From: Desulfobacteraceae bacterium
Lineage (GTDB): Bacteria; Desulfobacterota; Desulfobacteria; Desulfobacterales; JAABTS01
Assembly: GCA_011389735.1 (NCBI GenBank)
Contig: JAABTS010000055.1
Location: 1-34,016 of the forward strand
DNA length: 34,016 bases
Direction: 5' to 3'
Shown: positions 1-34,016 of the stretch, piece by piece
How positions within the stretch are numbered: position 1 is the first letter of the stretch
Layout of the letters: every line of letters begins with the position of its first letter
Translations under genes and position numbers: made by a program
Notes under the pieces: generated by a model
Told to the model about the DNA's origin: nothing
Seen by the model: only the letters and a program-made list of their open reading frames with translations
Databases searched by the model: none

Positions 1-844
1 TCTTGGCTTTTTTTTGTAAAAGCTTGAACCTTGGCTTGCCTTTTGAATCCGTCGGGATTTTATCCACGAATTCGATCCAGTGGGGATAAAGATAGGAGGA
101 TACTTCCATGTCCGGAGCCTTGGATCTGAAAAAATCATCGATGTTGAGCTTAAGGTTATCGGATTTCGGATAATTCGGTTCAAGTTCGATATAGGCATAG
201 GGTTTGATCAGCTTATCGTTATCCTGATGGCCGACGATAGCGCTTTTCTTTACCGCTTTATACTGGTTTAAAGTATTGACGGCTTTATCGATTTCTTTTT
301 GAGGAACCAGGCCGCCCAATTGAAGCTGGTCATATTCGCTGGGAAGCCCGATATATGTCGAGTTGCTTCTGGGGATAATCGCTTCCAGAGAACTGAGGCG
401 TTTCTCAAGAATCGATCCGTTGGACAGCACCAAAAGGACGATAGGGGTGAACAGCGCCGCGACCACCAGTTTCTTCTTGGAGTTGTTTTCCTTGAAATCG
501 CTGGCGCCGAGCATGGCCACAATAAGAACAATTCCGATTGCGATCGCAGTGACCATAAAAAATGTGTATTCCGGATGGGCCGTTTCCCGGATTTTTTCCA
601 GATTCGCATATGATCCGGCGATCGCGATGAGGATGAACAAATATCCGGATAATAGCTTGATCAGCTCCGCGCTGCTTAGTTTGCCGTCGACCAGATACCT
701 GTCGATCACTTTTTTCAGCAGGTACAAAATTAAAATCACCAGCCAGGGAATTTTGGTTTCTATATCGACATAAAAATAGAGCGTTTCATTCAACCTGCTG
801 ATCAGGTTGGATGTTTCTTGCAAAAGAGTCACTATTCTCCCCAC
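1..844 (-). CDS. Membrane protein with C-terminal AMP-binding-enzyme lid-like domain (partial, 3' end missing)
   Basis: An open frame of 281 codons runs off the left edge. I chose the GTG at 844 because GGAGGG (852-857) lies 7 nt upstream; a second in-frame GTG is at 832. Residues about 32-44, 64-79, 94-113 and 125-142 are hydrophobic and probably span the membrane. Residues about 190-280 resemble the C-terminal domain of acyl-CoA synthetases (AMP-binding_C): AIVG at 202-205, an AYIELEP strand at 217-223, then FVDKIP at 259-264 and SKGKPR at 267-272, which matches the PxTxSGKxxR motif whose lysine is catalytic in that family (here K270). The large N-terminal adenylation domain is absent; the membrane segments take its place. 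Function is unknown; a membrane-tethered regulator or partner of acyl-CoA activation is only a guess. It is divergent from a thiolase, which fits an acyl-CoA context. Confidence 0.7.
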   Translation of the reverse strand, partial: MGRIVTLLQETSNLISRLNETLYFYVDIETKIPWLVILILYLLKKVIDRYLVDGKLSSAELIKLLSGYLFILIAIAGSYANLEKIRETAHPEYTFFMVTAIAIGIVLIVAMLGASDFKENNSKKKLVVAALFTPIVLLVLSNGSILEKRLSSLEAIIPRSNSTYIGLPSEYDQLQLGGLVPQKEIDKAVNTLNQYKAVKKSAIVGHQDNDKLIKPYAYIELEPNYPKSDNLKLNIDDFFRSKAPDMEVSSYLYPHWIEFVDKIPTDSKGKPRFKLLQKKAK

Positions 845-1091
845 GCCGATTCCCTCCGATTTTAAAAAGTTAGCTAACTATCCGTAATCAAAGTGTATAT
901 GTCTTGCATAAATTAAAAAATGTCAATCTTTCCGCCGCTTGACAGGTTAAAAGTCTTGCAAATTGACGCAAGCCGCACTACAAAGTACCCGTTTCGAATT
1001 ACGGAAGTATAAGCTAAGCCTTACCGCGTGTCAATGGGGAAGGCAAGGAAATTCCAATATTTACAGGAGAAAAAGACGAAAGGAGCCTATT

Positions 1092-2339
1092 ATGAAAGAC
1101 GTTGTAATTGTTTCGGCCTGCCGAACGCCTATCGGAGCGTTCGGTGGAACTTTAAAAGGATTGAACGCCGCCTATCTGGCGAGCATAACCATGAAGGAAG
1201 CGGTGAATCGGGCAGGTATTGATCCGGACATCATTGAAGACATCCGATACGGATGTTGCCTTGAACCCGAAGACACCTTGAATGTGGCCCGTGTGGGCGC
1301 GCTGCTGGCCGGTCTTCCGGATTTCGTCACCGCCGTGACCATTAATCGGGTCTGTATTTCAGGTATGGAATCGGTCATTTCGGGCATGGCCATGATACAG
1401 GCGGGAATGGCGGATGTGATTCTTGCAGGCGGCGTGGAACATATGTCGGGCGCGCCGTATACGGTTCCCGGCGCCAGGTGGGGTTGCCGGCTTCAGGATC
1501 AGGTATTGGTGGACGCCATGATTCACGCTCTACATTGCGGATCGCATGTTATCCCCCATCCTGAGAGCGGTCCGGTCAACGCCGAAGAACCGCCTCTGCG
1601 TGATTTTGTCGGGAAGCCTTATATTATGGGACATACGGCTGAATTCGTGGCCCAGCACCTGGATATTTCAAGAGCGGAAATGGATGAGGTGGCTCTGCGA
1701 AGTCATAACGAAACCGAAAGAGCGACCATTGACGGATCGTTCAGCGAGGAAATTATTCCCGTCGAAGTGCCGCAGCGTAAGAAGCCGCCGATCCGTTTTG
1801 AAAAAGACGAGCATTTCAGACCCGGACTGACGCTCGAAAATCTCCAGAAACTCCCGCCGGCTTTCATTCCCAACGGCAAGGTCACCGCCGGAAATTCCAG
1901 CGGTATCAATGACGGCTCGGCAGGAATGGTTATTATGTCAGCCGAAAAATGCAAAGAACTCGGCTTGACGCCGCTGGCGAAAATCAAGGCCATCGGCAGG
2001 GGGGCGTGTCATCCTTCGGTCATGGGGCTTTCTCCGGTTCCAGCGGTTAAATCGATGATGGATCGAAGCGGTCTCAAGATCGATGATTTCGATCTCATTG
2101 AAGTCAATGAAGCCTTTGCATCCCAATATATCGGTTGTGAACGGGAACTCGGATTGAATCGAGAGATCACCAACGTGAACGGGTCCGGAATCGGTTTGGG
2201 ACATCCGGTCGGGGCGACCGGGGCGCGAATCATGATTACGCTTATCCATGCGCTGAAAAACCGGCAAAAAAACCTGGGGATGGCTACGCTTTGCGGCGGA
2301 GGGGGCGTTTCCATGGCCTGCGCGATTGAGATGATGTAG
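1092..2339 (+). CDS. Thiolase family protein (acetyl-CoA acetyltransferase type)
   Basis: This is a 415-residue thiolase, which cleaves 3-ketoacyl-CoA with CoA or condenses two acyl-CoAs in the cytoplasm. The ATG at 1092 is preferred to upstream codons because GAAAGGAG ends 6 nt before it and the protein then starts at the family's usual VVIVSACRTPIG. Visible active-site parts are the nucleophile Cys88 in INRVCISG, the NEAFASQY motif (339-346), His371 in GIGLGHPVGATGAR and the acid/base Cys401 in LCGGGG. It is about 20 residues longer than typical thiolases, with extra sequence around 148-180 in the loop-domain region, so its substrate may not be plain acetoacetyl-CoA. It is a single gene, divergent from the acyl-CoA-synthetase-lid-like membrane protein; its stop lies 2 bp before an A-type palindromic repeat. 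The family is certain, the substrate unknown. Confidence 0.93.
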   Translation: MKDVVIVSACRTPIGAFGGTLKGLNAAYLASITMKEAVNRAGIDPDIIEDIRYGCCLEPEDTLNVARVGALLAGLPDFVTAVTINRVCISGMESVISGMAMIQAGMADVILAGGVEHMSGAPYTVPGARWGCRLQDQVLVDAMIHALHCGSHVIPHPESGPVNAEEPPLRDFVGKPYIMGHTAEFVAQHLDISRAEMDEVALRSHNETERATIDGSFSEEIIPVEVPQRKKPPIRFEKDEHFRPGLTLENLQKLPPAFIPNGKVTAGNSSGINDGSAGMVIMSAEKCKELGLTPLAKIKAIGRGACHPSVMGLSPVPAVKSMMDRSGLKIDDFDLIEVNEAFASQYIGCERELGLNREITNVNGSGIGLGHPVGATGARIMITLIHALKNRQKNLGMATLCGGGGVSMACAIEMM

Positions 2340-2341
2340 TT

Positions 2342-2447
2342 ATTGCCTTCCGGAAATTGAATTTTAACAGTGTTGTCGGCCCGGGATATACGAATAGCAT
2401 GTTCCCGGGCCTGCCGCCTTGTGAAATTGAATTCCTGAAAAACTATA
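2342..2447 (+). repeat. Family A palindromic repeat, copy A1
   Basis: A 106-bp imperfect palindrome fills the gap between the convergent thiolase and carB genes. Its core is a stem GGCCCGGGA / TCCCGGGCC around the loop TATACGAATAG, and its outer arms are AT-rich (CCGGAAATTG / GAAATTGAATTCC). Lying 2 bp after one stop and 10 bp before the other, it could act as a two-way terminator. This is inferred from the structure. Confidence 0.85.
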
Positions 2448-2457
2448 AATCCGTTAA

Positions 2458-5400
2458 TCAAACAATATCAGCGTGATATTGCTGGAGCGATCTCACGACA
2501 GGCCGGCCTTCTCTACGCGCGGCGATACCTCGGGCCGCCGCCAGCGCGCCGCTAGGCGTGGTAATATTCGGGATCTTGTATTTAATCGCCGTCTTCCGGA
2601 TATAGGAGTCGTCTTCCTGGCTCTGCTTTCCGCTGGGCGTGTTTATGACCAACTGGATATCCTTGTTTTTAATGGCGTCGACAATATCCGGCCTGCCGAA
2701 ACCCAGCTTGTTTATTTTTTCAGACGGAATATTATGCTCCGCCAGGAAAGCATGGGTTCCCTTGGTGGCCAGGATTTTAAAGCCAAGCTCATTGAAAAGC
2801 CGGGCCGGTTCCAGGGCGCTGGGTTTATCAGCTCCCGCGACGGTGATCAAGACCGTTCCCCGGATCGGCAGCGGGGTTTGAGTCGCCTCCTGGGCTTTGA
2901 AAAAAGCGCGGCCAAGGGATCGGGACATCCCAAGGACTTCTCCGGTGGATCGCATTTCCGGCCCCAGCAGCGGATCGACCTCCGGAAACATGTTGAACGG
3001 AAAAACCGCTTCTTTTACACCATAATGTCGGATAGTTTTTTCCGTTAGTCCGAAATCCTTCACTTTTTTGCCCAGCATGACTTGGGTGGCCAGTTTCGCC
3101 AAAGGGATATCACAAACTTTCGACACCAGCGGAACGGTTCTCGAAGCCCTTGGGTTGGCTTCAAGGACGTAGACCGTATCTTCATAGATGGCGAATTGCA
3201 CATTGAGAAGGCCCACGACATTGAGTTCGACGGCCAGTTTTCGGGTGTATTCGCAAATAGTTTCTATATGCCGGGGAGGCGTGCTGACCGGGGGAAGCGC
3301 ACATGCGGAATCGCCTGAATGAACGCCGGCCAGCTCAATATGCTCCATAACGGCCGGAACAAAAACGTCCTTGCCGTCTGAAAGCGCGTCTGCTTCTGCT
3401 TCGATAGCGAATTCCAGGAATTTATCGATTAGGATGGGGCGTTCCGGAGCCACATCCACGGCCGCAGTTACGTAACGGCGAAGCATTTCTTCGTCAAGAA
3501 CGATTTCCATCGCCCGGCCGCCCAGAACATATGACGGCCTTACCATCAAGGGGTAGCCGATACGGCCTGCAATTTGAAGAGCTTCTTCCAGATTGCAGGC
3601 CATGTCGGCCTCCGGTTGAGGTATACCGAGCCTGGAGACCACTTTCCGGAAACGATCCCGGTCTTCCGCCAGATCGATGGTGTCGGGCGATGTGCCTATA
3701 ATTTTGACTCCCGCGGCTTCCAGTTCATTGGCTATATTCAGGGGGGTCTGGCCGCCGAATTGAACGATCACGCCTTCCGGTTTTTCCTTATGATAGATGC
3801 TGATTACGTCTTCCACCGTCAATGGTTCAAAATACAGTTTGTCGGATGTATCGTAATCGGTGGATACGGTTTCAGGGTTGCAATTGATCATGATGGATTC
3901 GTATCCCATGTCCCGAATTGCAAAGGCGGCGTGAACGCAGCAATAATCGAATTCGATTCCTTGCCCGATCCTGTTCGGACCTCCGCCCAGCACCATGATT
4001 TTTTTCCCGCCGCTTGATTCGACAATGTTCGACATATTCGTATTGTATGTGGAATAATAATATGCGGCGTTTTCGACGCCGCTGACCGGCACAGGCTCCC
4101 AACTTTGAACAACTCCGATCTCTTCTCGGGCGTCTCGAATGGATTTTTCATCGATGTTCAGCATCGCCGCGAGGTACTTGTCTGAAAATCCGTTGTTTTT
4201 GGCTTTCTTTAGAAGTTCGCCGGAAATCCGGCCGTCCGTGGATTTCAAGATTTCTTCTTCCAGTTCCACCAGTTCTTTCATCTGTTCGATAAACCATGGT
4301 TTTATATGGGTTTTTTCGTAGAGAGCGCCAATGTCCGCCCCTTTCCTGAGCGCCTCATACATGATGAATTGGCGTTCGCTGCTTGGCGTATTCAACATCT
4401 GCATTAACTCTTCCAATGATTTTTTGTTGAAATCCCTGGCGAATCCGAGTCCGTACCGGTTGATTTCCAGAGACCGGATAGCTTTATGAAACGCTTCTTT
4501 GTAGCTCTTGCCGATACTCATAACTTCGCCTACGGCGCGCATCTGCGTTCCGAGCCGATCTTCGACGCCCTCAAATTTCTCGAAAGCCCATCGAGCGAAT
4601 TTGATAACGACGTAATCGCCCGACGGCGTGTATTTATCCAAAGTTCCGTCGCGCCAGTATGGAATTTCGTCCAGGGTCAGACCTCCGGCCAGCAGGGAGG
4701 ACACCAGAGCGATCGGAAAACCGGTGGCCTTGGATGCAAGCGCCGAAGACCGGGATGTTCTCGGGTTGATTTCGATCACCACCACACGGCCGGTTACAGG
4801 ATCATGTGCGAATTGAACGTTTGTGCCGCCGATCACCTCGATCGCTTCCACGATAGAATAGGAATATCGTTGTAATTTTTCCTGAAGTTCCTGCGAAATG
4901 GTCAGCATGGGCGCCGAACAAAAGGAATCTCCTGTGTGAATTCCCATAGCGTCAATATTCTCGATGAAGCAAACCGTGATGATTTGATTTTTTGCATCCC
5001 GGACCACTTCCAGTTCAAGCTCTTCCCAGCCGAGAACCGATTCTTCGATCAACACCTGATTGACAAGACTGGCGGACAAACCGCGAGCTGCAATAACGCG
5101 CAATTCCTCTGCGTTATAAACCATGCCGCCGCCTGCCCCGCCCATGGTGTAGGCGGGGCGAACCACCACCGGGTAACCCAAGTCATTGGCGGTCTTTTCA
5201 GCGTCGTCAACGGAATTGACCGCCAGACTTCGCGGGGTTTCAATCCCGAGACGAGCCATGGTTTCCTTGAATACGGTGCGGTCTTCTCCCCGTTCAATAG
5301 CATCCACATTGACCCCGATCATCTTGACTTCAAACTCCTTCAGAACACCTTGATTGTATAGTTCCGACGCCAGATTCAATCCGGATTGGCCGCCGAGATT

Positions 5401-5664
5401 CGGGAGCAATGCGTCAGGACGCTCGGTCGCGATGATTTCTTTGAGCGTGGCCACATTGAGCGGCTCGATATAAGTTGCGTCGGCTATTTCGGGATCGGTC
5501 ATGATCGTCGCCGGATTGGAATTGACCAGCACGATTTTGTACCCCAGCGATCTTAGGGCCTTGCAAGCCTGAGTTCCGGAATAGTCAAATTCACAGGCCT
5601 GTCCAATAATGATAGGGCCCGAACCGATAATGAGAATCTTGTTGATGTCGTTACGTTTTGGCAT
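2458..5664 (-). CDS. carB: Carbamoyl-phosphate synthase large subunit
   Basis: CarB is 1068 residues, the normal full length (E. coli 1073). It makes carbamoyl phosphate from bicarbonate, ammonia and two ATP for arginine and pyrimidine synthesis, using ammonia from CarA. The two homologous halves are both visible: the first starts with KILIIGSGPIIIGQACEFDYSG and carries a glycine-rich ATP-grasp loop (TMGGAGGGMV); the second starts at KIMVLGGGPNRIGQGIEFDYCC with its loop at VLGGRAMEIV. The C-terminal MGS-like allosteric domain (LITVAGADKPSA, ATKGTHAFL, VINTP) is complete. The ATG at 5664 has GGGGA about 6 nt upstream. carA is not adjacent: the 487 bp upstream hold only a repeat, so the subunit genes are separated. 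It is convergent with the thiolase across repeat A1. Confidence 0.97.
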   Translation of the reverse strand: MPKRNDINKILIIGSGPIIIGQACEFDYSGTQACKALRSLGYKIVLVNSNPATIMTDPEIADATYIEPLNVATLKEIIATERPDALLPNLGGQSGLNLASELYNQGVLKEFEVKMIGVNVDAIERGEDRTVFKETMARLGIETPRSLAVNSVDDAEKTANDLGYPVVVRPAYTMGGAGGGMVYNAEELRVIAARGLSASLVNQVLIEESVLGWEELELEVVRDAKNQIITVCFIENIDAMGIHTGDSFCSAPMLTISQELQEKLQRYSYSIVEAIEVIGGTNVQFAHDPVTGRVVVIEINPRTSRSSALASKATGFPIALVSSLLAGGLTLDEIPYWRDGTLDKYTPSGDYVVIKFARWAFEKFEGVEDRLGTQMRAVGEVMSIGKSYKEAFHKAIRSLEINRYGLGFARDFNKKSLEELMQMLNTPSSERQFIMYEALRKGADIGALYEKTHIKPWFIEQMKELVELEEEILKSTDGRISGELLKKAKNNGFSDKYLAAMLNIDEKSIRDAREEIGVVQSWEPVPVSGVENAAYYYSTYNTNMSNIVESSGGKKIMVLGGGPNRIGQGIEFDYCCVHAAFAIRDMGYESIMINCNPETVSTDYDTSDKLYFEPLTVEDVISIYHKEKPEGVIVQFGGQTPLNIANELEAAGVKIIGTSPDTIDLAEDRDRFRKVVSRLGIPQPEADMACNLEEALQIAGRIGYPLMVRPSYVLGGRAMEIVLDEEMLRRYVTAAVDVAPERPILIDKFLEFAIEAEADALSDGKDVFVPAVMEHIELAGVHSGDSACALPPVSTPPRHIETICEYTRKLAVELNVVGLLNVQFAIYEDTVYVLEANPRASRTVPLVSKVCDIPLAKLATQVMLGKKVKDFGLTEKTIRHYGVKEAVFPFNMFPEVDPLLGPEMRSTGEVLGMSRSLGRAFFKAQEATQTPLPIRGTVLITVAGADKPSALEPARLFNELGFKILATKGTHAFLAEHNIPSEKINKLGFGRPDIVDAIKNKDIQLVINTPSGKQSQEDDSYIRKTAIKYKIPNITTPSGALAAARGIAARREGRPVVRSLQQYHADIV

Positions 5665-5920
5665 TGTTTTCCCCTGTGTGTTTATTTTCGTTGTTCATAT
5701 GAAATTTTTTAACTACGCTCGGAGATCGTTCGACCCCGCCCCTTTCATTTTCTTGCCTTCCGGTGGTTTATCCTGTATATAAAGCTTTTTGCGATATAAA
5801 AGCTCCAAAAAATTGAACCGCCCTGAATTCAGGATACGCCGTTTTTTCAGAAAACACACTGTAAATACGGATAGTTCTGATCCAAAGCGCAAAAAATAAG
5901 CCATGATTGTCATTGAAGCG

Positions 5921-6024
5921 TATATCGTTTTCAAAAAAATTTCACCAGCCGCCGGTCCAGAAACACTACTATTCGTATATCCCAGGCGAACAACACAGTG
6001 AAACTTGATCGCCGGAAGACAATA
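5921..6024 (-). repeat. Family A palindromic repeat, copy A2 (inverted)
   Basis: Read on the minus strand, this copy shows the family pattern: CTTCCGG start, GTGTTGTTCGCCTGGGATATACGAATAG core, and GGTGAAAT towards the far end. It is the only recognisable content of the 487-bp gap between carB and ecfT. It lies upstream of both divergently transcribed genes, so here it cannot be acting mainly as a terminator of either. The stem is more decayed than in A1. Confidence 0.75.
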
Positions 6025-6151
6025 AATATGGAAAAGGGCGTTGAGTGTCAAGTAATACTCTAATTTTGTACCGGAATGTTATTGAAATGAATACACCGTT
6101 ACCGGAAAATAGAATTAAAGATGAATTCCATAAACGGCCGGAGTTTGTTCC

Positions 6152-6907
6152 ATGACCGTTTTAAACGCCAATCCTTTCAGTTACACCGCCGGAACATCGG
6201 CGCTGCATAGAACCGATGTGCGATTTAAGCTGATTTTTCTTCTTATTTTGAGCCCGTCGCTGGTCCAGGCGTCGATGACATCGTCGATTCTTTTCGGGAT
6301 GTTCCTTTTTTGGGGATGCATACAAACAGGCTTCCCGGTGATGCGCGTTTTCAGCGCCGTTCCGTTTTTATCCGTAATGCTCATATTCATTCTCACGGCT
6401 CGAAGCATTACGGGGACCGGAGAGTTCGACGGCTTTGGAACGTCGTTCTCCGCCGGAGGGTTCCGGGAAGGCGTCCTCATTTGCACGAAACTTCTGACGA
6501 TTATCATTGCCGGAGGGCTATTCACATTTACAACGCGGATTTCGGAAATCAAGGCCGGCGTAGAATGGTTTCTTCGGCCGCTGCCGTTTATTTCAGGAAG
6601 AAAAATTGCGGTTATGATCGGATTGATGGTACGGTTTATTCCGGTGATAATCGATACGGCCGAGGACATTCGAAATGCGCAGGAGGCAAGAAGCGCAGGG
6701 GCGTCTAAAAACGTTTTACTCCGGATGAAATTGCTTGTTCCGCCCTTGATGCGTAAGCTTATCCTGGAAGCCGACAAGCTCTCCGCCGCCATGGAATCAA
6801 GGGGATATTCCGGCTGGGGTACGCCTCCGGAGTTCACCGCCGCCCGGGTTTCATGGGCTGTATTTGCGGCGGTGTTGATTGTTTTGGCCCTGTTATGGAC
6901 GGTCTGA
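6152..6907 (+). CDS. ecfT: Energy-coupling factor transporter transmembrane protein (EcfT/CbiQ family)
   Basis: This 251-residue inner-membrane protein is the T subunit of an ECF vitamin or metal importer, coupling ATPase subunits to a substrate-binding S subunit. Hydrophobic segments lie at about 25-60, 68-84, 107-127, 150-169 and 232-250. The two cytoplasmic coupling motifs are present: EARSAG (178-183) and ESRGYSG (215-221), which correspond to the paired ARG/ARS-type signatures that dock to the EcfA ATPases. GGAG (6140-6143) sits 8 nt before the ATG. No EcfA or S component (BioY, CbiM or similar) is next to it, so the gene is an orphan here and its substrate cannot be assigned. Such solitary T subunits can serve partners encoded elsewhere. 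It is followed by a composite A/C repeat. Confidence 0.88.
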   Translation: MTVLNANPFSYTAGTSALHRTDVRFKLIFLLILSPSLVQASMTSSILFGMFLFWGCIQTGFPVMRVFSAVPFLSVMLIFILTARSITGTGEFDGFGTSFSAGGFREGVLICTKLLTIIIAGGLFTFTTRISEIKAGVEWFLRPLPFISGRKIAVMIGLMVRFIPVIIDTAEDIRNAQEARSAGASKNVLLRMKLLVPPLMRKLILEADKLSAAMESRGYSGWGTPPEFTAARVSWAVFAAVLIVLALLWTV

Positions 6908-6976
6908 CAGAGACAGCATTTCAGGCGTCGTATTTTCGCCGTATCTTTCCGAACGGTAGCGCACTAAATAGAACCA

Positions 6977-7237
6977 ACAGCCTTCCAGAAATCAAATGTC
7001 ACTGTTTTGTCGGAGCGGGATATACGAATAGTGTGATCCCGGGTCTGCCGATTTGTGAAATTCAATTTCTGAAAGGGCATCTTTCATAAATTCTGATAAA
7101 TAGTTTACACTTCTCAAATCGCTATCGAAATCGGCATCGGCATCGGCATCGGCATCGAATTATTACGATTTCGATCCCGATCCCGATTTTGATGAAACTG
7201 TAAACAAGAAATGAAGGATGCCTCTGAAAGCCTATAT
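6977..7237 (+). repeat. Family A repeat, copy A3, interrupted by element C1
   Basis: The left part runs from CAGCCTTCCAGAAATC through CGGGATATACGAATAG and ATCCCGG to TTCTGAAAG at 7075. The terminal TCTGAAAGCCTATATA resumes at 7223, after the 147-bp C1 insertion. The inner stem is CGGGAT / ATCCCG. It lies 70 bp after the ecfT stop and 33 bp from the stop of the convergent HD-GYP gene. Confidence 0.85.
7076..7222 (+). mobile_element. MITE-like element C1 with 12-bp terminal inverted repeats and 8-bp target duplication
   Basis: The 147-bp element begins GGCATCTTTCAT and ends ATGAAGGATGCC, which are inverted repeats with one mismatch. It is flanked by a perfect 8-bp direct duplication, TCTGAAAG, at 7068-7075 and 7223-7230, the mark of transposition. 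The inside holds AGTTTACAC and GTAAAC subterminal blocks, an ATCGGC hexamer array, a short AT-rich centre and a GATCCC array. It has no coding capacity, so it would need a transposase from elsewhere. A second copy (C2, 16349-16483) is in the opposite orientation. Confidence 0.88.
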
Positions 7238-7269
7238 ATCCTGAAGCCAATACCGGCGTTGGGGATACC

Positions 7270-8310
7270 CTATTGCAATTCTTCTATAATATCAAGTATT
7301 TCCGGCTCTAGCTCCAGAAACATATCGACCAAATCCGGATCGAAATGAGCGCCCCGGCCTTTTCGGATTTCATCGAAGGCCTGCTGAACCGGCCAGGCTT
7401 TTTTATAAGGCCTTTCGGAAATCAGCGCATCGAATACGTCACAAATACAGGTGATTCTGCCGAAAAGCGGAATCTTTTCTTTTTTTAATCCCTGATTGTA
7501 TCCTGTGCCGTCCCATTTTTCGTGATGGGTTAGAGCGATGATTTCGGCTTTTTGCAACAATTCATATTCACTTCCGGACAAAAGCTTGGCGCCGATGGTA
7601 GTATGGGTCTTCATGGTTTCATATTCGCTTTCGGTTAATTTCCCAGGTTTCTGTAGGATCGTATCCGGAATTCCGATTTTTCCGACATCATGCATGGTGC
7701 TGGCTCGAGACAGAATATGGTATTCTTTGTACGTCAGTCCTGCGGATTTGCCTAAAAGGCCGCACAGCCGGCTCATGCGCTTGATATGATTGCCGGTCTC
7801 CTCATCTCGATATTCCGTTGCAAGTCCCAACCTTTCGAGGATTTCAAACTGAATGGCTTCGAGTTCCCGGGTTCTTTCCTGAACTTTTTGATCGAGAAGC
7901 TGGTTATGGTTTTTAAGGGTTTCCTGAGCGATTTTCAATGTGAGATGGGTTTTGACTCGAGCCTTTACTTCGGTGATATCGAACGGTTTAATGATGTAAT
8001 CCACAGCCCCCATTTCAAATCCCCGGCTTTTATCTCCGGAACTGTCCATTGCGGTGATAAAAATAATAGGGATATCGTGGGTTTCAGGATCTTCTTTTAA
8101 TTTTTCGCATACTTCGAAGCCGTTCATACCGGGCATGAGAATATCCAGCAGAATAAGGTCCGGCTTGTTTCTCTGAGTGTACTCGATCGCTTTTTCCCCG
8201 TTTAACGCCACACCCAGTTTATAGTCGTTCCTGAGCGCCTGGATGAGAACATCGATATTGGTTTTGGTGTCGTCAACAAGCAGGATTTTACAGTTACCGA
8301 TTTCGTCCAT
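7270..8310 (-). CDS. Response regulator with HD-GYP (cyclic di-GMP phosphodiesterase) domain, RpfG type
   Basis: This 346-residue cytoplasmic protein has a receiver domain (residues 7-122; phospho-acceptor D56 in LILLDILMPGMNG, Lys108 in KPF), a coiled linker (128-158) and an HD-GYP domain (about 160-340). HD-GYP proteins hydrolyse cyclic di-GMP with a metal centre. The ligands are visible: H175, H207-D208 in HDVGKIG, H236 and H262-H263. The name-giving motif reads GTGYN (268-272) rather than GxGYP, so activity may differ. The ATG at 8310 is chosen over an upstream one at 8352 because AGAGG sits 5-6 nt before it and the receiver starts at once. It lies 86 bp downstream of the HPt protein on the same strand, which suggests that the HPt histidine phosphorylates D56. 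Confidence 0.92.
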   Translation of the reverse strand: MDEIGNCKILLVDDTKTNIDVLIQALRNDYKLGVALNGEKAIEYTQRNKPDLILLDILMPGMNGFEVCEKLKEDPETHDIPIIFITAMDSSGDKSRGFEMGAVDYIIKPFDITEVKARVKTHLTLKIAQETLKNHNQLLDQKVQERTRELEAIQFEILERLGLATEYRDEETGNHIKRMSRLCGLLGKSAGLTYKEYHILSRASTMHDVGKIGIPDTILQKPGKLTESEYETMKTHTTIGAKLLSGSEYELLQKAEIIALTHHEKWDGTGYNQGLKKEKIPLFGRITCICDVFDALISERPYKKAWPVQQAFDEIRKGRGAHFDPDLVDMFLELEPEILDIIEELQ

Positions 8311-8396
8311 ATTTACCTCTTTGGGGAGCTGTTTTACAAAAATGATGGTCAAAAATATAAACTTTCCGGGCGGGCGGAAACCCTATCGATTCCATC

Positions 8397-10067
8397 TCAA
8401 AGACAGTCCGCCAGGTTGTTCCGGATTTCAGTGAGACATTCCCGGGCCGCATCAAAATCGTATTCACATATCCGTTCCCTGGCGATATTCAAAATGTCCG
8501 GTTTCGGCAATTTTACCCTTCCGGATATTACTTCGGAATTCAATTTTTCCATATAATTCGAGGCGCACAGCGGGTCACATTCGTCAAGGCATTGAATCAG
8601 TTTTTGCACCAGTCCCAGCGGGCCTTCATCTTTCTTTCGAATCCGCTGTAATTCTTCAATCGGAGATAATTCCGGGAACATTCGAACCAGAACCTCGCTT
8701 GAATCGGAAACCTGAGCCAGCTTCTGATCAAGGGCGTCCAGCAGACGGGGAATTTGTTTTTCCTGTTCTTGATCACAAGCTTTTTCCAGAGCCCTTGCCA
8801 CGGCCGTTAGTTCATCCGCGGCCACCGTAGCGGCTGATCCTTTCAATGAATGCGCCTTCAAGGTCGCGGAGCCGAATTCCCGCCGGGTGATCATTTCCTT
8901 GATCTCCCGAGTCGCTGTCTTTTTGTCCTTGCATAAAAACGAAACCAGATCGATGTACAGATTCAACGCTCCTCCCAGCCTTTCCAGGCCGATTTTGACA
9001 TTCAGGCCGGGAAGCGCATCCGGTATGTCATGGTTTCCCGATGCATTCGGTGAGTTAGCGTAGCCCTCAGCAGGCGGCTGGATTTCGGATGACCCTGTCT
9101 CAGCTCCGTCCGTAGCCGTATCCATTAATTGATTTAATATGAATATGTCCTGCACGGCTTCGCTCGTCACATCAAAGCTTATTCCGGCCAAAAAATAAGG
9201 TTTTCCATTTTTTAGGACGGGAAACCGTGTTGTTTTAAAATATCGGTCTTCCTCATTTATTTCGAAATGATCGACACCGGATGAATTTTGTTTTTGAACG
9301 AGGACGCTTCGGTCGGCTTCCATTATTTTTTCGGCCACCGAATGCGGCCAGATATCCATATCGGTTTTCCCGATAAAATCGGCCGGCTTCCGGTTCAAGG
9401 AAAGATGACACGCTTCATTTATATATACGTATCTCCCTTTGCAGTCCTTGATAAAAGCTACGGCCGGCAAATGCCTCAAGAATGAATAAAATATTTCCCG
9501 GCTTTTTTGAATTCCGGCCTCGATCATTTTTCGTTTCCGAATTTCCTTTTCCAGGGCGTCTATTTTCCCGGCCAGGTCTATGGTAAGTTTTTCATTTTCA
9601 TGGGAACGGCGTTCATTCAGCCATTTCATTCCGAGATGAACGGTCATTTGCCTTATTTCAACCGGATGCATAGGGAGTTTCAGAAAATGCAACTTGCCCA
9701 TCGGCATTATCCCGGTTAAAATGGATTCGCAAGATTGCACGTTGTCGACAATCAAAACAATTTCTATATTCGGGGAACCGGCCCGGAATTTTTCAGCCGA
9801 TTGGCTCAGCTCCTTGAGGCTGTTTCCATTAATAAAGGCGACAGAAAAAAAGTTTGCGGTTTTTCGCGCTTGTTTCAGTGCGTTGACCGCTTCGGATTCA
9901 CGGCTGCAAATCACGGATTCCACATAAAAGGGCAATTGAACCGTGTCCGGAGATTCGAATACCATTCCCTGATTCCGCCGAATCGTGTCGAAAACCGTTC
10001 TCAATGGATCGGATTCGATTGATCGAGGCGCCAATACAAGCACTCCCAACCGCATTTTCTCTGACAT
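8397..10067 (-). CDS. Pseudo-receiver / PAS / HPt phosphotransfer protein
   Basis: The protein is 556 residues from the ATG at 10067; a TTG four codons upstream is also possible, and neither has a good ribosome binding site. Residues about 8-145 look like a receiver fold in which the phospho-acceptor position is Asn (N80 in VAFINGN), while a lysine-leucine-proline (130-132) sits where KP is expected, so it probably cannot be phosphorylated. A coiled coil (about 155-190) leads into a PAS domain (about 192-305; FIKDCKGRYVYIN). An HPt domain follows (about 350-445), with the transfer histidine H406 in AHSLKGSAATVAADEL. The last ~100 residues are helical and of unknown role. No kinase core (N or G boxes) is present, so it should relay phosphate from another kinase, plausibly to the HD-GYP regulator just downstream. 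Confidence 0.85.
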   Translation of the reverse strand: MSEKMRLGVLVLAPRSIESDPLRTVFDTIRRNQGMVFESPDTVQLPFYVESVICSRESEAVNALKQARKTANFFSVAFINGNSLKELSQSAEKFRAGSPNIEIVLIVDNVQSCESILTGIMPMGKLHFLKLPMHPVEIRQMTVHLGMKWLNERRSHENEKLTIDLAGKIDALEKEIRKRKMIEAGIQKSREIFYSFLRHLPAVAFIKDCKGRYVYINEACHLSLNRKPADFIGKTDMDIWPHSVAEKIMEADRSVLVQKQNSSGVDHFEINEEDRYFKTTRFPVLKNGKPYFLAGISFDVTSEAVQDIFILNQLMDTATDGAETGSSEIQPPAEGYANSPNASGNHDIPDALPGLNVKIGLERLGGALNLYIDLVSFLCKDKKTATREIKEMITRREFGSATLKAHSLKGSAATVAADELTAVARALEKACDQEQEKQIPRLLDALDQKLAQVSDSSEVLVRMFPELSPIEELQRIRKKDEGPLGLVQKLIQCLDECDPLCASNYMEKLNSEVISGRVKLPKPDILNIARERICEYDFDAARECLTEIRNNLADCL

Positions 10068-10585
10068 TCCATTGTTCAAATCATAAATTCCAATAAATGG
10101 GCCTTAGCGCTCCGGAAAACATAAATCCCAAAAAGGCTTTAGCAGTAAGATTTTTACGCTGAAAAACAAAACCATCTTTCATGAGCAAGGCTTTCAAATG
10201 TATTTTCCATAATTAATTTGTTACCACCGGTTTCGCTCTTTTGTCAAGAATTTGAAAACTTCCGCGGAACCTGGTTTTTCAAATTTTATATTTCAGAAGC
10301 GATGGTTTTCCGGAAATTAACTTCACAAGTCGGCGGGCCGGAGTTCATCCGATTATTCGTAAATCCCGGGCTGACAACCCGGCTAAATTTGATTTCTGGA
10401 AGCCGATATACAAGCGCGGCGCCGGTGTTTTGTTGTCCTTATCAAGAGGCCAAAATCAAAATATTCCGCTTTATCCGCTCAATCCTTTCTTTACAGAAAG
10501 CATAATATCCGGTAAGAATTCAGCCAATGGCGTTACGGGCTAATGGCCCATCTGAAATTATCAAGGAATTAAGGAATTAGCATGT
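10068..10585. other. Intergenic region with repeat A4, no gene seen
   Basis: This 518-bp gap separates the divergent HPt and 127-codon genes. Its only recognisable structure is repeat A4. A 95-codon plus-strand frame across 10218-10505 runs through the repeat, has no usable ribosome binding site and resembles no protein family, so I do not call it. Promoters for both flanking genes should lie here, but I could not pick convincing -35/-10 pairs. Confidence 0.6.
10302..10410 (-). repeat. Family A palindromic repeat, copy A4 (inverted)
   Basis: On the minus strand it reads GGCTTCCAGAAATC, then GTTGTCAGCCCGGGATTTACGAATAA, then GCCGACTTGTGAAGTTAATTTCCGG. The loop has one change from the consensus (TTTACGAATA). 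It lies in the gap upstream of both flanking genes. Confidence 0.8.
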
Positions 10586-10969
10586 ATGGAGAAAGCGACG
10601 AAAATTAATGATGTCGTATTGATTTATTTTGAAGAAAACCCGCTCATTTTTGCGAGAGTCGAAGATATCCTTCCCGACCACAAACCGGGATGGTATCATG
10701 TGAAGTTGCTTTTGCTCAAGCTTCCGCTTGAACCGGTCACCTGGATATTGAGAGACATCTATATCAACGGGGATACGTTTACCATGAACGGCAATAAAAT
10801 GCGGATTGAACAGGTTGTCTGCCCCGATGCGGAAAAAGAGGCGGAAGATTCAGGAAACGCGTTTCCGACGGACAAAAAAGAGGCGAAAGAGGGTCGGAAG
10901 GCCGTTAAACAAGACAACGTGATATCGTTCAGGCCGAAAGGCATGGATTCGGAAAACGGCGACAAATGA
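10586..10969 (+). CDS. Conserved-looking small protein of unknown function, coupled to dusB
   Basis: This 127-residue soluble protein has no family I can name. Residues 1-75 look like a compact beta-rich domain: repeated hydrophobic strands (VVLIYFE, LIFARVEDI, YHVKLLLLKLP, VTWILRDIYI) and a GDTFTMNGNKMRIEQV hairpin, reminiscent of small SH3-like or OB-like barrels. Residues 80-127 are charged and probably disordered (EKEAEDSG, KKEAKEGRK, ending in GDK). AAGGA (10571-10575) lies 10 nt before the ATG at 10586; an ATG 4 nt upstream is in another frame and stops quickly. The stop overlaps the dusB start (ATGA), so the two are translationally coupled. That suggests, without proving, a link to tRNA modification. 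Confidence 0.75.
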   Translation: MEKATKINDVVLIYFEENPLIFARVEDILPDHKPGWYHVKLLLLKLPLEPVTWILRDIYINGDTFTMNGNKMRIEQVVCPDAEKEAEDSGNAFPTDKKEAKEGRKAVKQDNVISFRPKGMDSENGDK

Positions 10970-11943
10970 TATTCGCCTCCCTGATTCGAAGCAACCGAAC
11001 GATTCTTGCGCCTATGGCCGGTATAACGGATTATCCTTTCCGGGTTCTGGCCAGGGAGGGAGGTTGCGGCGTTGTTTGTTCCGAAATGATCAGCGCCGAC
11101 GCTCTGGTGAGGCGTTCCCCAAAAACGCTGCACATGATCAGCGCCGAAAAAAAACAGGAAATGCTGTCGGTTCAATTATTCGGGACGGATAAGGCGATGA
11201 TGGCCGATGCGGCGAAGATGGTTCAGGATTCCGGCGCCGATGTAATCGATATCAACTTTGGCTGCGCCGTAAAAAAAATTGTGAAGACCGGCGCCGGCGT
11301 GGCGCTGATGCGAAATCCGGAAACTGCGGCGGATGTGATTCAATCCGTTCGCAATGCAGTGAACATTCCGTTGACCATAAAAATTCGAACCGGATGGGAT
11401 AAAAGCGGAGAGCAGGCTGTGGGAATCGCCAAAATTGCATGGGAATGCGGCGTTGACGCCGTTACCGTGCATCCAAGGACCGCCGCGCAAAAATTTTCAG
11501 GCGCTGCGGACTGGGCTCTGATCAAGCGAATCAAAGATTTGAGTCCCGTTCCAGTGATCGGAAACGGAGACATCCGGTCAGCGGCCGACGCAATCCGGAT
11601 GATCCATGAAACCGGTTGCGACGCGGTTATGGTCGGCCGAGCGGCGATCGGGTATCCGCAGATTTTCAAGGAAATCAATAACGCCTTGAACGATGAACCG
11701 GTTGAACAACAGAATCTTGACGGACGGTTTTTTACAATGCGTCGGTACATTGATGAGCTGATTAATCATTATGGAGAAAAAACAGCCGGTTTTATGCTGC
11801 GCAGCCGTCTGGGATGGTTCTCGAAAGGAATTCCGTTTTCGACGGAATTTCGGGAGTCCATCAAACAAATAAGTTCAAAGGCCCAGGCGATCGAACAGAT
11901 AGAGCTTTACCGTTCTTTTATCTTGAATACGTTTACATCCTGA
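10966..11943 (+). CDS. dusB: tRNA-dihydrouridine synthase, DusB type
   Basis: This 325-residue FMN enzyme reduces specific uridines of tRNA to dihydrouridine in the cytoplasm. The N-terminal TIM barrel begins with TILAPMAGITDYPFR (the FMN-binding start of the family). The catalytic cysteine is Cys100 in DINFGCAVKKIVKTGAG, where most members have GCP; the Pro-to-Ala change follows the catalytic residue and is mild. Further family marks are KIRTGW, VTVHPRTAAQKFSG, VIGNGDI and the FMN phosphate loop MVGRAAIG. A helical C-terminal domain follows (about 245-325). The length is typical for DusB. The start overlaps the previous gene by ATGA, and the last 37 nt overlap the 3' end of the convergent acetyltransferase gene. 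Confidence 0.95.
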   Translation: MIFASLIRSNRTILAPMAGITDYPFRVLAREGGCGVVCSEMISADALVRRSPKTLHMISAEKKQEMLSVQLFGTDKAMMADAAKMVQDSGADVIDINFGCAVKKIVKTGAGVALMRNPETAADVIQSVRNAVNIPLTIKIRTGWDKSGEQAVGIAKIAWECGVDAVTVHPRTAAQKFSGAADWALIKRIKDLSPVPVIGNGDIRSAADAIRMIHETGCDAVMVGRAAIGYPQIFKEINNALNDEPVEQQNLDGRFFTMRRYIDELINHYGEKTAGFMLRSRLGWFSKGIPFSTEFRESIKQISSKAQAIEQIELYRSFILNTFTS

Positions 11944-12422
11944 CGGGTTGAATGAAACAACCGGTCCGGCCGGATTTTAATGCTCATGGCGATTTCGTCG
12001 CAATCCGGAAATTTAACGCATGGAATGCAATCACTCCAGACCTTGAGAGGCAATTCGGCGAGATCGATTCGGGAAAAGCCGAGATGCGCAAAAAAACCAG
12101 GACGATACGTCAAAGCGAACACTTCGCTGATATCGTAGGTTTTTGCATCATCCATGGAAACCATGACAAGGTCCGTTCCGACGCCTTTTTTTGTGTGATC
12201 GGGATGCACGGCCAGGGAACGGACTTCCGCGAGATCTTCCCAGCAGAACTGAAGAGCGCAGCATCCTATGATATCACCGTCTTGATGCTCATAAACCCAA
12301 AAGTCTCTCAGGTGATCGTACAAACGGCTCAGGGGACGAGGAAGCAATTCCCCTTTATCGCCGTAAATTTTCAGAAGTTTATAAATGCTTTTAACATCTT
12401 TAATCGAAGCTTTTCGAATCAT
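11907..12422 (-). CDS. GNAT N-acetyltransferase, short N-acetylglutamate-synthase-like
   Basis: This 171-residue protein is a single GNAT domain. It resembles the short, kinase-free amino-acid N-acetyltransferases annotated as ArgA-like in many bacteria, which acetylate glutamate in the first step of arginine synthesis. Typical marks are MIRKASIKDVKSIYKLL at the start, ELLPRPLSRLYDHLRDFWVYE, GCCALQ, EDLAEVRSLAV and the acetyl-CoA loop HTKKGVGTDLV; the late GFFAHLGFSRID motif is also present. An unusual Cys pair occurs in CIPCVKFPDCDE, which in this subfamily sits near the substrate site. The start ATG at 12422 has only a weak GAGAT upstream. Its 3' end overlaps convergent dusB. carB, also needed for arginine, is in the same window but 6 kb away. 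The substrate assignment is by resemblance only. Confidence 0.85.
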   Translation of the reverse strand: MIRKASIKDVKSIYKLLKIYGDKGELLPRPLSRLYDHLRDFWVYEHQDGDIIGCCALQFCWEDLAEVRSLAVHPDHTKKGVGTDLVMVSMDDAKTYDISEVFALTYRPGFFAHLGFSRIDLAELPLKVWSDCIPCVKFPDCDEIAMSIKIRPDRLFHSTRQDVNVFKIKER

Positions 12423-12501
12423 TGTAATATCTCATATAATCTGGCCGTTAGGCGGATATTCGATTTCGCGCACGCCTTTCATTTCTATTTTCTCATTTGC
12501 C

Positions 12502-12609
12502 ATAGCCTTCCGGAAATCAAATTTCACCTTGTTGTCGCCCCCCCGGATATCCGAATAGTGTGATCCCGGATTCGCCGACTTGTGAAGTTTAATTTCTGAA
12601 AACCTATAT
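12502..12609 (+). repeat. Family A palindromic repeat, copy A5
   Basis: It reads ATAGCCTTCCGGAAATC, then GTTGTCGCC...CCGGATATCCGAATAGTGTGATCCCGG, then CGCCGACTTGTGAAG and AATTTCTGAAAACCTATATT. It lies between the divergent acetyltransferase and the ABC operon, about 80 bp from the former. Together with the promoter below, it accounts for what is visible in this 356-bp gap. Confidence 0.85.
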
Positions 12610-12738
12610 TGGTAACATTTTTGATTTATGATTTTTAGATTATGTGCTATGTGCATCCTGTTTTAAAAATGTTTCATCGTTTTCGGAATTATGTGTACGC
12701 CGATGAAGTTCCGAAAAGGCGGAAACAAATGGTATTCC

Positions 12739-12767
12739 TTGTGAACAATACAAAAAATATGTATAAT
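12739..12767 (+). promoter_or_regulatory. Sigma-70-type promoter for the ABC transporter operon
   Basis: TTGTGA (12739-12744, four of six consensus bases) and a perfect TATAAT (12762-12767) are separated by 17 bp. Transcription would start near 12774, only about 5 nt before the ATG at 12779. The first gene would then have an almost leaderless message, which fits the lack of any ribosome binding site there. Confidence 0.5.
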
Positions 12768-12778
12768 ACTGATAGACT

Positions 12779-13540
12779 ATGACGATTACAATAGAAAAAA
12801 TGTGTAAAAGCTATCAGCTTCCGGCCGGAAAAAGTCTGAAAGTCCTGGAGGACATATCCCTGACGATCAATGACGGGGATTTTGTGATGATACTCGGGGA
12901 ATCCGGATGCGGCAAATCGACATTTCTCAATCTGCTGGCGGGGTTGTTACCGCTCACGTCGGGCGATGTAAGTGTCAACGGAGGCTCCATTGACGGCCCG
13001 CATCCTTCGAGATCGATCATTTTTCAACAGCCGAGCCTTCTCCCGTGGCTCAATGTCGAAGACAATATCACATTCGGATGTAAACTTCGAAAGGAACACA
13101 ACAATATAAAACAGATTGGACAATTAATCCGGATAATGGGGCTGTCCGGATTCGAAAAAGTGTATCCGTCCGAAATCTCGGTGGGGATGGCGCAACGGGT
13201 TTGTATCGCCAGAGCGCTTATCGGACATCCCGAAATTCTTTTACTCGATGAGCCGTTCACATCGCTGGACACATTCAACCGCACTCACCTTCAGCAGGAG
13301 TTGATCGATTTCTGGCAAATCGAAAGCTTTACAGCGGTTTTCGTGACCCATGACATAGACGAGGCCATTTTAATGGGAAACAGAATCGTACTTCTCGGAG
13401 AACGTCCTTGCCATGTGGTCGAAATTTTTGATATTGACATGAATTATCCAAGAGATATCGCATCTCCGCAATTTTTCGACATCCGGACGAAGATACTGCG
13501 AAAATTCAAGGATATCCTTCTAACACCCCCGGAATTTTAA
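12779..13540 (+). CDS. ABC transporter ATP-binding protein, NitT/TauT (nitrate/sulfonate) type
   Basis: This 253-residue cytoplasmic ATPase energises the importer encoded by this operon. Visible parts are Walker A GESGCGKST (40-48), the Q-loop (FQQPSLLPW, from 82), Walker B LLLDEP (154-159), a D-loop SLD and the switch histidine H191 in VTHDIDEA. The signature, usually LSGGM-QR in this subfamily, reads EISVGMAQR (132-140), with Val replacing the first Gly. The C-terminal HVVEIFDIDM region is typical of SsuB/TauB/NrtD relatives. The start has no ribosome binding site and lies just behind a -10 box; the domain begins immediately, so a downstream start is unlikely. It is followed 21 bp later by the binding protein gene. 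Confidence 0.92.
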   Translation: MTITIEKMCKSYQLPAGKSLKVLEDISLTINDGDFVMILGESGCGKSTFLNLLAGLLPLTSGDVSVNGGSIDGPHPSRSIIFQQPSLLPWLNVEDNITFGCKLRKEHNNIKQIGQLIRIMGLSGFEKVYPSEISVGMAQRVCIARALIGHPEILLLDEPFTSLDTFNRTHLQQELIDFWQIESFTAVFVTHDIDEAILMGNRIVLLGERPCHVVEIFDIDMNYPRDIASPQFFDIRTKILRKFKDILLTPPEF

Positions 13541-13561
13541 AAAAAGGGCGATTGGGAAAAT

Positions 13562-14752
13562 ATGATCCTGAACAGACGCGAATTTTTGAAATATACAGGC
13601 GCTGGAATGTCGGCTTTGGGGTTGCCGTTAGCCTCTTTGCCGTCATGTTCGAAAAAAACGGAAGCTGTCCGGATCGGATATCTTCCGATCACGGATGCAA
13701 CGCCTCTCCTGATCGCTCACGCCAGGGGCTTTTATGAAGACGAGGGGTTGAAAACGGAAAAACCGGTTCGTGTCCGTAACTGGTCTACTCTTTCGGAATC
13801 CCTTTTAACCGAAAAATTCAACCTGGCTCATCTGTTGCTGCCGATTCCTGTATGGATGCGCTACAATATGAAAGCGCCGGTGAAAGTGCTGGCGTGGGAT
13901 CATACTAACGGAAGCGCTTTAACGGTTCGTCCGGATTTGGAAATCCGGGGGTTTGAAGATTTAGGCGGAAAACAACTGGCTGTCCCTTACTGGTACTCGA
14001 TGCATAATATCATTCTCCAGATGGGGCTTCGAAAAGCCGGACTGAAACCGGTGATTCAAAACCTGTCTAAACCTTTGAAAAAAAATGAAGTCAATCTTTT
14101 CATCCTGCCGCCTTCGGAAATGCCTTTAGCCCTTTCAGGGAAAAAAATCGATGGTTATATTGTGGCGGAACCGTTCAACGCCATCGCCGAACTAAAGATC
14201 GGCGCTAAAATTATGCGGTTTACGGGTGATATGTGGAAAAATCATCCATGCTGCGTAGTGGTCATGAAAGAAGCGCTGATAAATTCCAATCCGGTTTTTA
14301 TTCAAAAAACAATCAACGCCGTTGTTCGTGCACAGCGTTGGATAACGCAACATCCGGAGGAAACCGCGAAGATTTTAAGCCGGGAGGGGAAAGCCTATCT
14401 TCCCATTCCCGAAAAAATATTGCATCGGGTGTTCAATCATTATGACACCGCTGATTACGGTAAAGGCGCCGTTCCAAGGGCGATCCGTCATCCGGAATGG
14501 AAAATTGGAAGAATCGGCTTTCAACCGTTTCCCTATCCGAGCGCAACCCGCTTTATCGTGGATGAAATGAGGCGGACCCTCATGGAAGGGAATAAAGATT
14601 TTCTTGAATCTCTAAAACCGGATTTTGCCGTTAAGGATCTGGTGGATGACAGATTTGTCAAAAAGGCTATTTTAAACGCAGGCGGGCCGTCGGCATTTGG
14701 GGACATTGACTTGAACGCACCCTGGGACAGACAGGAAGTGGTGTCCATATAA
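13562..14752 (+). CDS. ABC transporter substrate-binding lipoprotein, NrtA/CmpA-like (NMT1 superfamily)
   Basis: This 396-residue exported protein binds the solute for the importer. The N-terminus has a Tat-type motif NRREFLK (4-10), a hydrophobic stretch, and LPSC with Cys29 as a likely lipid-modified residue, so the folded protein may be exported and anchored. The mature part starts IGYLPITDATPLLIAHARGFYEDEGL, the usual opening of the nitrate/bicarbonate/sulfonate/taurine-binding NMT1-like family, and continues with GGKQLAVPYWYSMHN, ILPPSEMP and GYIVAEPFNAIAELKIG. The family overlaps in ligand (nitrate, bicarbonate, sulfonates, pyrimidine precursors), so the substrate cannot be read from the sequence. 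The gene is second in the operon; a terminator-like hairpin and repeat A6 lie between it and the permease. Confidence 0.9.
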   Translation: MILNRREFLKYTGAGMSALGLPLASLPSCSKKTEAVRIGYLPITDATPLLIAHARGFYEDEGLKTEKPVRVRNWSTLSESLLTEKFNLAHLLLPIPVWMRYNMKAPVKVLAWDHTNGSALTVRPDLEIRGFEDLGGKQLAVPYWYSMHNIILQMGLRKAGLKPVIQNLSKPLKKNEVNLFILPPSEMPLALSGKKIDGYIVAEPFNAIAELKIGAKIMRFTGDMWKNHPCCVVVMKEALINSNPVFIQKTINAVVRAQRWITQHPEETAKILSREGKAYLPIPEKILHRVFNHYDTADYGKGAVPRAIRHPEWKIGRIGFQPFPYPSATRFIVDEMRRTLMEGNKDFLESLKPDFAVKDLVDDRFVKKAILNAGGPSAFGDIDLNAPWDRQEVVSI

Positions 14753-14758
14753 GGTCGT

Positions 14759-14785
14759 CCGGAAGCGCTTCCGGTTTTATATTTG
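14759..14785 (+). terminator. Terminator-like hairpin after the binding-protein gene
   Basis: CCGGAAGCGCTTCCGG (14759-14774) is a perfect palindrome, forming a 6-bp stem with a GCGC loop, followed by TTTTATATTT. It starts 7 bp after the stop. It may reduce transcription into the permease gene, giving more binding protein than permease, as is common in ABC operons. The short stem makes it a moderate call. Confidence 0.5.
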
Positions 14786-14827
14786 AAAATGGCTACAATA
14801 AAGAAAGGGGAGGCGTCATAAGCATTA

Positions 14828-14932
14828 TATCGCCTTCCGGAAATTCATTTCACTGTGTCGCCGGCCCGTGCTATACGAATAATTTTTTCCCGGGGGGCGC
14901 CGCATTGTGAAATTAATTTCTGAAAACATATA
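14828..14932 (+). repeat. Family A palindromic repeat, copy A6, inside the ABC operon
   Basis: It reads CGCCTTCCGGAAATTC, then GTGTCGCCGGCCCGTGCTATACGAATAA, then TTTTCCCGGGGGGCGCCGCATTGTGAAATTAATTTCTGAAAACATATA. It sits between the binding-protein and permease genes and ends 22 bp before the permease ATG. A GTG inside the repeat (14907) is in frame with the permease and could add 16 residues. Confidence 0.85.
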
Positions 14933-14954
14933 CGACTATCGATACGATAAAAAA

Positions 14955-15782
14955 ATGGATCTAACTGAAAAAACACTCTTTGAAAACACAAAAAACTCTG
15001 ACCTGATTTTACAGGGAAAAAGCCTTGCAACGCGAATGATGTGGGGAATTCTCGGCACACTCGTCTTTATCGTTATTTGGAGCGTCATTGGTTACGGCCT
15101 TTTCACTCGCCCGGGATACGAACAATTCACCGGCTTTCTGCCTGTCCCCACATTGGAATCATTATATCATTTGGTATTGGACAAAGCTTTTTGGGTATCA
15201 GTGGCTTCGAGTATCAGGCGAGTAATCGTCGGGATATTGATCGCTTTCCTCCTCGGGCTCCCGTTCGGTCTGATCATAGGATTTTATAAAAAATTACGAA
15301 TGATTACCTACCCGCCGATCCAGTTTTTGAGGATGATCAGTCCTTTGTCCTGGATGCCGATCGCTTTGCTGGTGTTTGCGAGCTTTGAATCGGCGATTTA
15401 TTTTTTAATTACAATGGCCACAATCTGGCCCATCATGCTCAACACCACCCTCGGAGTTTCCCGTGTGAACACCCAGTGGATCAATATGGCGAGAAGTCAG
15501 GGAGCATCGAATTCACAATTGATTTACCATATTGTCATTCCAGCATCTATCCCTCATATTCTCGTCAGCCTCAGGCTGGCGCTGGGAATCGCATGGATCG
15601 TTCTTGTTCCGGCGGAATTTCTGGGAGTGACAAGCGGCCTTGGATATTTGATCAACGACGCCCGCGACACCCTGGAATATGACAGGCTGATGGCTATTTT
15701 AATCGCTATTGGAATAATCGGATTTATTATCGACAGCGGCATCAAATCGATCCAGAATCTTTTTAGCTGGTCGTGGAGTTAG
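14955..15782 (+). CDS. ABC transporter permease, NitT/TauT type (BPD_transp_1)
   Basis: This 275-residue inner-membrane permease belongs to the operon's importer. Hydrophobic segments lie at about 29-50, 82-108, 123-143, 146-165, 196-220 and 238-258. The cytoplasmic coupling loop reads ARSQGASNSQLIYHIVIPASIPHI, matching the EAA motif (with the invariant Gly and the P...P pattern) that contacts the ATPase. I chose ATG 14955, although it has no clear ribosome binding site. An in-frame GTG at 14907 lies inside repeat A6 and would add residues unlike the family. The 202-bp gap from the binding-protein gene is long for this operon type and is explained by the hairpin and the repeat. Confidence 0.88.
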   Translation: MDLTEKTLFENTKNSDLILQGKSLATRMMWGILGTLVFIVIWSVIGYGLFTRPGYEQFTGFLPVPTLESLYHLVLDKAFWVSVASSIRRVIVGILIAFLLGLPFGLIIGFYKKLRMITYPPIQFLRMISPLSWMPIALLVFASFESAIYFLITMATIWPIMLNTTLGVSRVNTQWINMARSQGASNSQLIYHIVIPASIPHILVSLRLALGIAWIVLVPAEFLGVTSGLGYLINDARDTLEYDRLMAILIAIGIIGFIIDSGIKSIQNLFSWSWS

Positions 15783-15894
15783 CCTGTCCGATTAGATTTT
15801 ACAGGACGGCCGGGGACTATTCGATTCGCATCTACCAGGCCGGCGACGCGATGAAACTTGGTTACCGGCGAGCTTACATTCAAAAGGAAACAAA

Positions 15895-16302
15895 ATGCGT
15901 GTAATGTTTTGGTACTGTGAACGTTTTAATTGGACTCCCGCAATGAAAACCCTCGACGATTCACCTCCCGCGTCTCCGGCGGCGAATGAAAACGTTATCG
16001 TGGCGTTTGTTCATGTGGAACCGGGTGATACAGCAGAAAAAGGATCGAGCGAGACCAGGCTCGTTAAAAATGCGAAATGGCTGGCTCGAAAATGGGATAT
16101 CAAAAAAGTTATCCTGCATTCTTTTACACATTTGGGAGAAGAAAAGGCCGATCCCCAGGAGGCCGGGCAGTTATTGGAAAGAGCGCAACAACGTCTGAAA
16201 AAGGCGGGTTATGAAGCCATTCAAACTCCTTACGGCTATTTCCTGGATCTGGATATCCACGCCAAAGGCCATCCGCTTGCCCGAATCTATAAAGAATTTT
16301 AG
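15895..16302 (+). CDS. Freestanding threonyl-tRNA synthetase editing domain (archaeal-type tRNA-Thr ED)
   Basis: This 135-residue protein matches the editing domain found at the N-terminus of archaeal threonyl-tRNA synthetase (tRNA-Thr_ED, a D-aminoacyl-tRNA-deacylase-like fold), which hydrolyses Ser-tRNA(Thr). Family marks are MRVMFWYCERFNWTP at the start, NVIVAFVHVEPGD (33-45), ETRLVKNAKWLARKW (53-67), VILHSFTHLGEEKADP (72-87) and the C-terminal TPYGYFLDLD with GHPLARIYKEF. The synthetase body is absent, and the start (AGGA 7 nt before the ATG) and stop are clear, so it is a complete stand-alone protein. It would act in trans on mischarged tRNA, although bacterial ThrRS usually has its own, unrelated editing domain. 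It follows the ABC permease by 112 bp on the same strand with no obvious functional link. Confidence 0.85.
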   Translation: MRVMFWYCERFNWTPAMKTLDDSPPASPAANENVIVAFVHVEPGDTAEKGSSETRLVKNAKWLARKWDIKKVILHSFTHLGEEKADPQEAGQLLERAQQRLKKAGYEAIQTPYGYFLDLDIHAKGHPLARIYKEF

Positions 16303-16337
16303 CGCATACAGCCATCCGGAGTCTTCCCAAAACGAAT

Positions 16338-16586
16338 ATAGATTTTCAGGCATCCTTCATTTCTTGTTTACAGTTTCATCAAAATCGGGATCGTAATAAT
16401 TCGATACCGATGCCGATGCCGATCCCGATTTCGATACCGATTTGGGAAGTGTAAACTATTTATCAGCATTGATGAAAGACGCCGATTTTCAGATATTACA
16501 TTTCAGAAGGATAAAGGGAGGGGGTAATGGAAGTCGTATGCCTCCGACCGATAAGCCACTGAAATTTAATATCTGAAAGGCTATAA
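16338..16586 (+). repeat. Family B palindromic repeat, copy B1, interrupted by element C2
   Basis: The repeat starts ATAGATTTTCA at 16338, is broken by C2, and resumes at 16484 with GATTTTCAGATATTACATTTCAG. It continues through GGGAGGGGGTAATGG and CCTCCGACCGATAAG to TAATATCTGAAAGGCTATAA. Without the insertion it matches B2 (23324-23430) closely in length and sequence. Confidence 0.85.
16349..16483 (-). mobile_element. MITE-like element C2 with 8-bp target duplication
   Basis: The 135-bp element starts GGCATCCTTCAT and ends ATGAAAGACGCC, inverted repeats with two mismatches. It is flanked by the perfect 8-bp duplication GATTTTCA at 16341-16348 and 16484-16491. The body is the reverse complement of C1, with the same TTGTTTACAGTTTCATC and GTGTAAACTATTTATCAG blocks, but is 12 bp shorter; the hexamer arrays (GATGCC/GATCCC-type units) have fewer copies. 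It is noncoding. Confidence 0.88.
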
Positions 16587-16960
16587 TATTTTCCGGCCCC
16601 GGATCAAACCCGACAAGAAAAAACTCATTTCAACGCAACCAAATTTTTCCATACACAATCGAATTTATATCCGGAATGACGGATTTTTAATTCGGCATTG
16701 CTTGATCCGCACGGGATACGTCCCCTGACTAAAAATTTACCATTTGCCAATAGTATAAGGATTATGATAATAGGTATAATGATATGTGCATTGGAACGAT
16801 ATAAAGTATTGCGCTTTTTATTGAGCAAGGAACCAAAACGGCGCCGGAGGTTTCGACTTATGACGTTTTCTTTCGATTTTCTTTCTTCGGTGGTTTCATT
16901 TATCGACCATCACGGCGAAGGCCTGCCGTATTCATTGACAATGAACCATACAGCGTTTTT
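16587..16960. other. Intergenic region, no gene seen
   Basis: These 374 bp lie upstream of the receiver-kinase gene. Open frames of 67 codons (minus) and 96 codons (plus) exist, but neither resembles a protein nor has a ribosome binding site. The stretch is AT-rich around 16745-16800 (TTGCCA, then TATAAGG and TATAATG motifs), which could hold the promoter of the signalling block, but no pair has convincing spacing. Confidence 0.5.
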
Positions 16961-18106
16961 ATGGCGGAAGCAAAGAATAAAATTTTAGTGGTCGATGATT
17001 CGACTTCAATCGTTCAATACATGAGAGACATTCTCAAAAACGAATACCATGTAACAACCGCATCGAGCGGTGAAGAGGCGCTTGATGTGCTGTTAAATTA
17101 TTCACCGGATGTCATTCTTTTGGATGTATCCATGGGAGGCGTCAACGGATATGAAGTATGTCGCACAATAAGAGAGAAGGGAGTCCACGGATTTGTCAAG
17201 ATTATTATGGTGTCGAGCGGGACGTCCCTGAAAGAGCGTTTGAAAGGCTATGAATCCGGTGCGGACGATTATATCGGGAAACCCTTCAAGGAAGAAGAGC
17301 TTCTGGCTAAAGTCCGGGTTTTTATCCGGCTGAAAACAGTTGAAGATCAATTAAGGGATCTGAATGACAAATTGAACGATCAGATCAAATTACGAACCAG
17401 CCAGCTTGTCGACGCGGAAAAAATGGCGGCCATCGGCAGGTATGCGGCTGGGATTGTTCACAATCTGAACAATCCGCTTCAGGTGATCATGGGAACCTCA
17501 CAGCTTTTGTCCATGAAAAATCCCAGTGATAAAAACATCATGCGGCAACGGAAAGCGGCTGCGGAGATGAAAAAGATCATTGCGAGCATTTTGCAGACAG
17601 GCGCGATGGAAAGTAGAACTGAAAACGTAGAAATCGATTTGAACGAAGTGTTGAAAAGCCAGATCGAGTTATTGAGATCCGATCACTTTTTCAAGCATCA
17701 TATTCAGATGGAGCTGGATTTGCAGCCTTTGCCTCCGTATCTTGGCATTTATGCGCATTTCAGCCAAAGTTTCAGTAATTTGATGAAAAATGCGGGGGAT
17801 GCGATGTACAACCGTTCCAATCGTATTTTAAAAATTTCAAGCGCTGTGGAAAGCGGCGATATCGTGGTGCGGATATCGGATACGGGGGAAGGCGTCAGCG
17901 AGGAGTCGATGAAAAAAATTTTTGATCCGTTTTTTACGACCAAACCGCTTACGGCGAACGATGACCGTCCCACCGGCACTGGACTGGGGCTTGCGTCCTG
18001 CAAGGAAATGATAGAATCATACGGAGGGGAATTATCCGCTGATTCGGTAATCGATCAAGGAACCACGTTCACCGTCAAACTACCGTTGCCTGATGAATCG
18101 AGTTAA
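16961..18106 (+). CDS. Receiver-histidine kinase (REC-HisKA-HATPase)
   Basis: This 381-residue soluble protein has an N-terminal receiver (phospho-acceptor D55 in VILLDVSMGG, Lys107 in GKPF), a coiled linker (about 125-155) and a histidine kinase core. The kinase H-box is GIVHNLNNPLQ with H167; the ATPase domain shows NLMKNAGDAM (N-box), DTGEG (G1), an FDPFFTTKP F-box and GTGLGL (G2). The order, receiver before kinase with no sensor, suggests it is itself controlled by phosphorylation. The receiver's usual MPG-x-DG loop is MGGVNG. No ribosome binding site is visible before ATG 16961. It lies 29 bp upstream of cheA, so CheA is the obvious phosphodonor for D55. The kinase output target is unknown. 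Confidence 0.9.
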   Translation: MAEAKNKILVVDDSTSIVQYMRDILKNEYHVTTASSGEEALDVLLNYSPDVILLDVSMGGVNGYEVCRTIREKGVHGFVKIIMVSSGTSLKERLKGYESGADDYIGKPFKEEELLAKVRVFIRLKTVEDQLRDLNDKLNDQIKLRTSQLVDAEKMAAIGRYAAGIVHNLNNPLQVIMGTSQLLSMKNPSDKNIMRQRKAAAEMKKIIASILQTGAMESRTENVEIDLNEVLKSQIELLRSDHFFKHHIQMELDLQPLPPYLGIYAHFSQSFSNLMKNAGDAMYNRSNRILKISSAVESGDIVVRISDTGEGVSEESMKKIFDPFFTTKPLTANDDRPTGTGLGLASCKEMIESYGGELSADSVIDQGTTFTVKLPLPDESS

Positions 18107-18135
18107 ATTTTCGATAATTAAAACTGGAAAGACAA

Positions 18136-20301
18136 ATGAGTCCGAAAATGGATGACGCCGGCAGACATATCGAAACATTTCGAAATGAAGCGGAAGAGCT
18201 TCTTGCAGATATTGAAATCGCCGTATTAGATATAGAGCAACGCCCTGAAGATCGAAAGAGCATTGACCGGTTGTTTCGATCCATGCATACGATAAAAGGC
18301 TCCGGAGCCATGTTCGGGTTCAATGAAATCGCCGAATTCACACATCATGTAGAAACGGTTCTCGATAAGGTGCGCGACGGCGTTATCCCGGTCACTGGGA
18401 ATTTGATCAATTTGATACTGGCGTGCAGGGACTGGATTAAATCAAAAATTTCATTCCCTGAAAACCCGGACGACGAAGAAAACAAGGACATTAAAAACCA
18501 GCTCATTGCGGCGTTGAAAGATCTTGTTCCTAATGACGCGCCGGCTGAAGAACCGGTTCGGGAATCAAGCTCCGAAAAGAAAAAAGGACACACAGAAACC
18601 AAGGCGGAAACAACCTATTGGATCAGATTCAAGCCCAATTCCGGAATTATGAAAAAAGGAATGGACCCCATGCCGATACTGGACGAACTGCGAAGCATGG
18701 GCGATTGTTATCTTACATCCATCACTGAGGAGGTTCCTTTTTTAAAGGAATTGAATCCGGAAGATTGCTATCTGTATTGGGATATCAATCTCACCACGCG
18801 AAAAAGCCGTGGTGATGTCAGGGATGTCTTTGTTTTCGTGGAGGACGACAGTCATATTACAATCAAGCAATTGGGCGAACCAGTATATGACGATACCGAA
18901 GAGGTTATTCCCCGGATTGGCGAAATCCTTATTGAACGAGGAGATATCACCAATGAGACAATCATCCAAACCATTGGAAAGCAACAGCGTATCGGGGAAA
19001 TTTTGGTGAATTCCGGGGTGATTTCATCAGACAAGATCAAATCAGCGTTGAGTGAACAAAAAAGTATTGAAAAACGAAAATTCGCTGAAAGCTCCAAAAA
19101 TATTCGCGTCGCCTCGGAAAAACTGGATACATTGATCAATCTGGTGGGCGAACTGGTTATCACACAGGCCCGGTTGACTCAGTTGTCTGAAGAATTGAAC
19201 GAATTAAAACTTACCGACACGTCCGAGCAATTTGAACGTCTCACCGACCGCCTTCGTGTCTGCGCTCTGAACATGCGTATGCTGCCGATTGGCACGATTT
19301 TCGGAAAATTCAGGCGGCTGGTGCGGGATTTGAGCGCTGACCTGGGAAAAGAAATCGAACTTGTCACCGAAGGCGCGGAAACTGAACTCGATAAAACAGT
19401 TATTGAACGATTGAATGATCCGCTTGTTCATTTAATTCGCAACAGCGTCGATCATGGGATTGAAACTCCGGAAAATCGGATACGGAAAGGTAAACCGAAG
19501 AAAGGAACAATCCTTTTGAAAGCAGCGCACAAAGGCGCCGATGTGGTTGTCACTGTCGAAGACGACGGCGTCGGCATCGATCCACAGGTCATTAAACGGA
19601 AAGCCATTGAAAAAGGTTTGATACCCGAAAACGCCGGTTTACCGGACAAGAAATTGCTGTCTCTCATATTCACGCCTGGATTTTCGACCACGGAAAAAAT
19701 AACGGATGTTTCAGGACGAGGCGTAGGGATGGATGTCGTAAAAAAAGAAATCGACGCGCTCGGAGGCGCGATTCAGATCAACGGCAAAGCCGATGAGAAT
19801 TTGATTATAAATTTATTTTTGCCTCTTACATTGGCGATTATCGACGGCCTTCTCGTAAAGGTGGGGTCGGAAAATTTCGTACTGCCGCTTTCCCATCTCG
19901 ACGAATGTGTCGAGCTCACAAAAGATATCGTGAAAAGCCGGCATGAGCGGTGTTTTATTTCCGTCCGCGGTGAATTGACGCCTTATGTGCGGTTAAGAGA
20001 TATGTTCGAAATAAGCGGGACATTGGACGCGATCGCGATCGAACATGTTGTAATTGTCAATGTGGACGGATCACGGATAGGTATTGTGGTGGATGAAATT
20101 ATTGGCCATATCCAGGCGGTTATAAAATCCCTCGATAAAAATTTGCGAAACATCGAAGGAATTTCAGGAGCGACCATCATGGGAGATGGAAATGTCGCCC
20201 TGATTACGGATATCCCCGGAATTGTAAGATGGGCTAGGGAGGAAGAAGAACAGCTTTCCCGGTCCAGGCGATTTGAAAACACGAAAAATAAAAGGAGCTG
20301 A
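18136..20301 (+). CDS. cheA: Chemotaxis histidine kinase CheA with embedded MshEN-like repeats
   Basis: This 721-residue CheA autophosphorylates under chemoreceptor control and passes phosphate to receivers. Domains: P1/HPt at 10-110 with H51 in [10 protein letters not shown]; a P2-like region at about 160-247 ([17 protein letters not shown]); the dimerisation domain from about 322 ([18 protein letters not shown]); the ATPase ([12 protein letters not shown] at 432-443, [28 protein letters not shown]); and a C-terminal CheW-like domain (about 565-700). Residues 260-308 hold two motifs, [13 protein letters not shown] and [13 protein letters not shown], each followed by a helix ending in Q, which resemble the cyclic di-GMP-binding MshEN motif. 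GGAAAG precedes the ATG at 18136. The receptor gene follows at once, its ribosome binding site lying inside the end of this gene. Confidence 0.95.
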
Positions 20302-20306
20302 TAGTG

Positions 20307-23297
20307 ATGAACCCCAGGAATTTGTTCAAAAATCTCAAAAATATGATTCCAAGACGAAACAGCATTCAAACTCGGATCGGAGTCAGTCTGATTTTAATCA
20401 TAACGGTCATTCTGGGAGCCTTTGGAGCGTATCAATATTTTGATGTCAAAAAATCCACTCTGGTGAATCTGCATAATATCGCTGACATTACGACCGATAA
20501 GCTGGCCGAATATCTGGTCGCGCCGGTGTGGAATCTGAACGAAACCATGATTGCAAAAATCGTCCGGTCTGAAATGCGCGAGGAACGGATATACGCTGTT
20601 CGGGTCAAAGATGACTTCGGCGAAACGCTTTACGCCGTTGTCAGAGATGAAAACTGGAACGCGGTAGCCACCAAAAAGGAAATCATTCAAAAAGAAGATC
20701 AGAAACAGATAAATACCCGTTATATAGTAAAAAAGACGCCGATTGTCAAAGAACAGGACACATTGGGTAATGTGGAAATCTTCATCACCAAACACTTTAT
20801 GATCAAGAAGCTCAACCATGAAATCATCAAGATCGCCCTCACCACTTTAGCTATGATGGCGGCCATGTTGATTTTAATATGGTTTGTCACATTGAGTATT
20901 ACGCGTCCCATCAAACAGGTGGTGCTTCTGGCGGACGCCATCGCTCAGGGAAATTTCGATAAGAGCATCGAAATTCAACGAAAAGACGAAATCGGCATGC
21001 TGGCGGATTCTTTCCTGCGCATGAAAACCGCCATCAGCCGGATGACTCTGGAAACAGCGGATTTGATCCAGGCGGTCAGGGAAGGCAATCTAGACGCCCG
21101 TGGGAACAGCGATAACTTCGAAGGCGGTTGGAAAGAACTGATCGACGGTGTCAACTCACTGATTGGCGCTTTTGTCGAACCCATTCGGAGAACGTCCGAA
21201 ATTATCGACAGAATCGCCAAGGGAGATAGTCCCGACCGGATTCAGGTGGATTATCAAGGCGATTTCAATTACATCAAAAACAATCTGAACATGTTGATCG
21301 ACGCCATGAACGACACCACGAAAATCGCTGAAGGCATCGCCTGCGGCAACATCAAGGACGAGATTAATGTGAGGAGCGAAAACGACAGACTGATGAAAGC
21401 CATGAATTCCATGATTTCAGGCCTTCAGAATGTCATGACGGAAATGAACGAACTGACGCGGACGGTTCAGGAAGGCGATTTGGACGCCCGTGGAAACGCA
21501 TCCCGCTATGAAGGCGGCTGGTATGAACTCGTTATTGGCGTCAACACTCTTATAGACGCTTTCGTCAACCCTTTCAGAATGACCGCCGACTACATTGACC
21601 GGATCTCAAAAGGCGATATTCCCGAAAAAATTACGGATGAATACAAGGGGGATTTCAATGAAATCAAAAACAATCTAAACAAATGCATTGATTCGGTGAA
21701 TGGATTGGTCGGGGAGACCCGCATGCTGACGGACAGCGCGATTGAAGGTAAACTGGACACCCGCGGGGATTCTCATAAATTCGGCGGAGACTACGCCAGA
21801 ATCGTGGACGGAGTCAATGACACGCTGGATGCTGTGATTAATCCGTTGAAAGTATCCGCGGATTATATTATCCGAATTTCCAGGGGGGATTTTCCGGACA
21901 AATTGACCGGCGAATATAAAGGCGATTTCAATGAAATCAAAGATAGTTTGAATACTTTGATCGGCAATCTTCAGGGCGCCGTGGAAGTGGCGGAAAAAGT
22001 GGCGGACGGGGATTTGTCGGTTCGCGTGAATATTCTTTCGGATAAGGACAACCTTGGCAAATCGTTGGATAAAATGGTGATGACGATCAAAGATATTGTG
22101 GGCGATATCAATAATTTAACGAATTCCGCGATGGAGGGAAAACTCGACGTTCGGGGAGACGCCGAAAAATTTGGCGGGGACTACGCTCGAATCGTCCGGG
22201 GGGTAAACAATACTCTTGATGCGGTGGTGCATCCGCTCAAAATGACCGCTTCATATATCGACAACATATCCAAGGGTTTTATTCCTGAATTGATTACCGA
22301 ATCCTATAAAGGAGATTTCAACAAGATCAAGAGCAATCTGAATTCAATGATCGAAAATCTGACACGATTCGCCATTGAAGTTCAAAACGCGGCTGAACAT
22401 GTAGCCAGCGGAAGTGAAGAAGTCAGCACCAGCGCAGGCCAGATGTCTCTCGGGGCGTCTCAGCAGGCCGCCAACATTGAACAGATTGCAAGTTCGATGG
22501 AACAAATGAGTACGTCAGTATCCCAAAACGCCGATAATTCCAGGGAAACGTCGTCAATTGCGTTGAAGGCGGCCCAGGACGCCCAGGAAGGCGGCAAAGC
22601 CGTCCGAGAAACTGTTCAGGCGATGAAAAGTATTTCGGAAAAAATCAGTATTATTGAAGAAATCGCCCGGCAGACCAATATGCTGGCGCTTAACGCCGCC
22701 ATCGAAGCGGCGCGGGCCGGAGAACACGGCAAAGGCTTCGCTGTTGTGGCGTCTGAAGTACGGAATCTCGCAAAACATAGTCAGAACGCAGCCAAAGAAA
22801 TTAACGCCCTGTCCGTTTCAAGCGTTGAAATCGGAGAACGCGCCGGCAATTTGCTCGAGGAAATCATTCCCGGAATTCAGAAAACGTCCGAGCTGGTTCA
22901 GGAAATCAGCGCAGCCAGCAGTGAGCAGGCCGACGGAATCGCTCAGGTGAACCAGGCTATTCAGCAATTTGACCAGATCATTCAAACCAGCGCCGCATCC
23001 ACTGAAGAAATGGCGTCAAGCAGCCAGGCGTTTTCCGTGCAGGCCGAGCAGTTGAGGAAAACAGCGTCCTTTTTCAAGGTTTCGGGAAAAGCGGCTCACG
23101 GTTACAAACAACGCCGGGATGTGGAAGAAGACCAGGAAATTGAGGAAGGGGAATCCGCAGGTTCGGAACACAGCCAGGCCGGGGCGTCGAACTCGGAGAG
23201 GAAAACAAAATCTTATGTTCTGCCGGACAGAACCAAAGATCACGGCGCATTCATAAACCTGGAGATGCCTGACGACACCGAATTTGAAGAATACTAA
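20307..23297 (+). CDS. Methyl-accepting chemotaxis protein with poly-HAMP repeats
   Basis: This 996-residue transmembrane receptor has TM1 at about 24-45, a periplasmic sensor at about 46-172 ([18 protein letters not shown]5/Cache-like, assignment uncertain), TM2 at about 173-197 and a canonical HAMP starting TRPIKQV. It then has four copies of a ~90-130-residue HAMP-type unit recognisable by G-[NDK]-LD-x-RG, GVN and a P at the turn. The signalling hairpin ([35 protein letters not shown]) is canonical. The C-terminus is a flexible acidic tail ending EFEEY, which fits the CheR-docking pentapeptide pattern x-aromatic-x-x-aromatic. AGGAG (20293-20297) serves either GTG 20304 or ATG 20307; I took the ATG. 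It is immediately downstream of cheA and should drive it. Confidence 0.94.
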
Positions 23298-23323
23298 AAT
23301 CAACAAGCCGGGTCAGCGTATTT

Positions 23324-23430
23324 TATAGATTTTCAGATATTACACTTCAGTAAGGATAGAGGGAGGAGATAATACAAGTGTATATCTCCGACCGATAACG
23401 CACTGCAATTTAATATCTGGAAGGCTATAA
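23324..23430 (+). repeat. Family B palindromic repeat, copy B2
   Basis: This 107-bp copy reads TATAGATTTTCAGATATTACACTTCAG, then GGGAGGAGATAATAC, then ATATCTCCGACCGATAACGCACTGCAATTTAATATCTGGAAGGCTATAA. It starts 26 bp after the chemoreceptor stop and ends directly before the AGGAAGG ribosome binding site of the next gene. It is the uninterrupted reference for B1. Confidence 0.88.
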
Positions 23431-23448
23431 AGGAAGGACGGTAGGTAT

Positions 23449-24153
23449 TTGAAAACACATTTATTCTGGGGAATCACAGCTCTTATTTTAGCAGGATTGA
23501 CAGGCGTTGTTATCAATACGGCGGATAGGAGGCGCTATGGAGCGGCCATGTCGGAACAGGCGGATTTGTTTTCATCAATACTCGTAAAAGCGCAACATGC
23601 GGAAGATAAAAGCCTGTTTATGGAAAAACGCCTGTCTGAACTCGCTGTTTTTATTCAATCAAAGACAGAAGATGGAAAACGCCGGATCAACTCAAACGCC
23701 GAATTATCGAGGAACAGGCATGAAAAACTTCAGGACGTTCTAAGCGATTTGTATCAAAGCGGATGTTTTAACCCGGCGGCCGTCATGAAAGATAAGCTGA
23801 ACACGGATTTCAACCGGTTTCAAAATGCGGCCCGGGAAATGGAAACTTCTCATGAATCCTACTATAAATCGTATTCGGAAACCATAAACGCCTTGAAAAA
23901 AAATATCGCCCGGTTGCAAAACGAAGTACGGGCGAACCTCAAAGCCTACCAGGCCATGTTAAAAGAGATACGAGATTTTATCAGCATGCCTGTGGATCTG
24001 GATTTTGATCCACAGCCCGACATCGAAAATTTGAATAAAAAAATTGGGGATGCTGAAAATCTGCTGAAAAAATTGTCCGCTATGAACAAGGAATTGAACG
24101 CCTTGAAAAAAGGGAAGAATCTGCCGGAACGTAACATTGACATGGCGTTATAG
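23449..24153 (+). CDS. Membrane-anchored coiled-coil protein of unknown function
   Basis: The protein is 234 residues from a TTG start at 23449, with AGGAAGGA (23431-23438) 10 nt upstream. A single N-terminal hydrophobic helix (about 5-23, FWGITALILAGLTGVVIN) is followed by a basic stretch (DRRRYG). The rest is strongly helical and charged, with probable coiled coils at about 45-90, 120-180 and 190-230 and a proline-aspartate break (MPVDLDFDPQPD). The charge pattern does not decide topology; the basic residues after the helix favour the C-terminal part being cytoplasmic. It resembles no family I can name. Its place behind cheA and the receptor suggests an accessory structural or sensing role. 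The stop codon TAG is part of the terminal TATAG of repeat B3, so the C-terminus may have been altered by that insertion. Confidence 0.7.
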   Translation: MKTHLFWGITALILAGLTGVVINTADRRRYGAAMSEQADLFSSILVKAQHAEDKSLFMEKRLSELAVFIQSKTEDGKRRINSNAELSRNRHEKLQDVLSDLYQSGCFNPAAVMKDKLNTDFNRFQNAAREMETSHESYYKSYSETINALKKNIARLQNEVRANLKAYQAMLKEIRDFISMPVDLDFDPQPDIENLNKKIGDAENLLKKLSAMNKELNALKKGKNLPERNIDMAL

Positions 24154-24252
24154 CCTTTCAGATATTAATTTCAGTGCGTTATCGGTCGGATATACGATTG
24201 TATTATCTCCCCCTCCATCCTTCTGAAATGTAATATCTGAAAACCTATATTA
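24148..24252 (-). repeat. Family B palindromic repeat, copy B3 (inverted)
   Basis: On the plus strand it reads TTATAGCCTTTCAGATATTAATTTCAG, then GCGTTATCGGTCGGATATACGATTG, then ATCTCCCCCTCCATCC, ending TAATATCTGAAAACCTATATT. It is the reverse complement of B1 and B2. It fills the gap between the convergent coiled-coil and giant-kinase genes and supplies the stop codon of the former. Confidence 0.88.
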
Positions 24253-24267
24253 TTGACTTCCAGGTGT

Positions 24268-27200
24268 TTAAAAACCAAAACCGATCACGGTCACATCGTC
24301 CTGACGGTCATAGGATCCCTTGTACTCATCGAATGAATCCAGAAGAATTTGTTTTCGGTCGTTAAAAGAAATGCTATCCATGGACGCCAGCATTTCCCGT
24401 AATCGTTTTTTACCGAAGCTGCGCCCTTTTTCCCCTCCTAACTGATCCGTATAGCCGTCCGAAAAAAGGTAAAAAGCGTCTCCGGATCGGATATCGATAT
24501 CGTGATTGGAAAAATCGTGGTCCATATTGGCCCGCTTATATCCGATGCTTTGTTTGTCTCCTGCAATGACGGAAACGGCGCCGTCAAAAACACGAAATAA
24601 AGGAAACCGGGCCCCGGAATATGTTAGCAGACGGTTTGCTGGATCTATTCTACATACAGCCGCATCGAGTCCATCGTCGGATATGGCGTAAGGGGTGTCC
24701 TGCTGAAGAGATGTTTTTACAATGAAATTGAGCCGTTTTAAAATAACTGCGGGATCCATGCACCGTTCGGTAACAGTGATCTGTTTTAATCCGGATGATG
24801 CGATCATAGTCATCAGGGCGCCGGGAACGCCATGCCCTGTGCAGTCCACCATCGCCAGAAGAATAATGTCTTCGAACAATTCAGCGAAAAACATGTCCCC
24901 GCCGACGATATCCCGGGGCATCCAAATAATAAAGCATTTGGGGAGCCTGGTTTTCAGTTCTTCCGTATTTGGCAGAAGAGACTCCTGAATACGTTTGGCG
25001 TATTCGATGCTTTGCCTGATTTTCCGGTTGTAGGCTTCGACTTCATCGAGCACCCGGTTCAATTTGATATTTTTGAGGTTCAATTCCCGTGTACGTTCCT
25101 CCACTTTTTGCTCGAGGGTTTTTGAGTATTCTTCGAGTTTTTGGGAAGCCTGTTTCAAATTTTGATAAAGGCTCGCGTTTTCAATAGAAATCGCCATTTG
25201 AGAAGAAAGCAGGGTCAACAGTTCGAGCCGTTCCGGAGTGAACGCTCCAGTGGTCAGGTTATTTTCAAGGTATACCACGCCGGTCAGTTTTCCCCGGTAA
25301 ACCAATGGAATGCATAGTATGGACTTCGGTTGAAGCTTGATCACATACGGATCGTTTATAAAGGCTCCGTCATTCACGGCGTCGTTCAGAACCACGCTTT
25401 CCCGGGCATGAATGACAAAATTCATAATGGAAAAAGGCAGGAGCGGCCTGGCTTTGAAATACGCACCGGGTTCGGCCGGGATGGCTTGAAGCGTTCTGAT
25501 TCGATCCGATTCGGCGTCGGCTTCGGCTTCGATAAAATAACGTCCCTCTTTTTGCAGGATCAAAAGCCCTTTCTGAGCACCGGCGTTTTCGATCACGATA
25601 CGCATCACTTTTTCGAGCAAGTGGGACAGTTCAATTTCTCCTGAAATAGCCTGAGACGATTTCAAGACCGTTGCGATGTCCAATATTTGTGAATTTCCAC
25701 TGGTGGTCGTGAACGAAACCGTGGCTTGATTGTGATCCGAATAGTGGGCTTGATCCACGGGGGAAAAGTTTAGCAGTTCGACCGATTCTTGTTCAAGGTG
25801 TTTCGCTTTGGCGGCCGCGCCCCATTTTATATAATTATAATGGGCGTCCTTGATAAAAACTCTTGCGATTTTCAAGTCGCCTTTCTTGTAATAAAAACGG
25901 GCTATCAATTCATTGGCGAGGGCTTCGTCCTGGACGTAACGGTTTTGCTTCGCAAAACGAAGGGACTGCTTATAATAATCCAGGGCTTTGTGTTCATTTC
26001 CGGTAAGACGCGCCAATTCAGCTTTCACAAGACACCATTTATGGAAATGGTTCATGGGCGAATGTTTGACGATTTGTTTTAATTTACGCTGGTTTCCGGC
26101 CACTTTTTTCAAAATTTCCTTACGCTGCTTTTTTAACGCAGACTCATACAGCGCCAGCCTGGATAAAGAATCAAAACAATAAAAAATGGGAACGGTCATG
26201 GTTCCCACCTGGCCTTCGAGATACCTTTCCGCTATCACGGCGTTTTGAACAGCTTCCTCATGCTCGCCGAACAAATAACAAATGAACAGTTTGATAAAAT
26301 GAAGATAGCAGATGCCGACACGTTCATTGGTTTCCATATGAATCGGCAACATTTTATTTTCGTCATAAACCTCTCCTATCAGCCTCAACGGATTTTTCGA
26401 TCGTCCCATCAGATTCAACACGGCCTGCCAGATCATTTCATACCAGTGTTGAGGAATTTCCTGGTTCAAACGCTTGACCGAAGGCATATATTCCCTGATT
26501 TCCGATTCAATCGCCATAAGGTTCCTGCCTACCCAGAATGAATAACCCGCGAAAGAAAATGCGGCGATTCCGGCGTACTCCAAATCCCCGGTTTCCAGGC
26601 CTTTCCGATACGCTTCCGCCAGAGGAGTGAGCGATTCTCGGGCGTGTTCTTTGAAATGCCGGATAAACGTATTGAAAATGTTTATGGTACGGCATTCAAT
26701 TTCCCTGTCGTCGGGGCGGCCCAGCAACATCAAGGACGCAGCGCCGAACCGGTATCCCATGTCCACATCGTTGATGAACGCGCATAGAATAACGCCGTAA
26801 GCAGCGTAGGAATAAGTGGAAAACGAAGTGTTGCCGTATCTTAACGATAATTGAGTCATTTTAAGCGCGATAATCGGCATTAAATTGGGCATGGCGATAT
26901 AAGCGGCGTGACCGACAACGGATAAAATTCTGGTAATCGCCAGCAGGCCGGGGTCGGTCATTCTTTTCAAATTGACAAGGCCCTCCGGGTTTTTACCTCT
27001 CAACGCCAGTTTTGTTTTGATAATTTCCGACAAAACATGAATTTTATTGGGGTTACTCGGAAGTTTCAGACCCAGTTGTTTTAGAACATCCTGGGCCAGA
27101 CGGATAGCGTCCATGAGCCGGTTTTGGGCCATGAGCGACCTGATGGCGACCTCCCAGGCTTTTTCTTTGTCCAGCAAGGTTTTTGCATTTTCCCGGACAT

Positions 27201-29685
27201 CCCTGGTTAATTGCTCCATAAGTTCGAAATCTCCGGCAAGATAGGCGGATTCGGAAGCTTCATCGTAAAGGGCGAGAGTCGTGTAATATCTTCTGTCCCA
27301 GGGGTTTTTCCCCAACAATTGAACTCCGTTAAGTAAAAATGTGAGCGCTGATTTGTAAGCCGCTGACAATTTCGCGCGTTTACCGGCCAAAAGATTCATT
27401 TCCGCCAGATCATCCCGCTCATCCTGTGATTCAATAAGGGATGATCCGATATTTAAATGATTCACGATAGCGAAAATGCGTACTTCTTTTTTGTTTTTCG
27501 TTCTCTGGTGCAGCAGCCGTCCAATTTTCAAATGCTGGGACATTTTTTCCGATTCCGATAGCAACGAATAGGCGGCTTCCTGAACCCGGTCATGTGAAAA
27601 TTTCATTATGGTTCGGCCAGTACCGGGGTCTCCCGGAGCTTTTGCTTCGATGTTTTCGGTATCGGAATCCGCTGTTGTCCGGCCGCTTTTGATGATCAGA
27701 CCTTCGGATAGTGCGTTTTCGAGATGTTGCGCTAAAGCGCCGTGTGAAATTTCAGTAACGAGCGACACGGTTTCAATATCGAATTTATTGCCGACACAGG
27801 CCGCCCGGCAAAGAATTTTCCGGGTTTCCGGATCGAGCCGTTCGATCCTGGACGACATCATCAGAACGACATTGTCCGTGATATCCCGCGACCGGATTAG
27901 TTCCGAATCCCATCGCCATTCCCCCTCGCCGGCGTCGAAAACAAGACAGCCTTCTGTTTGCAGTTGTTTAAGAAATTCTCCGATAAAAAATGGATTACCG
28001 TTGGTTTTCGAAAGGATCAGTTCTGAAAGATCGCTCGCCGATTCCCTGTCACACGATAAGGTTTCCGCGACCAGCAAATTGACCTGTGATGCGGATAAGG
28101 GCGAAAGTTTGATATGTTGACGGACGATTCCGATTTTTTCCATAAAATCCATCGTCATCGTCAGAGGATGGGTCGAATCGACTTCATTGTCCCGATAAGC
28201 GCCGATAAACATAAGATAGCGGTTTTCCTGATCCATCGACAACTTACGAAGCAGTTGAAAAGTGGCGGAATCCGCCCATTGGAGGTCATCCAGGAATAGT
28301 ATCAGCGGTGATTCCTGGACGGCGACGGCTCGCACGAAATTTTGAAAAATCAGATTGAATCGATTCTGGCTTTCGGCCGGAGAAAGAGGAGGCGGATCGG
28401 GTTGCGGGCCGATAATACGTTCCAGATCGGGAATTATGTCCAAAACAATCTGTCCGTTGGGGCCCAATGCCCCCATGATTCGTTTTCGCCACAGATCAAG
28501 CGCTGAATGGCTTTGGCTCAGAAGCTGCCGTACTAAATCCGTGAACGCCGATATAAACGCACTGTATGGGATATCCCGTTGTAAGGGATCAAATTTGCCG
28601 GAAATAAATCTAGGGCGGATATTGCTTTGACGCTCGGCCTCAGACAATGCGGCTGTCTTTCTGAATTCAAACACCAGAGCCGATTTCCCGATACCTGAAT
28701 ATCCCTCCACGAACACATTTGTCATTCGTCCGGCCCTGACCTGCATATAGGCGTTTTTAAGCGTTTGCAGCGCCCCTTCTCTTCCATACAATTTTTTGGG
28801 AATACGAAGCCGTCCCGGAGTGTCTTTACGCCCGATATCGAACCGGAACGAGGTTTTACCGTTTTTATAGGCTTCGATACATTGGAGCAGGTCTGAATGA
28901 ATTCCGTTCGCGCTCTGATATCTGTTTTCAGGATTTTTCGACATCAGTTTCATCACGATAGCGGACAGGGCTTCAGGAATTTCCGGATTGATTTTCATCG
29001 GATCCGGAGGCGGTTTGGCGATGTGGCAATGCACCATTTCCATTGGATCTTCGTTTGTGAAGGGGAGTCTCCGGGTCAGCAATTCATAAAGAGTTACCCC
29101 AAAGGAATAGTAATCCGTTCGGTAATCCACGGATCGGTTCAAACGGCCGGTTTGTTCGGGGGAGATATAAGCAAGCGTCCCTTCCAGCCTTTCATGATGT
29201 ATATCTTCGGCGTCTTCATGATTGACGTCCATTGCGATCCCGAAATCGATTATCTGAATTTCGGGAATTCCGGACACCAGAATTATATTCGACGGATTGA
29301 TATCCCGATGAATGATTCCGGATTGGTGTACTTTAGATAAAATATCGATAATCGCAGCTCCGATATTCAAAATTTTTGGAATATCAAGCCCTTTGGAACC
29401 GATTATCGATTTTAATACCGTTCCGCCCCTGTCTTCGAAAATAATGGCCTGGCGGCCGTCAATGATATCCTTTTTTATAGCCCGGATAACGCCGTTGTTT
29501 CGGAATCGGGAGGTGATTTCATATTCTTGTTTGAACCTGCGGATTTCATCCGGATCAGGATATTCTTTTCGTAAGGTTTTAATAATTACGGGAAGGTTTC
29601 GGCTCTCGACGACCGCACGACGAATAGTCGTGCCGGTGCTTTCATAGATAATTTGAATGTTTTTATAATCGGAAATGGAAGCCAT
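24268..29685 (-). CDS. Giant Ser/Thr kinase - AAA ATPase - GAF - SpoIIE phosphatase signalling protein
   Basis: This 1805-residue protein is cytoplasmic, with no signal or clear membrane segment. Residues 1-275 form a eukaryotic-type kinase: Lys36 in VIIKTLR, HRDINPSN (from 126), DFG (147-149) and an SPEQTG activation segment. From about 300 a predicted-ATPase module (COG3899 type) begins, with P-loop GYSGIGKS (328-335) and FLDDLQWAD as Walker B, followed by a long helical-repeat region to about 1330. A GAF domain (about 1345-1500), a coiled coil, then a C-terminal SpoIIE/PP2C-type phosphatase (about 1575-1805; MVDCTGHGVPGALM, DDVTVIGF) complete it. Relatives often end in a histidine kinase instead. 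ATG 29685 is preferred to 29760 because AGGG lies about 5 nt upstream and the kinase fold starts there. One chain thus holds both kinase and phosphatase. Confidence 0.92.
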   Translation of the reverse strand: MASISDYKNIQIIYESTGTTIRRAVVESRNLPVIIKTLRKEYPDPDEIRRFKQEYEITSRFRNNGVIRAIKKDIIDGRQAIIFEDRGGTVLKSIIGSKGLDIPKILNIGAAIIDILSKVHQSGIIHRDINPSNIILVSGIPEIQIIDFGIAMDVNHEDAEDIHHERLEGTLAYISPEQTGRLNRSVDYRTDYYSFGVTLYELLTRRLPFTNEDPMEMVHCHIAKPPPDPMKINPEIPEALSAIVMKLMSKNPENRYQSANGIHSDLLQCIEAYKNGKTSFRFDIGRKDTPGRLRIPKKLYGREGALQTLKNAYMQVRAGRMTNVFVEGYSGIGKSALVFEFRKTAALSEAERQSNIRPRFISGKFDPLQRDIPYSAFISAFTDLVRQLLSQSHSALDLWRKRIMGALGPNGQIVLDIIPDLERIIGPQPDPPPLSPAESQNRFNLIFQNFVRAVAVQESPLILFLDDLQWADSATFQLLRKLSMDQENRYLMFIGAYRDNEVDSTHPLTMTMDFMEKIGIVRQHIKLSPLSASQVNLLVAETLSCDRESASDLSELILSKTNGNPFFIGEFLKQLQTEGCLVFDAGEGEWRWDSELIRSRDITDNVVLMMSSRIERLDPETRKILCRAACVGNKFDIETVSLVTEISHGALAQHLENALSEGLIIKSGRTTADSDTENIEAKAPGDPGTGRTIMKFSHDRVQEAAYSLLSESEKMSQHLKIGRLLHQRTKNKKEVRIFAIVNHLNIGSSLIESQDERDDLAEMNLLAGKRAKLSAAYKSALTFLLNGVQLLGKNPWDRRYYTTLALYDEASESAYLAGDFELMEQLTRDVRENAKTLLDKEKAWEVAIRSLMAQNRLMDAIRLAQDVLKQLGLKLPSNPNKIHVLSEIIKTKLALRGKNPEGLVNLKRMTDPGLLAITRILSVVGHAAYIAMPNLMPIIALKMTQLSLRYGNTSFSTYSYAAYGVILCAFINDVDMGYRFGAASLMLLGRPDDREIECRTINIFNTFIRHFKEHARESLTPLAEAYRKGLETGDLEYAGIAAFSFAGYSFWVGRNLMAIESEIREYMPSVKRLNQEIPQHWYEMIWQAVLNLMGRSKNPLRLIGEVYDENKMLPIHMETNERVGICYLHFIKLFICYLFGEHEEAVQNAVIAERYLEGQVGTMTVPIFYCFDSLSRLALYESALKKQRKEILKKVAGNQRKLKQIVKHSPMNHFHKWCLVKAELARLTGNEHKALDYYKQSLRFAKQNRYVQDEALANELIARFYYKKGDLKIARVFIKDAHYNYIKWGAAAKAKHLEQESVELLNFSPVDQAHYSDHNQATVSFTTTSGNSQILDIATVLKSSQAISGEIELSHLLEKVMRIVIENAGAQKGLLILQKEGRYFIEAEADAESDRIRTLQAIPAEPGAYFKARPLLPFSIMNFVIHARESVVLNDAVNDGAFINDPYVIKLQPKSILCIPLVYRGKLTGVVYLENNLTTGAFTPERLELLTLLSSQMAISIENASLYQNLKQASQKLEEYSKTLEQKVEERTRELNLKNIKLNRVLDEVEAYNRKIRQSIEYAKRIQESLLPNTEELKTRLPKCFIIWMPRDIVGGDMFFAELFEDIILLAMVDCTGHGVPGALMTMIASSGLKQITVTERCMDPAVILKRLNFIVKTSLQQDTPYAISDDGLDAAVCRIDPANRLLTYSGARFPLFRVFDGAVSVIAGDKQSIGYKRANMDHDFSNHDIDIRSGDAFYLFSDGYTDQLGGEKGRSFGKKRLREMLASMDSISFNDRKQILLDSFDEYKGSYDRQDDVTVIGFGF

Positions 29686-29879
29686 ATCGCCCTGAAAAAC
29701 CGTTGTTTTTTTAATGAGCCGAGTCTTTGAAACATTAGCAGGGTGGAAGCGTGATGTCAATCAAACTTGCACAAACTTAACGGCTTGAATATAATGCAAA
29801 TAGTGAATGATTTGAGTTTTTGTCGATGTTTTTGAGTCTCGAAAGCGGCAAGAAGGGGTAAGCAAGAAAAAAATCGCAT

Positions 29880-30635
29880 TCATTCGGTAAAAATAAGTTT
29901 GCTTAAATCCACAAACGTGTCAACCACGACATCGGGGACAATATCTCCCACGTCGCTTACTTTGGATACGCCGGTCAATATCAGTACGGACCGAATTCCG
30001 GAATTTTTTCCCGCCTGGATATCCGTAACAATATTGTCCCCGACGATGATCAGTTCTTCGGGATCAATGTCGAGTCGGCGAAGCGCAATATCCATAATGG
30101 GTTTTTCGGGCTTTCCGATTACCAGCGGATCCTTTTCCGTGGCAATTCGAAGAGATTCCACAATCGATCCGTTTCCCGGAGATATTCCTTCTTCCGAAAT
30201 AGCGAACGGATCCATGTTGGTGGCTACAAAACACGATCCGTTCCTGATAAAACGGCAGGCTTTCACCAGTTTATCATAAGTGAGTTCGGGGTCAAGACCG
30301 ACAAAGACATATTCGGGCGATGTTTCGGAATAGGTGAATCCCGCGTCGACAAGGGGTTTCCGCAGACCTTCCTGGCCTATGTAATAAAATCCGCCCGGTT
30401 CAAGGTATTCTGCTGCGGCTTGTGACGATGTCAACACTTCCGACGGTTTTGCAGGCACGCCGATGTCATTGAGCCGTCCGGCGATTTCCGCCGTGGTTTT
30501 ATTCGCACGATTGGTTACATATAAAATGCGGATGTTATTACTCCGGATGCGGTCAATCAGTTCGACCGCCCCGGGCACCGGAGTCTCGCCGATATACACC
30601 GTTCCGTCAAGATCGAATATAACCCCTTTTATCAT
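29880..30635 (-). CDS. HAD-superfamily phosphatase, NagD/HAD-IIA type
   Basis: The protein is 251 residues from ATG 30635; an in-frame ATG at 30665 would add ten residues, and neither has a strong ribosome binding site. HAD-IIA enzymes such as NagD dephosphorylate small phospho-compounds (nucleotide, sugar or glycerol phosphates). All four motifs are present: nucleophile and acid in FDLDGTVYIG (D8, D10), YVTNRANKT, the lysine in IGKPEKP, and VGDNIVTDI for metal binding. The C2-type cap lies between motifs II and III (about 70-175). The actual substrate cannot be told from the sequence. It lies 57 bp upstream of nothing on its own strand except the 115-codon gene's stop (30693), so it may be the last gene of that transcript. 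Confidence 0.93.
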   Translation of the reverse strand: MIKGVIFDLDGTVYIGETPVPGAVELIDRIRSNNIRILYVTNRANKTTAEIAGRLNDIGVPAKPSEVLTSSQAAAEYLEPGGFYYIGQEGLRKPLVDAGFTYSETSPEYVFVGLDPELTYDKLVKACRFIRNGSCFVATNMDPFAISEEGISPGNGSIVESLRIATEKDPLVIGKPEKPIMDIALRRLDIDPEELIIVGDNIVTDIQAGKNSGIRSVLILTGVSKVSDVGDIVPDVVVDTFVDLSKLIFTE

Positions 30636-30692
30636 TGAAACGCTCTGTATAATTTGGTTAAACATGGAGGGCTTGCAACCCTGAAAAACGTC

Positions 30693-31040
30693 TTATTTCG
30701 AAACGATGCGAATATCCTCCACCAGAAACGGCGTACAGCAAATACCCACGGACATTTTTTTTACCCATATCCGGTTCAATGTGGCGGTCTCCCCTTCCGG
30801 ATTCGTGATACTCGGAAGATTTTCGATATAAGAAATATCTTCTGTTTTGAATTCATAATACAAATTATGGGTGCTGTAGGGATCAGGTATCAGGATAACC
30901 ATGTCTTCGTCATGAGGATGTTTCAATAACGACCCGCAAAATGAAACATGGTTTTTTTTCAGAGTATCTATATTCCTCTTTCTGCTGTAAGTTTCGATTT
31001 CAAACTTTTCCGCTTTTTGAAGATAATGCGTAATCGCCAT
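30693..31040 (-). CDS. Small conserved-looking protein of unknown function
   Basis: This 115-residue soluble protein has a very good start: GGAGGG lies directly upstream of ATG 31040 (GGAGGGTATATG). I do not recognise a family with confidence. Features are a helical, charged N-terminus (YLQKAEKFEIETYSRKRN), then a beta-rich core with KNHVSFCGSLLKHPHDEDMVILIPDP, YYEFKTEDISYIENLP and ATLNRIWVKK, ending in GICCTPFLVEDIRIV. The alternating strands and the absence of catalytic-looking clusters suggest a small beta barrel or binding protein. It lies between yceH (upstream, separated by a short palindrome) and the HAD phosphatase gene (57 bp downstream), all on the minus strand. Confidence 0.75.
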   Translation of the reverse strand: MAITHYLQKAEKFEIETYSRKRNIDTLKKNHVSFCGSLLKHPHDEDMVILIPDPYSTHNLYYEFKTEDISYIENLPSITNPEGETATLNRIWVKKMSVGICCTPFLVEDIRIVSK

Positions 31041-31111
31041 ATACCCTCCACTATGATCGATTATGGCCTTGATTCTGATTTAAGCCGAAGTTTTAGTTCA
31101 ATATTCGATAC

Positions 31112-31145
31112 AGGTTTTCATAAATTAAATTTCTGAAAACCTATA
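31112..31145. repeat. Short palindrome built from A/B repeat ends
   Basis: GGTTTTCA (31113-31120) and TGAAAACC (31134-31141) form a perfect 8-bp stem around an AT-rich loop, followed by TATAA. The sequence AATTTCTGAAAACCTATAA equals the right end of family A, so this looks like a repeat whose middle has been deleted. It lies just after the yceH stop (minus strand) and may act as a weak terminator. Confidence 0.6.
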
Positions 31146-31162
31146 ATAAGCGTTTGTTCAAT

Positions 31163-31822
31163 TTATTCAAACTGTTTTTTAAAATCAGCGAAATCTCTTT
31201 TAAGTGCGCCAACTTCTATGCGCAAAGCTTCGACCGTTTCTTCCAGAGCGCTAATTCGGGCGTCTCTTTCACCGGATACGGATCTCGATGCTTCATTTGA
31301 AAAAACGCCGGCGATTTCGGATGGGGAGTCACACTGCGGATCTCCCGACATACGATGGATGTATCGGATCTCTTTTCTGCCCGGCCGTTTCGGAAGCTTC
31401 GTGATAAGTTCCATTTCCTCGAGTTCCGCCAGCGTCATATTGACCGCCTCAAGATTTGTAAACTGATGCATCCGTTCCGTCCGGCTCCGTAATTCTCCCG
31501 CTGTCTGAGGCCCTCTGAGCAATAAAACACATAGAATCGCGGATTCCCGTTTGACAAAGTTCCTTTCCCGGGTGAATCGTTCTTCATATTTCGAAACCCG
31601 GCCGACATCGCTTTTTAAGACCAGCTTTTTGTCTATAAGGCCCGACAAAGCGTTCAGAACTGTGTTTTCGTCATAATCGACCACGGGGCTACGATTCGAT
31701 TTCTGATTGCAGGCGTTTAAAAGCGTGTTCAAGGACAACGGATAATTTTCCGGGGTTGTCATTTGTTTTTCGAGCAAACACCCAAACACCCTTGCTTCCG
31801 CTTCATTCAGCTCAAAATCCAT
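31163..31822 (-). CDS. yceH: YceH family (UPF0502, DUF480) protein
   Basis: This 219-residue protein belongs to the DUF480/YceH family, made of two winged-helix domains and found mainly in proteobacteria; its molecular role is not established. The family start is clear (LNEAEARVFGCLLEKQMTTPENYPLSLN), followed by the first-domain ACNQKSNRSPVVDYDE and second-domain ILCVLLLRGPQTAGELRSRTERMHQF. The C-terminal 35 residues form a short coiled coil (ALEETVEALRIEVGALKRDF), as in relatives. The length is normal (E. coli about 215). The ATG lies 2 nt after the stop of the FAD dehydrogenase gene, with GGAG inside that gene's last codons, so the two are co-transcribed and coupled. Confidence 0.93.
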   Translation of the reverse strand: MDFELNEAEARVFGCLLEKQMTTPENYPLSLNTLLNACNQKSNRSPVVDYDENTVLNALSGLIDKKLVLKSDVGRVSKYEERFTRERNFVKRESAILCVLLLRGPQTAGELRSRTERMHQFTNLEAVNMTLAELEEMELITKLPKRPGRKEIRYIHRMSGDPQCDSPSEIAGVFSNEASRSVSGERDARISALEETVEALRIEVGALKRDFADFKKQFE

Positions 31823-31824
31823 AT

Positions 31825-33213
31825 CTAACGCTCCAACGAACTTTTTTCAATTATAGCTTTGGCCGGGATCAGACCGGTAGCGCTTGCGGAAACAATGTTT
31901 CCCGCCACGCCCGGGCCGTCTCCGGCGACATACATGCCTCTAATCTTGGTTTCCAGTTTGGCCGAGGTTTCCACCTGAGTCGCAAAAAATTTGATTTCAG
32001 GAGCGTAGAGCAGGGTTTCATCGTTGGACACCCCCGGAACCACATAATTCAATTTCTCCAGACCTTCTATAATGTTTGTCAATATTCGTTCCGGAAGAGC
32101 CATGGCGATATCGCCGCAAACCACGTCCGTCAATGTCGGCGTGATATAGCTTTTTCGAACGCGTCCCCAGGTGCTGCGACGGCCTCGTTTTAAATCGCCG
32201 AATCTTTGAAGAATCGGCTTGCCGCCGCCGATCAGCGACGCCAGGTTGCCGATCGCCTCTCCATAAGACTGATTGTCCGTGATCGGTTCCGTAAGCACGA
32301 CTTTGGACAGGAAAGCGAAATTGGTGCTTTCCGATTTTTTATGCAGATAGGCGTGTCCATTGACACAAACAAAGTGATTATAGTTTTCGATGGACACGAA
32401 TCCACCGCTGTTGGTGCAGAATGTCCGCGTCTGATCGTCATATTTTTGGGTTTGAACAAAAAAGGTCGGATCATAAATAATATCACACAGATCATGCATG
32501 ATGTCGTTGTGTACTTCGACTCGAACGCCGACTTCGATACCTCTGTGAGTTTTACCGATACCATACTTGCCCGTCAAATGCCCCACCCAATCGGCTCCCA
32601 CTCTCCCCGGAGCCAAAATGACATTTTTTGCGCGATAACGCGATTTGTTGGTGACCACCCCTTTAGCGGCTCCGTTCTCAACAATCACGTCTATGACTTC
32701 TTCCGCCGTATGGATTTCCACATTACGTGTTCTGATGTAATCTTCCATCCCGGCGATATAATCCGGCAAGCAGTCGCTTCCAAGATGTTTTTGTTTAATG
32801 ATGAGAAGCTCAACGCCGTATTTTCGAGCCTCTTTTCGAATCTTTTTGGCCGCCTCGACATTAGTCGGATATACCGGCCCGGTCATCCCGAATTTGTTAA
32901 ATATTTGTTCCGTTTCATCGATCAGATCCCGGGCTTCGGGAACAGATAAAAATTGACTGAGATCGGTCTTCCCCAGTTTATAAATATAATTCAGCTTGCC
33001 GTCGGAAAAAAGCCCGGCGCCTCCGATACCGCAAAGAATATTACATGGCTTGCATCTCAGGCATTTATTGAGTTCATTGCTCGGACACTTTCTGTTCACG
33101 GGCGACTTGCCCTTTTCAATCAACAAAACGCTGAGATCCGAATTTTCGGTGATATAGTACGCCGAAAAAAGGCCTGCGGGGCCGCCTCCGACAATGATGA
33201 CATCATATTCCAT
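31825..33213 (-). CDS. FAD-dependent dehydrogenase, COG2509 type
   Basis: This 462-residue flavoprotein is predicted to be a cytoplasmic oxidoreductase. The N-terminal dinucleotide-binding motif is DVIIVGGGPAGLFSAYY (4-20). A cysteine-rich segment follows, CPSNELNKCLRCKPCNILCG (43-62), then GGAGLFSDGKLN, which is characteristic of this family. Further FAD-contacting parts are VILAPGRVG and the late GMYVAGDGPGVAGNIVSASATG. The substrate is unknown for the family; the Cys cluster could bind metal or a cluster, or be redox-active. A TATAAT-like sequence (33221-33226, minus) sits only 7 nt before the ATG, with no ribosome binding site, so the message may be nearly leaderless. It is the first gene of a pair with yceH. 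Confidence 0.9.
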   Translation of the reverse strand: MEYDVIIVGGGPAGLFSAYYITENSDLSVLLIEKGKSPVNRKCPSNELNKCLRCKPCNILCGIGGAGLFSDGKLNYIYKLGKTDLSQFLSVPEARDLIDETEQIFNKFGMTGPVYPTNVEAAKKIRKEARKYGVELLIIKQKHLGSDCLPDYIAGMEDYIRTRNVEIHTAEEVIDVIVENGAAKGVVTNKSRYRAKNVILAPGRVGADWVGHLTGKYGIGKTHRGIEVGVRVEVHNDIMHDLCDIIYDPTFFVQTQKYDDQTRTFCTNSGGFVSIENYNHFVCVNGHAYLHKKSESTNFAFLSKVVLTEPITDNQSYGEAIGNLASLIGGGKPILQRFGDLKRGRRSTWGRVRKSYITPTLTDVVCGDIAMALPERILTNIIEGLEKLNYVVPGVSNDETLLYAPEIKFFATQVETSAKLETKIRGMYVAGDGPGVAGNIVSASATGLIPAKAIIEKSSLER

Positions 33214-33287
33214 AATTCACATTATAAGGCAAACAATTCCCGGAAACCGGCCGGATTTTCCCGAAACGGATATCATGCCTTCGTATT

Positions 33288-33546
33288 TTTACTGTGAAAT
33301 TCATTTTATGTTATGGAGTGGTCGTTTCAGATCATGATTGTTATTAATTCTCTCACGGAGGCACGGAGGCACGGAGGCACGGAGTTTTTTCTCTGTGCCT
33401 CTGTGCCTCTGTGCCTCTGTGCCTCTGTGCCTCTGTGCCTCTGTGCCTTTGTGAGAAATATTTAACCCTTGGCAAAAGACTCAACCCGTTTACTGTGAAA
33501 CTCATTTCATGATACGGGGTGATCGTTTCCGATCATGTTCGTTATT
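33288..33546 (+). repeat. Pair of 58-bp direct repeats flanking an octamer array
   Basis: Positions 33288-33345 and 33489-33546 are about 49/58 identical: both start TTTACTGTGAAA, contain GATCATG and end GTTATT. They are 143 bp apart and enclose the octamer inverted array. No gene lies here. They could be duplicated target or element ends, or separate copies of a short interspersed repeat. Confidence 0.75.
33354..33454. repeat. Inverted array of octamer repeats
   Basis: The left arm has four tandem CACGGAGG units (last one truncated), followed by a TTTTTT spacer. The right arm has seven tandem CTCTGTGC units plus one variant, CTTTGTGA. The arms are complementary in register except for one position per unit, which in RNA would be a G-U pair, so a transcript of either strand could fold into a long hairpin. 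The unequal unit numbers suggest slippage. Confidence 0.85.
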
Positions 33547-33582
33547 TGCAACATTTCAACACCCGGCCAATTTCGCCCAATG

Positions 33583-33794
33583 CTATAGTCTTTCTCTTTT
33601 CCAACAAGCCGCCCATTTATAAGCTGGATGGCAATGAAAAGTGTTTTCTTCGAACCCTGCTGAAATTCGACCATTAATATCGTTAAAGGCCTTTCAAATG
33701 CAAGTCTTCAATCAGGTTCGCCGGCTTTTTTACCGGAACGGGCATTTTTCTCTATCTTTTTAAGTATTTTCGTTTTGATTTTGACTTCGAACAT
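33583..33794 (-). pseudogene. Decayed RelE/HigB-type toxin gene
   Basis: From ATG 33794 the frame reads MFEVKIKTKILKKIEKN and stops at 33708. Reading one frame over, it continues KMPVPVKKPANLIEDL, and a further shift gives FHCHPAYKWAACWKRE before a TAG at 33583. In intact RelE-superfamily proteins these blocks follow each other in this order in about 100 residues, with HCH-x-YKWVACW near the end. At least one frameshift and a missing central block (between EDL and HCH) show the gene is dead. A matching antitoxin was not recognised. The assignment rests on recollection of the family pattern. Confidence 0.55.
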
Positions 33795-33917
33795 GTTTCC
33801 TTCGCCTCATCTTCTCAGCATCCATACCTTTCTCGGCTCAATGACATCAGCAATAACCTTTTCAGCATATAGACATTGTCGACGCCGTTGATCCTTAATA
33901 ATTCCATAGCCTCTTCT

Positions 33918-34016
33918 TTACGCCTTTACCCGAACTTCATCAGCCAGCCGCCTTTCTTTTTCGTCCAGACTGAGCCACTGAAGCGCGTCAAACGCCTTAT
34001 GAATTTTCGGGTTTGT
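33918..34016 (-). pseudogene. C-terminal fragment of a PD-(D/E)XK (Rpn-type) nuclease/transposase-like protein, cut by the right edge
   Basis: The open frame entering from the right edge encodes 32 residues, NPKIHKAFDALQWLSLDEKERRL being the telling part, and ends at TAA (33918-33920). This resembles the conserved region just after the nuclease domain in Rpn-family putative transposases (N-x-x-I-x-K-A-x-x-x-L-x-x-L-S-x-x-x-x-x-R-x-L). Intact relatives continue for tens of residues with a charged helical tail, so this copy is probably truncated. Most of the gene is outside the window. Confidence 0.4.

Follow-up and report, generated by a model that had tools for sequence, protein, structure and literature searches.

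The window analysed here, a stretch of 34,016 nucleotides from the draft genome (6.5 Mb) of a Desulfobacteraceae bacterium, contains two interspersed repeats, one of family A and one of family B, that are split at nearly the same place by copies of one small element, designated C. This raises the question of whether C prefers the ends of such repeats or was found there twice by chance. Copy C2 (16349..16483, + strand, 135 bp) displays the ends GGCATCCTTCATTTCTTGTTTACAG...ATTGATGAAAGACGCC and a hexamer (GATNCC/ATCGGG) hairpin core, and is bordered on the same strand by 8-bp target duplications, GATTTTCA, at 16341..16348 (positions 5-12 of the A/B profile) and 16484..16491. Removal of C2 and of one duplication from its host, repeat B1 (16337..16585, + strand, profile 1-106), restored a full 106-bp A/B repeat (positions 1-106 of 106, on a profile built from the repeats of the window). 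The duplication-flanked insertion that a sequence-only reading had placed in the left end of B1 was thereby found to be precise, 5 bases into a full-length repeat and with GATTTTCA on both sides. Copy C1 (7076..7222, - strand, 147 bp) splits an A repeat (6979..7236, - strand) between duplications at 7068..7075 and 7223..7230, both on the - strand, the duplicated sequence being TCTGAAAG on the + strand and CTTTCAGA in the frame of the repeat. On the profile, the duplications start at position 5 for C2 and position 7 for C1, in agreement with the distance of about 2 bp given in that reading, and two of the nine full-size A/B repeats of the window were indeed interrupted by C. The opposite orientations ascribed to the two copies are true of window coordinates only: the host repeats are themselves inverted, and relative to them C1 and C2 share one orientation, with the left end of C towards the outer TATA end. 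Intact repeats of the window include the B repeats at 23324..23429 (+ strand, used as empty-site comparison) and 24149..24249 (- strand), and the A repeats at 2341..2447 and 12502..12608 (both on the - strand). The window also encodes, just upstream of C2 (15895-16302), a free-standing protein with the archaea-specific threonyl-tRNA synthetase editing domain (PF08915, E 9e-37) in what is apparently a bacterial genome, and carries at 33383-33461 an 8-bp tandem repeat, CTCTGTGC, of about 9 units.

The left-end motif of C had 109 matches in the genome of the window, against 4 for a reversed control, and approximately 115 loci were examined by eye. About 100 non-coding copies were recognized, mostly 103-177 bp long. 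Many of them lay at contig ends; C seems to break the assembly, so that these copy counts are lower bounds. Among the 73 copies for which both ends were found, some end calls being weak (L067, L036), 41 were flanked by an exact 8-bp duplication, a further 12 by a duplication with one base different, and 57 copies were retained as well delimited (duplication mismatch of at most 1 nt). The duplications were AT-rich. Both termini consist of GGCATCYTTCAT as terminal inverted repeats, to which an internal GTTTACA motif is added, the extended ends being GGCATCCTTCATTTCTTGTTTACAGTTT on the left and ...GTGTAAACTATTTATCAGCATTTATGAAAGATGCC on the right. Lengths fell on a single 6-bp ladder for 60 of the 73 copies, owing to a core built of arrayed GATNCC-type hexamers with TAATAATT at its centre. 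An origin of C by capture of an independent hexamer repeat was considered and rejected: the core had 15 matches beyond the left-end list, and 13 of these were accompanied by at least one recognizable C end, which indicates that the core is part of the element. Longer loci with a left end only were likewise discarded as autonomous copies, being truncated or chimeric C instead. Comparison with Rfam gave no match at gathering score. C is a MITE (miniature inverted-repeat transposable element): it is short, non-coding and multi-copy, with terminal inverted repeats, a target site duplication and ends in common with an autonomous element found elsewhere. A second family with the same termini and another subterminal sequence (GGCATCCTTCATCTGTCAGTTTACACTTTGAAA...) was observed in this genome at L044, L073, L076, L084 and L097; these loci include chimeras of the two families, the halves of which were apparently exchanged at the common hexamer array.

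Twelve of the 57 well-delimited copies were inserted at A/B ends, and 15 anywhere within A/B repeats. Inside these repeats, 12 of the 15 insertions started no more than 7 nt from the repeat end (p ~2e-8), most commonly at position 5, and the A/B-end insertions favoured one direction by 10 to 2. A/B-end sites, a class suggested by the data themselves, represented 1.4% of a sample of some 32,000 non-coding positions, taken from the surroundings of C copies rather than from the whole genome, so that 0.8 insertions were expected against the 12 observed (15-fold, p 2e-11). The excess over chance proposed from the two copies of the window was thus recovered genome-wide, 12 of 57 against 0.8-1.8 expected, the higher value being that obtained after weighting for the target motif.

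This weighting bears on what is, among the alternatives, the one that survives best, although we regard it as rather doubtful: C would have no true preference for repeats and would merely enter AT-rich intergenic DNA with a T-run, where A/B ends are abundant and alike. The targets of C are AT-rich with a T-run. For the target motif, the score of A/B ends is 2.5 times the mean of non-coding positions, and A/B repeats are dense (approximately 340-370 per Mb in the sample). With a motif profile trained exclusively on the 42 insertions that lie outside A/B repeats, the top-scoring site of the intact B repeat at 23324 was GATTTTCA at position 5, indicating that the motif partly explains target choice; in A repeats the end was not the best-scoring site. 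However, motif weighting raised the expectation at A/B ends to 1.8 only, against 12 observed (6.7-fold, p 1.7e-7), and its upper bootstrap limit to 2.9 (p 2e-5), leaving a 4-7-fold excess after correction. A second, unlikely explanation is that insertion is random and that copies survive only where they are harmless, for instance in interspersed repeats. The largely intergenic location of C, as judged by the flanks of its copies, and the presence of several copies in CACGAAA palindromes and in a second repeat family are compatible with such safe havens, but survival alone would account neither for the position of 12 of the 15 A/B-internal copies, no more than 7 nt from an end (p 2e-8), nor for the 10:2 bias in orientation. 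Finally, joint spreading of C and its host repeat as a composite, one insertion being copied many times, is very improbable: several insertions do share an identical duplication, such as GCTTTTCA in L018 and L235, but the host repeats are of different subfamilies and have different flanks, the duplications are diverse (GATTTTCA, CTTTCAGA, GTTTTCAG, GGTTTTCA, CAGGTTTC, TGAAAATG), insertion positions vary by 1-4 nt and no extended identical flanks surrounded the nested pairs at the flank lengths examined.

The bias of C for A/B ends is therefore real, but it concerns a minority of copies and is partly driven by the motif. Strict A/B specificity was not observed, with only 12 of 57 copies there. 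The preference for the repeat end put forward in the sequence-only reading holds as a statistical bias (p ~2e-7 after motif weighting) and fails as site specificity: tabulation of copies, duplications and repeat positions did reveal clustering at A/B ends, but about 79% of the copies lay elsewhere with other AT-rich duplications, a distribution which, taken literally, that reading had named as contrary to its proposal. Other recurrent targets were a CACGAAA-type palindrome (about 9 copies) and a further repeat (4 copies), with common insertion points in each, which shows that repeat use by C is broader than A/B. Loci of these two families were L019, L025, L028, L038, L039, L043, L050 and L084 on the one hand, and L006, L007, L051 and L098 on the other.

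The ends of C were searched for as the pattern GGCRTCYTTCATN{4,7}GTTTACA in 389 genomes of the order, together with a reversed control. The pattern was present in 48 genomes, with none for the control, and reached 125 matches per genome outside the genome of the window; an exact-pattern scan of named genomes for the C left end gave 0 matches, that pattern being too strict. Elements with C ends in other genomes were 101-364 bp long with unrelated, often palindromic interiors, and 30 of the 47 two-ended elements examined had an exact 8-bp duplication. This association of identical ends with unrelated palindromic interiors (L114, L116, L127, L165 and L170, among others) gives the impression that different sequences were captured repeatedly by a single pair of ends. 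Among the first elements examined, two were long, L154 (1923 bp) and L163 (1951 bp), both with exact duplications.

L154, from Desulfonema magnum 4be13, encodes a protein of 533 aa, and the corresponding frame of L163 is frameshifted. Four copies of the D. magnum element were identical over the 533 residues, three of them with exact duplications. In all, 1.9-kb elements with C-type ends and exact 8-bp duplications, the transposase gene lying between the ends, were found in D. magnum, in Desulfobacterales HSG2 and in Synechococcus SynAce01. A scan of named genomes found relatives of this transposase in HSG2, Desulfococcaceae HSG8, one member of the Methylococcaceae, a gammaproteobacterial MAG, SynAce01 and an ANME-2 archaeon; none was found in viral contigs. 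Within the order, the transposase was detected at E <= 1e-10 in 11 genomes, 9 of which belong to the 48 with C-type ends (Fisher p 1.5e-7, a value that shared ancestry may inflate, related genomes not being independent).

No Pfam or NCBIfam model reached its cut-off with this transposase of about 530 aa, and no sequence match was found in the PDB. Conserved residues comprise D164/E165, D218 and D239xxH242, as well as E455 in all rows covering that position; D164, D218, D239xxH242 and E455 would be compatible with a DDE enzyme that contains a long helical insertion. The AlphaFold model (mean pLDDT 58) was too poor for a test of the fold. With transposases of the IS256/Mutator type, there was a weak similarity in the region of the second catalytic Asp (E 0.001-0.08), and the DxxH following it is shared; scores stayed below cut-offs (18.2 bits against 150 for NF033543, 17.4 against 21 for PF00872). 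Family ISL3 also produces 8-bp duplications and has GG ends. It was rejected as parent family: DDE_Tnp_ISL3 (PF01610) had no match in the genome of the window, and its best score with the C-type transposase was 17.1 bits (E 0.0049) for a cut-off of 23. An IS66-like gene beside L097 was also set aside as parent, since its position is external to the element and its ends, as judged by eye, are of another type. No transposase of the C-type family was found in the assembly of the window's genome. C consequently appears to be an orphan there, unless its parent falls in an assembly gap, and the activity of the transposase on C is deduced from the ends alone.

On these grounds, we consider it likely that C is a non-autonomous MITE with ends that serve as recognition sites for a DDE-like transposase family outside Pfam and NCBIfam, and for which the A/B end is a warm spot with a residual excess. 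The transposase would most likely recognize GGCATCYTTCAT and GTTTACA(CTTT), the latter located 5-6 nt inward at one end and about 15 nt at the other, and the element would be joined to an 8-bp staggered cut in AT-rich, non-coding DNA with a T-run, generating the 8-bp duplication. The A/B end (TATAGNTTTTCAGA) would act as a warm spot because it offers a good target match in a defined orientation and many times per genome. Local DNA shape, hairpin structure or a target motif longer than our profile may account for the residual 4-7-fold excess. Autonomous 1.9-kb elements would have survived in D. magnum and others and not in the present assembly, C being presumably cross-mobilized by transposases of this type, for which catalysis is predicted. 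A broader proposal can be offered tentatively, as it is somewhat less probable than its negation: a new IS family, with kin among DUF6399 proteins and distributed across Desulfobacterota, Cyanobacteria, Gammaproteobacteria and ANME archaea, would mobilize hundreds of MITEs whose hairpin interiors are almost arbitrary, and would actively recognize the ends of other interspersed repeats as targets.

Insertion of ISs and MITEs into repeats is an established behaviour, and the earlier statement that no described element behaves in this way was wrong in kind. ISPsy8, ISPa11, ISPpu9, ISPpu10, ISRm22 and ISRm19 show specificity or bias for REP palindromes (Tobes and Pareja 2006, PMC1525189). Like C, these are mobile elements that strongly favour insertion into an abundant extragenic palindromic repeat, but they are autonomous and called REP-specific, whereas C is non-coding, only about one in five of its delimited copies lies at an A/B end, and its ends belong to a transposase outside Pfam and NCBIfam. 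In pneumococci, the small intergenic repeats BOX, RUP and SPRITE are nested in one another, for which common site preference or tolerance have been raised as explanations (Croucher et al. 2011, PMC3049150; review PMC10969869); small size, interspersion and nesting are common to these repeats and C, while sequences and hosts differ. The BrickBuilt MITE of Porphyromonas gingivalis (PMC4596501) contains an internal tandem repeat as C does, but with a 23-nt unit and other ends, the unit of C being 6 nt long and arranged as a hairpin. The literature yielded no paper on Desulfonema MITEs and none printing GGCATCCTTCAT as an element end. The transposase family, the MITE system and the measured bias thus appear undescribed, a novelty that is provisional, ISfinder lying outside the sources covered. 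More notable than the target bias is the family of transposases with its spread of MITEs, as very common small intergenic repeats of sulfate reducers (ends pattern matched up to 125 times per genome) are linked to a transposase outside curated families; the bias itself is a measured example of a repeat family that serves as a landing site for another. With four identical autonomous copies in the cultured D. magnum, the system is testable.

The genome of the window also encodes a DUF6399 protein (PF19936, annotated as of unknown function) on contig C333 (L182:562-2175, - strand). It was rejected as the transposase of C, since no GGCATC ends surround the gene, this copy being devoid of GGCATCCTTCAT ends. 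In Pfam, PF19936 was not matched by the C-type transposases. The protein nevertheless gave a full-length profile match to their family (hhalign 95%, 435 columns, 24% identity), which suggests that DUF6399 proteins, for which a likely kinship is thereby gained, are transposases or derived from transposases.
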